Positions 1-64,000 of a stretch of 64,000 nt of DNA are shown here, piece after piece. Under the pieces are notes generated by a model. That model had not been told where the DNA came from. It saw only the letters and a program-made list of their open reading frames with translations, and made no database searches. The stretch is from a virus, in IMG/VR virus record IMGVR_UViG_3300044998_001035, positions 1-64,000 of that record. One strand, 5' to 3'. Position 1 is the first letter of the stretch; every line of letters begins with the position of its first letter. Position numbers and translations under genes: made by a program.

Positions 1-643
1 GGCGGGCTCGACGCCGGGGCCGTGGCCGACGCGGTCTGGGACGCGACGCGGGCCGACCACGGCGACGCGGGGACGTTCGGGGAGGTCTTGCAGGGCTTCG
101 ACGGCACGGCGGACGGTGCGACCGAGGACACGATCGACCTGGGCGCCAACGCCCCGGTCGCGGACGTCACCGGGCAGGGCGTCCGGATCGTCGCCGGGGC
201 GGGCGCCGGGCAGGCGAGGCGGATCGTCGCCTACGCCGACGGGGTGGCGACCGTCTCGCCCGCGTGGGACGACGAGCCAGACGACACGTCCAGGTGGGTG
301 CTGACGGGCATCGTCCCCGGCGGGCTCGACGCCGGGGCCGTGGCCGACGCGGTCTGGGACGCGACGCGGGCCGACCACGGCGACGCGGGGACGTTCGGGG
401 AGGTCTTGCAGGGCTTCGACGGCACGGCGGACGGTGCGACCGAGGACACGATCGACCTGGGCGCCAACGCCCCGGTCGCGGACGTCACCGGGCAGGGCGT
501 CCGGATCGTCGCCGGGGCGGGCGCCGGGCAGGCGAGGCGGATCGTCGCCTACGCCGACGGGGTGGCGACCGTCTCGCCCGCGTGGGACGACGAGCCAGAC
601 GACACGTCCAGGTGGGTGCTGACGGGCATCGTCCCCGGCGGGC
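1..643 (+). repeat. Perfect 318-bp tandem repeat (2 copies seen)
   Basis: Positions 1-318 and 319-636 read as the same sequence, and the match continues about 7 bases into a third unit before diverging at 644. The period is 106 codons, so the frame is kept. I saw no synonymous differences between copies, which suggests very recent duplication or active homogenisation. The array touches the window edge, so the true copy number is unknown. Confidence 0.9.
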
Positions 644-990
644 CGGTGGACCTTGCGGACGATGCGATCACGCCCGCGAAGCTGGCGGACGGGGCCATCA
701 CGGAGGCCAAGATCGCGGACGGGGCCATCACCGGGCCCAAGATCGCGGACGGGGCGTTCACGTCGGCCAAGGTGGGTCTCGGGACGGTCAATGCCGCGGC
801 GACGGGGTTCCTGGAGCGGCTGCGGAAGCTGATGGACGCGCTCGTGCCGGTCGGGCTCGGGGGCGTGACGCAGCCCCGGAGCGGGGCCGGGTCGCGGGTG
901 GTGAAGAACCCGGACGGGACGACCCAGGCGACGTACCCGGTGGACACGGAGGCGGCCGGTGGCACTCAGACGCTCGGCCCGGGGGCCTGA
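1..990 (+). CDS. Tail fibre-like structural protein, 5' partial
   Basis: The frame is open from the first base, so the gene starts upstream of the window and at least 329 residues are seen. It opens with two identical 106-residue repeats containing AVWDATRADHGDAGTFGE and a GQARRIVAY...SPAWDD stretch. Both patterns are common in phage fibre and baseplate-associated proteins. After residue 214 come short repeats of the type DGAITEAKIADGAIT, typical of trimeric fibre shafts. The C-terminus carries a glycine/threonine-rich tail. The next gene starts 3 bases after the stop. The structural assignment rests on repeat style and neighbouring tail genes, and the exact position in the virion is unknown. 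Confidence 0.7.
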   Translation, partial: GGLDAGAVADAVWDATRADHGDAGTFGEVLQGFDGTADGATEDTIDLGANAPVADVTGQGVRIVAGAGAGQARRIVAYADGVATVSPAWDDEPDDTSRWVLTGIVPGGLDAGAVADAVWDATRADHGDAGTFGEVLQGFDGTADGATEDTIDLGANAPVADVTGQGVRIVAGAGAGQARRIVAYADGVATVSPAWDDEPDDTSRWVLTGIVPGGPVDLADDAITPAKLADGAITEAKIADGAITGPKIADGAFTSAKVGLGTVNAAATGFLERLRKLMDALVPVGLGGVTQPRSGAGSRVVKNPDGTTQATYPVDTEAAGGTQTLGPGA

Positions 991-993
991 CCG

Positions 994-1473
994 ATGGGCA
1001 CGCTCGACGGGTTCAGCGTCCTCTCGCTCTGGCCGCCGTTCGGCCCGTCGCCGGGCGTCGGCGACGCGCCGCTCCCGCCCTACGCGGAGCACCCGTGGCT
1101 CGTCCTGGGCTACAACGCCACGGTCCGTGTGGAGTACGACGCCAACGCCGACGGGGCCGCGACGACCGATCACGGCGGGATCGCGCCGGTCTGGCTCCCG
1201 CTCCCCGGCCACGGGGCGCTGCGCTGCGCGGTGGCGCGCCGGCCCGGCGGGGACCTCGTGCGCGTCCCGTCCGAGCCCGCCCACGAGCCGGGCTGGACGG
1301 CGATCTTCGGCCGGCCGGTCGCGCTCGACCTGAGGCACCGTCTCGTCGTCCTGGACGAGCACCGCGGCGGCAAGCCGCGACACCTCTACGTCGCGCGGCC
1401 GTCGGAGGATATCTTCTCCGACGGGGCGGCGTGGTCCGTGATGCTCCGCGAATACTACGACCCGAGGGGCTGA
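994..1473 (+). CDS. Hypothetical tail-module protein
   Basis: The product has 159 residues and I do not recognise it. It has no signal peptide, membrane segment or cysteine motif. The composition is that of a globular protein with a Pro/Gly-rich N-terminus (WPPFGPSPGVGDAPLPPY). It starts with ATG 3 bases after the fibre gene and is followed 4 bases later by the next gene, so it is translated within the tail operon and is probably a virion component or an assembly factor. Confidence 0.6.
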   Translation: MGTLDGFSVLSLWPPFGPSPGVGDAPLPPYAEHPWLVLGYNATVRVEYDANADGAATTDHGGIAPVWLPLPGHGALRCAVARRPGGDLVRVPSEPAHEPGWTAIFGRPVALDLRHRLVVLDEHRGGKPRHLYVARPSEDIFSDGAAWSVMLREYYDPRG

Positions 1474-1477
1474 GCCC

Positions 1478-2161
1478 GTGCCCGCCTACGTGCTCCTGAA
1501 GACGGCCGGGTTCGGGCCCGACAACGCCGGGCTGACGACGGTCGGGTACGCCGTGGGCGGCGGGCCCCGGACGACGGTCGGCGTCGAGGACGTCGGCGGC
1601 GGCCATTACGCGGCCCTGGTCCGGTTCGAGGCGGCGTCGGCGCTGGCCTGGGACACGGGCGGCGACGACCCGGCGACGGTGCTGGACGCGCTCGACCCCG
1701 GCGACGTGACGCCGGGCGTGCCCGACTTCGGGGGGGCCCTCGCGGGCCTGTTCGCGCGGTCGGTCGCGGTCCGGGACGCGCTGCCGGGCGGGGTCCGCAA
1801 CCGGCAGGTGCCGCCGTCGCCGTCATACCCGTGCGCGACGTTCGCGGCGTCGGAGCCCCAGGACGGGGAGAGCCGCGACGACCTGCGATGCGACGTGGTC
1901 CTGTCGTGCCTGGCCGGCACGGACGCGGAGGCGGGCCGGGCGGGGGCGGCGGCGGGGGACTACCTGCTGCGGGCGTCGTCCCGCGTCCAGCTCGCGTTCT
2001 GGCGGTCGGGCGCGTGCTGGCTCGAGTCGGGCGTGCGGGCCGTCGGCCAGCCGTCCGTGCGGCCGTCCTACGCGGCGCCGGACGCGCGCGACCTGTGGCG
2101 GCACGAGCGGCGCTACGAGTTCCGGTTCGCCGCCCTGCCCGGCGGGCCGGCCCCCTGGTAG
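1478..2161 (+). CDS. Putative tail terminator / head-tail joining protein
   Basis: The 227-residue product starts at GTG. The first 95 residues resemble the preceding fibre-type proteins, with Gly-rich short beta segments. The second half, from about residue 97 (VRDALPGG...) to the end, has the alternating pattern of small tail-completion proteins: an N-terminal helix, an asymmetric loop, and a final strand ending RRYEFRF. Position just before the tube gene fits a terminator or neck role. This is an inference from gene order; the sequence alone does not prove the family. Confidence 0.45.
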   Translation: MPAYVLLKTAGFGPDNAGLTTVGYAVGGGPRTTVGVEDVGGGHYAALVRFEAASALAWDTGGDDPATVLDALDPGDVTPGVPDFGGALAGLFARSVAVRDALPGGVRNRQVPPSPSYPCATFAASEPQDGESRDDLRCDVVLSCLAGTDAEAGRAGAAAGDYLLRASSRVQLAFWRSGACWLESGVRAVGQPSVRPSYAAPDARDLWRHERRYEFRFAALPGGPAPW

Positions 2162-2180
2162 GCTAGGCGCGGGGGCGGTC

Positions 2181-2768
2181 GTGGCCATCAAGTATCGCGT
2201 GTATGCGAACGATTATGCGGGCGGGCCGGTGGACTACTCGACGCCGGTCGCGACGGTCACGGGGACGACCTGGACGCCCGACCCGATCCCGACCGGCTCC
2301 GACGTGACGTTCGCGGTCCGGGCGTTCGACGACGTCACGGGGCTGGAGGAGCGGAACGTCTCCGCCCGGCTGCGGCTGGCCACGGGCCCGGCGGGGGAGG
2401 ACCTGACGGGCCTCCCCCCCGCGCCGCCGTTCGCCTGGGCGGCGCCGCACGGGGCCGGGGGCGTGTCCGTGACCTGGGGCCAGCCCGTCGCCGGCCCGCG
2501 CCCGGCCTCGTACCGGGTCTACGGCGGGACGCCGGACGTCGACTACGGGGCCCCGCTGGCGACCGTCGCGCACCGCGAGGGCCTGCCCGTGCGGCGGGCC
2601 GTCGTCGCGGGCCTGACGCCCGGGGAGCCGTACCGCTTCGCGGTCCGGTCCGTCAACGCGGCGGGCGAGTCGCCGTCGTCCCCGGGATGCGCCGCGACCC
2701 CCGTCGGGTCCGGCCCCGAGGCCCCCGTCGCCCTGTCCGGCGCCGCCGGCTGGGCCGACCCCGCGTGA
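2181..2768 (+). CDS. Fibronectin type III-like virion protein
   Basis: The 195-residue product starts at GTG and contains two fibronectin III-like modules, roughly residues 3-70 and 75-180. The second shows the usual core (VTWGQP, ASYRVYGG, LTPGEPYRFAVRSVNAAGES). FN3 modules decorate phage tails and capsids and are thought to help weak surface binding. It lies between the putative terminator gene and the tube gene, so a decorating or tube-associated role is likely. Confidence 0.65.
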   Translation: MAIKYRVYANDYAGGPVDYSTPVATVTGTTWTPDPIPTGSDVTFAVRAFDDVTGLEERNVSARLRLATGPAGEDLTGLPPAPPFAWAAPHGAGGVSVTWGQPVAGPRPASYRVYGGTPDVDYGAPLATVAHREGLPVRRAVVAGLTPGEPYRFAVRSVNAAGESPSSPGCAATPVGSGPEAPVALSGAAGWADPA

Positions 2769-2825
2769 GGCCGACGGGCTACCACGCGCCACCACCACCA
2801 GACCAGCACCGACGGGAGGCTTGCC

Positions 2826-3257
2826 GTGGCGTCGACGAAGAGATACCGGAACTTTGCGAACGTGTCGTTCAACTCCACGACGTTCGCGGGGGTCAAGGAC
2901 GTCGCGTTCGATCGTGGGATTCAGCAGATCCGCGACTCGGCCGACGCGGACGCGTACATCACGCACTCCGTCGTCGGGGTCCAGGACCCGTCGTTCCGTG
3001 TCACGACCACGGAGGCGTCGGCGCTGCTGGCGACCGCCGCCGGGACGCGTGGGGTGTTCACGTTCACGTGGCTGGAGAGCTACAGCCAGGTCGCGTCGGC
3101 GTCCTCGGGGTCGCTGACGTTCACGACGAACAGCCTGACGATGCTCGCGGCGCACTCCCTCCAGGGGGCCCACCAGCAGCTCGGGACGGCGCAGTTCACG
3201 TTCGCGACGTGCTCCGTGGACGGCACGACGAACCCCGTGACCGTGACCACGCTCTGA
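2826..3257 (+). CDS. Putative major tail (tube) protein
   Basis: The 143-residue product starts at GTG behind an AGGC-type ribosome binding site. It begins MASTKRYRNFANVSFNSTTFAGVKDVAF and is rich in Ser, Thr and short beta strands, like tube proteins of the siphovirus and myovirus families. It sits two genes before the frameshifted chaperone pair and three before the tape measure, the canonical place for the tube gene. Only the order and composition support the call. Confidence 0.55.
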   Translation: MASTKRYRNFANVSFNSTTFAGVKDVAFDRGIQQIRDSADADAYITHSVVGVQDPSFRVTTTEASALLATAAGTRGVFTFTWLESYSQVASASSGSLTFTTNSLTMLAAHSLQGAHQQLGTAQFTFATCSVDGTTNPVTVTTL

Positions 3258-3276
3258 CCCGAACCAGGAGGCACCC

Positions 3277-3873
3277 GTGCCGATCCCAGACCGCAAGCCG
3301 GACGCGATCCTGAGCCCCGGCCCCCCGAACCTCGACAGGTGGTCCAAGCACCCGTGGTTCCGGGACCACCTGTACGGCCTGCTCTCGGCCCCGCCCGGCG
3401 TCCGGGTCGGGGCGAAGGAGCAGGGGCAGATGAGCCTGATCGCCCCCGTCGAGGCGACGCTGCTGTACCCGACGCTCCACCCTCTCGCGGGGCGGGAGCG
3501 TTACGACTGGTACGTGGTGGCCGAGGACACGCGGCTCAACTGGCTCGTCCCGCCCGTGCCCGTGGAGACCTGGTCCGCGATGCCGACCTCGGTCAAGTTC
3601 GGCTACCTCAGGGACGAGGCCGCGGTCGACCCGATGGGCGCGGACGAGCGGGCCGAGTTCGCGGCGTTCGTGGCGCGGCGCAACGCGCTCTACGCGGAGC
3701 TGGCGGCGCGGCGGGACGCGCTCGCGGCGGACCTCGACAGGACGGATGAGGAGCAGGCGGAGATGGAGGCGTGCGAGAGGAAGATGCTCGACCTCGCCGA
3801 CCTGAGCTTCGGCCGCGCCGCGACGGCCGGCGGGCTCGGCGTCGGCCCGGTGCCGAAGTGGCTGGGAGGCTGA
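3277..3873 (+). CDS. Hypothetical tail-module protein
   Basis: The 198-residue product starts at ATG after AGGAGG (SD about 7 bases upstream). The N-terminal two thirds are globular with many aromatic residues. Residues 115-165 form a charged helical segment (ERAEFAAFVARRNALYAELAARRD). It lies directly between the tube gene and the chaperone gene, ending 1 base before the latter. I do not recognise a family; it may be a tail accessory or chaperone-associated protein. Confidence 0.6.
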   Translation: MPIPDRKPDAILSPGPPNLDRWSKHPWFRDHLYGLLSAPPGVRVGAKEQGQMSLIAPVEATLLYPTLHPLAGRERYDWYVVAEDTRLNWLVPPVPVETWSAMPTSVKFGYLRDEAAVDPMGADERAEFAAFVARRNALYAELAARRDALAADLDRTDEEQAEMEACERKMLDLADLSFGRAATAGGLGVGPVPKWLGG

Positions 3874-3874
3874 C

Positions 3875-4297
3875 TTGTCGGGAGACCTGGACGAGGTGGC
3901 GAGGCGGCGGCCGGACTTCGCGGGCGGCGTGCCCGTCAGGATGGCCGACGGCCGGGAGTGGACGCTGGCGAAGCCGCTGGTCACGTTCGGCTACTCGTCG
4001 GGCGAGATGGGCTTCGACGTGTTCCTGGAGGCGCCCGGCGCCGACGGCTACGCGGAGGCGATCCGCGAGCTGGAGGAGGCGGGCGAGGCCGGCGACATGG
4101 CCCGCGTGGTCCGCGCCCATCTGGCGCTCGGGGCGGCGCTGCTGCGGCGGAACTACACGCTCTCGGACCACGAGGTCGGGGCGCTGCTGCGGTTCGCGTA
4201 CGACCCGGGGCACGCCGAGGCGTACGCGAGGAAGGACGCGGTCGTGGCCGTCGCCCGGGGCGAGGCCCCAAAACCGCCGGCCGCCACCTCCGGCTGA
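3875..4297 (+). CDS. Tail assembly chaperone, short (gpG-like) form
   Basis: The 140-residue product starts at TTG. It is acidic and helical in its second half (DMARVVRAHLALGAALLRRNYTLSDHEVGALLRFAY), as expected of the gpG class that coats the tape measure before tail assembly. The gene lies immediately before the tape measure. Its last codons contain a C CCA AAA heptamer in the correct frame, followed by an open -1 frame, as in the lambda G-GT system. In this short form translation stops at 4297. Confidence 0.75.
   Translation: MSGDLDEVARRRPDFAGGVPVRMADGREWTLAKPLVTFGYSSGEMGFDVFLEAPGADGYAEAIRELEEAGEAGDMARVVRAHLALGAALLRRNYTLSDHEVGALLRFAYDPGHAEAYARKDAVVAVARGEAPKPPAATSG
4267..4273 (+). other. 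Programmed -1 ribosomal frameshift site CCCAAAA
   Basis: The heptamer reads C CCA AAA in the frame of the upstream chaperone gene, which is the X XXY YYZ form required for tandem slippage. Slipping back one base leads into a frame that stays open to 4470. The sequence just downstream is very G+C rich and could supply a stimulatory structure. The gene order (tube, chaperone pair, tape measure) is where tailed phages conserve this event. Confidence 0.8.
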
Positions 4298-4470
4298 CGC
4301 TGCTCCTGAACGGGGTGATGGCGCCGGGGCCTGGCGGCCCGCTGCTGCTGGAGGACGCGCTGGACTTGTGGGCGTGGCTCGGCGCGCTGCGCCGCACGAT
4401 GCCGCCGGCGCGCTGGGTGGAGGAGTGGGCGAGCGAGGCGTCCTACCGATCGATGGAGGCGCTGCTCTAG
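4273..4470 (+). CDS. Frameshift extension of the tail chaperone (GT-like product)
   Basis: This 65-codon open frame has no good start of its own and follows the slippery heptamer in the -1 frame. It encodes RLTLLLNGVMAPGPGG and a Trp-rich helical end (LWAWLGALRR, RWVEEWASEAS). Joined to the first 133 residues of the upstream gene it gives a fusion of about 198 residues, the minor form that recruits the tube protein in the lambda model. It ends 12 bases before the tape measure start. Confidence 0.7.
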   Translation, partial: TAGRHLRLTLLLNGVMAPGPGGPLLLEDALDLWAWLGALRRTMPPARWVEEWASEASYRSMEALL

Positions 4471-4482
4471 CCGGGGGTGGCC

Positions 4483-6303
4483 GTGCCCGAGACCTACGAG
4501 ATCCCCGTACGCCTGGACCTGAGCGGCGCGAGGAAGGACGCGGCGGCGCTCGACCGCATCCTGGCGGGCGTCGAGGACAGGCAGGAGCAGGCGGCGCGTC
4601 GCAAGGAGCAGGCGTCGGCCCGCGCGGCGGAGCGGCAGGTCCAGGCGGCGGAGCGGGCCGCCGCGCGCGAGGCGGCGGCCGAGGCCCGCAAGCAGGCGCA
4701 ACTGGAGCGCGTGCAGGACGAGTTCCTCAGGAGGGACTACAGGCGCCGCGTCAATTACGAGGCGATGCTGGAGCGGGAGGCGCAGCGGGCCCGCTCCGCC
4801 GCCGCGTCGGGGATGGCCGCCGGGGCGCGCGAGGCGGGGCTGTTCGAGCGCGCGGCGCTGGGCGTGGCGACGCGGCTGGCCGGCGTCGCGACGGCCGGGC
4901 TGGCGCTCCACCAGGGCGTCGGCTACCTCCGCGACATGCGCGAGGAGGCGGCCCGGATGGCCCGCGACCTGATCGGGGCGAAGGACGCCCTGAGGTCGCT
5001 GGCGGGGGTGATGGACGAGCGGCCGACGACCGAGTTCGTGCTGGAGAACGCGCTGTTCGCGGCCGAGGCGGGGATGCGGCCGGGCGAGGCGAAGGACTTC
5101 CGCGAGCAGTTCCGCGGCCGCGCCCAGATCGTCGCGGGGAACACGATCTCGCAGGAGGGCTTCGCCCGGTTCGAGCAGCTCGCCGCCGGGATGGCGGCGG
5201 CGAAGGGAATCCCCGCGGAGATGGCCGGCGACCTGTTCGGCGGCATCCTGAAGGCGGAGAATTTCGCGAACAAGGGGCTCGCCGGCCCCGAGGAGGAGGC
5301 GGCTGCGGCCGGGGCCAGCGCGGCGAAGCTGTTCCGTATCCTCGACGCGAGCAGCGCCCCGATGCCGATCGCGACGCACCAGGCGTCGCAACTGATGGCG
5401 TTCGTCAGCGAGAACAACCTGGAATCGACCCTGCGCAGTTCGGCCGACGTGGCGGTCCTGATCGGGGCCATGTCCGAGTTAAACCCGGGCGAGGCGTTCA
5501 CGATGGCCTCGCGGGGCATCCAGGGGCTGACGGACTTCCGGGACGAGGACAAGGCCGGGTTCTTCTCCCGGACGGGAATCAAGCCCGGGATGGACGCGAT
5601 CGAGATGTTCAGGCGGTCGAACAGGTTCATCGCCGACGAGGTGGCGAAGGGGAAGACGGTCGACCAGGCGATCGCCGACGCCGGGTTCAAGGACATAAGG
5701 GAGCTTCGGGCGATGGCCGGCGCCTACCTGTCGCGGGACAAGGTGTTCGAGCCGTTCGCGAGGATGGCCGAGGAGCCCGGCGACATGGCGGCGGCCGGGG
5801 CGCTCGTCTCGGAGCACCTGGCGTCGCCGCAGGGCGTCATGGCGGCGGGGGAGGCGACGCTGGAGGCGCAGCGGGCCCGCCAGGGGATGCGCACGGAGGC
5901 GTTCGAGGCCCGCATCCCCGGGGCTCAGGCGCGCGTGCTGGCGCGGCACGGGACCGCGAGGCCGTGGTGGGCGACCGTCGCGACCGGGTTCGGCCTGCTG
6001 GGCGACCCGGAGCGGCTGGCGGCGGAGACCCAACTGGCCGAGGACGCCGGGGTCAGGGGGGCGCAGAAGATCGCCGGGCCCGTCGCCGGCATGCTGATGG
6101 ACGTGTGGGGGTGGGCGAGCGGCGGCGTCGCGGAGCGGGCGAACGCGGCGTTCGGGGGCTCGGACGCCGTCGAGTCGGCCACGGCCGAGCGGCTGGTCCG
6201 GGCGCTGGATCGGAACGCGACCGCGCTGGAGCGGAGGCAGGGCCCGGCCCCGCCGCCGCCGCCCCTGGCGCGCCGGCCGGCGAACCAGGGCGGGGCGCCG
6301 TGA
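4483..6303 (+). CDS. Tape measure protein
   Basis: The 606-residue product starts at a GTG with a GGGGG ribosome site 5 bases upstream; an in-frame GTG at 4477 overlaps that site and is less likely. Residues 15-110 are a long charged coiled-coil region rich in Ala, Arg and Glu. A hydrophobic segment follows (GVATRLAGVATAGLALHQG), then alpha-helical domains to a Pro-rich end. The length is short for a tape measure; if the usual length rule applies, the tail is short, near 90 nm. Position after the frameshifted chaperone supports the call. Confidence 0.8.
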   Translation: MPETYEIPVRLDLSGARKDAAALDRILAGVEDRQEQAARRKEQASARAAERQVQAAERAAAREAAAEARKQAQLERVQDEFLRRDYRRRVNYEAMLEREAQRARSAAASGMAAGAREAGLFERAALGVATRLAGVATAGLALHQGVGYLRDMREEAARMARDLIGAKDALRSLAGVMDERPTTEFVLENALFAAEAGMRPGEAKDFREQFRGRAQIVAGNTISQEGFARFEQLAAGMAAAKGIPAEMAGDLFGGILKAENFANKGLAGPEEEAAAAGASAAKLFRILDASSAPMPIATHQASQLMAFVSENNLESTLRSSADVAVLIGAMSELNPGEAFTMASRGIQGLTDFRDEDKAGFFSRTGIKPGMDAIEMFRRSNRFIADEVAKGKTVDQAIADAGFKDIRELRAMAGAYLSRDKVFEPFARMAEEPGDMAAAGALVSEHLASPQGVMAAGEATLEAQRARQGMRTEAFEARIPGAQARVLARHGTARPWWATVATGFGLLGDPERLAAETQLAEDAGVRGAQKIAGPVAGMLMDVWGWASGGVAERANAAFGGSDAVESATAERLVRALDRNATALERRQGPAPPPPPLARRPANQGGAP

Positions 6304-6309
6304 GCCGGC

Positions 6310-6693
6310 CTACCTGGGGGGCGCCGCGTCGTCGCCGGACAGGGGGAAGTCGATGGCCCGCGAGGGCCGGCCGGGGACGTGGAACCGGGCTAGCATCCGG
6401 TGCGGCTGCCCGGCGTTGACCCGTTCGAGCCACGCGGCGACCCGGACCAGGTCCGCGTCCCCGGAACCTTCGCGCATCGTGACGTCCACGACCATCCCGC
6501 GCGCGTCGCGGGTGGCCACCAGTTCGGCGACCGGGCCGGGCGCCCGCGCACGCCCCCGGGTGTACGCCAGCGCCGCCGCCGTCGCGACGACGGCGGCGGC
6601 CAGCAGGAGGCCGGGCAGGACCCCGGGCGTCCCCCCCGCCGGCCCCGCGACCCTGAGCCCGAACCCCGCCCGCGTCGTCGCCCCGGTGCCCAC
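6310..6693 (-). CDS. Small membrane protein on the opposite strand
   Basis: The 127-residue product starts at GTG with a clear GGAGGG ribosome site 6 bases upstream, which decides for this strand over the shadow frame on the other strand. Residues 26-48 form one membrane helix (PGLLLAAAVVATAAALAYT), followed by a globular domain of about 75 residues. It is the only minus-strand gene between two plus-strand tail genes, so it looks like inserted cargo with its own transcription. No family was recognised. Confidence 0.6.
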   Translation of the reverse strand: MGTGATTRAGFGLRVAGPAGGTPGVLPGLLLAAAVVATAAALAYTRGRARAPGPVAELVATRDARGMVVDVTMREGSGDADLVRVAAWLERVNAGQPHRMLARFHVPGRPSRAIDFPLSGDDAAPPR

Positions 6694-6705
6694 GGCAAGC
6701 CCTCC

Positions 6706-6793
6706 GGATGGGTGATGGAGACCGTGGTATTATCCACCCGGTGGCCCGGCCCGGGTATTCTGTATAAATGTATACCAATGGGAGGGCGGGGCG
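6706..6793. promoter_or_regulatory. AT-rich divergent promoter region
   Basis: This short gap separates the minus-strand membrane gene from the plus-strand morphogenesis gene. It contains the only AT-rich stretch nearby, with GTATTATCC, TATAAATGTATACC and several TATA-like boxes readable on both strands. It probably drives the minus-strand gene and perhaps restarts the tail operon. No single pair of hexamers is convincing. Confidence 0.35.
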
Positions 6794-7300
6794 ATGGCGG
6801 GCCGGGCTGCGGTGATCGCGGCGCTGGGGCGCGACGTGGACTCGCTGTCGTTCCGCGGGCGGGGGCCGCGCGGGATGCTCGGGGAGGACGTGGCGGACAT
6901 GGTGGCCGAGATCGTGATGGACCGCACGGTCAACCGCCAGGCCCAGCCCGACGGCTCCCCGCTGGCCCCCCTGAGGCCGGCGACAGTCGAGCGCAAGCGG
7001 CGGCTCGGCTACCCCGACACGATCCTGGTCGAGACGGGGAGGATGCTGGCGCAGGCGCAGCTCCAGGGGGACGCGGACCTGAGCGACCCGCACGAGATGC
7101 GGGTGGTGTACGGGCTGGACGACGAGGCGAGGCAGAAGGCGGAGTGGGCGCACGAGGGGGCGCCGAACCGGGCGAGGCGGCCGTTCTACGAGATCGGGAC
7201 GGACCCCGCGGACCTGGCGGCGCTGGACGGTGTGGTCGCGGAGGGCCTGGACGCCCAGGCCCGCGAGCGCTGGGGCAAGGGGCCGGGGGGGGCGAGCTGA
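6794..7300 (+). CDS. Phage virion morphogenesis / tail completion protein (gpG/gpS-like)
   Basis: The 168-residue product contains the pattern of the phage virion morphogenesis family: an N-terminal helix, then DGSPLAPLRPATVERKRR, then LVETGRMLAQAQ, then a residue block with EWAHEGA and a conserved RARRPFYEIG near the C-terminus. Such proteins act in joining or finishing tails. It begins the part of the tail operon downstream of the minus-strand insertion. Confidence 0.65.
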   Translation: MAGRAAVIAALGRDVDSLSFRGRGPRGMLGEDVADMVAEIVMDRTVNRQAQPDGSPLAPLRPATVERKRRLGYPDTILVETGRMLAQAQLQGDADLSDPHEMRVVYGLDDEARQKAEWAHEGAPNRARRPFYEIGTDPADLAALDGVVAEGLDAQARERWGKGPGGAS

Positions 7301-7301
7301 C

Positions 7302-7685
7302 ATGCCGGTCCCGACGTTCAACGGGGTGGCGATCTTCGGGGCCGCCTGGAAGCTCCGGGCGGGGCAGATCAACCCGGTCGCCTCGCAGGTCAACGCCTAC
7401 CCGGCCCTGGACGGGCTGGAGTCGCTGAAGCAGGGCAAGCGGGGCGGCCGGGCGCTGGCGACGGGGCGGCTCGGGGGCTACGGGGCCGCCGGGCTCAACG
7501 CCGCCCAGAACCTGTTCCGGTCGTACCACGATGGGTTTGCTTATATCTTGATCGACCAGTTCGGGAACGCCTGGCCGTTCACCAAGCTGGAGTCGTTCGA
7601 GGCGACGGGGCCGATCACCACGGACCCCGCGACGGGCTGGCTCTGGCAGCCGTACCAGGCGACGTTCGTCCACCTGCTGGTCTGA
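7302..7685 (+). CDS. Hypothetical minor tail protein
   Basis: The 127-residue product starts at ATG one base after the morphogenesis gene stop. It is a compact protein (PVPTFNGVAIFGAAWKL, FRSYHDGFAYILIDQFGNAW) with an ending WLWQPYQATFVHLLV. Its size and location suggest a distal tail or baseplate-initiation component, but no family is certain. Confidence 0.5.
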   Translation: MPVPTFNGVAIFGAAWKLRAGQINPVASQVNAYPALDGLESLKQGKRGGRALATGRLGGYGAAGLNAAQNLFRSYHDGFAYILIDQFGNAWPFTKLESFEATGPITTDPATGWLWQPYQATFVHLLV

Positions 7686-7716
7686 GCCGGCGGGGCGGGT
7701 GAGGGGGAGGTGCCGG

Positions 7717-8433
7717 ATGCCGCACGAGACGGACCCGATCGCGCCGCCGTCGCAGGAGGGGATCGGGGAGGTCCGCGTCCGCCAGTCGGGCGGGGACGTG
7801 GTGGTGGAGTGGGATCACGAGGGGGGCGGCGAGCCGCACTTCCAGGTCTATCTGGACGGGCGGCTCGCGTGGTCGGGGGCGTCGCGGACCTGCACGCTGC
7901 CGGCCCCGGCGACGCCGCGCCGGGCCGCCCTGGACGTGCTGGCGGTGGACCCGCGCGAGGCGTGGGCGGACCGCTCCGCGGCGCTGCCGGGGCGTTCGGA
8001 CCGGGCGCACCTGACGTGGTCGGGCTCCGAGGGGGCGGCGCGTTACGCCGTGTACATGGGCGCCGCGCCCGGGTCGGGCTCGGTCTCGTACGCGGCCCCG
8101 GTGGCGACGCTGCCGGCGGCCCCGCTGGGCCGGGCGCCCGGCGGCTGGGGCGTCGGCGGGTTCGGGCGCGGCGGGTTCGGGGTCGGGGCGGCGGACTACT
8201 CGTGGACGAGCCCGCCGCTGGCGGGCGGGTCGTGGTCGTTCGGGGTGGCGGCGGTGGACGCGGCGGGGGTGGCGGGGGCGCCGGCCGAGGTGACGGTCGC
8301 GGTCGAGGCGCCGCCGCAGGCGCCGCCGCCGGTCGCGTCGCCGTCGTCGCCCCACTTCGGCCGCCGGCTCCGCGGCGCGTACACCCCGGGGACGCGCGTC
8401 CTGGTCCTGTCGTGGGAGGCGTCGCCGGCCTGA
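7717..8433 (+). CDS. FN3-like minor tail protein
   Basis: The 238-residue product starts at ATG with GGGGGAGG 6 bases upstream. It holds two or three fibronectin III-like modules, seen in DVVVEWDHEGGGEPHFQVY near residue 30 and HLTWSGSEGAARYAVYMG near residue 100, and ends with a Pro-rich linker and a strand RVLVLSWEASPA that looks like the start of a further module. It resembles the 2181-2768 protein in architecture and is likely a tail decoration or fibre component. Confidence 0.55.
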   Translation: MPHETDPIAPPSQEGIGEVRVRQSGGDVVVEWDHEGGGEPHFQVYLDGRLAWSGASRTCTLPAPATPRRAALDVLAVDPREAWADRSAALPGRSDRAHLTWSGSEGAARYAVYMGAAPGSGSVSYAAPVATLPAAPLGRAPGGWGVGGFGRGGFGVGAADYSWTSPPLAGGSWSFGVAAVDAAGVAGAPAEVTVAVEAPPQAPPPVASPSSPHFGRRLRGAYTPGTRVLVLSWEASPA

Positions 8434-8492
8434 CGCCGGGGCCGTGCATCCGTGTTTCCGGGCAGGGTTCTGGGTCCGGGGGGGGGTCGGGC

Positions 8493-9200
8493 GTGGCCGT
8501 ACAGAGGACGACGAGGGCGGGCCTGACGTACCCGGGGGCGGTCGGGGACCGGGACTGGCACCAGCCGCTGATCGCGCAGGCGTTGCGCCTGGACGCCCTG
8601 GGGCCGGTCGGGGCGGGCTGCGTCAGCCCGGCGGCGGTCGGTGCCGGGCCGGGGTTCGCCCCCTCGGGGCTGGCGGTCCGGGTCGCGGCCTGCGTCGTCC
8701 GGGACGCGGCGGGGAACCTGGCGTCCTGCGCCGGGTCGTCGTCGTACGGCGTGACGCCGTCGGCGACGACGCGGGTCTGGGCCGGGCCGGACGGGGCGCT
8801 GGGGTCCGGGGCCGACTGGCCGTCGTCGCCGCACGCGCGGCTCGCCAGCGTGACGGCCGACGCCGACGACGTGACCGCGATCGTCGACGAGCGGGGCGCG
8901 CTGGGGCTCTCTGGGCCGGCCGTCGCGGCCCTGGCGGCGGACGCGACCCTCGCGGCGTGGCACGGGCTGGTGACGGTCGACGCGACGGCCGCCCCGGTGA
9001 CGCTGACGCTGCCGCCGGCCGGGGACGCGCCGGGTCAGGTGGTCAGGGTCAAGAAGATCGACGCGTCGGCGAACGCCGTCACGATCGAGCCGGACGGGGC
9101 GGAGGAGATCGACGGGGACGCGGATCGCGAGCTGGCGGCGCAGTGGGACGGCTTGACGCTCGTCTCGGACGGGACGCGCTGGCTCGCCTTCGGGGCCTGA
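8493..9200 (+). CDS. Tail fibre / knob protein
   Basis: The 235-residue product starts at GTG behind a run of nine G residues. The last 70 residues have a widespread phage fibre-knob pattern: VTLTLPPAGDAPGQVV, VKKIDASANAVTIEP, IDGDADRELAAQWDGLTLVS and a terminal TRWLAFG. Such domains end receptor-binding or fibre proteins. It is the last gene before a strong terminator, so it closes this part of the tail operon. Confidence 0.65.
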   Translation: MAVQRTTRAGLTYPGAVGDRDWHQPLIAQALRLDALGPVGAGCVSPAAVGAGPGFAPSGLAVRVAACVVRDAAGNLASCAGSSSYGVTPSATTRVWAGPDGALGSGADWPSSPHARLASVTADADDVTAIVDERGALGLSGPAVAALAADATLAAWHGLVTVDATAAPVTLTLPPAGDAPGQVVRVKKIDASANAVTIEPDGAEEIDGDADRELAAQWDGLTLVSDGTRWLAFGA

Positions 9201-9236
9201 GCCCCGCGGGGATGCGAGAGGTTTGCGGCACATCGA

Positions 9237-9281
9237 GCCCCCGCCCGACGGCGAACCGTCGGGCGGGGGCGTTTCGCGTTT
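9237..9281. terminator. Strong intrinsic terminator, probably bidirectional
   Basis: Positions 9237-9251 and 9256-9270 form a perfect 15-bp stem closed by a CGAA loop, followed by GTTTCGCGTTT. It lies between the fibre gene and the convergent minus-strand zinc-finger gene, so it can stop transcription from both sides. Confidence 0.85.
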
Positions 9282-9305
9282 CGAAGGGGCGCCGTCGCGC
9301 CCCCG

Positions 9306-9944
9306 TCAGTCGTCGTCGGGCGCGGCCCGGCCCCAGCCCAGGCGTTCCCGCTCGATCAAGAGCAGGGCGATTCGCGTCACGAGCGGCCGGACCCTGGCCG
9401 CCGTGACCCCGCCCGGCGGCGCCGGGCGCTCGCCGAGCAGGACCTCGAGCGTGTGGTAGGCCGAGGAGAGGTGGGCGGAGAGGCGGCGCCGCGCGTCGCG
9501 GGGCGGCAGCGTGCCCGCACGCCTGGCCTCGTCGTAGCGCCGCGCGGCCTGCTCGCGGCGGCGCCGCAGCACCTCTGGCCGCGCGGAATACGCGGCGGCG
9601 GCGGCGCGTCCGGCGGCCGTGCGGCGGTACTCGGCCGAGGCGATCCGGCAGCACGTCCGGCAGTAGCACTGGCCGCGCCCGAAGGCGTCCTGGCCCTTGG
9701 TCGCGCCGCATCGCGCGCAGCGCCGCCAGCCGTCGGGGGCGGCCGTCGCCGGCCCCTCCTCGGCCGCCCGCGCGCGGGCCTTCGCCGCCTTCTCGCGGGC
9801 GGCGACGCACGCCTTGCACATCGCGTCGCGCCCGCCCTTGTGTCGCTTGTGGCGGTAATACTCGCTTGGCGGCTTCGCGGCGCGGCACCGGGAGCAGGCC
9901 CGCAGCCCCGCCGCGTCGCCGCGCCCGCCCTCGTCGTCGCCCAT
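9306..9944 (-). CDS. Double zinc-ribbon protein (endonuclease VII/HNH-related?)
   Basis: The 212-residue product starts at ATG. It has two zinc ribbons: C17xxC20 with C43xxC46, and C76xxC79 with a Cys cluster at 93-99 (CYCRTCC). The first has the look RACSRCRAAKPPSEYYRHKRHKGG found at the N-terminus of phage endonuclease VII-like and HNH proteins. The C-terminal half is a basic helical region with no obvious catalytic His-Asn pair. It is transcribed against the tail operon and is probably a cargo nuclease or DNA-binding protein. Confidence 0.6.
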   Translation of the reverse strand: MGDDEGGRGDAAGLRACSRCRAAKPPSEYYRHKRHKGGRDAMCKACVAAREKAAKARARAAEEGPATAAPDGWRRCARCGATKGQDAFGRGQCYCRTCCRIASAEYRRTAAGRAAAAAYSARPEVLRRRREQAARRYDEARRAGTLPPRDARRRLSAHLSSAYHTLEVLLGERPAPPGGVTAARVRPLVTRIALLLIERERLGWGRAAPDDD

Positions 9945-10070
9945 CGTCCCCTCCCCGGCAAGACCTATGGCCCGCAGCCCCGCCGTGTTATCATCCAGGC
10001 CGGCGGCGATTCAAGTTCAGTTTGGGATTCGACTCGATTTCCGCATGGAATTCGGATCGTGGGGGTGGCG

Positions 10071-12449
10071 ATGCCCGGCTCCGTCGACCTGAACCTGGAC
10101 CCCGTCCCGCCGGCCCGGCCGTCGAAGGTCGTCGTCGTGTTCCGGTACGACCCCGAGGCCGGCGAGGGGCTGCGGTTCGAGCCCCAGCCCCACCTGCGGC
10201 TCGTCTCGGTCTCGCGGCACGAGGGGCCGCGGCCGTGGGCGGCCCGGTTCCGGTACGCGCTCGACGACGAGGTGCTGGCGGCGGAGTTCCCGGACATGCC
10301 CCGGCGGGCCGAGCACGTCTTCGGGCTGGCGGCGGCGAGCCCCTGGCGGGTCGAGGTCGGGGAGCGGCTGGTCGCGGTCGAGTACGACCCGGAGGCGCCG
10401 GGGGCGGCGCCCCGGATGGTCTTCGACGGGTTCGCCGAGGCGCCCCAGGTGGACCTGGGGCCGGACCTGGAGTCGGTGACGTTCGAGGCCGCGGCGACGC
10501 CGGTCCGGTGCTGGGACCGCGTGATCGAGTCGGCCCCCTACCGCGACGCGGACAAGTGGGACGAGGAGCTGCACGTCCGGGATTTGTCGTTCGCCGGCTG
10601 CTGGCGGTTCAACCCCGAGGGGGAGGGGAACGGGACGCGGCCGTTCGCCGACGAGTTCCCGGGGGAGCCGCACGCCTATCCGGTGTTCATCGACCACCGG
10701 ATTCCCCGCGAGCGTCGCGAGGTCTGGGACCTGGCGGGGGCGGCGCGGGCGATCGTCTGGTTCCACAACTTCAACGAGACGTACGTCAGGAACCCGATCT
10801 ACGGGGACTTCGAAAGCCTGCTCGTCGCGCGGGTGCCCCGGGAGGGTGCGGGGCCGATCGGGGAGGCGCCGCCGGCCGGGGAGGACCCGGAGGCGGGGCC
10901 GTCGGACACGTTCACGGTCGAGGACATCGACGTCCCGGACCTGGACTGCACGGGGATGTGCTGGCCCGACGCGCTCTGGCGGCTGGTCGAGCCGCACGGG
11001 TTCACGTTCCGTTGGGAGCTGGCGCTGACGGAGTCGGGGGAGCCGGACTGGCACCTCGTGCTGGACCGGAAGGACACGGCGGCGCAGGCGAAGGACCTGA
11101 AGCTCCAGGCGCCGGGGTCGGCGTACGACGCCCGGCTGACGAACCTGGGGGCGGCGGCCTGGAAGCGGGACGGGGAGGTCGCGAACGAGTGGGCGAGCCT
11201 GACGGTGCCGGCCCGGGTCGAGGCGCTGTTCGTGCTGGCGCCTCGGTTCGTGGTGGAGGCCGAGGACGCGGACGGGGACAACCTGGCGAAGTGGCGGGAG
11301 GGGACGCCCGACTTCGACCCGTCGCGGTATCGGCGCTGGGGCGTCGACGAGTGCGGGCTGGGGCACCCGGCCTGGGAGTCGTGGGAGGACGGCGGCTCGT
11401 GGAAGGCGGGCGACGGCGAGGGGGATTTCCTCAGGGAGCCGACGCCGCTCGACCGGGCCCTGGACGTCGGGGGCGGGTTCCCGCCGCCCCCCTACTCCGT
11501 CCGGCCCAGGCCGGGGACGCGGGACCTGCTCGGCAGGCCGGGGGCGGACGGGCGGCGGCGCAAGGCCCGGCTGTACGTCTCGACGGACTACCAGGGGGAC
11601 GTGCCGGGGGTGGGGGACGGGACCGGGACCTGGCAGGAGGTGACGGGGGGCGGGTGGCGGCTGCTGGAGGACGAGCTGGGGGTGGAGCTGACGGACCCGG
11701 ACCTGGAGCGGTGGTCGATCGGGGACCCGCCGGACGACCCGCCGCCGGGCGGGGCGGCGTGGCCGTTCCCGGCGGGGGTGGTGCGGGCGGTCTCGGCGAC
11801 GGCGGGGGCGGACGGGGCGGGGCCGGCGTTCGTGCTGGGGCTGCTGACGGCGATCGACCTGGACGTCGGGATCGGGGGCCTGGGCGTCACCGTGGCGGCG
11901 CGACGGGCCGCGAGCCCGGTCCCGTTCGACGTCCGCCGGGCCGACGAGACGCGCGACCGGCACCGGCTGGAGCTGGTCCACGAGTCGAGCCCCGACTACG
12001 GGCGGGCCGAGGCCGTCCCCGACCCGGGCGCGCCCGGCGGCGGGGGCGAGGGTGGGGATGGGGGCGAGGATGAGGGCGGCGGCGGGCCCGCCCCGCCGGC
12101 GGAGCCGTTCCTGGACCGCTTCAAGCTCGTCAGGGACGACCGGGCGCGCCTGAGGGCGCACCTGGCGGCGCGGCGTCGGGCGCAGGAGCTGGCGGCGGTG
12201 GCCGGGCCGGTGACGGTGCCGCTGATCACGCACGCCTATCGCGTCGGGGACCGGGTCCGCGGCGTGGCCGGGCGCGGGATCGGCCTGAGGCAGAACGTGC
12301 CGTTCGACGAGGCGGAGGCGCCGGTCTACCCGGTCGTGGCGGCGGTGTCGTGGACGTACGAGCCGGCGCAGTCGACGACGCTGCAGCTCGCCGACGTGCG
12401 GGGCCTGATCGGGCCGTCGCCTGAGGCGGCCCGCGAGGAGGGCGCGTAG
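10071..12449 (+). CDS. Large baseplate hub / tail-tip-like protein
   Basis: The 792-residue product starts at ATG with GGGGGTGG just upstream. The first 160 residues read as a hub-type beta barrel: WRVEVGERLVAVEYDP, MVFDGFAEAPQVDLG, ESVTFEAAATPVRCWD, a pattern seen in gp27-like and late-control hub proteins. The middle part is rich in Trp and Asp. Residues 655-680 are a Gly/Asp/Glu linker, followed by a helical domain and a C-terminal beta domain. It starts a second tail block after the terminator and is followed without a gap by the next gene. Confidence 0.55.
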   Translation: MPGSVDLNLDPVPPARPSKVVVVFRYDPEAGEGLRFEPQPHLRLVSVSRHEGPRPWAARFRYALDDEVLAAEFPDMPRRAEHVFGLAAASPWRVEVGERLVAVEYDPEAPGAAPRMVFDGFAEAPQVDLGPDLESVTFEAAATPVRCWDRVIESAPYRDADKWDEELHVRDLSFAGCWRFNPEGEGNGTRPFADEFPGEPHAYPVFIDHRIPRERREVWDLAGAARAIVWFHNFNETYVRNPIYGDFESLLVARVPREGAGPIGEAPPAGEDPEAGPSDTFTVEDIDVPDLDCTGMCWPDALWRLVEPHGFTFRWELALTESGEPDWHLVLDRKDTAAQAKDLKLQAPGSAYDARLTNLGAAAWKRDGEVANEWASLTVPARVEALFVLAPRFVVEAEDADGDNLAKWREGTPDFDPSRYRRWGVDECGLGHPAWESWEDGGSWKAGDGEGDFLREPTPLDRALDVGGGFPPPPYSVRPRPGTRDLLGRPGADGRRRKARLYVSTDYQGDVPGVGDGTGTWQEVTGGGWRLLEDELGVELTDPDLERWSIGDPPDDPPPGGAAWPFPAGVVRAVSATAGADGAGPAFVLGLLTAIDLDVGIGGLGVTVAARRAASPVPFDVRRADETRDRHRLELVHESSPDYGRAEAVPDPGAPGGGGEGGDGGEDEGGGGPAPPAEPFLDRFKLVRDDRARLRAHLAARRRAQELAAVAGPVTVPLITHAYRVGDRVRGVAGRGIGLRQNVPFDEAEAPVYPVVAAVSWTYEPAQSTTLQLADVRGLIGPSPEAAREEGA

Positions 12450-12770
12450 ATGGGCGACGGCGTGCGGGACCGGCAGGACGGGACGCGGCAGGACCTGGGG
12501 CGTCGCCCGCCGCCGCCCCCGACGGCGCGCGGGCCGCAGGTCTGCCGGACGGCGGCGCTGCCCGGCTCGGCCTACCCGACGCATCCGAACCGCTTCTACG
12601 GGGTCGTGCCGCTCCGGGAGGACGGGCCGGAGGTGGAGGGGGGCGTGGCGACGTTCGAGGACCGCGGCGCCGCGTTCCTGGCGCTGCACGTCGGGTCGAC
12701 GGCCCCGCCGTCGGGCTCCCGCGTGATCGTCTTCGACGTCGCCCGCGTGGGGCCGTGTTTCGAGTATTGA
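12450..12770 (+). CDS. Hypothetical small virion-module protein
   Basis: The 106-residue product starts at the base after the hub-like gene stop. It has a basic, Pro-rich N-terminus and a small beta domain (RFYGVVPLREDGPEVEGG, RVIVFDVARVGPCFEY). Tight coupling to the hub gene suggests that both are used in the same structure. I do not recognise the family. Confidence 0.55.
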   Translation: MGDGVRDRQDGTRQDLGRRPPPPPTARGPQVCRTAALPGSAYPTHPNRFYGVVPLREDGPEVEGGVATFEDRGAAFLALHVGSTAPPSGSRVIVFDVARVGPCFEY

Positions 12771-12800
12771 TCGCTCTCCCGGGAAGGTGGGTGCGGCGGC

Positions 12801-14204
12801 ATGCGCGACGGGGGACGGGCCGGCGAGGCGAGGCGGCGCGACGACGCGGATCGGGAGGGCCTGGGCCGGCTCCCGCCCCCCGGGCCGTCGGACGCGGCGA
12901 CGTGGCTGGTGCGGGTGGTGGACGGCGGCTCCATGCCGTCGGCCGCGCCGCGCCGGTTCCTGGGCCGCCGGCAGGCGTTCGCGGGCGGCGGCGTGTCGGG
13001 CGCGGCGTCGTACGAGGACCTGCCGGGGGACGTGGTGTTCACGTGCCTCGACGGCGTGCCGTCGGTCGGGGACCGGCTGCTGATCCACCGGGCGGGCGGG
13101 CGCTGGGACGCCCGCCTGCGGGGGACGCCCCCGGGCCCGCCCGACTGGTCGCTCTGCGTGGTCGTGCGCGGCTGCGACGGGCCGTTCCTGAGGGGGGCGA
13201 CGGTCACGGCGCGGCTCGCGGGGGACGTGGTCGCGACCTGCGTGACGGACGACGGGGCGCCGCCGGAGGCGCCGGCGACGGGGCGGTGCTGCCTGGCCGT
13301 CCCCGGCCCCGGGACGTACCAGGTCACGGCGTCGCACCCGGACTACGGGGAGGTCACGTTCGCGGCGGTCTCGTCGTGGCCGAACATGACGTTCGCGGCG
13401 TGCGTCCCCGGGGCGGCGGGGATGGTCTGCGTGCCGGTCGGGGGCTGCGGCGGCGGCTTCCCCGACCCCGGCGCGATGGCGGTCCAGTTCCTCCAGGGCG
13501 GCGTCGTCGTGGCCGAGGTCCCGGTCAGCCCCTACGCCGACGACCCCGGGTCCGGCGGCCGCGCCTGCGCCTGCCTGCCCGCCCGCGTCGCGACGACGAT
13601 CCGGGTGGTCAACGTGCCGTCGCGGTACGCGACGACCGAGCGGACGGTCCCCGCCGCGCTGATCCCGCCGTGCGGCCAGACCCGGACGCTGCCGGAGGGG
13701 GGGATCACCCTGGACCGGGCGCCCGGGTTCGACTGCTGGCCCTGCCCGATCCTCGGCCCGGCCGCCTCGGGGTGCCTCTACCCGGTGGCGTCCGTGATCC
13801 ACACGACGGACCCGCTGACCGGCCGCGCCGTGGCGCTGGCGCGCTCGGGCTGGCAGTACCTCGGGACGGACACGGTTCCGTATCCGGGATGCCCGTACGG
13901 GTGCCCGCCGGACGAGATGGACGTGGAGTATTCGATCGCGCCGGCGACCGGGGACGCGTTCGGGCGCTGCCAGTTCGTGATCCGGTGGATGCGCTCGGCG
14001 AAGTTCGTCAACGGGGCCTGGATCTGGTGCCCCGGGAACACGCCGGGCGAGGGGGCCCCGTGGGCGTCGGCGTACGCGCTCATGGCCGTGGCGCGCGTGA
14101 CCGTGACGGACTGCCCGCCCGGGTTCGCGGCCGTCTCGACGCCGATCGGGCTGGGCTGGTGCGGCCCGGTCACGCCAACGTATACGTTCCTGTTTACGGA
14201 GTGA
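12801..14204 (+). CDS. Cysteine-rich structural protein with PEGA/carboxypeptidase-like domain
   Basis: The 467-residue product starts at ATG behind GGGAAGGTGGG. Residues 110-190 resemble a carboxypeptidase-regulatory or PEGA-like beta sandwich (RGATVTARLAGDVVATCVTDD, GTYQVTASHPDYGEVTF). About 20 cysteines are spread over the protein, many as pairs (CGGG, CACLP, CWPCPIL, CPYGCPP), unusual for a phage tail protein and suggesting disulfides or metal binding. It is the last clear structural gene before the glycosyltransferase. Confidence 0.5.
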   Translation: MRDGGRAGEARRRDDADREGLGRLPPPGPSDAATWLVRVVDGGSMPSAAPRRFLGRRQAFAGGGVSGAASYEDLPGDVVFTCLDGVPSVGDRLLIHRAGGRWDARLRGTPPGPPDWSLCVVVRGCDGPFLRGATVTARLAGDVVATCVTDDGAPPEAPATGRCCLAVPGPGTYQVTASHPDYGEVTFAAVSSWPNMTFAACVPGAAGMVCVPVGGCGGGFPDPGAMAVQFLQGGVVVAEVPVSPYADDPGSGGRACACLPARVATTIRVVNVPSRYATTERTVPAALIPPCGQTRTLPEGGITLDRAPGFDCWPCPILGPAASGCLYPVASVIHTTDPLTGRAVALARSGWQYLGTDTVPYPGCPYGCPPDEMDVEYSIAPATGDAFGRCQFVIRWMRSAKFVNGAWIWCPGNTPGEGAPWASAYALMAVARVTVTDCPPGFAAVSTPIGLGWCGPVTPTYTFLFTE

Positions 14205-14208
14205 CGCG

Positions 14209-15789
14209 GTGTCCGGACTCGGCGGGTTGGGGTCGTGGTCGGGGCCTGGGCCGTGGCCCGGCCTCCGGGAGGCGGCGGAGCGTGCGGCGGCCGTGACGGG
14301 GCACGGGCGGCTGCGGGTGCTGGCGCGGGAGCGGCCGGGGGACTACGCGGCGCTGATCCGCCGGCTGGACGCGGAGGCCGGCCCGCCGCCGGGGGGCGAG
14401 TTCCGGGCGGCGGTGGACGCCCGCTCGGCGGCGGCGCGGGCGGCGGGCCTGGCGCGCGCGGCGCTGGTCGGGCCCTGCCTGATGATGGGCGGCGCGGAGG
14501 CGCACGGGGCGATGCTCCTCGGCGCCGCGATGCCGGGCGTGGCCTGGGTCGGGGCCGCGGCGACGCACGGCGAGGGGGCGACGGACCCGCGCCGGGTCGC
14601 GGAGTACCGGGCGCTGGCGCCGCTCGGGCTCGGGCCGGCGGACGCGCGGCACCTCGCGGCCCGGTGCGACGTGCTGGTGGTGTGGGCGGTCCCGGAGGCG
14701 GGCCCGTGGGCCGACCTGGCGTCGCCGCGCCCGCGGGTCGTCTGCGTCGTCCACGCGCCGGCCGAGGCGCCCTGGGGGCGCGACGTCTACGCCGCGATGC
14801 GCGGCGTGGACCGCTGGGTGCTCGTCAGCGAGCTGTGCCGGGGTGCGGTCCCCGCGGGCGCGGCCGGGTCCGCGACCGCGATCCTGAACGCGGCCGACCC
14901 CCGGCACGCCGCGCCGGGGCCGGGCCGGTCGCGCGGGGAGACGCGGGCGCGCTGGGGCGTCCCGCCGGGCGCGTTCGTCGCCGGGGCGCTCCAGAGGATG
15001 AGCGCCGAGAAGGGGTGCGACGCCCTGATGCGCCTGGCCGCCGCGGCGCCGCGGTGGCTGCGCGTCGTGGCCGTGGGGGACGGGGCGGAGCGGGGCCGGA
15101 TGCGCGCCGAGGCGTCGTGGCGCGGGCTGCCGATCGCCCTGCCCGGGGCGGACGACGACCCGGGGGCGGCGCTGGCCGCGTTCGACTGCTTGCTGGCTTT
15201 GAGCGACTACGAGAGCTTCGGGCTGTCGATCGCGGAGGCCTGGCTGGCGGGGGTGCCGGTGATCTCGACGCCGGTCGGCGCGGCGGCGCTGCACCCGGGC
15301 CTGACGCGCGAGGTCGGGCCTGCGCCGTCCGGCGCGGAGGTGCTGTCCGCGATCGAGGCGGACCGGGCCGACCCGTGCGGGACGGCGGCCCGGGTCGCGC
15401 GGGCGCGCGGCTTCGCGGCGCGGGAGTTGGCCCCGGCGCGATTCGCGGCCGAATGGGGGCGGCTGATCCGCGAGGAGGCGGCGGCGGGCCGCCGGCCCCC
15501 GCCCCGGCCGTCGCCGCGCCGCCTGCCCGACGCGGAGCTGAAGCGGCTCCTGGCCGCGGTGGCGGCGTGCTCGAGCCGGGGGCCCGAGCTTCCCGCGTCG
15601 GCCGCGGGCGGCTGCTGCGGCGGCGGGCCGACGCGCTGGGCGTGCGCCGCCGGGCTCGGCTCGACGCCCGGGGCGCCGACGCTGGACGACTGCCTCGGCT
15701 GCCGCGCCGGGGCCTGGGGCCGCCCGGCCGCGGCCGGGTTGAAGCTGCTCAGGCCCGCCGGGTCCGTGACCTCCCTGTCGCAGAGGTAG
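14209..15789 (+). CDS. GT4-type glycosyltransferase
   Basis: The 526-residue product starts at GTG. It is a retaining GT-B enzyme of the GT4 type. The N-domain has GPCLMMGGAEAH, and the C-domain has GALQRMSAEKG, VVAVGDGAERGRM and the acceptor/donor motif ESFGLSIAEAWLAGVPVIST near residue 340 (E-x7-E). It would transfer a sugar from a nucleotide sugar, perhaps to a virion protein, to host glycans or to modified DNA. The Cys-rich C-terminal 60 residues overlap the minus-strand repressor gene. It closes the tail operon. Confidence 0.8.
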   Translation: MSGLGGLGSWSGPGPWPGLREAAERAAAVTGHGRLRVLARERPGDYAALIRRLDAEAGPPPGGEFRAAVDARSAAARAAGLARAALVGPCLMMGGAEAHGAMLLGAAMPGVAWVGAAATHGEGATDPRRVAEYRALAPLGLGPADARHLAARCDVLVVWAVPEAGPWADLASPRPRVVCVVHAPAEAPWGRDVYAAMRGVDRWVLVSELCRGAVPAGAAGSATAILNAADPRHAAPGPGRSRGETRARWGVPPGAFVAGALQRMSAEKGCDALMRLAAAAPRWLRVVAVGDGAERGRMRAEASWRGLPIALPGADDDPGAALAAFDCLLALSDYESFGLSIAEAWLAGVPVISTPVGAAALHPGLTREVGPAPSGAEVLSAIEADRADPCGTAARVARARGFAARELAPARFAAEWGRLIREEAAAGRRPPPRPSPRRLPDAELKRLLAAVAACSSRGPELPASAAGGCCGGGPTRWACAAGLGSTPGAPTLDDCLGCRAGAWGRPAAAGLKLLRPAGSVTSLSQR

Positions 15790-16085
15790 TCGTACGTCAC
15801 CCCGAAGTAGCGGGCCATCCGGGCGAGGTCGGCGGGGGTGGGGAATCCCTCTCCCCGCGTCCACTTCGAGAGCCGCCCCTGCCCGCGCCCGATCCCCTGC
15901 GCCACGTCCTCCTGGCTGGCCCGCCGCGTCTCCTTCTGCACGGCGACGAGCGCCGCCAGTTTGCGATGGAAGTCGGTCAGGGTCCGGCGCGGCTTGCCCG
16001 CGCCCCCGCCGTCGCCCCCCGCCGCGCCCCCGCCGTCGCCCTTCGGCCTCCCCACGTCACGCCTCCGTATCGAAGTCCTGTTCAT
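15207..16085 (-). CDS. Xre-family (CI-like) transcriptional repressor
   Basis: The start chosen is the ATG at 16085 with GGAGG upstream; an in-frame start at 16118 also exists. Residues 45-105 form a helix-turn-helix of the Xre type (TRRASQEDVAQGIGRGQ, LSKWTRGEGFPTPADLARM, YFGVTYDYL). The frame stays open for 292 residues, but the last 195 codons lie antisense to the glycosyltransferase gene and are low-complexity, so the real protein may be shorter or the two genes may overlap. It faces an operator-rich intergenic region and an early plus-strand operon, as a lysogeny repressor would. Confidence 0.6.
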   Translation of the reverse strand: MNRTSIRRRDVGRPKGDGGGAAGGDGGGAGKPRRTLTDFHRKLAALVAVQKETRRASQEDVAQGIGRGQGRLSKWTRGEGFPTPADLARMARYFGVTYDYLCDREVTDPAGLSSFNPAAAGRPQAPARQPRQSSSVGAPGVEPSPAAHAQRVGPPPQQPPAADAGSSGPRLEHAATAARSRFSSASGRRRGDGRGGGRRPAAASSRISRPHSAANRAGANSRAAKPRARATRAAVPHGSARSASIADSTSAPDGAGPTSRVRPGCSAAAPTGVEITGTPASQASAIDSPKLS

Positions 16086-16186
16086 CTCCGGCCTCCGCGG
16101 TCGCCCGCCCCGCACCACTCGCGGACCATCGAATCCTATACCCGATTCCCAATTGCATCAATCACGAAAACGGGCGCGCAACCCGA

Positions 16187-16252
16187 CAACGGAAGCGTTG
16201 TGGAAAATTATCACGCTTCCGTATAGATTCCGTGTTCCCTGCTTATTATAAT
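16187..16252. promoter_or_regulatory. Switch region: operator inverted repeats and early promoter
   Basis: GGAAGCGT at 16191-16198 and ACGCTTCC at 16213-16220 form an 8-bp inverted repeat with a 14-base AT-rich spacer. A second small palindrome CAACGGAAGCGTTG overlaps the left arm (16187-16200). A consensus TATAAT lies at 16247-16252, 26 bases to the right. The region lies between the leftward repressor gene and the rightward early genes, so the repeat is a likely operator. Confidence 0.6.
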
Positions 16253-16309
16253 CTGATGGGGACTACGGTTTGTCGTGGGGCGGGACGCCCTGGGGGCGGG
16301 GAGGGTGAC

Positions 16310-16594
16310 TTGTCGGGGACGGGGAACGGCGGCGGCTACCTGCCGCTGCGGGAGGTGACGCGGCGGCTCGGGACCGAGCAGGGGGTGGCGCGGTTCGCGG
16401 CGCACCTGTGCGGCGAGCGGCCGGAGCGGATCGGCCCGGCGTGGGTCTTCACGGCGGAGCAGGCGGGCCGGATCGAGCGGTGGCTGGACGAGGTGGACCC
16501 GGGGCGCGAGTTCCACGGCACGCGCGCGGCGACGGGCCGCGCGCGCCGTGCGGGGCCGCGCGCCGGCGCCGACGACGGGGGGACCAGGCTATGA
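16310..16594 (+). CDS. First early gene: small HTH protein (Cro/excisionase-like)
   Basis: The 94-residue product starts at TTG with GGGGAGGG upstream; an ATG at 16256 sits only 4 bases after the TATAAT box and would precede the transcript start. The core YLPLREVTRRLGTEQGVARF...AWVFTAEQAGRIERWLDEV has the look of a MerR or excisionase-type winged helix. It is the first gene right of the switch and overlaps the next gene by 4 bases. A Cro-like role is an inference from position. Confidence 0.55.
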   Translation: MSGTGNGGGYLPLREVTRRLGTEQGVARFAAHLCGERPERIGPAWVFTAEQAGRIERWLDEVDPGREFHGTRAATGRARRAGPRAGADDGGTRL

Positions 16595-17415
16595 GCGACG
16601 CGGCGGGGTGGGCGTACGGGACGCGGTATCCGGAGCTGTTCGCGGCGCTGGCGGCGCCGTTTGAGCCCTGGGAGGTCAAGTCGAGGAACCAGGGCGGGCG
16701 CGAGCTGCCCTACATCACGGCGCGGTCGGCGATGAACCGGCTCGACGAGGTGCTCGGCCCGGAGAACTGGGAGTTCGAGCTGCACCCGTTCGGCGAGAAC
16801 GCGGTCCTGGCGCGGATGACGATCGCGCTGCCCGGCGGGGAGCGGGTGACGCGCTGCGACCTGGGGGCGACGGGCCGGATGTCCGCGCAGTCGGGCGCGG
16901 TGGACCCGGGCGACGACGACAAGGGCGCCGCCAGCGACGGCCTGAAGCGCGTCGCGGCCCACTTCGGGGTCGGCCGCTACCTCTACGGCGACGGCGTGCC
17001 GCGGTTCGTCCTGGATCACGTCCACGGCCCCGGGGCGGCGGAGCTGGCCCCCCGGGCGCGGGCGCAGGGGTACGGGTACGGGGGCGGCCACGGCCGGGAC
17101 GAGGGGCGGGAGCGGGTCAATCGCGACTTCCCCGCCCGCCCCCCCGGCGGCGATCCGGGGCAAGGCGGGGCGGGGAACGCCCCGCGCAGCGGGCGCGCCC
17201 TGTTCGCCTGGGTCAAGCAGAAGGAGGACGAGCACGGCGTCGCCCTGCTCAAGTACCTCAACCAGTGGGGCAAGCTCCAGGACCTGCCCGGCCGGATGGT
17301 CGACTGGGATGCGCTGCAGGTCAAGCTCGCCTACGACGAGGCGTGCCGCAAGCTCGGCGGCGGCGGCGGCGAGCCCGCGGCGGCGGCGGCCGGGCACGCG
17401 GACGAGCCGTACTGA
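16591..17415 (+). CDS. Rad52-family single-strand annealing protein
   Basis: The 274-residue product starts at ATG, overlapping the upstream stop (ATGA). Residues 10-140 carry the Rad52/22 signature: PELFAALAAPFEPWEVKSR, LPYITARSAMNRLDEVLGPENW, a DDDKGAASDGLKRVAAHFGVGRYLY stretch and a following aromatic segment. The family anneals complementary single strands in phage recombination and replication. The C-terminal 80 residues hold a separate helical domain. It sits with the initiator and helicase genes. Confidence 0.8.
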   Translation: MSDAAGWAYGTRYPELFAALAAPFEPWEVKSRNQGGRELPYITARSAMNRLDEVLGPENWEFELHPFGENAVLARMTIALPGGERVTRCDLGATGRMSAQSGAVDPGDDDKGAASDGLKRVAAHFGVGRYLYGDGVPRFVLDHVHGPGAAELAPRARAQGYGYGGGHGRDEGRERVNRDFPARPPGGDPGQGGAGNAPRSGRALFAWVKQKEDEHGVALLKYLNQWGKLQDLPGRMVDWDALQVKLAYDEACRKLGGGGGEPAAAAAGHADEPY

Positions 17416-17457
17416 ACGCGCGTACAAATCGGCCGCGCGCCGGGTTTTATGCAGAAA

Positions 17458-17558
17458 CCGCCTCGCGCCGCGTATTGAATCCGGCGCGAGGCGGCGTTAT
17501 TGTTGGGGTCGGCCGTTCGAAATGCGACGGCCCCGGTCGTTACCCCCGGGGCCGTCGC
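17458..17558 (+). other. Two tandem GC-rich hairpins in the initiator leader
   Basis: The first hairpin pairs 17458-17470 with 17482-17494 (13 bp, 11-base loop) and is followed by GTTATTGTT. The second pairs 17524-17536 with 17546-17558 (13 bp, 9-base loop). They fill the 182-base gap between the annealing protein gene and the replication initiator gene. The first could end transcription of the upstream genes; together they could act as an attenuator. Confidence 0.6.
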
Positions 17559-17597
17559 GGAACTCAATCGTCCGCTTGGCAGGCGGACAGGAAGGCG

Positions 17598-18893
17598 ATG
17601 TCGATGAATCCTACACCGGATCGGCACAAAATGCAAGGCCGCGCGCCGGGATTCGCGATGCTGGCGCACTGGGTCGGGGACCGGGCCGACGTCGGCGACG
17701 CCGAGGTCCGGGTGCTCCTCTCGCTGATCCGGCTCGCCCGCGGGCGCGGGGTGGTCGCCTCGACGGACGCGCAGATCGGGCTCCACGCCGGCGGCAAGGG
17801 CCGCCACGCGGTCTCGCGCGCCCTCGCCGCGCTGGAGGCGTCGGGCCTGATACGACGCGACGCCGGCGCGGGCCGGCGCGGGCCGCGCATGATCTTCTTG
17901 GACGACGCCATCCTCGGCAGGCCGGGCCAGTGTGACGTCTGCGAGGATCGGGATGTCGCGGATTCGCGACAGGGGGGGTGTCGCGAAAGTGCGGCGCAAT
18001 GTGTCGCGGATTCGCGACAGGGGGGGTGTCGCGAAAGTGCGGCGCAATGTGTCGCGGATTCGCGACAGGGGGGGTGTCGCGAAAGTGCGGCGCAATGTGT
18101 CGCGGATTCGCGACAGGCCCCTGTCGCGGAGATGCGGCAGGGGTGTCGCGAGGAAGCGGCGCAGAGTGTCGCGGATTCGCGACACTCTGGAGAATTCCTG
18201 AGAAGAATTAAGACCCCCCCTACCCCCCGCGGGGGGGGCGTGTGCGCCGGGACCGCCTCGGAGGGGACGGGAGCCGCGGAGGTCCCCGGGGCCGGGACTC
18301 CTCCCGCACCTGAGGGCGAACCGGCCGGGACGCCCCCCCCGGCCCCCCCCGCCGATCCGCCGCTGTCGGCCCCGGCCCCGGCCGAGTTCAACCCGGCGGC
18401 GGTCGCGGCGGCCGAGGCGCACGTGGCGCGGCTGTTCGAGCTGTACGACGACAACGCCTCTCGGAGCGTGCGGCAGGCGTGCCGCGCCGGGGTGGACCCG
18501 GCCTGGATCGTCGAGGCCGCCGACGCGATGGCCGAGGCCGGCAAGCTCTCGGCGGGCTGGCCGTACCTGAGGGGCATCCTGAGGCGATACCGGGCGCAGG
18601 GCGGGACGGACCGGGCGACGGGGGACGGGCCGACGGCGACGGCGACGGCGGCGGCCCGCGGCGGCGCCTCGGCCCCGCGCGTCGCGCTGGGCGACCCGGC
18701 GGCCTACCTGCCGGCACACGTCCTGACGCCGGAGCGCCACGCGGAACTGACCCGGCGGCGGCGCGAGGCCGAGGAGCGTGGCCGCGCCGCCTACGAGGCG
18801 AGCCTGACGCCCGCCGAGCGGGCCGACCGGGACCGGGCGTTGCGCCGGATCGAGGCGCTGATGGCCGCCGCCAGGTCCGGGGGTGCTCGATGA
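17598..18893 (+). CDS. O-like replication initiator with internal origin repeats
   Basis: The 431-residue product starts at ATG 17598 or at ATG 17604, which has better spacing to AGGAAGG. Residues 20-115 form a winged helix-turn-helix (AEVRVLLSLIRLARGRGVV, GRHAVSRALAALEASGLIRRD). Residues 120-195 are encoded by 48-bp DNA repeats and read as VADSRQGGCRESAAQC units. A Pro-rich linker follows, then a helical domain (LFELYDDNASRSVRQACRAG, WPYLRGILRRYRAQG) like those that load helicases. Origin repeats inside the initiator gene mirror lambda O. The stop overlaps the helicase start. Confidence 0.75.
   Translation: MSMNPTPDRHKMQGRAPGFAMLAHWVGDRADVGDAEVRVLLSLIRLARGRGVVASTDAQIGLHAGGKGRHAVSRALAALEASGLIRRDAGAGRRGPRMIFLDDAILGRPGQCDVCEDRDVADSRQGGCRESAAQCVADSRQGGCRESAAQCVADSRQGGCRESAAQCVADSRQAPVAEMRQGCREEAAQSVADSRHSGEFLRRIKTPPTPRGGGVCAGTASEGTGAAEVPGAGTPPAPEGEPAGTPPPAPPADPPLSAPAPAEFNPAAVAAAEAHVARLFELYDDNASRSVRQACRAGVDPAWIVEAADAMAEAGKLSAGWPYLRGILRRYRAQGGTDRATGDGPTATATAAARGGASAPRVALGDPAAYLPAHVLTPERHAELTRRRREAEERGRAAYEASLTPAERADRDRALRRIEALMAAARSGGAR
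17954..18185 (+). repeat. Iteron array, probable replication origin
   Basis: Units of 48 bp start at 17954, 18002, 18050 and 18098. Each unit has the palindrome TGTCGCGGATTCGCGACA, a G-run, and a half site TGTCGCGAAAGTGCGG. Degenerate half sites follow near 18122 and 18144, and a fifth full palindrome is at 18168-18185. An AT-richer stretch (GAGAATTCCTGAGAAGAATTAAG) lies immediately downstream and could be the unwinding element. The array is inside the initiator gene and keeps its frame. Confidence 0.8.
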
Positions 18894-20365
18894 GCCGGAT
18901 CAACGGGCACGGGCACGGGCCCGGGGCGCCCGGCGGCGTCGCCGCCCCCCACCGGATGCCCCCGCACAACCTGGAGGCCGAGCGCCGGCTCCTCTCGGCG
19001 CTCTGCCTGGACAACGGCCTGATCGACGAGGCGCAGGCCCTGATCGGACCCGACGACTTCTTCCGCGCCGCGCACGGGGCGATCTTCCGCGCGATCGTGG
19101 ACCTGCGCGGCCGGGGCCGCGAGGCGGACGGCCTGACGCTCGCGGACTGGTTCCAGACGCGAGACGCCTGGGGGCAGATCGGGGCGACGGGCGCCCACGA
19201 CGGGGCCGACGCGCTCTGCGAGGTGCTGGCGGCGGCGCCGCACGCGGAGGCGGGCGCGGAGGCGCTGTGGATCGTCGCGGAGAAGTCGACGCTCCGGCGC
19301 ACGGCCGAGGCCGCGGAGCGCGCGATCCGGGACTGCTACGCGGGCCGCGACAGCTCCGAGGCGGTGCTGGCGCGGGCGTTTCGGGCGCTGGAGGACCTCG
19401 ACGCCGGCCGGCGGCTGCCGCCCGAGAGGGCGATGGACGCCGTGATGGCCGACGCGATGGCGTACCGCTGCTCCGCCGGCGGCGCGACGGACGCGCTGGC
19501 GACGCCCTGGGCGTCGCTCGACGACGTGCTCGGCGGCCTCCGCCCCGGCCACCTCGTCGTGATCGCGGGCCGGCCCGGCTCGGGCAAGTCGATCCTCGGC
19601 CTCCAGCTCGCCGTCCACGCGGCGCGGGCCGGGGCACGCGGGGCGAGCGGGGGCGCCGTGCTGCTGTGCAGCCTGGAGATGCCCTGCGTCCCGGACCTGG
19701 CGTTCCGGATCTTGTCCTCGCTCGGCGGCGTCCCGTACCGACGGCTCGTCGAGGCCGGCGCCTCGCTCGGCGCGGCGGACGAGGCGGCGCTGGCGGCGGC
19801 CGTCGCCGACGCCACGTCCCGCCGGCTGCTGGTGGTCGACGAGCCCTACCAGCGGGCCGGCAACGTGATCGCCGCGGCCCGGCGCCTCGCGCGGCGCGGC
19901 GGCCTGGCGCTGGTGGTCGTGGACTACCTCCAGCTCCTCGAGCACGAGGGGGACCGGCGCGACCTGAGGACCGAGCAGGTGGCGCAGATGACGCGCCGCC
20001 TGAGGAAGATGGCGCGCGACCTGCGCGTGCCCGTCGTCGTCCTGGCCCAGCTCAACCGCGCCGCCGACAAGGAGTCCCGTCCGCCACGGCTCTCGGACCT
20101 GCGCGAGTCGGGCGCGATCGAGCAGGACGCGGACGCGGTGATCCTCCTCGACCACGAGCGCCCGTCGCCGTCGGACCCGCTGCCGTCGAGCCGGACGATC
20201 GACCTGATCGTGGCCAAACACCGCAACGGCCGCACGGCGAAGGTCACGCTGCTCTGGCGCCCGGAGGTGTTCCGCGTGGACGACCCGCCGCCGGGCGCCG
20301 CGGGGATCGCGGTCGGGGCCGGGCTCCCCCACGCCCCCGCCGCCGACGACGACTCCCCCTACTGA
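18890..20365 (+). CDS. dnaB: Replicative DnaB-like helicase
   Basis: The 491-residue product starts at ATG, overlapping the initiator stop by 4 bases. It has the DnaB N-terminal domain (PPHNLEAERRLLSALCLDN), a Walker A (GRPGSGKS near residue 227), Walker B (LALVVVDYLQLL), the glutamine motif VVLAQLNRAADK and the DADAVILLDHE region near the end. The hexamer would unwind phage DNA ahead of the fork after loading by the upstream initiator. The length fits DnaB homologues. Confidence 0.95.
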   Translation: MSRINGHGHGPGAPGGVAAPHRMPPHNLEAERRLLSALCLDNGLIDEAQALIGPDDFFRAAHGAIFRAIVDLRGRGREADGLTLADWFQTRDAWGQIGATGAHDGADALCEVLAAAPHAEAGAEALWIVAEKSTLRRTAEAAERAIRDCYAGRDSSEAVLARAFRALEDLDAGRRLPPERAMDAVMADAMAYRCSAGGATDALATPWASLDDVLGGLRPGHLVVIAGRPGSGKSILGLQLAVHAARAGARGASGGAVLLCSLEMPCVPDLAFRILSSLGGVPYRRLVEAGASLGAADEAALAAAVADATSRRLLVVDEPYQRAGNVIAAARRLARRGGLALVVVDYLQLLEHEGDRRDLRTEQVAQMTRRLRKMARDLRVPVVVLAQLNRAADKESRPPRLSDLRESGAIEQDADAVILLDHERPSPSDPLPSSRTIDLIVAKHRNGRTAKVTLLWRPEVFRVDDPPPGAAGIAVGAGLPHAPAADDDSPY

Positions 20366-20421
20366 CCCCGCCGCCGGGCTGGCCAGCCGGATTTCCGACC
20401 GATTTCGATTCGATTTCGCGA

Positions 20422-20450
20422 TTGAGTTTCTCGTCAAACGGGTGTAGATT
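20422..20450 (+). promoter_or_regulatory. Sigma70-type promoter TTGAGT-17-TAGATT
   Basis: TTGAGT at 20422-20427 and TAGATT at 20445-20450 are separated by 17 bases in the only AT-rich gap of this stretch. A GGAGGTGAG ribosome site follows, then the metallopeptidase start at 20470. It would restart transcription after the replication genes. Confidence 0.65.
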
Positions 20451-20469
20451 CCTGGCAGGAGGTGAGACC

Positions 20470-21126
<657 letters not shown>

Positions 21127-21136
21127 GGGCATTCCG

Positions 21137-21421
21137 ATGCGCGTCCCGATCTATTCATGCGTCGAGGTGACGGTCACGGGCCGGCGGCTGCGTCGGCGCC
21201 GGTTCACGCCGGCCCGGGGCTGCGAGGAGGCCCCGGAGTGCGTCCTGGACGTTCCGGCGGGCTGCGCCCTGTGGCGGGCCGGGGACGACGCGCTCCTGGT
21301 CCTCGATTACGGCGGGGAGGTCGCCGAACTCGACGCGAAGGGGGCGCTCGACGCGGCGGCGGTGGGCGCGTTCGGGATTCGGCTGGCCGGCGCGGAGCCG
21401 GCCGGCGTCACCGGGCGGTGA
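21137..21421 (+). CDS. Hypothetical protein
   Basis: The 94-residue product starts at ATG 10 bases after the metallopeptidase stop. It is a small beta-rich protein (VPIYSCVEVTVTGRRLRRRRF, VPAGCALWRAGDDALLVLDYGG) with four cysteines. No family was recognised. It is transcribed with the metallopeptidase and acetyltransferase genes. Confidence 0.5.
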   Translation: MRVPIYSCVEVTVTGRRLRRRRFTPARGCEEAPECVLDVPAGCALWRAGDDALLVLDYGGEVAELDAKGALDAAAVGAFGIRLAGAEPAGVTGR

Positions 21422-21431
21422 GGAGGCCGGC

Positions 21432-21989
21432 ATGCGTGACGACTGCGAAGGCGACGGGCGCGAGGGCGGGGGGCCGCCGCGGGTCCGCTGGATGGTCCGC
21501 GGGGACTTGCCCGAGGTGCTGGCGATCGAGGAGGCGAGCTTCGAGGAGCCGTGGACCGAGGGGCGGTTCCTCTCGGTCCTCCGGGAGCGGAGTTCGATCG
21601 GCATGGTCGCCGAGGTCGGGGGCCGCGTCGCCGGCTACATGCTTTACCGCCTCCGGCCGCGCACGGTCGAACTGCTGACGTTCGCCGTCAGCCCGGCCCG
21701 GCGGAACCGCGGGGTCGGGACGCGGCTCCTGGCGAAGCTGGTCGAGAAGATCGACCGGGGGGCCTGGCCGGTCCGGCGCCGGACGGCGATCGAGGCGGAG
21801 GTCCCCGAGGAGCACGTCGCGTTCCTGATGTTCCTGAGGAAGCGCGCCGCGCCTGGCTCGGGCCTCAGGCTGGACTGCAAGCTCCGGCGGAGCGACACGC
21901 GGCCGACGGACGCGGTCTGGGTCCGTGTCGAGCACGCGTCGCCGGCCTGGTCGTGCCCCGGCGTCGTGGTCGTCGAGGAGTGTTCCTGA
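21432..21989 (+). CDS. GNAT acetyltransferase (RimI-like)
   Basis: The 185-residue product starts at ATG with GAGGAGG upstream. It has the GNAT fold signature: RWMVRGDLPEVLAIEEASFE at the N-terminus, a central VAEVGGRVAGYMLYRL, and motif A with LTFAVSPARRNRGVGTRL, where R-x-x-G-x-G binds acetyl-CoA. It resembles RimI-type N-terminal acetyltransferases. The target is unknown and could be host or phage protein. Confidence 0.8.
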   Translation: MRDDCEGDGREGGGPPRVRWMVRGDLPEVLAIEEASFEEPWTEGRFLSVLRERSSIGMVAEVGGRVAGYMLYRLRPRTVELLTFAVSPARRNRGVGTRLLAKLVEKIDRGAWPVRRRTAIEAEVPEEHVAFLMFLRKRAAPGSGLRLDCKLRRSDTRPTDAVWVRVEHASPAWSCPGVVVVEECS

Positions 21990-22036
21990 TCCGACGCCGA
22001 CGCGTCGGGCCTATCGGGGCGTGCGGGGGGGCGGCC

Positions 22037-22264
22037 GTGGGCGACGCGATCCTTGCGGCGGGGCTGGCGGCGACGGCCTCGGCGCTGACCTGGCTCGCGT
22101 ACCGGGGGGTGCGCGGGGCGCTTCTGCTGGCGATCTTCCGCCCCGGCGGCCCGGCCGCGAGGTACACCGCGATCGCGGCGCTGGCGGCCGGGCTGCTCGC
22201 CGTCGCCGGCTGGATCGCGGCGGCGGTCGCCGCGGCCAGGGCGTTCCTGGAGGCGACCGGATGA
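22037..22264 (+). CDS. Small two-helix membrane protein
   Basis: The 75-residue product starts at GTG with a G-run ribosome site. It has two membrane helices, roughly residues 4-27 (ILAAGLAATASALTWLAY) and 42-66 (AIAALAAGLLAVAGWIAAAVAAA). Its stop overlaps the ThyX start. Two-helix proteins of this size may be holins, but the location next to ThyX gives no support for lysis. Confidence 0.5.
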   Translation: MGDAILAAGLAATASALTWLAYRGVRGALLLAIFRPGGPAARYTAIAALAAGLLAVAGWIAAAVAAARAFLEATG

Positions 22265-23247
22265 CGGATGACGACGAGGACGCCGGCGGGCTCTGCTGGG
22301 CGCCGGAGATCAGGATCGTGGGGCGCCTGGCGCTGGACCGCGAGAATTTGCGCGACTTCTTCGGGCGCTTCGGGCCCGACGCCGACCGATTCCTCGAAGG
22401 GGCCGCGTCCGACGGCGAGTTCGCGGCCGAGGTCGCGGGGCGGCTCTGCTACCTGTCGTTCCCCCGCCCGCGCCCCGGGGGGCCCGCGGCGTACCACGAG
22501 CACATCCTGGCGTCCGGGCACGGCAGCGTCTACCACCACAGCGTCTACGAGTTCGTGATCTCCGGCGTCTCTCGGAGCCTGACTCACGAGCTGGTGCGGC
22601 ACAAGGCGGGCGTGGACCCGTCCGAGCTTTCCCAGCGCTACGTGGACGCGTCGATGGCGCGCGTCGTCGTGCCGCCCCTGCTGGCGCCGGCCGTCGACGC
22701 GTGTCTGCTCCGCGACCGCGTCTGCGGCGGGCGCGAGCCCGCCGCGGCGGAGGCCGAGCTGGCGCGCCTGATCCCGCCGTCCGGTCCGTGGGCGGACGGG
22801 TCCGGCGGCGTCTCCCTGGTCCGCTTCCACGACTGCGCCGACCTGGGTGCGTGCTGGCTGGAGGCCGTCGCGGCGGCGCGGGAGGCGTACGCGCGGATCG
22901 AGGACGCGGCGTCGCGCTATCTGCTCGGCGCAGGGGGCCGGCACGGCGCAGGCCCCGGCACGGCGGAGCGGAAGGCGGCCCGGGAGGCGGCCCGGAGCGT
23001 CCTGCCCGGCGCGACCGAGAGTGCCGTCTATATCACGGCGAACGCCAGGGCGTTGCGGAACGTCTTCGAGCAGCGCTGCTCGCCCCACGCCGACGCCGAG
23101 ATGAGGCGGCTGTGCCTGGCCTGGCTGCGGCTGATGCGGGCCGAGGCCCCGCACCTGTTCGCGGACTTCGAGTTCGCCACCGCGCCGGCGCCCGGGGACT
23201 CGGGCACGCCGATCGAATACGCGATTTGTAAATATCACAAGGTCTGA
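22261..23247 (+). CDS. thyX: Flavin-dependent thymidylate synthase ThyX
   Basis: The 328-residue product starts at ATG. It carries the ThyX substrate motif as RHK(113-115)AGVDPSELSQRYVD with Ser121, Ser124 and Arg126, and the upstream HEHILASGHGSVYHHSVYEF block that binds FAD and dUMP. A C-terminal FEQRCSPHADAEMR segment completes the fold. The usual RHR is RHK here. It makes dTMP from dUMP with methylenetetrahydrofolate and supplies thymidine for phage replication. It is longer than typical ThyX because of an internal stretch near residues 190-240. Confidence 0.9.
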   Translation: MTDDDEDAGGLCWAPEIRIVGRLALDRENLRDFFGRFGPDADRFLEGAASDGEFAAEVAGRLCYLSFPRPRPGGPAAYHEHILASGHGSVYHHSVYEFVISGVSRSLTHELVRHKAGVDPSELSQRYVDASMARVVVPPLLAPAVDACLLRDRVCGGREPAAAEAELARLIPPSGPWADGSGGVSLVRFHDCADLGACWLEAVAAAREAYARIEDAASRYLLGAGGRHGAGPGTAERKAAREAARSVLPGATESAVYITANARALRNVFEQRCSPHADAEMRRLCLAWLRLMRAEAPHLFADFEFATAPAPGDSGTPIEYAICKYHKV

Positions 23248-23273
23248 ATGTTCCAGGCCGTTGGGGGGGAGGG

Positions 23274-24314
23274 GTGGCCGACATGATCGCCCGGTCGTGG
23301 TTCAGGCGCGCGCTCGACGCGCTCCGCCGCCTTGCCCCCGGCCCCGGCCCCGCCCCCGGCCCCTCGCCATCGCCGCTCCCGTACCCGCCGGCCCCTCCCT
23401 CCCCGCCGCCGGCGCCGGCCCCGCCGCCGGCGCCGGCCCCGCCGCCGGGCCCGGAGACGTTCGCCGTCCCTGCGTGCCGCGTGGTCGAGGACGGGACGGC
23501 CTACGGGGACGTGATGAGCCGCCCGCCCCGGATGCACACGGGCCACGACCGGGCGACGAACGCGCACGAGAGCGCCCACCTGCTCCACGCCGCCCTGCGC
23601 AACGCCAGGGCCGCGCCCGGCGCCCCGCGGGTCAACTGCTTCTACATGATGGGCGGGCGGGCCTGCGCCGTCCCCGAGCCGCCGATTGCGCTGGACCGGG
23701 TGCCCGGGTTCGTCCCGGCGAGGCTGCGCGGCTATCGGTTCCGCCTCTACCTGGAGCGGCAGGTGCGGGCGTGGAACGACCGGAGCCTGTACGTATTCGA
23801 CGAGGGCGCGGCGTACCTGATCGACGCGCTGGTCAGCCTGGACGACGCGGCCCGCGGCGTCCGCGGCGTGTCCGGGCCGGCCCCGTTCCTGCCGACGGCC
23901 GTCGCGTCCCGCGACCCCGGCCCGTCCGGCTCGCGGTCGTACCCGGCGCCGTCCCGGCTCTCCCGCTACGCGGCGGCGTCCGCGCCCGGCGAGCCCATGA
24001 GGGCCGTCGAGCGGGACGGGGTCTCCGGGTGCCTGGAGTTCGCGATCTACGGGCTGGCCCACGCGCTGGCGGTCCGGGAGCACGCGCCGGCGTACTGGCG
24101 CGGCTGCGGCCAGTACCGGGCGTGGCTCGGCTGGTTCCTCGGCCGCTGCGAGGCGGCCTGGCGCGAGGGCGCGGGGCTCCCCGGGTTCGCCGCCCTCTCC
24201 CAGCGCGGGCTGCTGGAGGCGCTGCGGGCGGACCCGTCGGCGGCGCCGCATCGCGACCTGCTCTCGGCCGAGTTCGGGGGCGCCTGGCTGTCGCGCCCCG
24301 GCCCCGGCGCGTGA
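23274..24314 (+). CDS. Putative zinc metallopeptidase with Pro-rich N-terminus
   Basis: The 346-residue product starts at GTG behind GGGGAGGGG. After a basic helix it has a Pro/Ala-rich linker (residues 20-62). The core has an HExxH motif in NAHESAHLLHAALRNA, and a later FDEGAAYLIDALVSLDD where a glutamate could complete a gluzincin-type site. No signal peptide is evident. It is not similar in order to the PhageMetallopep protein upstream. Function is unknown. Confidence 0.5.
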   Translation: MADMIARSWFRRALDALRRLAPGPGPAPGPSPSPLPYPPAPPSPPPAPAPPPAPAPPPGPETFAVPACRVVEDGTAYGDVMSRPPRMHTGHDRATNAHESAHLLHAALRNARAAPGAPRVNCFYMMGGRACAVPEPPIALDRVPGFVPARLRGYRFRLYLERQVRAWNDRSLYVFDEGAAYLIDALVSLDDAARGVRGVSGPAPFLPTAVASRDPGPSGSRSYPAPSRLSRYAAASAPGEPMRAVERDGVSGCLEFAIYGLAHALAVREHAPAYWRGCGQYRAWLGWFLGRCEAAWREGAGLPGFAALSQRGLLEALRADPSAAPHRDLLSAEFGGAWLSRPGPGA

Positions 24315-24345
24315 TCTCCCGAGGCGAGGAAAGGAGGGGGGTAGG

Positions 24346-24591
24346 ATGCTGGTGCTGTCGAGGCGTGAGGACGAGTCGATCCTGATCGGGGACGACGTCG
24401 AGGTGGTGGTGCTCTCCATCGGGTGGGGGAAGGTGCGGCTCGGGATACGCGCCCCGCGCGGCGTGCGCGTGGACCGGGACGAGGTGCGCGCGGCGCTCCT
24501 GGCGGGCGCCGCGCCGCCCGGCGGCCCGCCGCCCGAGCCCGCCGCCGCCGCGCCTCCCGCCGCCGGCGGGTCCGAGGGGGGCGCGACGTGA
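24346..24591 (+). CDS. csrA: CsrA/RsmA-like RNA-binding regulator
   Basis: The 81-residue product starts at ATG with AAAGGAGG upstream. Residues 1-50 are a full CsrA: MLVLSRREDESILIGDD, then VEVVVLSIGWGKVRLGIRAP and VRVDRDEVRAALL, keeping the N-terminal and Arg-44-region residues that bind GGA in mRNA leaders. A Pro/Ala tail of about 30 residues is extra. The gene overlaps the ParB-like gene by 4 bases. In a phage it could redirect host translation or time late genes. Confidence 0.85.
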   Translation: MLVLSRREDESILIGDDVEVVVLSIGWGKVRLGIRAPRGVRVDRDEVRAALLAGAAPPGGPPPEPAAAAPPAAGGSEGGAT

Positions 24592-25508
24592 ACGCGAACG
24601 CGAGCGCGAATGTCGTCGAGATCCCGGTCGGCCGGGTCCGGCCGATGCGCGGCCAGCCGCGTGTGCACTTCGACCGGGAGTCGATCCGGCTGCTGGCCGA
24701 GTCGATCCGGGAGGCCGGCCAGGTGGTGCCGGCGAAGGTCTGCGAGGTCCGCGGCGACCCCGACGCGACCCACGAATTGATCGACGGCGAGCGGCGCTGG
24801 ACGGCGTGCAAGCTGGCCGGTGTCGCGACGCTCAAGGCCGAGGTCGTGGACGAGCCCGACCCGGAGCGGCGTTACCTGCTCTCGGTGATCGCGAACGCCG
24901 CGCGCGAGGGGCACACGCCGACGGAGACGGCGCGCGTCTGCGAGCGTCTGACGCGGACGATGACCGCGGAGGCCGCCGCGCGCGCGATGGGTCGGAGCGT
25001 CGCCTACGTCTATCAACATCTGTCGATACTCAAGCTCCACCCCGACCTGCGCGACGCGATGGAGCCGGCGGTGCCGCGCGACCGCCGGCTCCTTATGACC
25101 GTGGCGTGCCAACTCGCGCGGCTGCGCCACCACGAGCAGCGCCAGGCGTGGGCGAAGATCCTGGCGGCGCGCGAGGGGTCGTCGCGGGCCATCCCGCTCG
25201 CGACGATCGCCCAGGCCGTGCTGGCGGGCGAGGAGGTCGGCGGCGGCCCGGCCGCGGCCGGGCGTCCCCCGGGCTCGGGGCCGGGGACCGCCCGCCCCCA
25301 CGACTACAGGCGAGACTTCGAGCGCAAGGCGTCGCGGGTCCGCCTCCAGCTCGCGAGGGAGGAGCCGGCGACGCTGCGCGCGGCGGCGGCGCGCTGGCCG
25401 TCGCGGGCGCGCGAGGCGGCGGCGGCCGACCTTGAGGCGGCGGCGGCGCTGGCGTCGGCCCTGGCGGCGGCCGTCCGGGGCGGCGGGCCGGCGCGGGGGG
25501 GCGGCTGA
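24588..25508 (+). CDS. ParB/Spo0J-like partition protein
   Basis: The 306-residue product starts at a GTG overlapping the CsrA stop. It has the ParB N-terminal domain (IPVGRVRPMRGQPRVHFDRE, LLAESIREAGQVVPAKV, DGERRWTACKLAG) and a helix-turn-helix of the KorB/Spo0J type (TPTETARVCERLTRTMTAEA, SVAYVYQHLSILKL). It could bind centromere-like sites or act as a regulator. No intact ParA is present; only a remnant lies at 31.3 kb. Confidence 0.8.
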   Translation: MNANASANVVEIPVGRVRPMRGQPRVHFDRESIRLLAESIREAGQVVPAKVCEVRGDPDATHELIDGERRWTACKLAGVATLKAEVVDEPDPERRYLLSVIANAAREGHTPTETARVCERLTRTMTAEAAARAMGRSVAYVYQHLSILKLHPDLRDAMEPAVPRDRRLLMTVACQLARLRHHEQRQAWAKILAAREGSSRAIPLATIAQAVLAGEEVGGGPAAAGRPPGSGPGTARPHDYRRDFERKASRVRLQLAREEPATLRAAAARWPSRAREAAAADLEAAAALASALAAAVRGGGPARGGG

Positions 25509-25509
25509 G

Positions 25510-26136
25510 TTGCGCCGCAAGCGGCCCCGGCCGGCCGGCTACCACTGGGACGCCCGCGAGCCGGAGATCCACCCGTCGAACGGGCGCCGGTCCTGCCGCT
25601 GGTGCCGCGGCCCGGTGGAGCCGCCGCGCCGGAACTGGTGCGGCAACCCGGCATGCGTCGAGGCGTGGAAGATCCGGACGGACCCGGCGGCGCTGCGCGC
25701 GGCGGTCTTCGCCCGCGACCGCGGCGTCTGCGCCCGCTGCGGCCTCGACGGGGCGGCGCTCGACCCCGACGCGATCCGGCGCGAGCTGGAGGCGGCGGCC
25801 GAGGCCTTGCGCCGCGAGTGGGCGCGGCCGGGCCCGCCGCCCCGCCCGGACGGCCTGCGCCGGCTCCTCGACGCGCTCGGCGCGGCGCTCGAATGGCGGG
25901 CGCGGAACAACGTGCCGGCGCGCGAGCCGGCCTGGCAGGTCGACCACGTCACGCCGGTCAGCGAGGGCGGGGACTACTTCGAGATGGCGAACCTCGCCAC
26001 GCTCTGCGTGCCGTGCCACCGCGACAAGTCGCGGGCCGAGGCGCGTGCGGCTCGCGAGGCCGGGACGGCGGCGCGGTGCGAGCGGCGCCGGGCGAAGACG
26101 CGGGCGAAGGTCGCGGCGCGTCGGAGGATGGCGTAG
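25510..26136 (+). CDS. HNH endonuclease
   Basis: The 208-residue product starts at TTG, one base after the ParB-like stop. The N-terminal part has a zinc ribbon (SCRWC, WCGNPAC). The HNH core reads FARDRGVCARCG, then WQVDHVTPVSEGG, then NLATLCVPCHRDKS, giving the His, Asn and His of the site together with two CxxC zinc pairs. An insertion of about 60 residues separates the two halves. It may act in DNA packaging, homing or host DNA breakdown. Confidence 0.85.
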   Translation: MRRKRPRPAGYHWDAREPEIHPSNGRRSCRWCRGPVEPPRRNWCGNPACVEAWKIRTDPAALRAAVFARDRGVCARCGLDGAALDPDAIRRELEAAAEALRREWARPGPPPRPDGLRRLLDALGAALEWRARNNVPAREPAWQVDHVTPVSEGGDYFEMANLATLCVPCHRDKSRAEARAAREAGTAARCERRRAKTRAKVAARRRMA

Positions 26137-26160
26137 GCGTGAAGGAAGGTGGATAGCACG

Positions 26161-26637
26161 ATGGCGATCAGGGTCAGGGTCAGGGTCGGGATTGAGGGCG
26201 GGGTTCAGGATGAGGTCATCACGGCGGACAAGCTCAGGGAGGGCGAGATCGGGATCGTCATCAGCAGCCGTGCCGGGCAGTATTGCCCCGTCGAGCCCGG
26301 GGATGTCGCCGTTGGGACGCGAGACTCAAGCGTGATCTTCCCGCGCCATTGGGCACATTGCGTTGCCGGGAAGGAGTTCAACGTTCGGAGGCGACGCCCC
26401 GGCGAAGAGATCGTGATCGGGTCTGGGGGCGAGAAAATCAGGTGGGTCCGGGCGGTCGAGAATGATGTGGAGATCACGGGGGACGATCTCTGCACCGGCG
26501 AGTTCGCGATCACCCTGGAGCCATGCGAGGCGCGACGCATTTTTGGGGTCTGCAAAGATGGCCGTCCCGGCCGGGACCGTCGCCACGTATGCGGGAAACG
26601 GGGGGTGGATCGCCTGGATGGGGGACACGGCCTATGA
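26161..26637 (+). CDS. Hypothetical repeat protein, frame probably broken at the 3' end
   Basis: The 158-residue product starts at ATG behind AAGGTGG. Residues 10-90 form one unit (VQDEVITADKLREGEIGIV, ... VRRRRPGEEIVI). A second unit begins with NDVEITGDDLCTGEFAIT near residue 102, but its second half (MRRRRKGERVVF) is found in the +1 frame, in the next entry. The last 25 residues here are therefore probably out of frame. Base composition is visibly less G+C rich than in the neighbours, suggesting later acquisition. Confidence 0.5.
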   Translation: MAIRVRVRVGIEGGVQDEVITADKLREGEIGIVISSRAGQYCPVEPGDVAVGTRDSSVIFPRHWAHCVAGKEFNVRRRRPGEEIVIGSGGEKIRWVRAVENDVEITGDDLCTGEFAITLEPCEARRIFGVCKDGRPGRDRRHVCGKRGVDRLDGGHGL

Positions 26638-26713
26638 CGACCTGGATCTTTCCAGGGTCCGAATGCGTCGGCGCCGCAAGGGGGAGCGGGTCGTGTTCGA
26701 GGAGGTGGGCTGA
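26558..26713 (+). CDS. Second half of the repeat protein in the +1 frame, or a 51-residue ORF
   Basis: This 51-codon frame starts at ATG without a clear ribosome site and reads MAVPAGTVATYAGNGG, then WIAWMGDTAYDDLDLSRV and MRRRRKGERVVFEEVG. It matches the order and the Arg-rich ending of the first repeat unit in the upstream gene. I therefore read it as the displaced end of that protein, with the break near TTTTTGGGG at about 26541. A separate small protein is possible. Confidence 0.4.
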   Translation: MAVPAGTVATYAGNGGWIAWMGDTAYDDLDLSRVRMRRRRKGERVVFEEVG

Positions 26714-26991
26714 TGAGGCCGAATAGTCGCAGGATCAGGTTCGAGGCCGTGCCGCCGCCCGCGAAGGCCGTGCCCGATCCGCCGGGCCGCCGGGATCGGA
26801 TCGAGGGCGTCGTTGCGCGTGGCTGGCTCGCGGTCATGGCCTCCGCGACCGCCGCAATCCTGGCGACGGCGCAGGCGGTCCTCGCCTGGGCGGACCCCGT
26901 CGCGGCGATCGCCGGCTCGCTCGCGCTCGCCGTCCTGGGCATGACGAGTTGGTCCCTGTTCCGCCTCGCGGCCGAGAGGGACCGTGGATGA
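26713..26991 (+). CDS. Small two-helix membrane protein
   Basis: The 92-residue product starts at an ATG overlapping the previous stop (TGATG). After a basic, Pro-rich N-terminus it has membrane helices at about residues 38-60 (WLAVMASATAAILATAQAVL) and 64-84 (AAIAGSLALAVLGMTSWSLF), and a charged end. The gene is part of the accessory operon. No family was recognised. Confidence 0.55.
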   Translation: MRPNSRRIRFEAVPPPAKAVPDPPGRRDRIEGVVARGWLAVMASATAAILATAQAVLAWADPVAAIAGSLALAVLGMTSWSLFRLAAERDRG

Positions 26992-27063
26992 GGCGGTTTC
27001 CGGCCCCGGCGCGTGCCGGCGCGGGGGCCCTGCGTTCGACTTCGATTCCTGGAGGCAGGCGTC

Positions 27064-27810
27064 ATGCGATTCCATTCCCAGAACCTGACGGACGGGCGGC
27101 TCCCCACCTGGCGCCACGGGCGGGCCTGGCTCGGGCCCTGGGGCTTCGAGTGGGGCGTCTTCCGGTGGTACTCGTGGTTCAGCGCGAGGGTCTATAAGGG
27201 GGGATATGAGGGGGACCGCGTCGGGTTCCACGTCGCCGTCCCCTGGTTCTTCCTGTTCGTCTACAGGTCGTGCGGCCGGTCGTTCGCCGCCCGCGAGGCC
27301 GGGGCCTACTGGTTCGGCGGGAGCCTCGTCCTGCTCCCCTGGGTCGGCGACGCCGAGGACCGGGCCTATGGGCGCGCGCCGCGCCGCGGGCCGATCTCCC
27401 TGGACGTCCGGCGATGGATCTGCGGGGCCCCGCGCGTGGAGCGGTCCGAAGGGGAGCCGGTCGCGGTGCTCGTGCCGATGCCGGAGGGCTGCTACCGGGC
27501 GACCGTCACGCGCGAGGAGACGACCAGGGTCTACCGCCTCGGCATCGCGAGGCGCGAGACCTGGTTCTGGCTGCGGGTCGACCGCCCGGGCGGCATCCCG
27601 TTCGCCGGCAAGGGCGAAAACGGTTGGGACTGCGGGGACGACGGCCTGTGCGGGATCGGCGGCGAGACGCCCGAGGAGGCGATCGGCCGTGCCGTGGCGT
27701 CGGCGCTCAAGACGCGCGGCCGATACGGCTGCGCGTCGCACCTCCGCGGCGCCGCCCCGGTGATGGCCCCCGCCGATGCCTCGCCCGGTGGGGAGGTGAC
27801 GCCATGCTGA
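27064..27810 (+). CDS. Conserved-looking phage hypothetical protein
   Basis: The 248-residue product starts at ATG behind GGAGG. It is rich in aromatic residues: LPTWRHGRAWLGPWGFEWG, FRWYSWFSARV, VGFHVAVPWFFLFVYRS, and DGLCGIGGETPEEAIGRAV at the C-terminus. Proteins with this kind of aromatic N-terminal half recur in phage and plasmid accessory regions, but I know of no function. It overlaps the next gene by 7 bases. Confidence 0.5.
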   Translation: MRFHSQNLTDGRLPTWRHGRAWLGPWGFEWGVFRWYSWFSARVYKGGYEGDRVGFHVAVPWFFLFVYRSCGRSFAAREAGAYWFGGSLVLLPWVGDAEDRAYGRAPRRGPISLDVRRWICGAPRVERSEGEPVAVLVPMPEGCYRATVTREETTRVYRLGIARRETWFWLRVDRPGGIPFAGKGENGWDCGDDGLCGIGGETPEEAIGRAVASALKTRGRYGCASHLRGAAPVMAPADASPGGEVTPC

Positions 27811-28605
27811 TCGGGCTCGATCGCCTGCCGCCCGAGGGCCGGGCCGAGTGGCTGGAGTGGGAGGCAATCGACGTGGCCTGCGGCGTCTGGCAGTCCAAGG
27901 TGGACCGCTCGCGGCGGGCGATCGCGGAACTGGCCGGCTCCGTCCCGTGCTTCTGCGCCGAGTCGTGGGGGAAGGACGGGGTCGTGCTGGCCCACCTGTG
28001 CCGGGCCGTGAACATGTCCATCCCGCTCGTCCACTTCCGGGCCCGGGGCCCGCGCGACCCCGACGCGGACGCGACCCGGGACGCCTACCTGGCGGCCTTC
28101 CCGGGGCAGCGCGTCGTCGAGGTCGAGGTGGACGCCGGCCCGCCCGGCGTTGCCGACGACGGGAACGGGGCGGCGGGGCCTCCCGCCGCACGAGCTGGAC
28201 CGCGAGACGGACGCGGCTTGGAACGCGGCGATCCGGGCCTGCGCCCGGCGCCACGGCCCCCGGCACGTCCCCGGGATTCGCGCCGAGGAGTCGTCGGGCC
28301 GGCTGATCCGGCAGTGGGTGTACGGGGAGGCGAGCCCCAACGGCTGCGCCCCGATCACGCGTTGGTCGACCGCCGACGTGTTCGCGTACCTGGCGACGCG
28401 TCGGCTGCCGGTCCACCCGGCCTACGCGATGCTCGGGGGCGGGCGATGGCCCCGGGAGCGGCTCCGGGTCGCCGAGATCGGGGACACCCACGGCGCCGCG
28501 GGCGGGCGCCGCGAGTGGGAGCGCGAATACTACGGGGACGTGCTCCGCAGGGCCCTGGCGGGCCGGCTCAGCCCCCCCGCGGGGCCGACGCGACCGACAC
28601 CGTGA
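27804..28605 (+). CDS. PAPS reductase/PP-loop-like protein, reading frame interrupted
   Basis: The gene starts at ATG and the first 115 codons encode a PP-loop half (PCFCAESWGKDGVVLAHL, IPLVHFRARGPRDPDAD). The second half lies in the +1 frame from about 28175 on (LPPHELDRETDAAWN, VPGIRAEESSGR, NGCAPITRWSTADVFAYL). Together they make a normal PAPS-reductase-like protein of about 265 residues. The break lies in G-rich homopolymers near 28165-28180, so it may be a sequence error, a mutation, or recoding. The PP-loop Ser is replaced (GKDG rather than GKDS). The end overlaps the convergent gene by 38 bp. Confidence 0.65.
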
Positions 28606-29422
28606 CCGTCGCGGGCCCCGGCACGTACAGCCACGCATAGCCCCGGTCGTCCACGGCCAGCTCCCGGGCCCTTCCGTCCAGCGAGATCGACCAGCCCCGG
28701 CCCGGCGCCATCGCGAGCAGGTAGACGTCCGCCCCATTGGCGCCGATCGAGACGGGGGCGGGGTCGAGCCCGGTCCGGCCCGCGAGCATCAGGACCAGCG
28801 CGTCCCCCAGCCCCGGCCGGCGGACCAGCACCCGGGGCGTCTCGGCGACCTGGACGGCCGCGCCGGGCCCCGGCGGGGCGACGACCGGGGGCGCGGGCCC
28901 CGGGGCGGGCGCGGGGGGCGGCGGTGCCGGGACGGGTGCCGGCGACGTCCCGGGGCCGCCCGCGAGCGCGACGAGCCCGGCCCAGACGGCGCCCGCGGCG
29001 GCGCCGTCGAATCGCCAGCGGGGGGCGTCCTCGCCGCACCACAGGTACACCTCGGGGACGGGGCCGGCCGGCGCGTCCCACGCGTCGCGCAGCGCCAGCC
29101 GGACGACGGCGCCGGGGCGCTCGTCGAGGTACAGGCGGTCGGCCACGACGCGCCGCGCCGCCGCCTCCGCGGGCGCGGCCGGGACGCGGGGCAGCGCCGC
29201 CAGCGCCGCCCAGATCGCGTCCCGCTCCGCGTCCTGGAAGTCGCGCGCGCCCTGGCCCCGGAAGTAGGCCGTCAGCACGCGCCGCGTCGGGGCGGACGGG
29301 TCGGCCCGGAGCAGCGCGAGGTAGATCGGGCTGGCGGGGTCGTCGTCGAGGTAGAGCGCGTCGGCGATCACGTGGCGCACGGCGGGGGCCTCGGAAGTTT
29401 CGGGTTTGAGTCTACAATTCAT
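28568..29422 (-). CDS. Hypothetical protein with an internal domain duplication
   Basis: The 284-residue product is set to start at ATG 29422; a TAGAAT box lies only 5 bases upstream, so a later GTG start is possible. Residues 15-80 and 86-155 are two copies of one domain (RHVIADALYLDDDPASPIYL against RRVVADRLYLDERPGAVVRL; AIWAALAAL against AVWAGLVAL). A Pro/Ala linker follows, then a small beta domain (VYLLAMAPGRGWSISLDGR, YAWLYVPGPATVTVSV). No family was recognised. It is a lone minus-strand gene converging on the PP-loop gene. Confidence 0.55.
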   Translation of the reverse strand: MNCRLKPETSEAPAVRHVIADALYLDDDPASPIYLALLRADPSAPTRRVLTAYFRGQGARDFQDAERDAIWAALAALPRVPAAPAEAAARRVVADRLYLDERPGAVVRLALRDAWDAPAGPVPEVYLWCGEDAPRWRFDGAAAGAVWAGLVALAGGPGTSPAPVPAPPPPAPAPGPAPPVVAPPGPGAAVQVAETPRVLVRRPGLGDALVLMLAGRTGLDPAPVSIGANGADVYLLAMAPGRGWSISLDGRARELAVDDRGYAWLYVPGPATVTVSVASAPRGG

Positions 29423-29455
29423 CAGGTATTCTAACCGAATTCGCAATAGAACCCA

Positions 29456-29484
29456 TTGACCCGCGCCGGCGGCGCTGGTAGACA
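29456..29484 (+). promoter_or_regulatory. Sigma70-type promoter TTGACC-17-TAGACA
   Basis: TTGACC at 29456-29461 and TAGACA at 29479-29484 are 17 bases apart in the gap between divergent genes. The plus-strand gene begins about 90 bases downstream at 29574. The AT-rich part of the same gap (29405-29455) probably serves the minus-strand gene. Confidence 0.5.
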
Positions 29485-29573
29485 TGGGTCATGGTGATGT
29501 AAGGCGGGCATGGCGGGCATGGCGCGGCATCGATTGGCACCGGGGACGGGCGGCACGCGAGGAGACGAGCGGC

Positions 29574-30053
29574 ATGGAAATGGCGAGGCGATACCCGCTG
29601 GACTTCGACGCGATCCGGAAGGGGGACGTGCTCACGGCGGACGTCCTCGAGGAAATCTTCGGGGTCGCCCGGTCGCGCCGGGAGTACAGCAGCCGGCAGG
29701 TCGGGCTGGCGAAGCGGATCGAGCGGGAGCTGGCGCTGCGGGGCCGGCCCGCGACCGTGCGGTGCGTGGGGCCGGAGGTGCGCGTGCTGCTGGACGGGGA
29801 GGCGTCGTCGCGCAACGGCCGGCTGTTCGTCCAGTACCGCGGGAGGATGAGCCGGCGGCACGTCAAGATGGTCGAGGTGGACGTCGCGAACCTGACGCCC
29901 GAGGAGCGGGACCGGCACGGCCGGGCGCTGGTCGGCCAGGCGGCCCAGCTCTGCGGGCTCAGGGAGCGCCGCGTCGAGGCTGCGGCGGCGCACAGGCGGT
30001 CCACGCCGGGCCTCGACGCGGGCGGCGCGGGGAGCCTGCCGCCGCCCCCGTGA
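29574..30053 (+). CDS. Conserved-looking hypothetical protein
   Basis: The 159-residue product starts at ATG with GAGGAGACG upstream. It begins ARRYPLDFDAIRKGDVLTADVLEEIFG and has helical and charged parts (LAKRIERELALRGRPATVRC, VRVLLDGEASSRNGRLF, LTPEERDRHGRALVGQAA). The order looks like that of a small family found in planctomycete genomes, but no function is known to me. It is followed by the T-arm hairpin array. Confidence 0.5.
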   Translation: MEMARRYPLDFDAIRKGDVLTADVLEEIFGVARSRREYSSRQVGLAKRIERELALRGRPATVRCVGPEVRVLLDGEASSRNGRLFVQYRGRMSRRHVKMVEVDVANLTPEERDRHGRALVGQAAQLCGLRERRVEAAAAHRRSTPGLDAGGAGSLPPPP

Positions 30054-30059
30054 GGGCCG

Positions 30060-30490
30060 GCGTGACGGCACAGGGCATGGCGAGGCGGGGCATGGCTGGG
30101 CTGGGCGGGGCAGGGCAGGGCGTGGCGCGGCAGGGCCCGGCTGGGCAGGGGTCAGTGTTTATACCTGCGGCGTGCGGATATCCCCGGTTCGACCCCGGGG
30201 CGCCGCCATCCCGGTATGGCGTGGCATGGCTGGCCAAGGCGGGGCTGGGCCCGGCGGGGCGGGGCTTGGCTGGGCGAGGCAGGGGTCAGTGTTTATGCCT
30301 GCGGCGAGTGGCAAGGCCCCGGTTCGACCCCGGGGCGTCGCGATCCGGCAGGGCGTGGCGTGGCATGGCGAGGCAGGGCGTGGCTCGGCTGGGCGGGGCT
30401 CGGCTGGGCGGGGCTCGGCTGGACAGGGGTCAGTGTTTATACCTGCGGCGTGCGGATATCCCCGGTTCGACCCCGGGGCGCCGCGATGGG
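30060..30490 (+). repeat. Triplicated element with tRNA T-arm-like hairpins
   Basis: Three copies lie at 30145-30206, 30279-30341 and 30423-30484. Each has GGGGTCAGTGTTTAT(A/G)CCT, then an outer stem GCGGCG with CGCCGC (CGTCGC in copy 2, still paired through a G-U), then CCCCGG TTCGACC CCGGGG, which is a T-arm with its 7-base loop. Between copies are G-rich GGC-type pseudo-repeats. No anticodon or D-arm could be fitted, so these are not complete tRNAs. This stretch holds no credible gene. Confidence 0.65.
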
Positions 30491-30548
30491 GTGCGGGACG
30501 TCCCTGGCCCCGGTCGGGTCCGGTTTTGCATTGGTGGAGGAGGACATC

Positions 30549-31148
30549 ATGCTCATGCACAAGCACGTCTCGTTCATGGTCCGCGGGCTTTCCCCGCTGC
30601 TGCTGCACAACGGGCAGATCGCGAACCCGCTGAACAAGTATGCCAAGGCGCTCAAGGAGATCTCGGCCAAGCGCAAGAAGACCGACGCCGACTACGAGGC
30701 GATGGCGGAGATCGAGTGGATGGGCGGCCTCTACCTCGACGAGCACTCGCGCCCGATCCTCCCGGGCGAGGCGATCGAGTCCGCGTTCCTCAAGGCGGCC
30801 AAGCAGATCAGGATGGGCGAGAAGGCCAAGGCCGGGATCATCTCAGACGGCATGTGGCCGATCATCCACGCGGGCCCCAAGGACCTGGAGGCGCTGTCGA
30901 AGGACCCCAGGTTCCGGGACACCCGCCGCGTCCGGGTCGGGTCGGCGTCGGTGATGCGCACCCGGCCGATCTTCGTGCCGTGGTCCCTGGAGTTCGAGAT
31001 CAGCTACCTGCCCGACCTGTTCAACGAGAAGCAGGTCGTGGACACGGTCGTCACGATGGGCCGAGTCATCGGCGTCGGGGACTACACGCCGAAGTACGGC
31101 CGGTTCGCCGTCGAGTCCTCGAAGGCCGTCGCGCACAAGGCCGCATGA
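30549..31148 (+). CDS. Conserved phage protein of unknown function
   Basis: The 199-residue product starts at ATG behind GGAGGAGGA. It contains blocks that recur in phage genomes: LSPLLLHNGQIANPLNKYAK, KRKKTDADYEAMAEIEW, GGLYLDEHSRPILPGEAIES, and MRTRPIFVPWSLEFEISY, then GRVIGVGDYTPKYGRFAVE. The GLYLD...PILPGE part is somewhat reminiscent of RAMP-type folds, but this is weak. Low-GC codon choice (AAG-rich) differs from the neighbours. Confidence 0.6.
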   Translation: MLMHKHVSFMVRGLSPLLLHNGQIANPLNKYAKALKEISAKRKKTDADYEAMAEIEWMGGLYLDEHSRPILPGEAIESAFLKAAKQIRMGEKAKAGIISDGMWPIIHAGPKDLEALSKDPRFRDTRRVRVGSASVMRTRPIFVPWSLEFEISYLPDLFNEKQVVDTVVTMGRVIGVGDYTPKYGRFAVESSKAVAHKAA

Positions 31149-31157
31149 CCGCCCCGG

Positions 31158-31186
31158 CCCTGGCGATGCGCGGCGCATCGCCAGGG
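31158..31186. terminator. Intergenic hairpin, possible terminator
   Basis: CCCTGGCGATGCG at 31158-31170 pairs perfectly with 31174-31186 around a CGG loop. No U-tract follows, so termination would need Rho or the hairpin may only protect RNA ends. A second small palindrome with the same GATGCG core lies about 20 bases further on. Confidence 0.4.
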
Positions 31187-31290
31187 GGCGCGCGGGACGC
31201 CGCGATGCGCCGCGCATCACTCAAGGCGCGGCGCCGGGCGCGCCGATAGACGGGCCGTGGGGCCGAAGGCGCCCCCGGAGGCCCGCCATC

Positions 31291-31522
31291 ATGTACACGG
31301 TCGCGTTCCTGAATCAGAAGGGGGGCGTCGGCAAGACGTCCTCCGCGTACCACCTCGCGGGGGAGCTGGCGCGGCGCGACCTGCGCGTGCTCGCCTGCGA
31401 CCTGGACCCGCAGGCGTCGCTCACTCAGGGGCGAGTTCCTGGTCCGGCTCGACGACCCGCACGCCGACGGCGCGGCGTTCGCGGAGGCCCTGCGGGCCGC
31501 GCTCGCGAAGGCCGCCGGCTAG
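31291..31522 (+). pseudogene. ParA-type ATPase remnant
   Basis: The first 47 codons are a clear ParA/MinD N-terminus: MYTVAFLNQKGGVGKTSSAY with the deviant Walker A, then LRVLACDLDPQASLTQG. Directly after that the frame changes (+1) and only about 28 more codons follow (FLVRLDDPHADGAAFAEALR to the stop at 31522), which read like the end of a protein. The body of the ATPase, some 150 residues, is missing, so this is an internal deletion product. It leaves the ParB-like proteins without an intact partner here. Confidence 0.65.
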
Positions 31523-31740
31523 GCCGGGCGGCACACACGGCGCCCGGATCGCGATTGACTCCGGGCTCGAGTCGTGTTGAGATCGGGATGGGCCGGCCGC
31601 GACGAGCGCCGGCCCGGCGCGGCCCGCCGGCCGTCGCCGCCGGGGTTCGTCGGCCACCCGGGGGGGGATGGCCGGCGTCGCCCCGAGCGGGGCGCCCGCG
31701 CGGGCCGTCGCCGCACCCGGGCGAGGGGGAGGAAGGCGCC

Positions 31741-32274
31741 GTGATCCTCCGCTACGACTCCGAGGCCGGCACGGTGGTCGCCGAGCCGCCACGCGTCTGG
31801 GTGCTGGTCGGCCAGGTCGCCTCCGGCAAGAGCACGTACGCCGCGCGCCGCGCCCGCCGCGGCGCGATCGCGGTCTGCCACGACGATCTGGTCCGCGCCG
31901 TCCACGCGGGCGGGGCCCACGAGGCGGGGCTGCGCGACTTCTACCGCGCGGCCGAGGAGCACCTGGCGTGGTCGGCGCTGGCGGCCGGCCGGCCCGTGGT
32001 GGTGGACCGGACGAACCTGACGGCGGCGGAGCGGCGGCGCTGGGTGGCGCTGGCGGGGCGGGCGGGCGTCGAGGCCGTGGCGGTGGCGTTCCCGCGCGAG
32101 CGCTGGCCGGTCCACGCGCGTCGTCGTCACGAGCACGACGCGCGCGGCCTGACCCTGGCGGGCTGGGGCCGGGTCGCGCTGCGGCTGGAGCGGCAGGCGC
32201 TGGCGGAGCCGCTGGACGCGGCCGGGGAGGGGTTCGCGCGGCGCGTCGACGCCGGCCCGGCCCGGCGCCGGTGA
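31741..32274 (+). CDS. AAA_33-type P-loop kinase (polynucleotide kinase-like)
   Basis: The 177-residue product starts at GTG with GAGGGGGAGGA upstream. It has Walker A in LVGQVASGKSTYAAR near residue 24, then HDDLVRAVHAGG, and a strand/loop RPVVVDRTNLTAAERRRWV, a pattern of T4 Pnk-type and AAA_33 kinases that bind a nucleic acid or nucleoside end. The phosphatase half of T4 Pnk is absent. It overlaps the next gene by 4 bases, suggesting joint function. Confidence 0.75.
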   Translation: MILRYDSEAGTVVAEPPRVWVLVGQVASGKSTYAARRARRGAIAVCHDDLVRAVHAGGAHEAGLRDFYRAAEEHLAWSALAAGRPVVVDRTNLTAAERRRWVALAGRAGVEAVAVAFPRERWPVHARRRHEHDARGLTLAGWGRVALRLERQALAEPLDAAGEGFARRVDAGPARRR

Positions 32275-32825
32275 GGCTGCGCCGGGTGGTGACGGGCGGC
32301 CAGTCGGGCGCCGACGTCGCGGCCTGGCGCGCGGCCCGCGCGGCGGGGCTCCTCACCTCGGGCTGGATGCCCGCCGGCTACCTGACCGAGGACGGCCCGA
32401 GGCCGGGATACGCCGAGGAGTTCGGCGCGCTCTGCCTGGACGGGCCTGCGCCGTCCGGCGCGGAGCTGGGGCGGCAGTACGCCGCGCGGCGTCGGATGAA
32501 CGCGGCGTGGGCGGACTGCGCGCTGCTGCTGGGGGACGCGGGCAGCCGCGGGGGCCGCGGCCTCGTCGCGGACTGCCGCGCCCTGGGCGTGCCGCTGCTG
32601 CACTGCGGGCCGGGCGGGGTCGCGCCCTCCGTCGCGGCCGACTGGGTCCTGTCCCACGACCCGCTCGTGCTGCTCGTGGCCGGGAACCGCGGCTCGGCCG
32701 GGCCCGACGTCGAGCCCCGGGCCGGCCGGTTCGTGCTGGCCGTGCTCCGGGCGCTGGCGGACGCGGACGCGACCCTGGGTGCGATCCTGGCGTCCCCGCC
32801 GCCGCGCCTCGCGACCGACCGATAA
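32271..32825 (+). CDS. YpsA-related SLOG / molybdenum-carrier-like protein
   Basis: The 184-residue product starts at a GTG overlapping the kinase stop. It begins LRRVVTGGQSGADVAAWRAA, then GWMPAGYLTEDGPRPGYAEEF, followed by a strand ADCALLLGDAGSRGGRG. This GGQ-x-GAD...G-x-x-P-x-G-x-x-x-EDG pattern is that of the circularly permuted YpsA (SLOG) family, which binds nucleotides or related ligands. SLOG proteins often work next to nucleotide-processing enzymes, which fits the kinase pairing. Confidence 0.7.
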   Translation: MRLRRVVTGGQSGADVAAWRAARAAGLLTSGWMPAGYLTEDGPRPGYAEEFGALCLDGPAPSGAELGRQYAARRRMNAAWADCALLLGDAGSRGGRGLVADCRALGVPLLHCGPGGVAPSVAADWVLSHDPLVLLVAGNRGSAGPDVEPRAGRFVLAVLRALADADATLGAILASPPPRLATDR

Positions 32826-32857
32826 CGGAAGTTATGTGCGCCCCGACGCCCGGGGCG

Positions 32858-33106
32858 TCACGCCGACGGCGGGAGCCCGTCCGCCAGGCGCCGGACCTCC
32901 CGGGCGATGTCGCGCTCCGCGGCCTGGGCCGCCAGCGCGGTCACGTACTCCGCCACGCTGACCCCGGTCAGGCTCGCGGCCAGCTTCGCCCGCTCCAGGA
33001 CCGCCGGGTCGATCCGCACCGCGGCCGCGTGCCTGCGCACCTCCGACTTCTTGCCCACGCCGGTCCCGCTCCCGCCCCCGTCCCCGCTCCCGTCCCCGCT
33101 CGCCAT
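32858..33106 (-). CDS. Ribbon-helix-helix regulator
   Basis: The 82-residue product starts at ATG behind GGGAGGGAG on the minus strand. After a Gly/Ser-rich N-terminus the region AAVRIDPAVLERAKLAASLTG and VSVAEYVTALAAQAAERDI has the strand-helix-helix layout of RHH regulators. It is divergent from the 33297 gene, and the gap between them contains inverted repeats over a consensus promoter, so autoregulation and control of the neighbour are likely. Confidence 0.65.
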   Translation of the reverse strand: MASGDGSGDGGGSGTGVGKKSEVRRHAAAVRIDPAVLERAKLAASLTGVSVAEYVTALAAQAAERDIAREVRRLADGLPPSA

Positions 33107-33183
33107 AACTCCCTCCCCCCGAGATCCCCGCCCGCGCCGGCCCGCGCCGACGACACTCCTCAGCATCGTAGGCGGCCCCGCCG

Positions 33184-33249
33184 ACTGTGAACAGTGGCAA
33201 AAAAAATTCCTGGCACACTGTTGACACGGTGTACCGCGATCCGTATAGT
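33184..33249. promoter_or_regulatory. Consensus promoter with flanking operator repeats
   Basis: TTGACA (33221-33226) and TATAGT (33244-33249) are 17 bases apart, the strongest sigma70 promoter in the window. AACAGTG at 33190-33196 is repeated inverted as CACTGTT at 33216-33222, overlapping the -35 box, and ACTGT-GA-ACAGT at 33184-33195 adds a half site. A run of eight A residues lies between. The layout suggests repression by the divergent RHH protein. Confidence 0.75.
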
Positions 33250-33296
33250 ATGGGTGTAGGACGCAGCGACGGACACAATCAACCGGAGGCGAGGCG

Positions 33297-33572
33297 ATGA
33301 CGACCCTGACCCCGACTAAGAGCGCGAGCAGGCTGGCCGAGGCGACGAAGCACACCGTCAAGTACCTCAACGACGAGGACCTGTGGGCGATCTTCAGCCC
33401 GGCCGGCGAGGAGGTCAGCTCCGGCTGGGGGACGCGGGCCGAGGCGTGGGAGGGGGCGAGGGAGGAGCAGGACGCGCTGATGGAATCCGCGATCGAGGAG
33501 CGGCTGGCGAGGATGGGCCGGGCCGAGTACCACAAGCTCGCGGCCCTGATGGAAGCGGCGGGGCTCCTCTGA
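33297..33572 (+). CDS. Small hypothetical protein
   Basis: The 91-residue product starts at ATG with GGAGGCGAGG upstream and follows the consensus promoter at 33221-33249. It is mostly helical and charged (HTVKYLNDEDLWAIFSPAGEE, EAWEGAREEQDALMESAIEE). The strong promoter suggests high early expression. Function is unknown. Confidence 0.6.
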   Translation: MTTLTPTKSASRLAEATKHTVKYLNDEDLWAIFSPAGEEVSSGWGTRAEAWEGAREEQDALMESAIEERLARMGRAEYHKLAALMEAAGLL

Positions 33573-33573
33573 G

Positions 33574-33625
33574 CCCCGCGAGGCCCCCGGCAGGCAGGCC
33601 CCCCGGTTCGAGCCCGGGGGCGGGG
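33574..33625 (+). other. tRNA T-arm-like minihelix
   Basis: CCCCGC at 33574-33579 pairs with GCGGGG at 33620-33625, enclosing an 18-20-base linker and a T-arm-like hairpin with a TTCGAGC loop (33607-33613) and stem CCCCGG/CCGGGG. No anticodon arm fits. It resembles the array at 30.1-30.5 kb and sits directly after the stop of the 33297 gene. Confidence 0.5.
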
Positions 33626-33677
33626 GATGCCCGGATGGGCGAGACGACCACCAACCACCAGCAGAGGAGACGAGACG

Positions 33678-34058
33678 ATGGACGCGACGACGACCAAGAC
33701 GCAAGGCGACCTCCTCGACGCGATCGCGGCCGAACACGAGCTGAACCCGGAGCAACGGGCATTCCTGGGGCCGGACTTCCCGGCCGTCGAGTGGTGGGCC
33801 CACCTAGTAAGCCCGGACACCTCTTATCGTGGCGTTCAGGCGTCCTGGCTGCCGTACGGCAAGTGTGTTGATGCGGTCAAGTTCGACGCCGGGCGCCCGG
33901 CGTCTCGCGTCGCGCTGCTTGTGATCGGCGACGTCGTCCACGAGTGCGACGACCACACCGCGATCGAGTACCACGGGGCCCGCCTGACCGTCGCCCCGTG
34001 CGAGGGCGGGCGGAAGTGGCACAAGGCGGAGATCCACCGCCCCGCCCCCCACTGCTGA
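33678..34058 (+). CDS. Hypothetical protein
   Basis: The 126-residue product starts at ATG behind AGAGGAGACG. It begins with a helical segment (DLLDAIAAEHELNPEQRAF), then a beta-rich part (VQASWLPYGKCVDAVKFDAG, RVALLVIGDVVHECDDHTA). No family was recognised. Its codon use is slightly less G+C biased than that of the genes around it. Confidence 0.55.
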   Translation: MDATTTKTQGDLLDAIAAEHELNPEQRAFLGPDFPAVEWWAHLVSPDTSYRGVQASWLPYGKCVDAVKFDAGRPASRVALLVIGDVVHECDDHTAIEYHGARLTVAPCEGGRKWHKAEIHRPAPHC

Positions 34059-34176
34059 CCACCCCCACCCACCCCGGGCCCCGGCGCGTGGCCGGGGCCG
34101 CATCGAGTCGGGCCGGCGGCGCGTGCGAGGCGCCGCCGGCCCCGGAGAGGACCCCCTGTTGCGGAGGAGATCCCCG

Positions 34177-34554
34177 ATGAGCACGTTCGCAGGTCTGCCC
34201 TTCGTGGTCAAGTTCGACAGCCGCCACCCCGCCTCGTACCGCGGCACCCGCCGCCGCCCGTTCGCCGCCGGGATCGACCCCGACGCCCGAACCTGGTTCA
34301 GCCCGCCCCCCAGCCCGGTCGCCAGGCTGATGCGGCATTTGCGTTACCCCCCGTGCAACGTCGAGGCCGCGGAGGCGTGGATCGCCGAGCGCGGCACCGT
34401 GGCGGGCTGCCCCGTGGTCGAGCCCTGGCACGTCGAGGCGATCGACGCCGCGGCCGGCGTCGCCCCCGCCCCCGCGCCGCCCTCGCCGCCGCGCTCGGGC
34501 GTGATCCCGCGCGCGCTGGCGGAGCGGCTGGCCGCGATGGGCAATCCCTGGTAG
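34177..34554 (+). CDS. Hypothetical protein
   Basis: The 125-residue product starts at ATG with GCGGAGGAGA upstream. It has a basic N-terminal half (VVKFDSRHPASYRGTRRRPF), a helical middle (PPCNVEAAEAWIAERGTV), a Pro-rich linker and a short C-terminal helix. It may bind nucleic acid through its basic part, but no family was recognised. Confidence 0.5.
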   Translation: MSTFAGLPFVVKFDSRHPASYRGTRRRPFAAGIDPDARTWFSPPPSPVARLMRHLRYPPCNVEAAEAWIAERGTVAGCPVVEPWHVEAIDAAAGVAPAPAPPSPPRSGVIPRALAERLAAMGNPW

Positions 34555-34944
34555 GACACCGGCAGGCCGCTTGAACGCGGTGTCGGATTCGGTTGGAATG
34601 GGGCCGGGCGCGCCGATGGTTGCGGCGCGCCCGGCCTTCGGTGTCTCGGTCGCGTGCCCCGGCGCGGGCCTGGATCCGCTCGCCCGACCCCGTGCTCGCC
34701 CGGCTGGGGCGGCTGGCGCTGGCGGCGGCGGGCGACCCGGCCGCCGACGTCCCGCCCCGGCCCGCGCCCCCGCCCCCGCCCCAGCCCCCGCCCGCGCCAC
34801 CCGCCGCCGCGTACGAGTCCGGCATTCAGGCCGATCCGGGATCGATCTCGGTCCCGACGCCGGCTAGGATGGCGGCCGGGGCCGCCGGAGCGGCTGGCGC
34901 GGCGCCGGCCCAGGCCGGCCCGGGTCCGGTCGGGGGCGGCGGCG
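34555..34944 (+). other. Gap with a strong hairpin and a Pro-rich frame of doubtful status
   Basis: A perfect 13-bp hairpin pairs 34602-34614 with 34624-34636 (9-base loop) and is followed by TTCGGTGTCT; it could end the upstream operon. Beyond it, a Pro/Ala-rich open frame (34593 to 35189) starts at TTG with no ribosome site and overlaps the NUDIX gene by 245 bases. I do not accept it as a gene without other evidence. Confidence 0.45.
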
Positions 34945-35568
34945 ATGGGGGCGGCACCGGGTTACGTGCTGGGGTTGGCGGACGGGGACGCGCGGGCGCT
35001 GCTGGGGCGCCGGGCGGGGTTCGTGCCGCTGGGGGAGGAAGACCTGACGCGCGCGGGCTGGGCGCGGGCCTGCACGTTCCGGGGGCGCACCCCGGAGCTG
35101 GAGCGGGACGTTGCCTGGCGGCAATTCGCGACCTACTGCCTGCTGACCCGCGGCGCCCGCGTCTGGGGGTACGTGCGGGCGGCGGGTGACGGCCGGCTCC
35201 TGCGCCGGGCGAGCCTCGGGGTCGGCGGCCACGTCGAGCACCGCGACCACGGCGGGGGCGCGCCGACCCTGGCCGGGATCGCGCGCGCCGCCTGCCTGCG
35301 CGAGCTGGCCGAGGAGGTCGGGCTGGGCGTCGGGCCCGGCGCCGCGCCCGCCCTGCGCGGGGCGCTCCTGCTCGACGACGACGACGTGTCCCGCGCCCAC
35401 CTGGGGCTGGTCTACACGCTCCCCTGCCCGCCCGGCCTGGACCCGGCCCCCGCAGAGCGCGGCGTCGAGCCGCTGGGCTGGCTCCCCGCCCGGTCCCTGG
35501 CCGGCTCCGCCCGGTGGGAGGCGTGGTCGCTGGCCCTGATCCCCCTCGCGCCCGCCTGGGCCCCGTAG
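34945..35568 (+). CDS. NUDIX hydrolase
   Basis: The 207-residue product starts at ATG behind GGGGGCGGCGG. The NUDIX box reads GVGGHVEHRD...LAGIARAACLRELAEEVGLGVG: the RELxEExG core is intact, but the glycine that opens the box is separated by a longer loop than usual. A preceding VWGYVRAAGDGRLLRRAS strand fits the fold. Substrate is probably a nucleoside diphosphate derivative. Such phage enzymes clean nucleotide pools or decap signals. Confidence 0.75.
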   Translation: MGAAPGYVLGLADGDARALLGRRAGFVPLGEEDLTRAGWARACTFRGRTPELERDVAWRQFATYCLLTRGARVWGYVRAAGDGRLLRRASLGVGGHVEHRDHGGGAPTLAGIARAACLRELAEEVGLGVGPGAAPALRGALLLDDDDVSRAHLGLVYTLPCPPGLDPAPAERGVEPLGWLPARSLAGSARWEAWSLALIPLAPAWAP

Positions 35569-35580
35569 CGACCCCGCCGC

Positions 35581-35659
35581 GTATGCCGGTTTGAAACCGG
35601 ATACCAATTAAAAAATCACACCGATTCAGTATTGACAGCGGTTAAGGTCCGGTTAGTAT
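35581..35659 (+). promoter_or_regulatory. Promoter TTGACA-16-TAGTAT with upstream palindrome
   Basis: TTGACA at 35632-35637 and TAGTAT at 35654-35659 precede the MoxR gene by about 60 bases. Upstream, CCGGTTT-G-AAACCGG inside GTATG...ATAC (35581-35604) forms a near-perfect palindrome, followed by an A-rich stretch. The palindrome could be an operator or an upstream stop for the NUDIX transcript. Confidence 0.7.
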
Positions 35660-35717
35660 GTAGCCGTGCCCCGGACGTCCCGGGGCGGACAGGCCGCAGA
35701 CGACCGGAGGCCCGAGG

Positions 35718-36899
35718 ATGAAGACCGCGACCGCGACCGCGACCGAGGATCGGATCAACCACGCCCCCGCCCCCGCCGCCCCCACGCCCGACGAGGCGCG
35801 GGGCCGGCTGCTGGCGGCCCGCGACGCGATGCGCGCGGGGCTGATCGAGCGGGACGAGGAGGTGGACCTGGCCCTGACGGGCCTCGTCGCGGGCGAGCAC
35901 GTGCTGCTCGTCGGGCCCCCGGGCGTGGCGAAGTCGCTGCTGTTCGACTCCCTGATCTCGCTCTACCAGGGCCCGACGTTCAGCGTCCTGCTCACCAAGT
36001 TCACCACGCCCGAGGAGGTGCTGGGGCCGCTGTCCCTGGCGTCGCTCAAGGCCGACGTCTACCGGCGCGTCGTGGACAACCGGCTCCCCGCCGCCCACCT
36101 CGCGATGCTGGACGAGGTGTTCAAGGCCAGCAGCGCGATCCTGAACGCGACGCTCCGGATGCTCAACGAGGGCGTGTACGAGGACGCGGGCCGGTGGGCG
36201 GCGTCGCCGCTGCGGCTCTGCGTCGGCGCCTCCAACGAGTGGCCGAACCCCGAGCAGGGGGGGGCGGAGCTGGGGGCGCTGCTGGACCGCTTCACGCTCC
36301 GCAAGACGGTGCGGCCGATCCGGACGGCCCGGGGCCGGGAGCGGCTGCTGTTCGGGTCGGACGTCGGCGCCCCCGCCCCGGGCGCGGCCCGCGTCGCCCC
36401 CGCCGACGTGGACGCGGCCCGAGCCGCGGCGGCGTCGGTCCCCTGGGGCGCCGACGCGATGGAGGCGCTGCGGGAGGTGCTGCGGGAGCTGGCCCGCGAG
36501 GGGGTCGTCCCCAGCGACCGCCGGCAGCGCAAGGCGGTCAAGGTCGCCCGCGCCTCGGCGTTCCTGGCCGGGGCCGCAGAGGTCGCCCCGGCGCACATGG
36601 AGGCCCTGGCGCACGTCCTCTGGGACGACCCGGCCGAGCAGCCGGCGAAGGCCGCCGCGGCGGTCGCGCGGGTGTGCAACCCGCTCGGCCTCCAGGTCGG
36701 CAACCTGCTCGTCGAGGCCGAGGAGATCCTGGCGGGCATCGACGCGCGGAACCTCGCGCAGGTCGCGGCCTCCGTCACGAAGCTCGGCGAGATCGCCCGC
36801 AAGCTCAAGGGGCTCGGGCCCGACCCGCGCGCCCGGTCCGCGGCCGATTACGTCGCCGAGGAGGTCAAGGCCCTCCGGCACCGGGCCCTCGACGCCTGA
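35718..36899 (+). CDS. MoxR/RavA-type AAA+ ATPase
   Basis: The 393-residue product starts at ATG. After a Pro-rich N-terminus it has a MoxR core: LIERDEEVDLALTGLVAGEH, Walker A LLVGPPGVAKSLL, then FTTPEEVLGPLSLASLK, Walker B LAMLDEVFKASSAIL and sensor CVGASNEWPNP. It is followed by a helical lid. MoxR enzymes act as chaperones together with VWA-domain partners, and the next gene encodes one. In phages the pair is widespread but its target is unknown. Confidence 0.85.
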   Translation: MKTATATATEDRINHAPAPAAPTPDEARGRLLAARDAMRAGLIERDEEVDLALTGLVAGEHVLLVGPPGVAKSLLFDSLISLYQGPTFSVLLTKFTTPEEVLGPLSLASLKADVYRRVVDNRLPAAHLAMLDEVFKASSAILNATLRMLNEGVYEDAGRWAASPLRLCVGASNEWPNPEQGGAELGALLDRFTLRKTVRPIRTARGRERLLFGSDVGAPAPGAARVAPADVDAARAAAASVPWGADAMEALREVLRELAREGVVPSDRRQRKAVKVARASAFLAGAAEVAPAHMEALAHVLWDDPAEQPAKAAAAVARVCNPLGLQVGNLLVEAEEILAGIDARNLAQVAASVTKLGEIARKLKGLGPDPRARSAADYVAEEVKALRHRALDA

Positions 36900-36983
36900 C
36901 CCGCCCCCGCCCCGACGCGACGGCCCCTCCCCCCCGGGGCCCCGGCCCTCCCCCGCACCCACCACCGGACCGAGGACGAGACG

Positions 36984-38450
36984 ATGACGGACGAGACGAG
37001 GACGGACGAGACGAGGACGGACGCGCCCGAGGACATTCGGGCCCTGCTCGGGCTGGACGACGACCTGCCCCCGGACCGCGGCGGGCCCCCCGAGCCGGCC
37101 GAGGGCGCGGCCGGGCCGATCGGGGCGGCCCCGCCGCCCGCCCCCCCACCGCCGCACGCCCTGCGGCTCGACGCCTGGGGCGCCCGCAAGGGCCACGACC
37201 TGGTGGCGGAGGGCGGGGCATTGGCGGGCGCCGGGGCCACGCCCGAGGCCGCCGCCGACTTCCACGCGCTGGCCTTCGAGCCCTGCCCCGAGCTGGCCGA
37301 CGCCTGCGAGGACGCCCTGAGGCACGAGTACGTCCGGGACGTGCTCCAGACGCCCGACTGGAGGGAGCTGAACGCGTCGACCGCCCTGGACGTGGACGCC
37401 TCGGAGCTGGCGGCCTGCCACTTCGCGAAGGGCTACGCGGCGCTGGCCGAAGCCAGGGCCGAGGCCGGGGCCGAGGTGGGGTCGGGCCCGCGCGCCGAGT
37501 CGAAGCGGCGCCTCCAGGCGATGCGGGCCGCCTCCGCGGCGGCGAGGGCCGCCAGGGAAGAAGTCGAGGCGGCGGCCGAGGCCGCGGAGGCGCTGGGGCT
37601 CGGCCCCGGCCCCGACGGCGCCAGGATCGACCCGCGCCGGGCGGCCGAGGCGTACAGGAAGATCCGGGCGGACCCCGCCCTGCAGAAGATCGTCCGGATG
37701 GCCGGCGTGTTCCGGCGGGTCGCGCAGTCGCGGCGTCGAAACCGGGCCCGGCACGGCCGGGACGAGGTGGTGGGGGTGGAGCTGGGCGGCGACCTGGCGC
37801 GCCTGCTCCCGTCGGAGCTGGCGGCGCTGGCGTCCGGGGACGAGGACCTGGAGCTGGACGCCCTGCGCCGGCTGGCCGAGCGTCAGGCGCTCCAGCACGA
37901 GGTGCGGTCGTCCGAGCCGGTCGGGCGCGGCCCGGTCGTGGTGGTGGTGGACGAGTCCGGCTCGATGCGCGGCGAGAAGATCGAGGCCGCCAAGGGGCTC
38001 GCCCTGGCCGTGGCCTGGGTCGCCCGGAAGCAGGGACGCTGGGCGGCGCTGGTGGGGTTCTCCGGGGGCACCGAGGGGACGCTGTGCGTGCTCCCCCCGG
38101 GCCGGTGGGACGAGGCCGCGCTGCTCGACTGGCTCGCCCACTTCTACGGCGGCGGCACCACGCTCGACGTCCCGATCCGCGAGCTGCCGTTCGCGTACTG
38201 GCCGCGGCTGCTCGAGGCCGGCGCGGCGCGGGGGAAGACGGACATCATCATCATCACCGACGCGATCGTGCACGCCCCGGCCGAGGACGTGTCGCGGTTC
38301 AACGCCTGGCGGCGCGCGGAGCGGGCCCGCGTCGAGGCCCTGGTCGTGGACGGGGAGCCGGGCGACCTGGCCCTCGTCGCCGACGCCTGCTACCGGGTCC
38401 GGTCGCTCGGCCCCGACGACGGGCCGGTCTCGGGCGTGCTCGACCTCTGA
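36984..38450 (+). CDS. VWA-domain protein, partner of the MoxR ATPase
   Basis: The 488-residue product starts at ATG behind GGACGAGACG. The N-terminal 300 residues are helical and acidic with a Pro-rich spacer. The C-terminal VWA domain has the metal site DESGSMRGEKIEAAKG near residue 323, the GGGTTLDVPI loop near residue 390, and a final strand VEALVVDGEPGD. The layout matches ViaA/CoxE-type proteins that work with RavA/CoxD-type ATPases. It shares an operon with the ATPase upstream. Confidence 0.85.
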   Translation: MTDETRTDETRTDAPEDIRALLGLDDDLPPDRGGPPEPAEGAAGPIGAAPPPAPPPPHALRLDAWGARKGHDLVAEGGALAGAGATPEAAADFHALAFEPCPELADACEDALRHEYVRDVLQTPDWRELNASTALDVDASELAACHFAKGYAALAEARAEAGAEVGSGPRAESKRRLQAMRAASAAARAAREEVEAAAEAAEALGLGPGPDGARIDPRRAAEAYRKIRADPALQKIVRMAGVFRRVAQSRRRNRARHGRDEVVGVELGGDLARLLPSELAALASGDEDLELDALRRLAERQALQHEVRSSEPVGRGPVVVVVDESGSMRGEKIEAAKGLALAVAWVARKQGRWAALVGFSGGTEGTLCVLPPGRWDEAALLDWLAHFYGGGTTLDVPIRELPFAYWPRLLEAGAARGKTDIIIITDAIVHAPAEDVSRFNAWRRAERARVEALVVDGEPGDLALVADACYRVRSLGPDDGPVSGVLDL

Positions 38451-38512
38451 GCCGCCGGCCGGGCGCCGGCCCCCCCCGCGCGCCCGGCGCCGAAAATTAT
38501 GCAGGATCGCGA

Positions 38513-38541
38513 TTGAAATCGGTGTGACAACTGGATAATAT
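38513..38541 (+). promoter_or_regulatory. Sigma70-type promoter TTGAAA-17-TAATAT
   Basis: TTGAAA at 38513-38518 and TAATAT at 38536-38541 are 17 bases apart in the AT-rich gap after the VWA gene. The next gene begins at 38622. The sequence GGATAATATCC around the -10 box is itself a palindrome. Confidence 0.65.
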
Positions 38542-38621
38542 CCAAAACGGCGGGGGTGACGCGGGCGCGGCCCGCCCCCCGACAGGACGCCGAAGGGTTT
38601 TCAGGACGGAGGGTTGCGACG

Positions 38622-39536
38622 ATGGCGACGGCAGCATACGAGGTGGCCGTGGGCGAGACGACCGACCTGTCCCCGTTCGCGGTCCCCGCCGGGGCGGAGG
38701 TGCTGGGGGACGTGGTGACGTGGGACGTGGAGCACGCGGAGGTGCGGTACGAGCACCTGACGGACGCGCTGGAGGCGGCGGGCCTGGACCGCGGGCTGGC
38801 GCGGCCGGTCTGCTGGGCGGACGCGTTCCGGCGCGGGATGCGGCGGCTCGCCGACGCCGGGACGATCGTCCGCAAGCTGGACGAGGCGCCCGAGGCGATC
38901 CGGTATCAGGTCACGACCGAGCGCAGGGCCGACGACGGCTCGGAGCTGGTCTACACCACGCAGTGTCTGGTCGCGCTGCACAAGGAGGACGGGTCGATCG
39001 AGTGCCCCGACCCGGCGGTCCTCGACCGCGCCCGGGACGCGACGCACCGGGTCCGGGACTGGCGGACGGGCGCGGACATCTCCCGCGTGATGTTCGCCCT
39101 GTTCGACGGCCGCCGGCGCGCGGACCTGGACCTGATCCCGCTGCGCAAGTGCGGCGGGACGTACTTCGTGCGGCGCGAGGGCGCCGGCTGGCTGGACGCG
39201 GCGGGCGCGTTCCTGGACGCGGTCGGGTGCCGGCTCAACCGCTTCCCGGTCGCGAAGGGGCGAGACAACCGGGCGGTCCGCGAGGCGGTGTCGTCGCGGC
39301 TCGCGGAGCTGGTGCGGGAGTACGAGGGGGCCGTGGCCGAGTTCGGGCGCGACACGAAGGAGTCGACGCTGCGCGCGGCCGGCGAGCGGGTGGCCGCCCT
39401 GCGGTTCAAGGTCGAGTCCTACGCCGAGTACCTCGGCGAGGAGCAGGCGGCGCTGCTGGAGGCGGTCCGGGCGGCGAAGGGGGCGCTGGCGGCGGCGCTG
39501 GAGCGGGTGGCAGCCGAGAAGGCGGCCGGGGCCTGA
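38622..39536 (+). CDS. Conserved phage protein, DUF6744-like
   Basis: The 304-residue product starts at ATG. It has the layout of a family I know from high-G+C phages next to MoxR/VWA pairs: a beta/alpha N-terminal half (DVVTWDVEHAEVRYEHLTDAL, CWADAFRRGMRRLADAG), a central LIPLRKCGGTYFVRREGAGWL, and a C-terminal helical part (VAEFGRDTKESTLRAAGER, VAALRFKVESYAEYLGEEQ). Assignment to DUF6744 is from memory of the pattern and needs a profile search. Function is unknown. Confidence 0.6.
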   Translation: MATAAYEVAVGETTDLSPFAVPAGAEVLGDVVTWDVEHAEVRYEHLTDALEAAGLDRGLARPVCWADAFRRGMRRLADAGTIVRKLDEAPEAIRYQVTTERRADDGSELVYTTQCLVALHKEDGSIECPDPAVLDRARDATHRVRDWRTGADISRVMFALFDGRRRADLDLIPLRKCGGTYFVRREGAGWLDAAGAFLDAVGCRLNRFPVAKGRDNRAVREAVSSRLAELVREYEGAVAEFGRDTKESTLRAAGERVAALRFKVESYAEYLGEEQAALLEAVRAAKGALAAALERVAAEKAAGA

Positions 39537-39616
39537 AGCCGGGGACGACCCGGCCCGGCGCGTGGCCGGGCCGGGGTGCGGCGCGGGCGAGGCTCGGGGT
39601 GGGGGAGGAGGAAGCC

Positions 39617-39946
39617 ATGCGGAAGGATGCAGGAACGGCGGCGGAGAAGGCGGCGGAGAAGGCGGCGGAAGTGGCCGGGGGCGTCGGCCGGCCGGGCGGG
39701 TCGCGGGCGAGGCCGGGGAGGGCGGGCGCCGCCTCGCACGCCGCGGCGCGCCGGGCGCCCCAGAGGGGCGAGTGCCTGGGGTGCGGGCGGCCGAGCTGGA
39801 CGCTGTATTGCGACGGCTGCGCGCCGCCCCCGTCGGGCCGCGCCCGCGACGCGTCGGCGCCGCCGGACCTGGACGACCGCGACGACCGGCGGTGGAACGG
39901 CGAGGCGTACCGCCCGATGCCGAGCGGGCGGGCTGCGCGCCGATGA
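39617..39946 (+). CDS. Small zinc-ribbon protein
   Basis: The 109-residue product starts at ATG behind GGGGGAGGAGG. It begins with an Ala/Glu/Lys helix (AAEKAAEKAAEVAGG), has a basic stretch, then a zinc ribbon GECLGCGRPSWTLYCDGCAP with two CxxC pairs. It may bind nucleic acid or a partner protein. It is followed by the ATPase gene. Confidence 0.55.
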   Translation: MRKDAGTAAEKAAEKAAEVAGGVGRPGGSRARPGRAGAASHAAARRAPQRGECLGCGRPSWTLYCDGCAPPPSGRARDASAPPDLDDRDDRRWNGEAYRPMPSGRAARR

Positions 39947-39980
39947 GCGGGCGCGGCCCGATTGAAGAAGGAGGTGGGTC

Positions 39981-41375
39981 ATGGGTAGGGAGGTGAAGCG
40001 CGTCGCGGCCTGGTTCGACTGGCCGATCGGCGAGGTTTGGGAAGGAGACGAATCCGTGAGGGTGCTCGCGTATCGCGCGGTGAACTTCAAGGGCCTGAAG
40101 GACGTCCGGATCGAGCCCGGCCGGCACGTCGTGTTCGTGGTCGGCCGCAACGGGGCCGGCAAGTCGTCGGTGCTGGACGCGCTCCACGCCGCGCTGGCCG
40201 GGGCGCGGGCGTCGCCCGGGATGCCCGTCCGCCGCGGGGCGGCCGAGGCGTCCGTCCGGCTCGACCTGGGGGACGTGACGGTCACGCGGCGCTGGTCGGC
40301 CGACGGGTCCACCAGGCTCTACGTCGAGCACCCCGACGGCTCGGCGCCCCGGGCGCCCCAGGCGCTGCTGGACCGGATGCTGGGCGCCGTCGGCTTCGAC
40401 GCCCTGGCGTTCGCCCGCCAGGACCCCGCCGAGCAGGCGAGGACGCTGCGGCGCCTGGCCGGGCTCGACGCCGCGTTCGCGGAGATCGACGCCGAACTCG
40501 CGGCGCTGGCCGAGGAGCGGGCCGAGGTCGGCCGCGCCGTCCGGGCCGACGAGGGGGCGCTGGCGTCCTACCACGAGGGCGAGTTCGAGGGCGTCCCCGA
40601 CGAGGCACCGGACGCGGCCGAGCTGGCGGCGCAGTACCGGGCCGCCGTAGACGCGAAGGGGGAGAACGACGCGGTCCGGGCGGCGGCCCGGGAGGACGCC
40701 CGGAGGTTGGCGGAGTCGCGTCGGGCCTACGGCGCCGCCTGCGCCGAGACGGAACGGCTCCGCGAGCTGCTGGCCCGCGCCGAGTCCGCGGAACGATCGG
40801 CCTGCGAGGCGGTGTCGGACGCCCAGGCCGCCGCGTCCGAGTCGGCGGCGATGGCCGAGGGCCTGGAGGACCCGGACGTCGCCGGGGCGTGGGGCCGGCT
40901 CCGCGAGGCGCAGGCGACGGCCGCGAAGGTCGCCCGCAAGCGGGAGCGGGCCGACATCGAGGCGCGGCGGGCCGGGAACGCCGAGCACGCCGCGGCGCTC
41001 GCGGGCCGGATCGACGCCCTGAGGGAGAAGAAGAAGGACCTGATCACGCGCGCGCCGCTGCCCGTCCCGGGGCTGGACTGCGCGGGGGACGAGGTGCTGC
41101 TGCGCGGCGTGCCGCTGGCGCAGGCCAACACGGCGGAGCAGGTGCGGGTCGGCCTGGAGGTGGCGGCGGCGCTCTCCCCGCACCTGCGCGTGGCCGCGAT
41201 CCGGGACGGGTCGCTGCTCGACGACGGGTCGCTGGCGGCGGTCTGCCGCTGGGCCGAGGAGCGGGACTACCAGGTCTGGCTGGAGCGGGTCGGGCCCCCG
41301 GGCGGCCCCGGGGCGGTCGTGATCGAGGACGGGGCCGTGGCCGCGGCGCCGCCCGGGGAGGGGGTGGGCCCGTGA
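39981..41375 (+). CDS. RecF/SbcC-like AAA_23 ATPase
   Basis: The 464-residue product starts at ATG behind GAAGGAGGTGGG; an in-frame GTG at 40056 with its own GGAGACG site would begin right at the ATPase domain. Residues 28-65 carry YRAVNFKGLKDVRIEPG and Walker A VVGRNGAGKSSVLDAL. The middle (residues 170-350) is coiled coil. The C-terminus has SLLDDGSLAAVCRWAEERDY as in phage homologues of SbcC, where Walker B is often degenerate. It may help recombination or end processing. Confidence 0.75.
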   Translation: MGREVKRVAAWFDWPIGEVWEGDESVRVLAYRAVNFKGLKDVRIEPGRHVVFVVGRNGAGKSSVLDALHAALAGARASPGMPVRRGAAEASVRLDLGDVTVTRRWSADGSTRLYVEHPDGSAPRAPQALLDRMLGAVGFDALAFARQDPAEQARTLRRLAGLDAAFAEIDAELAALAEERAEVGRAVRADEGALASYHEGEFEGVPDEAPDAAELAAQYRAAVDAKGENDAVRAAAREDARRLAESRRAYGAACAETERLRELLARAESAERSACEAVSDAQAAASESAAMAEGLEDPDVAGAWGRLREAQATAAKVARKRERADIEARRAGNAEHAAALAGRIDALREKKKDLITRAPLPVPGLDCAGDEVLLRGVPLAQANTAEQVRVGLEVAAALSPHLRVAAIRDGSLLDDGSLAAVCRWAEERDYQVWLERVGPPGGPGAVVIEDGAVAAAPPGEGVGP

Positions 41376-42092
41376 GTCGTCGCGCGAAGGCGGCCACGGC
41401 CGCCGGACGGGCCGGGCCCCGCCGCTGGAACCCGGCCGCGGACCTGCTGGAGATCAAGGCCGCGTACGACGCCTCCGGGGTCGTGGGCAAGCCGCTGCCG
41501 TGCCGGTCGCGCCGCGGCGTCTACGCGGTCGGCGGCGGCCGGACCGGGTTCGACCTGTTCGCCCCCGGGCTGCGGACGTCGGCGCGGGACTGGGCGTTCG
41601 CGGCGATGGCCTCGTCCGGGACGGTCTCGTTCCTGGTCCCGACCCGGCACGAGGGCGCGGCGTCGGAGTACCTGGCGGCCGTCGAGCGGGACGCGGCCAT
41701 CGCCGCGGCCCGGTACGGGCGGTCGCTGCGGGCCATGTTCGAGCGGAACAAGCGGACGTTCCGGGAAGGCTACTCGCTCCCCGAGCCGCCGACGCCCGAG
41801 CTGCGGTGGCTGTACGACGCGGCGGCCGCCTTCGAGGCCGAACTGTTCCCGCCCCGGCCCCGGCGCCTGGGCGCCGCCGATCGACCTCGCCCCGGCGCCC
41901 GCGGCGGCGCCCGACCCGTCCGCGGCCCTGAGGCCGCGCGGGCGCGGGTTCTCGGCCGGGGAGTACCACTGGCGGCCCTGGCCGCTGGCGAACGTCGCGG
42001 TCTGCGTCGAGGGGCGGGGGTGGTGCGCGGCGATGCCGGGCCTTCCCGCGCTGTCGCGAGAGCTTCAGATCAGGATCAGAGAATACCTGTGA
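41372..42092 (+). CDS. Hypothetical phage protein, reading frame interrupted
   Basis: The gene starts at a GTG overlapping the ATPase stop. About 165 codons read well (WNPAADLLEIKAAYDASG, RTGFDLFAPGLRTSARDW, MFERNKRTFREGYSLPE). After about 41860 the +1 frame takes over and reads IDLAPAPAAAPDPSAAL, GFSAGEYHWRPWPLANVAVC and LPALSRELQIRIREYL to a stop at 42092. The continuing original frame turns into Arg/Gly-rich antisense-like text. The joined product is about 239 residues. The break is in CCCCGGCCCC, so a homopolymer error is possible. Function is unknown. Confidence 0.55.
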
Positions 42093-42123
42093 TCGTCACA
42101 TCAACAGAAACCGAGGTGTTACG

Positions 42124-49662: not shown

Positions 49663-50518
49663 ACAGACCAAGATCCAGTGGTGCGACCACACGTTCAACC
49701 CGTGGATCGGCTGCGCGAAGGTGTCGCCGGGGTGCGCCAACTGCTACGCCGCCGTCGACACGCCGGCCCGCGTCGCCCGCGCGCAGGGCGAGGAGCTGTG
49801 GGGCCGGCTCGCCTCGCGGCGGGTGACGTCCGACGCCAACTGGCGGAAGCCGCCCGCGTGGGACCGCGAGGCCCTGGCCGCCGGGGAACGCCGCCGCGTG
49901 TTCTGCGCCTCGCAATCCGACTGGCTCGAGGATCGCGAGGACCTGGTCGCGCCCAGGGCCCGGCTGCTGGAGCTGGTCGAGGCCACGCCGAACCTCGACT
50001 GGCTGCTGCTGACCAAGCGGCCCGAGGGCTATTACGCCCGCATGCGGGAGATCACGGGGGAGTGGCACCTGCCGGCGCACTACCCCCTTCCCAACGCCTG
50101 GATCGGCGCGTCCGTCGAGGACCAGTCCCGCGCCGACGTCCGCATCCCGGCGCTCATCGCGATCCCGGCCGCGATCCGGTTCCTGTCCGTCGAGCCGCTG
50201 CTGGGCCCGGTGGACCTCTCCCCCTGGCTCGGGCAAGACACGATCCGCTGGGTGATCGTCGGCGGCGAGAGCGGCCCCGCGGCCCGGCCGTGCAACCTCT
50301 ACTGGATCAGGGACGTGCTCGACCATTGCCGCGCCGCCGGGGTGGCGTGCTTCGTCAAGCAGCTCGGGGCGCGAATCTTCTTCGACGCGACCCGGGGCAC
50401 GCGGTACGACGACCACACGTACTACAAGTCGTCCGACACCAAGGGGGGCGACCCCGACGAGTGGCCCGGGGACCTGCGGGTGCGCGAGTTCCCGAGCGTG
50501 GCCGCCGGGCCGGCCTGA
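49655..50518 (+). CDS. DUF5131 (phage Gp37/Gp68) radical-SAM-like protein
   Basis: The 287-residue product starts at ATG behind GGGAGG. It carries the family hallmarks: KIQWCDHTFNPWIGCAKVSPGCANCYA with the iron-sulfur cysteines, then FCASQSDWLED, WLLLTKRPEGYYARM, GASVEDQSRADVRIP, FLSVEPLLGPVDLSPWL and WVIVGGESGPAARP. The family is radical-SAM related and common in phages and mobile elements; its substrate is not known. It lies near other modification genes. Confidence 0.85.
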   Translation: MGEQTKIQWCDHTFNPWIGCAKVSPGCANCYAAVDTPARVARAQGEELWGRLASRRVTSDANWRKPPAWDREALAAGERRRVFCASQSDWLEDREDLVAPRARLLELVEATPNLDWLLLTKRPEGYYARMREITGEWHLPAHYPLPNAWIGASVEDQSRADVRIPALIAIPAAIRFLSVEPLLGPVDLSPWLGQDTIRWVIVGGESGPAARPCNLYWIRDVLDHCRAAGVACFVKQLGARIFFDATRGTRYDDHTYYKSSDTKGGDPDEWPGDLRVREFPSVAAGPA

Positions 50519-50585
50519 CCCGTCCTTCCGCACCCCCCCCCTCCCGATTCCGCCCCGTCCCCCCTATGCGGCCCCGCCCCCCGCG

Positions 50586-50629
50586 TGATACCCTCGTTTC
50601 CAACCGATCTTGAGGTCGGATAGGTATCA
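50586..50629. promoter_or_regulatory. Nested inverted repeats, likely operator
   Basis: TGATACC (50586-50592) and GGTATCA (50623-50629) are perfect inverted arms. Inside them AACCGATCT (50602-50610) and AGGTCGGAT (50613-50621) form a second imperfect palindrome. This lies just before the 50648 gene, in a gap with no T-run, so an operator is more likely than a terminator. Confidence 0.5.
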
Positions 50630-50647
50630 AACGGGGATCTTCCACCG

Positions 50648-51217
50648 ATGGGCGACGTTCGCGGGCCCGCGCGTGCGGGCGGGGGGCCGGTCGAGGCGGG
50701 GCGTCGGCTGGCGGCGACGCTGGAGCCCGGGGACCTGACGCCGGAGGGGATCGCGCGGCTGCTCGCCGGCCCCGCCTGCGACGCGGCCCGGCTGGCGGCC
50801 CCGGAGATCCGGGGGCGTGCCGGGGCGGTCGCGTGGGCCGCGGCCTGGCCCGCCTGGCGAGTCCTGACGACCCGGCACGTGATGGCGATCCTGATCCGGA
50901 TCGCGGTCGAGCTGCTGCTGGCCGCGTTCGCGTTCCCGCACGCCCGGCTGATCCGTTCCGTCCTGGCGCTGCTGCGGGCAGTCCTCGCCGGCCCCGCCGT
51001 CGCCGCGACCTGGGTCGCGGCGACGGCCGCCCCGTACCCGCCCGGCGAGTCGCTGGGGGCGGCGCTCGACGCGCTGCTGGCCCGGGTCGCGGAATACCGG
51101 GCCGACCCCATGACGCGCCCCATGCTGGTCGCGGCCGAACGCCTGCTGGCCCCGGAGCCGGTCCGGGCGGACTTCTTCACCTGGCCCGTCCGGGAGGCAT
51201 TGAGCGATGACGCCTGA
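50648..51217 (+). CDS. Hypothetical protein with amphipathic/membrane helices
   Basis: The 189-residue product starts at ATG. It has hydrophobic stretches AVAWAAAWPAWRVLTTRHVM, ILIRIAVELLLAAFAF and LLRAVLAGPAVAATWVAATA, so it may be membrane associated. The C-terminus is a charged helix with the end FFTWPVREALSDDA. It overlaps the next gene by 11 bases. No family was recognised. Confidence 0.5.
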   Translation: MGDVRGPARAGGGPVEAGRRLAATLEPGDLTPEGIARLLAGPACDAARLAAPEIRGRAGAVAWAAAWPAWRVLTTRHVMAILIRIAVELLLAAFAFPHARLIRSVLALLRAVLAGPAVAATWVAATAAPYPPGESLGAALDALLARVAEYRADPMTRPMLVAAERLLAPEPVRADFFTWPVREALSDDA

Positions 51218-51470
51218 CGAGGCGAGGGCGCTGGTCAAGGCGATCCGGGACGGGGAGTCCGCGGAGGCGACCCTGGACGCGCGGGCCCTGGACAAGATCC
51301 GGGCCGGCTACGCCGCGCGGGCGGCGCTCGGGCGCGCGATGCGGCCGGACCGGCTGTACTCGCCCGCGGCGAGCCCCCCGACGGTCTGGATGCTCGACCC
51401 GGCGACCGGCCTGGCCGCCGAGGTCCAGCCCGTCCCGTTCGAGGCCCCCGACGCGACGGGCGGGAGGTAG
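51207..51470 (+). CDS. Hypothetical protein
   Basis: The 87-residue product starts at ATG. The N-terminus is helical (PDEARALVKAIRDGESAEA), then a basic linker and a short strand region (TVWMLDPATGLAAEVQPV). It lies in a tight operon with the neighbours. No family was recognised. Confidence 0.5.
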   Translation: MTPDEARALVKAIRDGESAEATLDARALDKIRAGYAARAALGRAMRPDRLYSPAASPPTVWMLDPATGLAAEVQPVPFEAPDATGGR

Positions 51471-51473
51471 CCG

Positions 51474-52073
51474 ATGCCGCCGCAGACGGAGGTCCCCGGC
51501 CGGGGGTCCGGCCCCCGTCCGCCGTACTCCCCGCCCCCGTCCCCGCCCCCGTCGCCCGGCTGGGGGCGTGCCCTGGGGCGCGTCGCCGGCTACGCCGCCG
51601 TCGCGGCGCTGGCGGGCGCGCTGGCCCTGGCGGCACCCCGGCTGGGCTGCGGCGACGTCCGACCCGGCCCCGGGCCCGAGCCCAACCCCGCCCCGGCCCC
51701 GGTGGACCCGTCGGACCCGCGGGCGCAGGCCCGCGCGATGGCCTCGGAGTGGCTGGACGCCTACGCGCGCCGGCTCCGGGAGGCGTCGGCATCGATCCGG
51801 GCCGGGTCCGCGACGCCCGACGCGGCGGCGGCGGCGCTGGCGAAGGCGTGGGCGTCGGACCGGGCCGAGTCGCACCGGCTCCGGCTCGGGCCCCTGGAGG
51901 CGGCGATCCCGACCGGGGGCGTCGAGGGCGGGCCGGCCCACCGTGAGGGCTACGCCGCGTACCTGGGGCGGGTCGCGGACGGCGCCGCCGACGCCGCGGC
52001 CGGGGCCGCCTCCGGCGTCGCGCCCGCGTCGGCCCCCGCCGCACCCACGCCGCACCCGAGGGCCACGCCATGA
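51474..52073 (+). CDS. Membrane-anchored, Pro-rich protein
   Basis: The 199-residue product starts at ATG. A Pro-rich cytoplasmic N-terminus precedes one hydrophobic segment (GYAAVAALAGALALAAPRLG) that ends in a Cys, so a lipoprotein signal is possible. A Pro linker and a helical domain (ARAMASEWLDAYARRLREAS) follow. One helix plus a coiled outer domain would suit a spanin-like role, but this is a guess. It overlaps the papain-like gene by 4 bases. Confidence 0.5.
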   Translation: MPPQTEVPGRGSGPRPPYSPPPSPPPSPGWGRALGRVAGYAAVAALAGALALAAPRLGCGDVRPGPGPEPNPAPAPVDPSDPRAQARAMASEWLDAYARRLREASASIRAGSATPDAAAAALAKAWASDRAESHRLRLGPLEAAIPTGGVEGGPAHREGYAAYLGRVADGAADAAAGAASGVAPASAPAAPTPHPRATP

Positions 52074-53041
52074 GCACCGGGGGATCGGCCGCGTACGACG
52101 GCGGCTACGTCCACGACCCCGAGGGGGCGGAGCGGTACGCCCGGTCCCTGCCCCACGGCGGGACGCTGGCCCGCGCCGCCCCGCACCTGCTCGGGGACGG
52201 GGAGGGTCAGGACCTGATGCCTTACTTGGCGTGGTACGAGGCCGAGATCAGGAACGGCGACGGCTCGACCTGGAAGCCGAAGGGCGTCGAGCCGCCGTAC
52301 GTCGCGCAGGTCGGGAACAACTGCACGAGCCGCGGCGACCAGGCCGTTATGGACCTGCTCCAGTGCGTCGACGCCGTGACGCGGGACGAGGGGGAGTCGG
52401 ACGAGGCGGTGCCGTACCGGACAAGCTGCGAGGCGACGTATGCATTCTCGCTGCTCACAGCCGGGATGCGCGGCGACCAGGGCTGCACCGGCCACGCCAC
52501 GGCGCGGAGCGCCGCGACGATCGGGCGGGTCGGGTATCGCGAGACGGGCCCGCCCTACGAGGAGGACCGGGGCCGGCTCCTGAGGTGGGCGAACGACCCG
52601 AGGGGCGCGACGGAGGCGCTGCGCGAGAAGGCGGCCCCGTACAGGCTGGCCGACCCCGTCCAGATCAAGACGACGGCGGAGGCGCGGGCCTGGATCGCGA
52701 ACCGGGGCCTGATCACGATCGCGTCGGGGGTCGGGTTCGAGACGCCCCGCGACGAGCGGGGGATCTGCGAGGAGCGCGGCCGCTGGATGCACCAGATGGC
52801 GCTCGTCGGGTACATCTGCTCCGACGGCGTCCCGAGCTTCGTGGTGGCGCAGTCGTGGGGGCCGAACAACCCGCGGGGCCCCCGGCCGTTCCACCTGCCC
52901 GGCTTCTGCTTCCGGGCCCGGGAATCGGTCGTGCAGAAGATTTTGGGGTGGAACGACTCGTGGGGGCACCGGGCCGGGCCGGGCTTCGAGCGCCGGCCGC
53001 TCCCGGCCCGCTGGCGCGGCGTGGACTGGTCGGGGGCGTGA
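52070..53041 (+). CDS. Papain-like cysteine peptidase (C1-type fold)
   Basis: The 323-residue product starts at an ATG overlapping the previous stop. It has QVGNNCTSRGDQAVMDLLQ with a candidate nucleophile Cys85, WMHQMALVGY with His241, and VVAQSWGPNN at 260-266, where papain has NSWG; here the Asn is Gln261. The spacing is that of C1 peptidases. It has no signal peptide. The target could be a virion protein, a host protein or the envelope. The ending WRGVDWSGA is repeated in the next gene. Confidence 0.65.
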   Translation: MSTGGSAAYDGGYVHDPEGAERYARSLPHGGTLARAAPHLLGDGEGQDLMPYLAWYEAEIRNGDGSTWKPKGVEPPYVAQVGNNCTSRGDQAVMDLLQCVDAVTRDEGESDEAVPYRTSCEATYAFSLLTAGMRGDQGCTGHATARSAATIGRVGYRETGPPYEEDRGRLLRWANDPRGATEALREKAAPYRLADPVQIKTTAEARAWIANRGLITIASGVGFETPRDERGICEERGRWMHQMALVGYICSDGVPSFVVAQSWGPNNPRGPRPFHLPGFCFRARESVVQKILGWNDSWGHRAGPGFERRPLPARWRGVDWSGA

Positions 53042-53053
53042 GGCTCGATCCCG

Positions 53054-53428
53054 TTGGCGATCCTCCTGGCGGCGTTGCTGGCGACGCAGTCCCCGGCCTG
53101 GCGCGGCGTGGACTGGTCCGGGCCCCCCTCCCGGCCCCCGGCCCCGGCCGCGCCCACGCCCGAGGCCCCCGGCTTCGCCCCCTCCCCGCTCCCGCCGTCC
53201 CTGGCGACGCCGGCCCCCCCGCGCCGCGAGCCGCCCCCTCCCCGTCCTCCCTCCCCCTCCCCCTCCCCCTCCCCCTCCCCGCGCCTCCCGCGTGCCGAGC
53301 CCGGCCCGCCGCCCGGCCGGCTCCGGGCGCTGGCGTCGCCGCAATCCCCCCCGTCCACGCCCCCGCGCCCGCCCCCCGCGCCCCGCCCCCTCCCCCCGGC
53401 CCTGGCCGTCCCGGGCGCGTGCCCGTGA
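53054..53428 (+). CDS. Secreted Pro-rich protein
   Basis: The 124-residue product starts at TTG. It opens with a hydrophobic leader (AILLAALLATQSPA) and the motif WRGVDWSG, then a long Pro/Ser/Ala-rich tail to the end. It is in the same frame as the upstream peptidase and shares that motif, so it may be a duplicated C-terminus now led by a signal. Low complexity makes its status uncertain. Confidence 0.4.
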   Translation: MAILLAALLATQSPAWRGVDWSGPPSRPPAPAAPTPEAPGFAPSPLPPSLATPAPPRREPPPPRPPSPSPSPSPSPRLPRAEPGPPPGRLRALASPQSPPSTPPRPPPAPRPLPPALAVPGACP

Positions 53429-53500
53429 CGGCGGCGACGTCGCCTTTCCTGGCGTGACTCGATTATTACTGATCGCTATCAAACCCGGATGGAGGGTATC

Positions 53501-54427
53501 ATGTCCCTCGCGGCGCATTCGGCGGTCTCGGTCGGGATTCCCGCGTCGCCCGCGTCGGCGACGCCGACGGCGCGGGCCCGGCCCGCGCGACGATTGGGGG
53601 CGGACTCGATGGTCGTCAAGGTCGCGGAAGTGGGGCTCGCGGCGGGGGCCGGGCTCGGGCTGTCGAGCTTCGTCCTGGCGCAGGCCGGCGGCGAGGGGCT
53701 GCCCCAGGCCGGCTCGGTCGGGGCCGCCGTCCTGATCTCGGTCGTCACGGCCGCCATCACGGCGATCGGGACGACGTTCTTCCAGCCCTGGCTCCGCACG
53801 AAGGACCTGGAGCTTCGCGTCCGGCACCTGGAGGCCCAGAACGCGGCGCTGCTGGCCAAGATCGAGGAGCAGCAGCGGTCCGAGACGACGCTGGTCGACC
53901 GCCTGGCGCGCCTCGCCGAGCAGTCCGTGCGGCTCAACGAGCGCAACCTGCGCCTCGCCCACGCGCTGCTCGCGACGACGGAGCGGATCATCCCCGGCTC
54001 GGCCGCCGTCGCGCCCCAGGACCCCTCGGCCGCCCAGGATTGCGTCGCCGGGGCCCGCGTGCTCGTGGTCGAGGACGAGGCGCGGGCGCGGGAGTCGCTG
54101 GCGCTGATGCTCGAGCGGGTCGGGTACGCGGTCCTCACCTGCGGCTCGGTCGAGGAGGCGCGGACGCTCCTGGAGGTGGAGCCGTTCGAGGCGGTCCTGC
54201 TCGACCTGTCGCTCCCGGACGGGGACGGGGTCGAGGTGCTGCGGCACGTCCGCGATCTGGGGTCGCCGGCCCGGGTGGTGGTGACGACCGGCCGCGACCC
54301 GTCCCAGCTCGGCCCCGTCCTGGCGCTCCAGCCGTTCGCGGTCTTCCGCAAGCCCGTCCACTTCGACGAGTGGCTGATCCCGTCGCTCCGCGGCGAGCGC
54401 GTGCCCTCGTCCCTGTCCCCGACCTGA
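53501..54427 (+). CDS. Membrane-anchored response-regulator receiver protein
   Basis: The 308-residue product is taken from ATG 53501, which has GGAGGG 6 bases upstream. Residues 65-100 hold a membrane helix (GAAVLISVVTAAITAIGTTFF), residues 100-160 are coiled coil (DLELRVRHLEAQNAALLAKI), and residues 186-300 are a receiver domain. The domain is complete: EDE at 191-193, phospho-acceptor Asp235 in LLDLSLPDGDG, Thr in VVTTGR and Lys in VFRKPV. No output domain is present, as in single-domain regulators. A phage REC on a membrane anchor is unusual. Confidence 0.8.
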   Translation: MSLAAHSAVSVGIPASPASATPTARARPARRLGADSMVVKVAEVGLAAGAGLGLSSFVLAQAGGEGLPQAGSVGAAVLISVVTAAITAIGTTFFQPWLRTKDLELRVRHLEAQNAALLAKIEEQQRSETTLVDRLARLAEQSVRLNERNLRLAHALLATTERIIPGSAAVAPQDPSAAQDCVAGARVLVVEDEARARESLALMLERVGYAVLTCGSVEEARTLLEVEPFEAVLLDLSLPDGDGVEVLRHVRDLGSPARVVVTTGRDPSQLGPVLALQPFAVFRKPVHFDEWLIPSLRGERVPSSLSPT

Positions 54428-54453
54428 GGCGGCCTGGCCGCCGGGGGTGCGCC

Positions 54454-55074
54454 GTGCCCGGACCCGTGCCCGACCCGGAACCCGTCCCCCCGCCCGTCGC
54501 GTACGGGCGGCTGCTCTCCGCCCTGTCTCACGACCTGCTCAACGCCGCGCACGCGCTGGCGTCGGCCGCGGCGTCGGCGTCCCTGTCCCTGGCGCGAGGG
54601 GCCTCGTCGCGGGCGTCGCGGGCGCTGGCGTCCGCCCCCGAGGCGGCGTCCCGGCTGGCCGACGCGGCGACGGCGGGTGCGGGCCCGCCGGAGCCGGCCG
54701 CGTCCCCGCCGGGGGCGCTGCTGCGGCTGGCGTCCTCGAACGCGCGCCTGGCGGCCGCCGCGTCGCGGCCGGGGGCCGTGGCCCCGGGCACGCCCGCGGC
54801 GTGGGCGGAGCCGCGCGGGCTGGCCCGGCTGGTCGCCGACCTGGCGTGCGAGGCCGCCCGGCTGGCCGGCGGGCCGGGCGCCGCCGTCGCGCTCTCGGCG
54901 GCGTCCGCGGCCTGGCACGCGGCACGGCTCGGGCTCGCGCCCGAGGGCCCGGGGCGGGGCGGGGACGCGGGCGAGGGCGATGGCGGGCCCGTCCGGTTCC
55001 GCGTCGTCGTCCCGGCCGCGCACGCGGTCCCCGGGGCGGCTTCCGATGTCGGAGAAAATCCGGGATCTAGTTGA
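54454..55074 (+). CDS. Histidine-kinase-like H-box protein
   Basis: The 206-residue product starts at GTG behind GGGGGTG. Residues 14-35 have the H-box pattern GRLLSALSHDLLNAAHALAS, with the phospho-acceptor His of HisKA domains. A long Ala/Ser-rich helical region and a C-terminal strand-rich part (GGPVRFRVVVPAAHAVPG) follow. No ATP-binding N, G1 or G2 boxes are visible, so it may be a phosphotransfer or scaffold protein. It follows the receiver protein gene directly, which suggests a two-component-like pair. Confidence 0.5.
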   Translation: MPGPVPDPEPVPPPVAYGRLLSALSHDLLNAAHALASAAASASLSLARGASSRASRALASAPEAASRLADAATAGAGPPEPAASPPGALLRLASSNARLAAAASRPGAVAPGTPAAWAEPRGLARLVADLACEAARLAGGPGAAVALSAASAAWHAARLGLAPEGPGRGGDAGEGDGGPVRFRVVVPAAHAVPGAASDVGENPGSS

Positions 55075-55098
55075 AATCCTAGATTATTTCGTGATAAC
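55071..55098 (+). promoter_or_regulatory. Sigma70-type promoter TTGAAA-16-GATAAC
   Basis: TTGAAA at 55071-55076 overlaps the stop codon of the H-box gene, and GATAAC at 55093-55098 follows after 16 bases. This AT-rich segment is followed by a short leader with GAGGAGACG and the next gene. Confidence 0.55.
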
Positions 55099-55171
55099 GT
55101 GATCGGCGGCGAAGGACGCCGGACCCGGCGAGGAGACGCTTTCCGATGGCCCATTACAGGTATGGACCGCG

Positions 55172-55513
55172 ATGGCGATGGCACTCGGCTGGGGCGGCGG
55201 GGAGGCGGCCGGCGCGGCGATCCCGCCCGGGGGCTCGGCGGCGTTGCGCCGGCGCCGGCGGACGCTTGACGGCGTCCGGGCGGCCCGGATCAGGGACCTG
55301 ATCTACCTCCTGCTCGTGGACGACTCGGGCCTGAGCCCGGCCGACGCGGAGCTGGTCCTGTCCGCGCCGTGGCCGTCGTCGAGGCAGGGCCGGAACGACC
55401 GGCTCCGGCCGGCCCGCTCGGCGCTCTCGGGCGTCCAGGGCGGGGCGCTGGCGGCGCTGCTGGCCGAGGTCGGGGCGGCGGCCGACGACGCCGGCGACGG
55501 GTGGCCCTCGTGA
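55172..55513 (+). CDS. Hypothetical protein
   Basis: The 113-residue product is given from ATG 55172, but the start is uncertain: a good GAGGAG site serves an ATG at 55146 in another frame, so the 5' end may have a lesion. The protein has a basic region (RRRRRTLDGVRAARIRDLIY), a helix (LLLVDDSGLSPADAELVLS) and an acidic end. It overlaps the next gene by 4 bases. Confidence 0.45.
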   Translation: MAMALGWGGGEAAGAAIPPGGSAALRRRRRTLDGVRAARIRDLIYLLLVDDSGLSPADAELVLSAPWPSSRQGRNDRLRPARSALSGVQGGALAALLAEVGAAADDAGDGWPS

Positions 55514-56097
55514 CCGCCTCCGCGCCCTCCTGGGGCCGGTTCCTGGCCGAGCTGGAGGCCGCCGGGCGTCGGCTGCGGGCCCGGGGCAGCCGCGACCCCT
55601 TCGCGTACCCCCTGGCCCGCTCCGACTGGCGGGGCTCGTCGCTGAACTTCGAGATCTTCGTCCGGCGGTCCTACCCCGAGCTGGTCGTGGACGAGTCGGA
55701 CGCGACGCTGGCGCTGTGCGACGGCTGCCGGCGGGGCGACGCCCCGGCCCCGTTCCCGGCCGGCAGCTCGCGCGTCTGCCCGGTCTGCCACGTCACCGGG
55801 CGCGAGGACGCCCTGGGCCGTCAGCTCGCGCTGGCCGGCCTGCCGCCGGCCGAGCGCCCCGCGCCCCCGGGCCGTCGCCGGCCCGCGCGCGCCCCGCGCG
55901 GCGGGGTGATCCGGATGCGGCGCGGGGCCTGGCACCTCGCCACGGCGCCGACCGCCTCGGGCTTCGCGGCCTGGGCGCGACGCGACGCGCCGACGACGGC
56001 CGAGGACCCCGAGGACGAGCCCGGAGAGGTCATGGTCGAGTTCGGCGACTCGCGCTCCGAGGCGCTGAGGAAGCTGTCCCGGTCGCTGCGCCCGTGA
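55510..56097 (+). CDS. Zinc-ribbon hypothetical protein
   Basis: The 195-residue product starts at a GTG overlapping the previous stop. It has a helical N-terminus (WGRFLAELEAAGRRLRARG), a zinc ribbon LALCDGCRRGDAPAPF...VCPVCHVTGRED, a basic Pro-rich stretch, and a C-terminal part ending GDSRSEALRKLSRSL. It may bind nucleic acid or a partner. No family was recognised. Confidence 0.5.
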   Translation: MTASAPSWGRFLAELEAAGRRLRARGSRDPFAYPLARSDWRGSSLNFEIFVRRSYPELVVDESDATLALCDGCRRGDAPAPFPAGSSRVCPVCHVTGREDALGRQLALAGLPPAERPAPPGRRRPARAPRGGVIRMRRGAWHLATAPTASGFAAWARRDAPTTAEDPEDEPGEVMVEFGDSRSEALRKLSRSLRP

Positions 56098-56138
56098 CCC
56101 CGCGGCGCCGGCCGAGACGCGGAGGGAAGGGGGGCGTG

Positions 56139-56237
56139 ATGCTCCGGTTCGCGATCGGGCTGATGGCCGTCGCCCTGGCGCTGGCCCTGCTCGCGGCCTA
56201 CGCCCGCGACGAACTCAACCGCCGGGGGTTCTTCTGA
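56139..56237 (+). CDS. Very small single-helix membrane protein
   Basis: The 32-residue product starts at ATG behind GGAGGGAAGGGG, a strong ribosome site. It is nearly all membrane helix (LRFAIGLMAVALALALLAAY) with a charged end ARDELNRRGFF. Its stop overlaps the next start. Such tiny proteins can be holin partners or lysis regulators, but no direct evidence exists. Confidence 0.45.
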   Translation: MLRFAIGLMAVALALALLAAYARDELNRRGFF

Positions 56238-56359
56238 TGGCGCGAGGGATCTGGGCGGAACTGGCCCTGCTCGCCCTGTTCGTCGCCGCGTGCTACGGCG
56301 CGTCGGGCGTCGTCGTCGCCGCGGCCGAGGCCCGCCGTCGCGGCGGGGGCGGCCGTTGA
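56237..56359 (+). CDS. Very small lipoprotein-like membrane protein
   Basis: The 40-residue product starts at an ATG overlapping the previous stop. The leader ELALLALFVAACYG fits a lipobox (VAAC), and a second hydrophobic stretch SGVVVAAAEA follows before an Arg/Gly end. Its stop overlaps the protease start by 4 bases. Position and layout would allow a spanin-like part, which is speculative. Confidence 0.4.
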   Translation: MARGIWAELALLALFVAACYGASGVVVAAAEARRRGGGGR

Positions 56360-56925
56360 GCGCCCGCCGCCGCGCCGTCCCCGCCGTCGAGGCCCTGGAG
56401 CACCGCGACGCCGCGGCCGTCGTGGTGCCGGGATACCTGACGTGGTCGATCGTCCCCGACGGGACGGCGGTCGTCGGGGGGCCGAGCGTGCTCCGCTCCG
56501 CGATGGCCGCGAAGGACCCGGCCTGGGAGGCCAAGGTCCGGCGCGCGATGGCGGAATGGTCCAGGGCGCTGGGGGTCGCGATCGCCTACGTGCCCGACTC
56601 GGGCCCGCTCGGGTCGACGATCCGGGTGGGCGGGTCGATCGTCCCGGGGACGAACGTCGCGGCCTGGGCGTACTACCCGTGCCCCTGCCCCGAGGGCTCC
56701 GACATCACGATCAACGTGGCGCAGGACTGGGGCTCGGTCGACCTGTATACCGTGATGCTCCACGAGCTGGGGCACGCCGTCGCGGGCCTGGACCACGGCG
56801 CCGCGCCGATCATGGGGCCGTACCGCGGCCCCGTCGCCGGCCTGTCCGCCGCGGACGTCGCCGCGGCCCGCGCCAGCGTCGTCGTCCTCGCCTCCCCCGT
56901 CGGGGTGCTCTCGAAGGGCGTCTAG
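56356..56925 (+). CDS. Matrixin-like zinc protease with LEPR-like leader
   Basis: The 189-residue product starts at TTG overlapping the previous stop. The N-terminus ARRRAVPAVEALEHRDAAAV resembles the LEPR-XLL leader of planctomycete surface proteins. The catalytic region is HELGHAVAGLDH at 136-147, with one residue more than the canonical metzincin spacing, and a Met-turn-like PIMGPYRG follows. It is probably exported and may attack host surface proteins or other bacteria. The leader is the main hint for the host group. Confidence 0.7.
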   Translation: MSARRRAVPAVEALEHRDAAAVVVPGYLTWSIVPDGTAVVGGPSVLRSAMAAKDPAWEAKVRRAMAEWSRALGVAIAYVPDSGPLGSTIRVGGSIVPGTNVAAWAYYPCPCPEGSDITINVAQDWGSVDLYTVMLHELGHAVAGLDHGAAPIMGPYRGPVAGLSAADVAAARASVVVLASPVGVLSKGV

Positions 56926-57101
56926 CGCCCTCCCCCGCGACCCGTTCACAATCTTGAAGGCGAAGCCCCCCCCCACGGACGAGGCCGCGTCGCGCGACGC
57001 CACGCATCGCGATCGACACCACGCCGAGAGGCGCGACGCATCCCGAGGTGAGGCACGGGGACCGCGAGAACCGCGGCCCACGCGAGGATCGGAGAATGCT
57101 T

Positions 57102-57404
57102 ATGAATTTGAGGTGGCCGAAGGACGCGGCGACGTGGGTCGGGCTGGTCGGCGTGCTGGCCGGCGCGGTCTACCACGCGACGCAGGGGCAGTACGAGGCG
57201 GCCTGGGCGATGCTGGCGGCGGCGCTGGCGATGCTGGGGATCGGCCAGAACGCGGCGACGGCGGCGGCCGAGGCCCACGCCGCGGCCACCCAGGCGACGT
57301 TCGCCGCGGCCGACGCGCGGGCGATCCGCGACGACCCGAGCCTGCCGGGCGCCCCGCTGGGCGCCGCGGAGCGGGCGATCCGCGACGCGGCGGGGGGGGG
57401 CTGA
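57102..57404 (+). CDS. Holin-like small membrane protein
   Basis: The 100-residue product is taken from ATG 57102, with GGAG 7 bases upstream; ATG 57096 is also in frame. Residues 9-50 hold two membrane helices with a short turn (ATWVGLVGVLAGAVYHATQG, AAWAMLAAALAMLGIGQNA), followed by an Ala-rich charged helix and a short tail. The layout is that of class II/III holins, and it is the best lysis candidate in the window, though no endolysin is adjacent. Confidence 0.5.
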   Translation: MNLRWPKDAATWVGLVGVLAGAVYHATQGQYEAAWAMLAAALAMLGIGQNAATAAAEAHAAATQATFAAADARAIRDDPSLPGAPLGAAERAIRDAAGGG

Positions 57405-57407
57405 GCC

Positions 57408-58118
57408 GTGGCGAGGCCCCGACCCGAGCCGGGCCACGGTGCCGACGCCCCGGCGTTGCCCGAGGGCGCGGTCTGGCGCGGCAACCCGCGCCTGGTCCCG
57501 CTGCTGGTCCCCGTGGCGTCGCTCCACGAGGACCCCGCCAACGTCAACACGCACCCGGAGCGGTCGGTCGCGGCCATCGCGGCGAGCTACGCCCGGTTCG
57601 GGCAGCAGAAGCCGCTGGTCTGCGGGCCCGACATGACCGTGCGGGACGGCAACGGCCAGCTCCACGCCGCGGCCGAGCGGCTGGGCTGGACGCACGTCGC
57701 GGCGATCCCGAGCGACCTGGACGGGGTGGAGCTGTCGGCCTACGCGCTGGCGGCCAACCGGACCGCCCAGCACGCCGAGTGGGACTTCGAGGCGTTGTCC
57801 GACGTGCTCAGGGCGATGCGGGACGGCGGCCACGCAATCGACGACCTGGGGTGGGCAGACTACGAGCTGGAGCCGCTGCTGGCCGCGACGTGGACGCCGC
57901 CCGAGCCCGGCCCGCTCCCGGGCGGGCCCGAGGCCCGCGACGCCGGGGAGCCCGTCGCCGGCGGGAAGGTGCGGTTCGTCCTGGAGGTTCCGGCCGACGA
58001 CGCGGACGTGCTCCGCAGGGCCGTCGCGGCGGCGCGCGGGGACGCGGCCGACGATTCGGTGGCGTCGGGCCTGGTCGAAATCTGCCGGGCGTACCTGGCC
58101 GCCCGCGGCGAGGGCTGA
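57408..58118 (+). CDS. ParB-like nuclease domain protein
   Basis: The 236-residue product starts at GTG. It has the phage-type ParB/sulfiredoxin fold: LLVPVASLHEDPANVNTHPE, AIAASYARFGQQKPLVC, VRDGNGQLHAAAERLGWTHV and ALAANRTAQHAEWD, with the GNG-x-LH signature of ParB-nuclease proteins that often sit next to terminase or methyltransferase genes. It precedes the 7-deazaguanine cassette, to which it may be functionally linked. Confidence 0.75.
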   Translation: MARPRPEPGHGADAPALPEGAVWRGNPRLVPLLVPVASLHEDPANVNTHPERSVAAIAASYARFGQQKPLVCGPDMTVRDGNGQLHAAAERLGWTHVAAIPSDLDGVELSAYALAANRTAQHAEWDFEALSDVLRAMRDGGHAIDDLGWADYELEPLLAATWTPPEPGPLPGGPEARDAGEPVAGGKVRFVLEVPADDADVLRRAVAAARGDAADDSVASGLVEICRAYLAARGEG

Positions 58119-58122
58119 ATGC

Positions 58123-58416
58123 ATGGGGCCGAGCGCGACGGGGCCATGCGACGGGACGACGGTCCGGCTCGCGGTCGGCCTGAACCCCAACGCGGCGACC
58201 GCGCGGGCCCTGGCCGCGCCGGCGGTACGCCTGGCATACCACCGCGAGGGGGACCGCACGTTGTCCGAGGCGTCCGAGACATCCGCCTCGCCCGCGGTGC
58301 GGCTGGCCATGCCCGCGGGGGCATTGCCGGCGAGGGGCGGGCCGTGGACAAGGGGCTGGAGCATGCGGACGCGCCCGCGCTGCTCGTCTCGTACGCGTAC
58401 CTCGGCCCGTTCCTGA
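58123..58416 (+). CDS. Small frame with repeated AVRLA motifs upstream of dpdA
   Basis: The 97-codon frame starts at ATG 4 bases after the ParB-like stop. It contains TVRLAVG, PAVRLAYH and PAVRLAMP at roughly 20-30-residue intervals; two more copies ([16 protein letters not shown]) lie in the C-terminal tail of DpdA in another frame. Only the first 70 codons look meaningful. It may be a small separate protein or the displaced N-terminus of DpdA. Confidence 0.35.
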   Translation: MGPSATGPCDGTTVRLAVGLNPNAATARALAAPAVRLAYHREGDRTLSEASETSASPAVRLAMPAGALPARGGPWTRGWSMRTRPRCSSRTRTSARS

Positions 58417-59225
58417 AGAACCGGGCGCGCTACAGGTATCGCGACTGGGCGCTGGACTCGGGCGCGTTCTCGGCCCACAACAGCGGGGCCGAAATCCGGC
58501 TCGACGATTACATCGACACGTGCAAACGGCTGATGGACGAGGACCCGACGTTGGCCGAGGTGTTCGCGCTGGACGTGATCGGGGACTGGCGGGCGTCGGT
58601 CCGGAACGCGGAGGAGATGTGGCGCCGGGGGGTGCCGGCGATCCCGTGCTTCCACGTCGGGAGCCCCGAGTCCGTCCTGGTCGGGCTCGCGAAGGATTAT
58701 CCGAAGATCGCCCTCGGGGGCTGCGTCGGCTACCGCAAGAAGGACGAGTTCGCCGCCAACTGCTTCGCCAGGGTCTGGCCGAAGAAGGTCCACGGGTTCG
58801 GGTTCGGGTCTCGGAAGTCGATCATGGCCCTCCCCTGGCACTCCGTGGACGCGACGAACTGGGAGATCGGCCCGTGCAAGTTCGGCCGGTGGGCTTCCTT
58901 CGGCAGCATGAGCGTGCGGGGCGGCGGCCAGAACCTGCGTGCCGAGGTGGAGTTCTACCTGGCCCTGGAGCGTCAGGCGCGCGCCCGGTGGCGGCGGCAG
59001 ATGGCGGAACTCGACGCGGCCGGCCCCGCGTCGGCCCCCGCCGTCCGGCTGGCCGCCCAGGCCGGCGGCGACGCCCAGATCGCGCGGTCTGGCCTGGCCG
59101 GACCGGTCCGGACATCGGGCTCGCCGTTGACGCCGGCAGCGCCTCGGGCGCCCGGGTCGCCTCCGCCATCGCCCGCAGTCCGTCTGGCGGTGAAGGAGAG
59201 CGGGAGGCAGGGCTGCCTCGGATGA
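58344..59225 (+). CDS. dpdA: DpdA: DNA 7-deazaguanine transglycosylase
   Basis: The 293-residue product starts at GTG with GAGGGGCGGG upstream. It is TGT-like: [18 protein letters not shown], the catalytic-type [12 protein letters not shown] with Asp38, [57 protein letters not shown] and [13 protein letters not shown]. It should exchange guanine in phage DNA for preQ0 or a derivative. The last 80 residues are a low-complexity tail with AVRLA motifs. It begins the cassette with QueC, QueD, QueE and FolE. Confidence 0.85.
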
Positions 59226-59265
59226 CGGGCGGTCGCCGATCCGAGGGACCAAGGGGGGTGCGCGA

Positions 59266-59934
59266 ATGAAGGTGGTCGCGGTCGTGTCGGGCGGCATGGA
59301 CTCCGTGACGCTGGCCCACTCCCTGCGCGCGGAGGGGCACGACCTGGCGCTGCTGTCGGTCGACTATGGCCAGCGGCACGCCAGGGAGCTGGCGTGCGCC
59401 GCCGCCTGCGCGGCGAGGCTGGGCGTCCCGCACCGGGTCGCGGACCTGAGGGCGCTGGCGCCGCTGCTGGGCGGGTCGAGCCTGACGGACCCGGCCGTGC
59501 CGGTCCCCGAGGGCCACTACGCGGCGGAATCGATGAAGGCGACGGTGGTGCCGAACCGGAACATGATCCTCCTGGCCGTGGCGGCGGGGTGGGCGATCTC
59601 CCGGGGCGCCGAGGCGGTCGCGATCGGGGCCCACGCCGGGGACCACGCGATCTACCCGGACTGCCGGCCCGAGTTCGCCGACGCGATGGACCGGGCGTTG
59701 TCGCTCTGCGACTGGTCCCCGGTGAGGGTCCTGCGGCCGTTCATCGGCGAGACGAAGGCCGGGATCGCCGCGCTCGGGGCCCGGCTGGGCGTCCCCTGGG
59801 CCGAGACCTGGAGCTGCTACAAGGGCGGGGACGCACACTGCGGGCGGTGCGGCACCTGTGTCGAGCGTCGCGAGGCGTTCGAGTTGGCCGGCGTCCCGGA
59901 CCCCACCCGCTATGACGTCGCCGAGGCGGCGTGA
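59266..59934 (+). CDS. queC: 7-cyano-7-deazaguanine synthase QueC
   Basis: The 222-residue product starts at ATG. The PP-loop is [15 protein letters not shown] (residues 6-20), followed by [54 protein letters not shown] and the zinc site [19 protein letters not shown]. It converts CDG to preQ0 using ATP and ammonia. All expected motifs are intact. Confidence 0.95.
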
Positions 59935-59958
59935 ACGGCCAACGCGAGGAGCGTCCGC

Positions 59959-60450
59959 GTGCGTCCGCTGAGGCGTGGTGAAGTCGCCGGGAAGGGGAAC
60001 CCGTTCCTGGTGTTGGCCGATCGCGGGGTCGAGGTTAGGTCGCCGCTGGGGGAGGACGAGATCCGTCGTCGCGACCTGGTCCTGACGACGAATTGCTGCC
60101 GCGAGAAGCTGGCGCGTCGCGACCCGGCGGACCACCGGGAGATCTACCTGGGGAGGATTCAGAGGCGGACCCATGAGTATGCCCGGTTGCGGGGGATACC
60201 GTCCGGGACCCTGAACGCCTACAACGGGATCTTCTTCGACGGAGACCCGGTCCCGCCTTACGACATCCACCCGAGCCAACTCGACGACGCCCGCCTGGTG
60301 GAACTCGGCCGGAACATCGGGCGCCGCTGCCGGTCTCGCGGCGTCCCGGGGGTCGCCTACTATCAGTCCACGCCGTACTTCGCCATGCCGTACCTGGTGA
60401 TGCTCTCCTACAGCGGGATTCCGTTCGTCTACGCCAGCCGGTTGTCCTGA
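59959..60450 (+). CDS. Unknown protein inside the preQ0 cassette (DUF6884/ArcS-core-like?)
   Basis: The 163-residue product starts at GTG. It reads LVLTTNCCREKLARRDPAD, HREIYLGRIQRRTHEYARLR, LNAYNGIFFDGDPVPPYDI and GVAYYQSTPYFAMPYLVML. The order, a hydrophobic strand ending in a Cys-rich K-containing loop, then a YL helix, then a later loop with PYDIHPSQL, recalls DUF6884 and the ArcS core (DUF5591), which act next to transglycosylases. The similarity is weak and is from memory only. It lies between queC and queD, so a role in making or altering the modified base is likely. Confidence 0.5.
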   Translation: MRPLRRGEVAGKGNPFLVLADRGVEVRSPLGEDEIRRRDLVLTTNCCREKLARRDPADHREIYLGRIQRRTHEYARLRGIPSGTLNAYNGIFFDGDPVPPYDIHPSQLDDARLVELGRNIGRRCRSRGVPGVAYYQSTPYFAMPYLVMLSYSGIPFVYASRLS

Positions 60451-60517
60451 CGCGTCGCGGCGGGCGTCGATCGGCGATGTTCGCGGGCCTCGCCGCCCGC
60501 GACGGCTTGTCGTCGCA

Positions 60518-60901
60518 TTGGAACCTGCGGAGGTTGCCCTGTTCCGGATCACGAAGCAGTTCTCGTTCAGCGCGAGCCACGTCCTGGACCATTTGCCGGC
60601 CGGCCACCCGTGCGCCCGGCTCCACGGGCACAACTACCGCGTCGAGGTGGTGGTGGAGTCGCCGTGCCTGGACGACCGCGGGTTCTGCCAGCTCGACTAC
60701 CGCGAGCTGGACGGGTTCGAGGCGTACCTGGACGAGGCCCTGGACCACCGGCACCTCAACGACGTGCTGCCGTGCCGGACGACGGCGGAGAACCTGGCCC
60801 GGTTCCTCCACGCGGAGGCGAGGAAGGCCAGCCCGTTCGTGGTCGCGGTTCGGGTCTCGGAGACGGAGAAGACGTGGGCCGAGTACAGGGGGCCGGCGTG
60901 A
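60518..60901 (+). CDS. queD: 6-carboxytetrahydropterin synthase QueD
   Basis: The product is up to 127 residues. TTG 60518 is the first normal start, but GGAGG at 60529-60533 lies 5 bases before a CTG at 60539, which would begin at LFRITKQFSFSASH as family members do. Zinc ligands are His in SASHVL and LHGHNYRVEV, with Glu in the ETEKTWAEY end, and DHRHLNDVL and PTxEN-like TTAENLARFLH are present. It makes CPH4 from dihydroneopterin triphosphate. The next gene overlaps by 4 bases. Confidence 0.9.
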   Translation: MEPAEVALFRITKQFSFSASHVLDHLPAGHPCARLHGHNYRVEVVVESPCLDDRGFCQLDYRELDGFEAYLDEALDHRHLNDVLPCRTTAENLARFLHAEARKASPFVVAVRVSETEKTWAEYRGPA

Positions 60902-61566
60902 GGTACGCGGCCAACGACGTCTACGCCTGCATCCAGGGCGAGGGGTGCATGGCCGGCCAGTCGATGGCGCTCGTGCGCCTGATGGGCTGCGCGGTCGGGT
61001 GCCCGTGGTGCGACACGAAGGAGACGTGGGAGGCCGCCGAGTCGTCGCGGCGCCCGACGCTGGCGGCGGCGCTCGGAACGGGGCCCGCGTGGGCCTGGGC
61101 CTCCCCCGACGAGCTGGCGGCGGCGGCCCGCGCCGCGGGGCCGGCGATCCCCTGGGCGCTCGTGACCGGCGGGGAGCCGGCGGAGCAGCCGCTGGGCCCG
61201 CTCTGCGGGTCGCTGCGCGCCGCCGGATTCCGCGTGGCGCTGGAGACGTCGGGGACGGCCGCCGGGTTCGAGGGGGCCGCGATCGACTGGCTGTGCGTCT
61301 CGCCGAAGCTCGGCATGCCGGGCGGGAAGGCGGTCCTCCCCGGCGCCGTGGCGGCGGCCGACGAGGTCAAGATGGTCGTGGGGCGGCCGGCGGACCTGGA
61401 CGCCCTGGACGCGCTGCTGGCGTCGTGCCCGGCGAGGCCGGGGCGCCAGGTCTGCCTCCAGCCCGTGAGCGGGAGCCAGAAGGCGACGACGCTGTGCGTC
61501 GAGGCGGCGAAGGCGAGGGGGTGGCGGCTGTCGCTCCAGGTCCACAAGTTCCTGGGGGAGCGATGA
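60898..61566 (+). CDS. queE: 7-carboxy-7-deazaguanine synthase QueE (radical SAM)
   Basis: The 222-residue product starts at a GTG overlapping the QueD stop. It has the compact radical-SAM core: ACIQGEGCMAGQSMALVRL, iron-sulfur Cys31, Cys35 and Cys38 in MGCAVGCPWCDTKETW, VTGGEPAEQPLGPL, VALETSGTA and VSPKLGMPGG, ending LSLQVHKFLG. It converts CPH4 to CDG. It overlaps FolE by 4 bases. Confidence 0.95.
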   Translation: MRYAANDVYACIQGEGCMAGQSMALVRLMGCAVGCPWCDTKETWEAAESSRRPTLAAALGTGPAWAWASPDELAAAARAAGPAIPWALVTGGEPAEQPLGPLCGSLRAAGFRVALETSGTAAGFEGAAIDWLCVSPKLGMPGGKAVLPGAVAAADEVKMVVGRPADLDALDALLASCPARPGRQVCLQPVSGSQKATTLCVEAAKARGWRLSLQVHKFLGER

Positions 61567-62144
61567 GCGAGGACGCGGATCGCGGCCCGCGCCGGGTGGA
61601 CCACGCCAGGGTGGAGCGGCTGGCCAGGGAACTGCTGGAAGCGGTCGGGGAGGACCCGTCCCGCGAGGGGCTGCGGGACACCCCGCGGCGGTTCGCCGAC
61701 TGGTGGCGGGAGTTCCTGGAGCACGACCCCGGCCGCGTCGCCACGTCGTTCGAGTCCGACGCGTCGGACCAACTCGTCGTGGTCTCCGGGATGCGCGCGT
61801 GGAGCCTGTGCGAGCACCACCTGCTGCCGTTCTGGTGCGACGTGGCCATCGGGTACATCCCGAGGGGCCGGCTGCTCGGCCTGTCCAAGCTGGCCCGCGT
61901 GGCGCACAAGCACGCCCGCCGGCTCCAGGTCCAGGAGCGGCTGGCGGCCGGGGTCGCGGACGAGGTGTCGGCCCTGTCCGGCTCCCCCGACGTGGCCGTG
62001 CTGGCGCGCGGCGAGCACCTGTGCATGACGATGCGCGGGGCCAGGACCCCGGGCCTGATGACGACGAGCGTCGTCCGCGGCGCGTTCCGCGCGTCGGCCT
62101 CGGCCCGCCAGGAGTTCTTCAGCCTGGCCGCGCCCCGCGCGTGA
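61563..62144 (+). CDS. folE: GTP cyclohydrolase I FolE
   Basis: The 193-residue product starts at an ATG overlapping the QueE stop. It has LLEAVGEDPSREGLRDTPRR, zinc Cys83 and His86 in SLCEHHLLPFW, GYIPRGRLLGLSKLARV and the second Cys in ARGEHLCMTMRGAR. It makes 7,8-dihydroneopterin triphosphate from GTP, the first step of preQ0 synthesis. With QueD, QueE and QueC the pathway from GTP to preQ0 is complete in the phage. Confidence 0.95.
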   Translation: MSEDADRGPRRVDHARVERLARELLEAVGEDPSREGLRDTPRRFADWWREFLEHDPGRVATSFESDASDQLVVVSGMRAWSLCEHHLLPFWCDVAIGYIPRGRLLGLSKLARVAHKHARRLQVQERLAAGVADEVSALSGSPDVAVLARGEHLCMTMRGARTPGLMTTSVVRGAFRASASARQEFFSLAAPRA

Positions 62145-62331
62145 CGCCCGGCCCCGCCCCCCCGCGCCGCCCGTCCGCCTCGATCTTCTCGGCGACGGCC
62201 CGGCGGACGTAGTCGGCCGCCGACATCCCGGCCGCCGCCGCCGCGCGCCGGATCGCCTCCCGCTCGTCCTCCCTGAGCCGCAGGTTGAACAGCCTCGTCT
62301 GCGCCCCCGGGCCGGACCTCCGCTCGAACAT
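62119..62331 (-). CDS. Ribbon-helix-helix protein
   Basis: The 70-residue product starts at ATG with GGGGGGTGG upstream on the minus strand. The core TRLFNLRLREDEREAIRRAA and AAAGMSAADYVRRAVAEKIE is an Arc/CopG-type RHH domain. It converges on FolE and overlaps its end by 26 bp. It may regulate a neighbour or be an orphan antitoxin. Confidence 0.65.
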   Translation of the reverse strand: MFERRSGPGAQTRLFNLRLREDEREAIRRAAAAAGMSAADYVRRAVAEKIEADGRRGGAGPGVTRGARPG

Positions 62332-62418
62332 CGACCACCCCCCCTTCTGTTCCTCGCGCCAGGGCCTCGGGCATGGAGGCGGGCCCCGCCGGGACGGCCG
62401 GCGAGGCCCGCGGGCGGC

Positions 62419-62838
62419 TCAGGCCGCCGGGTCGTACCCGATCGCCGCGAACGCCTCGGCGACCTTCGCCGCGGAGTCCGGGGTGAGCGGGTGCCGCACG
62501 TCGCCCAGCTCCTCCAGGGCGAACAGGACCTCGCGGACGGCCTCGGCACACCCCCGGGCCCTGGCGTACTCCAGCGCCTCGCGGTACGCCCCGGCGGCGG
62601 CCCCGCGGGAGGCCGCCTCCAGCGTCGCGTCCACGATCGACTTCAGCACGAACCCGGAGTCGGCCTCCGCCGCGACATCCAAGACCTTCGCCCGCGCCTT
62701 CGCCGCCTGGTCCAGGCTCCGCAGCAGCCCGTTCGCCAGCGCCCGCGCCGCCATGTTCCAGTAGGACGCCTCAAGCTGCTCGGGGGTCAGGGCCACGTGG
62801 GTCGCCTTCGCCGCCGCCTTGATCGCCTTGCTCGCCAT
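62419..62838 (-). CDS. Hypothetical helical protein
   Basis: The 139-residue product starts at ATG with GGAGG upstream. It is almost fully alpha-helical (LEASYWNMAARALANGLLRS, VLKSIVDATLEAASRGAAAG, CAEAVREVLFALEELGDV). A strong promoter with operator-like repeats lies upstream, so it is probably expressed early or in the prophage state. No family was recognised. Confidence 0.55.
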   Translation of the reverse strand: MASKAIKAAAKATHVALTPEQLEASYWNMAARALANGLLRSLDQAAKARAKVLDVAAEADSGFVLKSIVDATLEAASRGAAAGAYREALEYARARGCAEAVREVLFALEELGDVRHPLTPDSAAKVAEAFAAIGYDPAA

Positions 62839-62877
62839 CGTCCTGCCTCCGGTTCCGGTCGTCCTCGTTCGTGTGTC

Positions 62878-62926
62878 GTAGCTGTGTGCTACACTGGTAA
62901 TATCCACCGTGTAGCGCTGGTGTCAA
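62878..62926 (-). promoter_or_regulatory. Minus-strand promoter with GTAGC operator repeats
   Basis: On the minus strand TTGACA (62926-62921) and TATTAC (62902-62897) are 18 bases apart, or 17 with ATATTA. GCTACAC (62888-62894) and GTGTAGC (62909-62915) flank the -10 box as a perfect inverted repeat, and another GTAGC at 62878-62882 pairs with GCTAC at 62888. It controls the 62419-62838 gene and is likely repressed by a dimeric regulator. Confidence 0.65.
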
Positions 62927-63017
62927 TGCGGAATCCGGATCGAATCCGGATTTTTTTTCGGCCCCGGCCGTCGCGGCGTCTCGGCCGGGGCCCCGGGCCG
63001 GGCGTGCCGGGTGGGCG

Positions 63018-63542
63018 GTGAGCACGAGCGAAGAACGCGGCGGGGTGGGCGGCGATTCGGCCGCGCCCCGGTCCACAGATTCCACGCGGCGACGCGTGCG
63101 GCCCCAGCCGTACCGCGAGTGGCGGGCGAAGTTCCTGGGCGCCCTGGCGCAGACCGGGAACGTCCTGGCGGCCACGACGCGGGCGGGGATCGACCGCACG
63201 ACGGCGTACAAGCGGCGATACCGCGACGGCAAGTTCGCCGCGGCGTGGGACCAGGCGCTGGAGGACGCGGCGGACCTGCTGGAGATCGAGGCCAGGCGCC
63301 GCGCCACCAAGGGCGTCGCGCGGCCGGTCTTCCAGGGCGGCAAGCACGTCGGGGACGTGACCGAGTATTCGGATACGTTGCTGATGTTTCTGCTGCGCGG
63401 GGCGAACCCGAAGAAGTACCGCGAGCCCCGGCCCGGCGCCGGCGACGCGCCGGCCGTGTCGACGCCCGACGAGGGCGGGGCGGTGCAGCTCATCGAGGTC
63501 GTGGTGCCGCCCCCGGCCGATCCGCCGGCGGACGGCGGCTGA
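63018..63542 (+). CDS. terS: Terminase small subunit
   Basis: The 174-residue product starts at GTG. It has the HTH pattern of small terminases: YREWRAKFLGALAQTGNVLA, AATTRAGIDRTTAYKRRYRD, then AAWDQALEDAADLLEIEARR and DTLLMFLLRGANPKKYREP. It recognises the packaging site and is followed 12 bases later by the large subunit. Confidence 0.85.
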   Translation: MSTSEERGGVGGDSAAPRSTDSTRRRVRPQPYREWRAKFLGALAQTGNVLAATTRAGIDRTTAYKRRYRDGKFAAAWDQALEDAADLLEIEARRRATKGVARPVFQGGKHVGDVTEYSDTLLMFLLRGANPKKYREPRPGAGDAPAVSTPDEGGAVQLIEVVVPPPADPPADGG

Positions 63543-63554
63543 CGCGGGGCGCCG

Positions 63555-64000
63555 GTGGCGACGAATCTCTACAAGGTCGATCGGGACGAGGCGGGGCGCG
63601 GGCGGCGGCTGCGGTTCGCCCCGCACCACGGGCAGTACGCGGCGTGGGCGAGCCGGGCCCGGTTCGTGGGCGTGCTCTCCGGGACGCAGGGCGGGAAGAC
63701 CAGCTTCGGCCCGCTCTGGCTCCACCGGGAGGTCTACGGCGGCCCCGGACTGCCGGGGCGCGGGCCGGGGGACTACCTCGGCGTGACGGCCACGTACGAC
63801 CTGTTCAAGCTCAAGATGCTGCCGGCGCTCCTGGAGCTGTTCGTCGGCCACCTGGGGCTCGGCCGGTACTGGGCGGGGGACCGAATCCTCGAGCTGAGGC
63901 CGGACCGCGACACGCCGTTCCGGGCGCAGCGGTCCTCGGACCCGATGTGGGCCCGCGTGATCCTGAGGTCGGCCGAGGCGGGCTCGGGCCTGGAGTCGTC
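63555..64000 (+). CDS. terL: Terminase large subunit, 3' partial
   Basis: The gene starts at GTG and runs off the window after 148 codons. The ATPase start is clear: FAPHHGQYAAWASRARF, Walker A GVLSGTQGGKTSFGP near residue 44, then YLGVTATYDLFKLKMLPAL. It is the motor that packages phage DNA. The nuclease domain lies outside the window, and the portal and capsid genes are expected after it. Confidence 0.9.
   Translation, partial: MATNLYKVDRDEAGRGRRLRFAPHHGQYAAWASRARFVGVLSGTQGGKTSFGPLWLHREVYGGPGLPGRGPGDYLGVTATYDLFKLKMLPALLELFVGHLGLGRYWAGDRILELRPDRDTPFRAQRSSDPMWARVILRSAEAGSGLES

What the first reader, a model, noticed from the sequence alone, without database searches (positions are those of the whole stretch)
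59959..60450. Uncharacterised gene in the middle of the preQ0 cassette
The protein lies between queC and queD and has a TNCCREKL...HREIYL pattern faintly like DUF6884/ArcS-core proteins that act on preQ0-type bases. It could reduce, amidinate or otherwise alter the base, or help DpdA choose sites, giving a modification not yet described.
Basis: inference. Interest (0 to 1): 0.7.

Follow-up and report, generated by a model that had tools for sequence, protein, structure and literature searches.

The report
DpdC-like gene in phage deazaguanine cassette
A small unnamed gene inside a phage's DNA-base-modification operon is a very diverged relative of a protein family (DUF6884/YaaA fold) that viruses repeatedly place beside the base-inserting enzyme DpdA, so it probably alters the inserted base, most likely turning its cyano group into an amide.

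Summary
The ORF is real: 59959-60450, 163 aa, GTG start, Shine-Dalgarno, in the order parB-dpdA-queC-X-queD-queE-folE of a 78.8-kb virus record. Its faint DUF6884 likeness holds up, but only as distant kinship: Pfam E=0.022, 15.3 bits, below the 30-bit cut-off. It keeps all four residues invariant in 50 viral DUF6884 proteins (C46, K50, G90, Y101); half of the well-conserved columns are lost; no shuffle reached its score. No close homologue exists outside a near-identical contig, and sister phages lack the gene. The new evidence is context. Of 62 viral DUF6884 loci drawn by a DNA motif, 40 lie beside dpdA and/or queC/D/E/folE, always on the same strand, including the very slot queC-DUF6884-queD and dpdA-DUF6884 without que genes; 17 control loci had none. 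Cyanobacterial plasmid 'DpdA' proteins are DUF6884-TGT fusions, and viral DUF6884 proteins match models of DpdC, which hydrolyses dPreQ0 to dADG. Best reading: an accessory enzyme acting on dPreQ0 in DNA through Cys46, probably nitrile to amide. None of eight phages with measured 7-deazaguanines carries DUF6884, so the product is untested; another product (dG+ or new) or a DpdA-helper role remain open.

The parts
57408..58118 (+). ParB-like protein gene directly upstream of dpdA, as in many such cassettes
   Evidence: PHROG ParB-like 2e-22; same neighbour in sister phages
58119..59225 (+). dpdA: TGT-like DNA guanine transglycosylase
   Evidence: PHROG queuine tRNA-ribosyltransferase 5.4e-34; 61-75% identical to DpdA of sister viral contigs
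59266..59934 (+). queC: preQ0 synthase
   Evidence: Pfam QueC 8.2e-62
59946..59951 (+). Shine-Dalgarno-like GAGGAG, 7 nt before the GTG start
   Evidence: sequence
59959..60450 (+). gene in question: 163-aa diverged DUF6884/YaaA-like protein
60094..60108 (+). C46-C-R-E-K50: the CxxxK motif of DUF6884, presumed active site
   Evidence: C and K invariant in all 51 aligned sequences; motif described for DUF6884 in PMC11701544
60211..60228 (+). L85-N-A-Y-N-G90: diverged form of the LSAxxG motif
   Evidence: alignment A5; S replaced by N
60256..60264 (+). P-Y101-D: conserved PYD/PYE of the family
   Evidence: Y101 invariant in A5
60518..60901 (+). queD
   Evidence: Pfam PTPS 2.8e-29
60898..61566 (+). 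queE
   Evidence: NCBIfam QueE 7e-56
61563..62144 (+). folE
   Evidence: Pfam GTP cyclohydrolase I 3e-52

Best explanation
The gene is an accessory member of the phage's 7-deazaguanine DNA-modification operon. FolE, QueD, QueE and QueC make preQ0 and DpdA swaps guanine in phage DNA for preQ0 (inferred from family membership). The 163-aa protein is a strongly diverged relative of the DUF6884/YaaA-fold proteins that many viruses keep beside DpdA. It most likely acts after DpdA, on dPreQ0 in DNA: the invariant Cys46 attacks the nitrile to give a thioimide (as in QueF and QueF-L), Lys50 and the conserved tyrosines assist, and water resolves it to the amide dADG, the reaction of bacterial DpdC. Shown: ORF, operon position, distant kinship, association of the family with DpdA cassettes, fusion of the family to DpdA, DpdC-profile matches of the relatives. 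Inferred: substrate, Cys chemistry, amide product.
For: Distant kinship of the target: Pfam DUF6884 15.3 bits; only window ORF hit by a viral DUF6884 profile, no shuffle of 5000 as good; all four invariant residues C46, K50, G90, Y101 kept; core residues 40-130 at pLDDT 82-90 when modelled on the family alignment, with YaaA/DUF6884 proteins leading the viral structure matches. Family context: L132 has dpdA-queC-DUF6884-queD-queE-folE-terminase. Of 62 motif-drawn viral DUF6884 loci, 40 are next to dpdA/que genes, same strand in all 60 adjacent pairs; 17 control loci 0 (Fisher 6e-7). At 60% clustering 28 of 41 clusters are associated, 7 with the slot queC-DUF6884-queD, 7 with DpdA but no que gene, which points to a step with or after DpdA. 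Isolates: Fusobacterium phage phiFN37 ParB-DpdA-DUF6884-preQ0 transporter, halovirus HRTV-29 YaaA-DpdA. Cyanobacterial plasmid DpdA proteins are DUF6884+TGT fusions above both Pfam cut-offs. DpdC models match 49 of 51 aligned proteins, best 5e-9. DpdC hydrolyses dPreQ0 to dADG (PMC12839542). Cys-thioimide attack on the preQ0 nitrile is established for QueF and QueF-L (PMC5485725).
Against: The target itself is below the Pfam cut-off, hits no DpdC or PHROG model, keeps only 11 of 22 columns conserved at 70% or more and lacks a recognisable C-terminal G-x-G-x-Q-L stretch. Alone it could not be modelled (pLDDT 34), and the good model used an alignment made of DUF6884 proteins, so the fold match is partly circular; no PDB match was significant. 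Phages with measured dADG (CP220, MED16, 7-11) lack DUF6884, so dADG can arise otherwise and no measured phage tests this gene. About a third of viral DUF6884 loci have no dpd/que gene nearby, so the family has other roles. Close sister phages lack the gene.
Confidence: 0.5

Rival explanations
1. Same enzyme position and Cys chemistry, but a different nucleophile resolves the thioimide: ammonia or an amino acid (amidine, dG+ or a lysine-amidine as in ArcS), giving dG+ or an undescribed derivative.
For: The motif region is strongly changed (LSAKYG to LNAYNG, no conserved F), which fits changed chemistry. ArcS transfers L-lysine to preQ0 (PMC11298593). Vibrio phage nt-1 with ArcS has dPreQ0, dG+ and dADG (PMC6884629).
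Against: No ArcS, QueF or amidotransferase domain was found in the target; nearest functional models are DpdC, not ArcS.
Confidence: 0.2
2. A non-catalytic or DNA-handling partner of DpdA: it binds DNA, flips or presents bases, and helps DpdA reach or choose sites.
For: DpdA-DUF6884 adjacency without que genes and natural fusion to DpdA. DUF6884/YaaA share a positively charged cleft, and YfjM binds DNA lesions and is modelled to flip a base (PMC11701544).
Against: Invariant Cys and Lys across distant members look catalytic; DpdC in the same superfamily is an enzyme.
Confidence: 0.18
3. Passenger gene: a DUF6884-like moron, or decaying relative, that landed in the operon without a role in base modification.
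For: Lower GC3 than its neighbours (0.87 vs 0.95-0.98); no such gene in sister phages; DUF6884 genes also sit alone in phages without preQ0 genes; half of the conserved columns lost.
Against: Co-directional with its own ribosome site in the slot that unrelated phages also use for DUF6884; enrichment of the family in cassettes; intact reading frame, identical in a second contig.
Confidence: 0.12

Closest known systems
DpdC of bacterial dpd islands (dPreQ0 to dADG)
   Same: DpdC models match nearly all of the viral DUF6884 relatives over their core (best 5e-9, DpdC residues about 48-108); works beside DpdA.
   Different: The target itself matches no DpdC model, is half as long (163 vs about 310 aa), sits in a phage preQ0 operon and comes without restriction genes nearby.
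DUF6884 (PF21818)
   Same: CxxxK, PYD and the glycine of LSAxxG; aligned over residues 45-119.
   Different: 15.3 bits against a 30-bit cut-off; LSA is LNA; 40-aa N-terminal extension; C-terminal motif not recognisable.
YaaA (PF03883; PDB 5caj)
   Same: Best PDB sequence match of the family profile (E=0.0084).
   Different: Much larger protein, other context; the target alone gives no match.
DUF6884-TGT fusion DpdA of cyanobacterial plasmids
   Same: Both domains in one chain, as neighbouring genes in the window.
   Different: Fused, not separate; better conserved DUF6884 domain.
Rosebush-type mycobacteriophage cassette (Laurie)
   Same: Same order parB-dpdA-queC-queD-queE-folE-terminase; a DUF6884 gene (gp08) just beyond terminase.
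   Different: Its DUF6884 gene lies outside the operon on the other strand.

Membership tests
DUF6884 (PF21818) | score at or above curated cut-off of 30 bits | tested here: not met
   15.3 bits, E=0.022
DUF6884 (PF21818) | CxxxK motif | tested here: met
   C46-CRE-K50; both invariant in 51 sequences
DUF6884 (PF21818) | LSAxxG motif | tested here: inconclusive
   LNAYNG: L, A, G kept, S to N
DUF6884 (PF21818) | YaaA-like 'cantaloupe' fold | tested here: inconclusive
   Model with family alignment matches viral YaaA/DUF6884 models but partly circular; single-sequence model failed
DpdC | match to DpdC profiles | tested here: not met
   Target 0 hits; 49 of 51 aligned proteins hit
DpdC | encoded with dpdA | tested here: met
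   dpdA at 58119-59225, same operon
DpdC | hydrolyses dPreQ0 to dADG in DNA | not testable with these tools
   needs LC-MS/enzymology
ArcS (archaeosine synthase) | ArcS domains | tested here: not met
   no ArcS-type family among Pfam or NCBIfam hits
QueF / QueF-L | QueF (T-fold) domain | tested here: not met
   no QueF hit in Pfam or NCBIfam

The most novel reading that the evidence does not exclude
The protein is the founder of a diverged branch of DUF6884 enzymes that acts on dPreQ0 in phage DNA through a Cys thioimide but makes a product other than dADG or dG+, that is, a 7-deazaguanine DNA base not yet described.
Probability: 0.08. Interest if true: 0.85.

Novelty: new variant of a known kind. 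Interest (0 to 1): 0.6.

Why it matters
Phage 7-deazaguanine pathways are described as preQ0 synthesis plus DpdA plus a few finishing enzymes. The data here indicate that a DUF6884/YaaA-type protein is a frequent part of viral dpd cassettes. PHROGs leaves the family without a function, and the papers I could read do not make the link; the halovirus paper lists HRTV-29 YaaA and DpdA separately. It gives a concrete, testable finishing step, explains an unannotated family as a likely nitrile-converting DNA-base enzyme, and links bacterial DpdC, DpdA fusions and phage genes. Two relevant papers (a 2024 review and a 2023 paper on deazaguanines in DNA) were not available, so priority is not certain.

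Tried and rejected
Close homologues by exact peptide patterns in viral and genome contigs: only one near-identical contig. tblastn of the target in phages: none. PHROG, NCBIfam, PADLOC with the target: none. Single-sequence AlphaFold: failed. PDB fold search: nothing significant; the influenza PA and ribokinase rows are noise. phmmer of the target in PDB: chance ribosomal matches. Correlating DUF6884 with measured phage modifications: none of the eight measured phages found in the collections carries it; the only hit was unmeasured Laurie; Rosebush and Orion records were not held. Closer cassettes by QueE: L273 is nearest (58%) but has no queC in the stretch read and no target homologue. Reading the gap genes of other cassettes gave a transporter, PRTase-like and other small ORFs, not target homologues.

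Full report
Observation. The ORF at 59959-60450 (+) is present as described. It starts with GTG, has a GAGGAG ribosome site 7 nt upstream, and has coding-like GC by codon position. It lies in the order parB-like (57408), dpdA (58119), queC (59266), X (59959), queD (60518), queE (60898), folE (61563); in the near-identical contig L001 a terminase-like ORF follows further on (read from the translation). The enzymes are secure: QueC 8e-62, PTPS/QueD 3e-29, FolE 3e-52, DpdA/TGT 5e-34 in PHROGs, QueE 7e-56. The window belongs to a virus record of 78,806 bases. A second viral contig carries the whole cassette with no difference in the genes compared (L001).

What the protein is. Pfam gives one weak hit, DUF6884, E=0.022, 15.3 bits against a cut-off of 30. 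The Pfam authors describe CxxxK and LSAxxG motifs and a distant YaaA kinship with a positively charged cleft for this family (PMC11701544). The target has C46-C-R-E-K50, L85-N-A-Y-N-G90 and P-Y101-D. In an alignment with 50 viral DUF6884 proteins, C46, K50, G90 and Y101 are invariant and present in the target, but only 11 of 22 well-conserved columns match. A profile built from viral DUF6884 proteins (target excluded) picks the target as its only hit among 519 window ORFs, and none of 5000 shuffles reaches its score. With the target as query, the best non-self hit among ORFs of 141 loci is the DUF6884 protein of L132 (E=0.0067), which sits in the same slot. Structure: alone the model fails (pLDDT 34); with the family alignment residues 40-130 reach pLDDT 82-90, and the best viral matches are YaaA and DUF6884 proteins, with no significant PDB match. 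Since the alignment was made of DUF6884 proteins, this is support but not independent proof. Verdict: distant, sub-threshold kin of DUF6884, not a filed member.

Surroundings in other viruses. Sister viral contigs with DpdA 61-75% identical (L003-L012) have the same cassette without any gene between queC and queD. The gene is therefore an optional insert, and its GC3 is lower than its neighbours'. In contigs found through QueC, DUF6884 genes occur inside cassettes of six independent lineages (L022/L024 twice in tandem, L028, L075, L102, L115, L132). Within 106 records the cassettes make up 11% of bases and hold 6 of 10 independent DUF6884 occurrences, P about 3e-4 (rough, bases taken as trials). 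L132 repeats the window's order exactly: dpdA-queC-DUF6884-queD-queE-folE-terminase, with overlapping start and stop codons.

Reverse test. A degenerate DNA pattern for ILSAKYGL drew 79 new viral loci without regard to context. 62 hold a DUF6884 gene; 40 of these are within 5 kb of dpdA or que genes: 20 with dpdA and que genes, 11 with que genes only, 9 with dpdA only. The 17 loci that matched the pattern without DUF6884 have none (Fisher 6e-7). All 60 directly adjacent pairs are on the same strand. After clustering at 60% identity, 28 of 41 clusters are associated, 19 directly next to queC, 7 with queC-DUF6884-queD, 7 with dpdA but no que gene. Caveat: the pattern picks one motif form, which the target itself lacks, and many contigs are fragments.

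Isolates and fusions. Fusobacterium phage phiFN37 carries ParB-DpdA-DUF6884-preQ0 transporter, with no que gene in the stretch read; halovirus HRTV-29 carries YaaA-DpdA as overlapping genes. The paper describing HRTV-29 lists the two separately and draws no link (PMC8651126). Mycobacterium phage Laurie has the window's cassette order and a DUF6884 gene beyond terminase. Three cyanobacterial plasmid proteins annotated DpdA (from Picosynechococcus, Nostoc, Allocoleopsis) are fusions of an N-terminal DUF6884 domain to a TGT domain, both above Pfam cut-offs. Viral DUF6884 proteins match PADLOC DpdC models (49 of 51 aligned proteins, best 5e-9). A paper on dpd-island mining also names DUF6884 as the domain of DpdC (PMC11888242).

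Mechanism. DpdC hydrolyses dPreQ0 to dADG (PMC12839542). QueF and QueF-L attack the preQ0 nitrile with a cysteine, giving a thioimide that absorbs at 376 nm (PMC5485725). An invariant Cys and Lys in a family that sits with DpdA, also where preQ0 seems to be imported and not made, fits a nitrile-converting step on DNA after DpdA. I therefore commit to: Cys46 thioimide on dPreQ0, resolved by water to dADG. Shown: ORF, operon, distant kinship, family context. Inferred: substrate, Cys role, product. From memory, not tested: archaeal ArcS also carries a PCxxxK motif.

Limits. None of the phages with measured 7-deazaguanines that I could test (MED16, CP220, 7-11, nt-1, CAjan, Dp-1, 9g, HVTV-1) has DUF6884, so nothing measured tells its product, and dADG in some phages must arise otherwise. 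DUF6884 genes also occur in phages without any dpd or que gene in view, so the family is not confined to this pathway. The target has diverged much, and a changed function or decay is possible. The 2024 review and the 2023 paper on 7-deazaguanines in DNA were not held.

Noticed in passing
L264 1074-3149, L265 3812-5956, L266 753-2849 (cyanobacterial plasmids): Proteins annotated DpdA are natural DUF6884-TGT fusions of about 700 aa.
   Followed up: yes
L022 4443-4829; L004 4277-4618; L043 1822-2181: Small phosphoribosyltransferase-like genes recur inside viral preQ0 cassettes, often next to queE; role unknown.
   Followed up: partly
L273 5143-5592 (IMGVR 3300045136_000360): Cassette with QueE/FolE 58% identical to the window, a divergent DpdA, no queC seen, and an extra QueD-like ORF before queD; may stop at 7-carboxy-7-deazaguanine or make another base.
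   Followed up: no
L102 5796-7780: Two DpdA-like genes flank a DUF6884 gene in one cassette.
   Followed up: no
L022 2314-3348: Two tandem DUF6884 genes between queC and folE.
   Followed up: partly
L072 4712-5335: Membrane protein resembling a preQ0 transporter (YhhQ/VUT type) between queC and queD; recognised by eye only.
   Followed up: no
window 57408-58118: ParB-like gene directly upstream of dpdA, as in many related cassettes and in phiFN37; perhaps a DpdB-like partner.
   Followed up: no
window 58119-59225: The dpdA frame carries scattered 'PAVRLA'-like repeats in its N- and C-terminal tails that sister DpdA proteins share in part (e.g. 'TLRLA', 'TVRLA').
   Followed up: no
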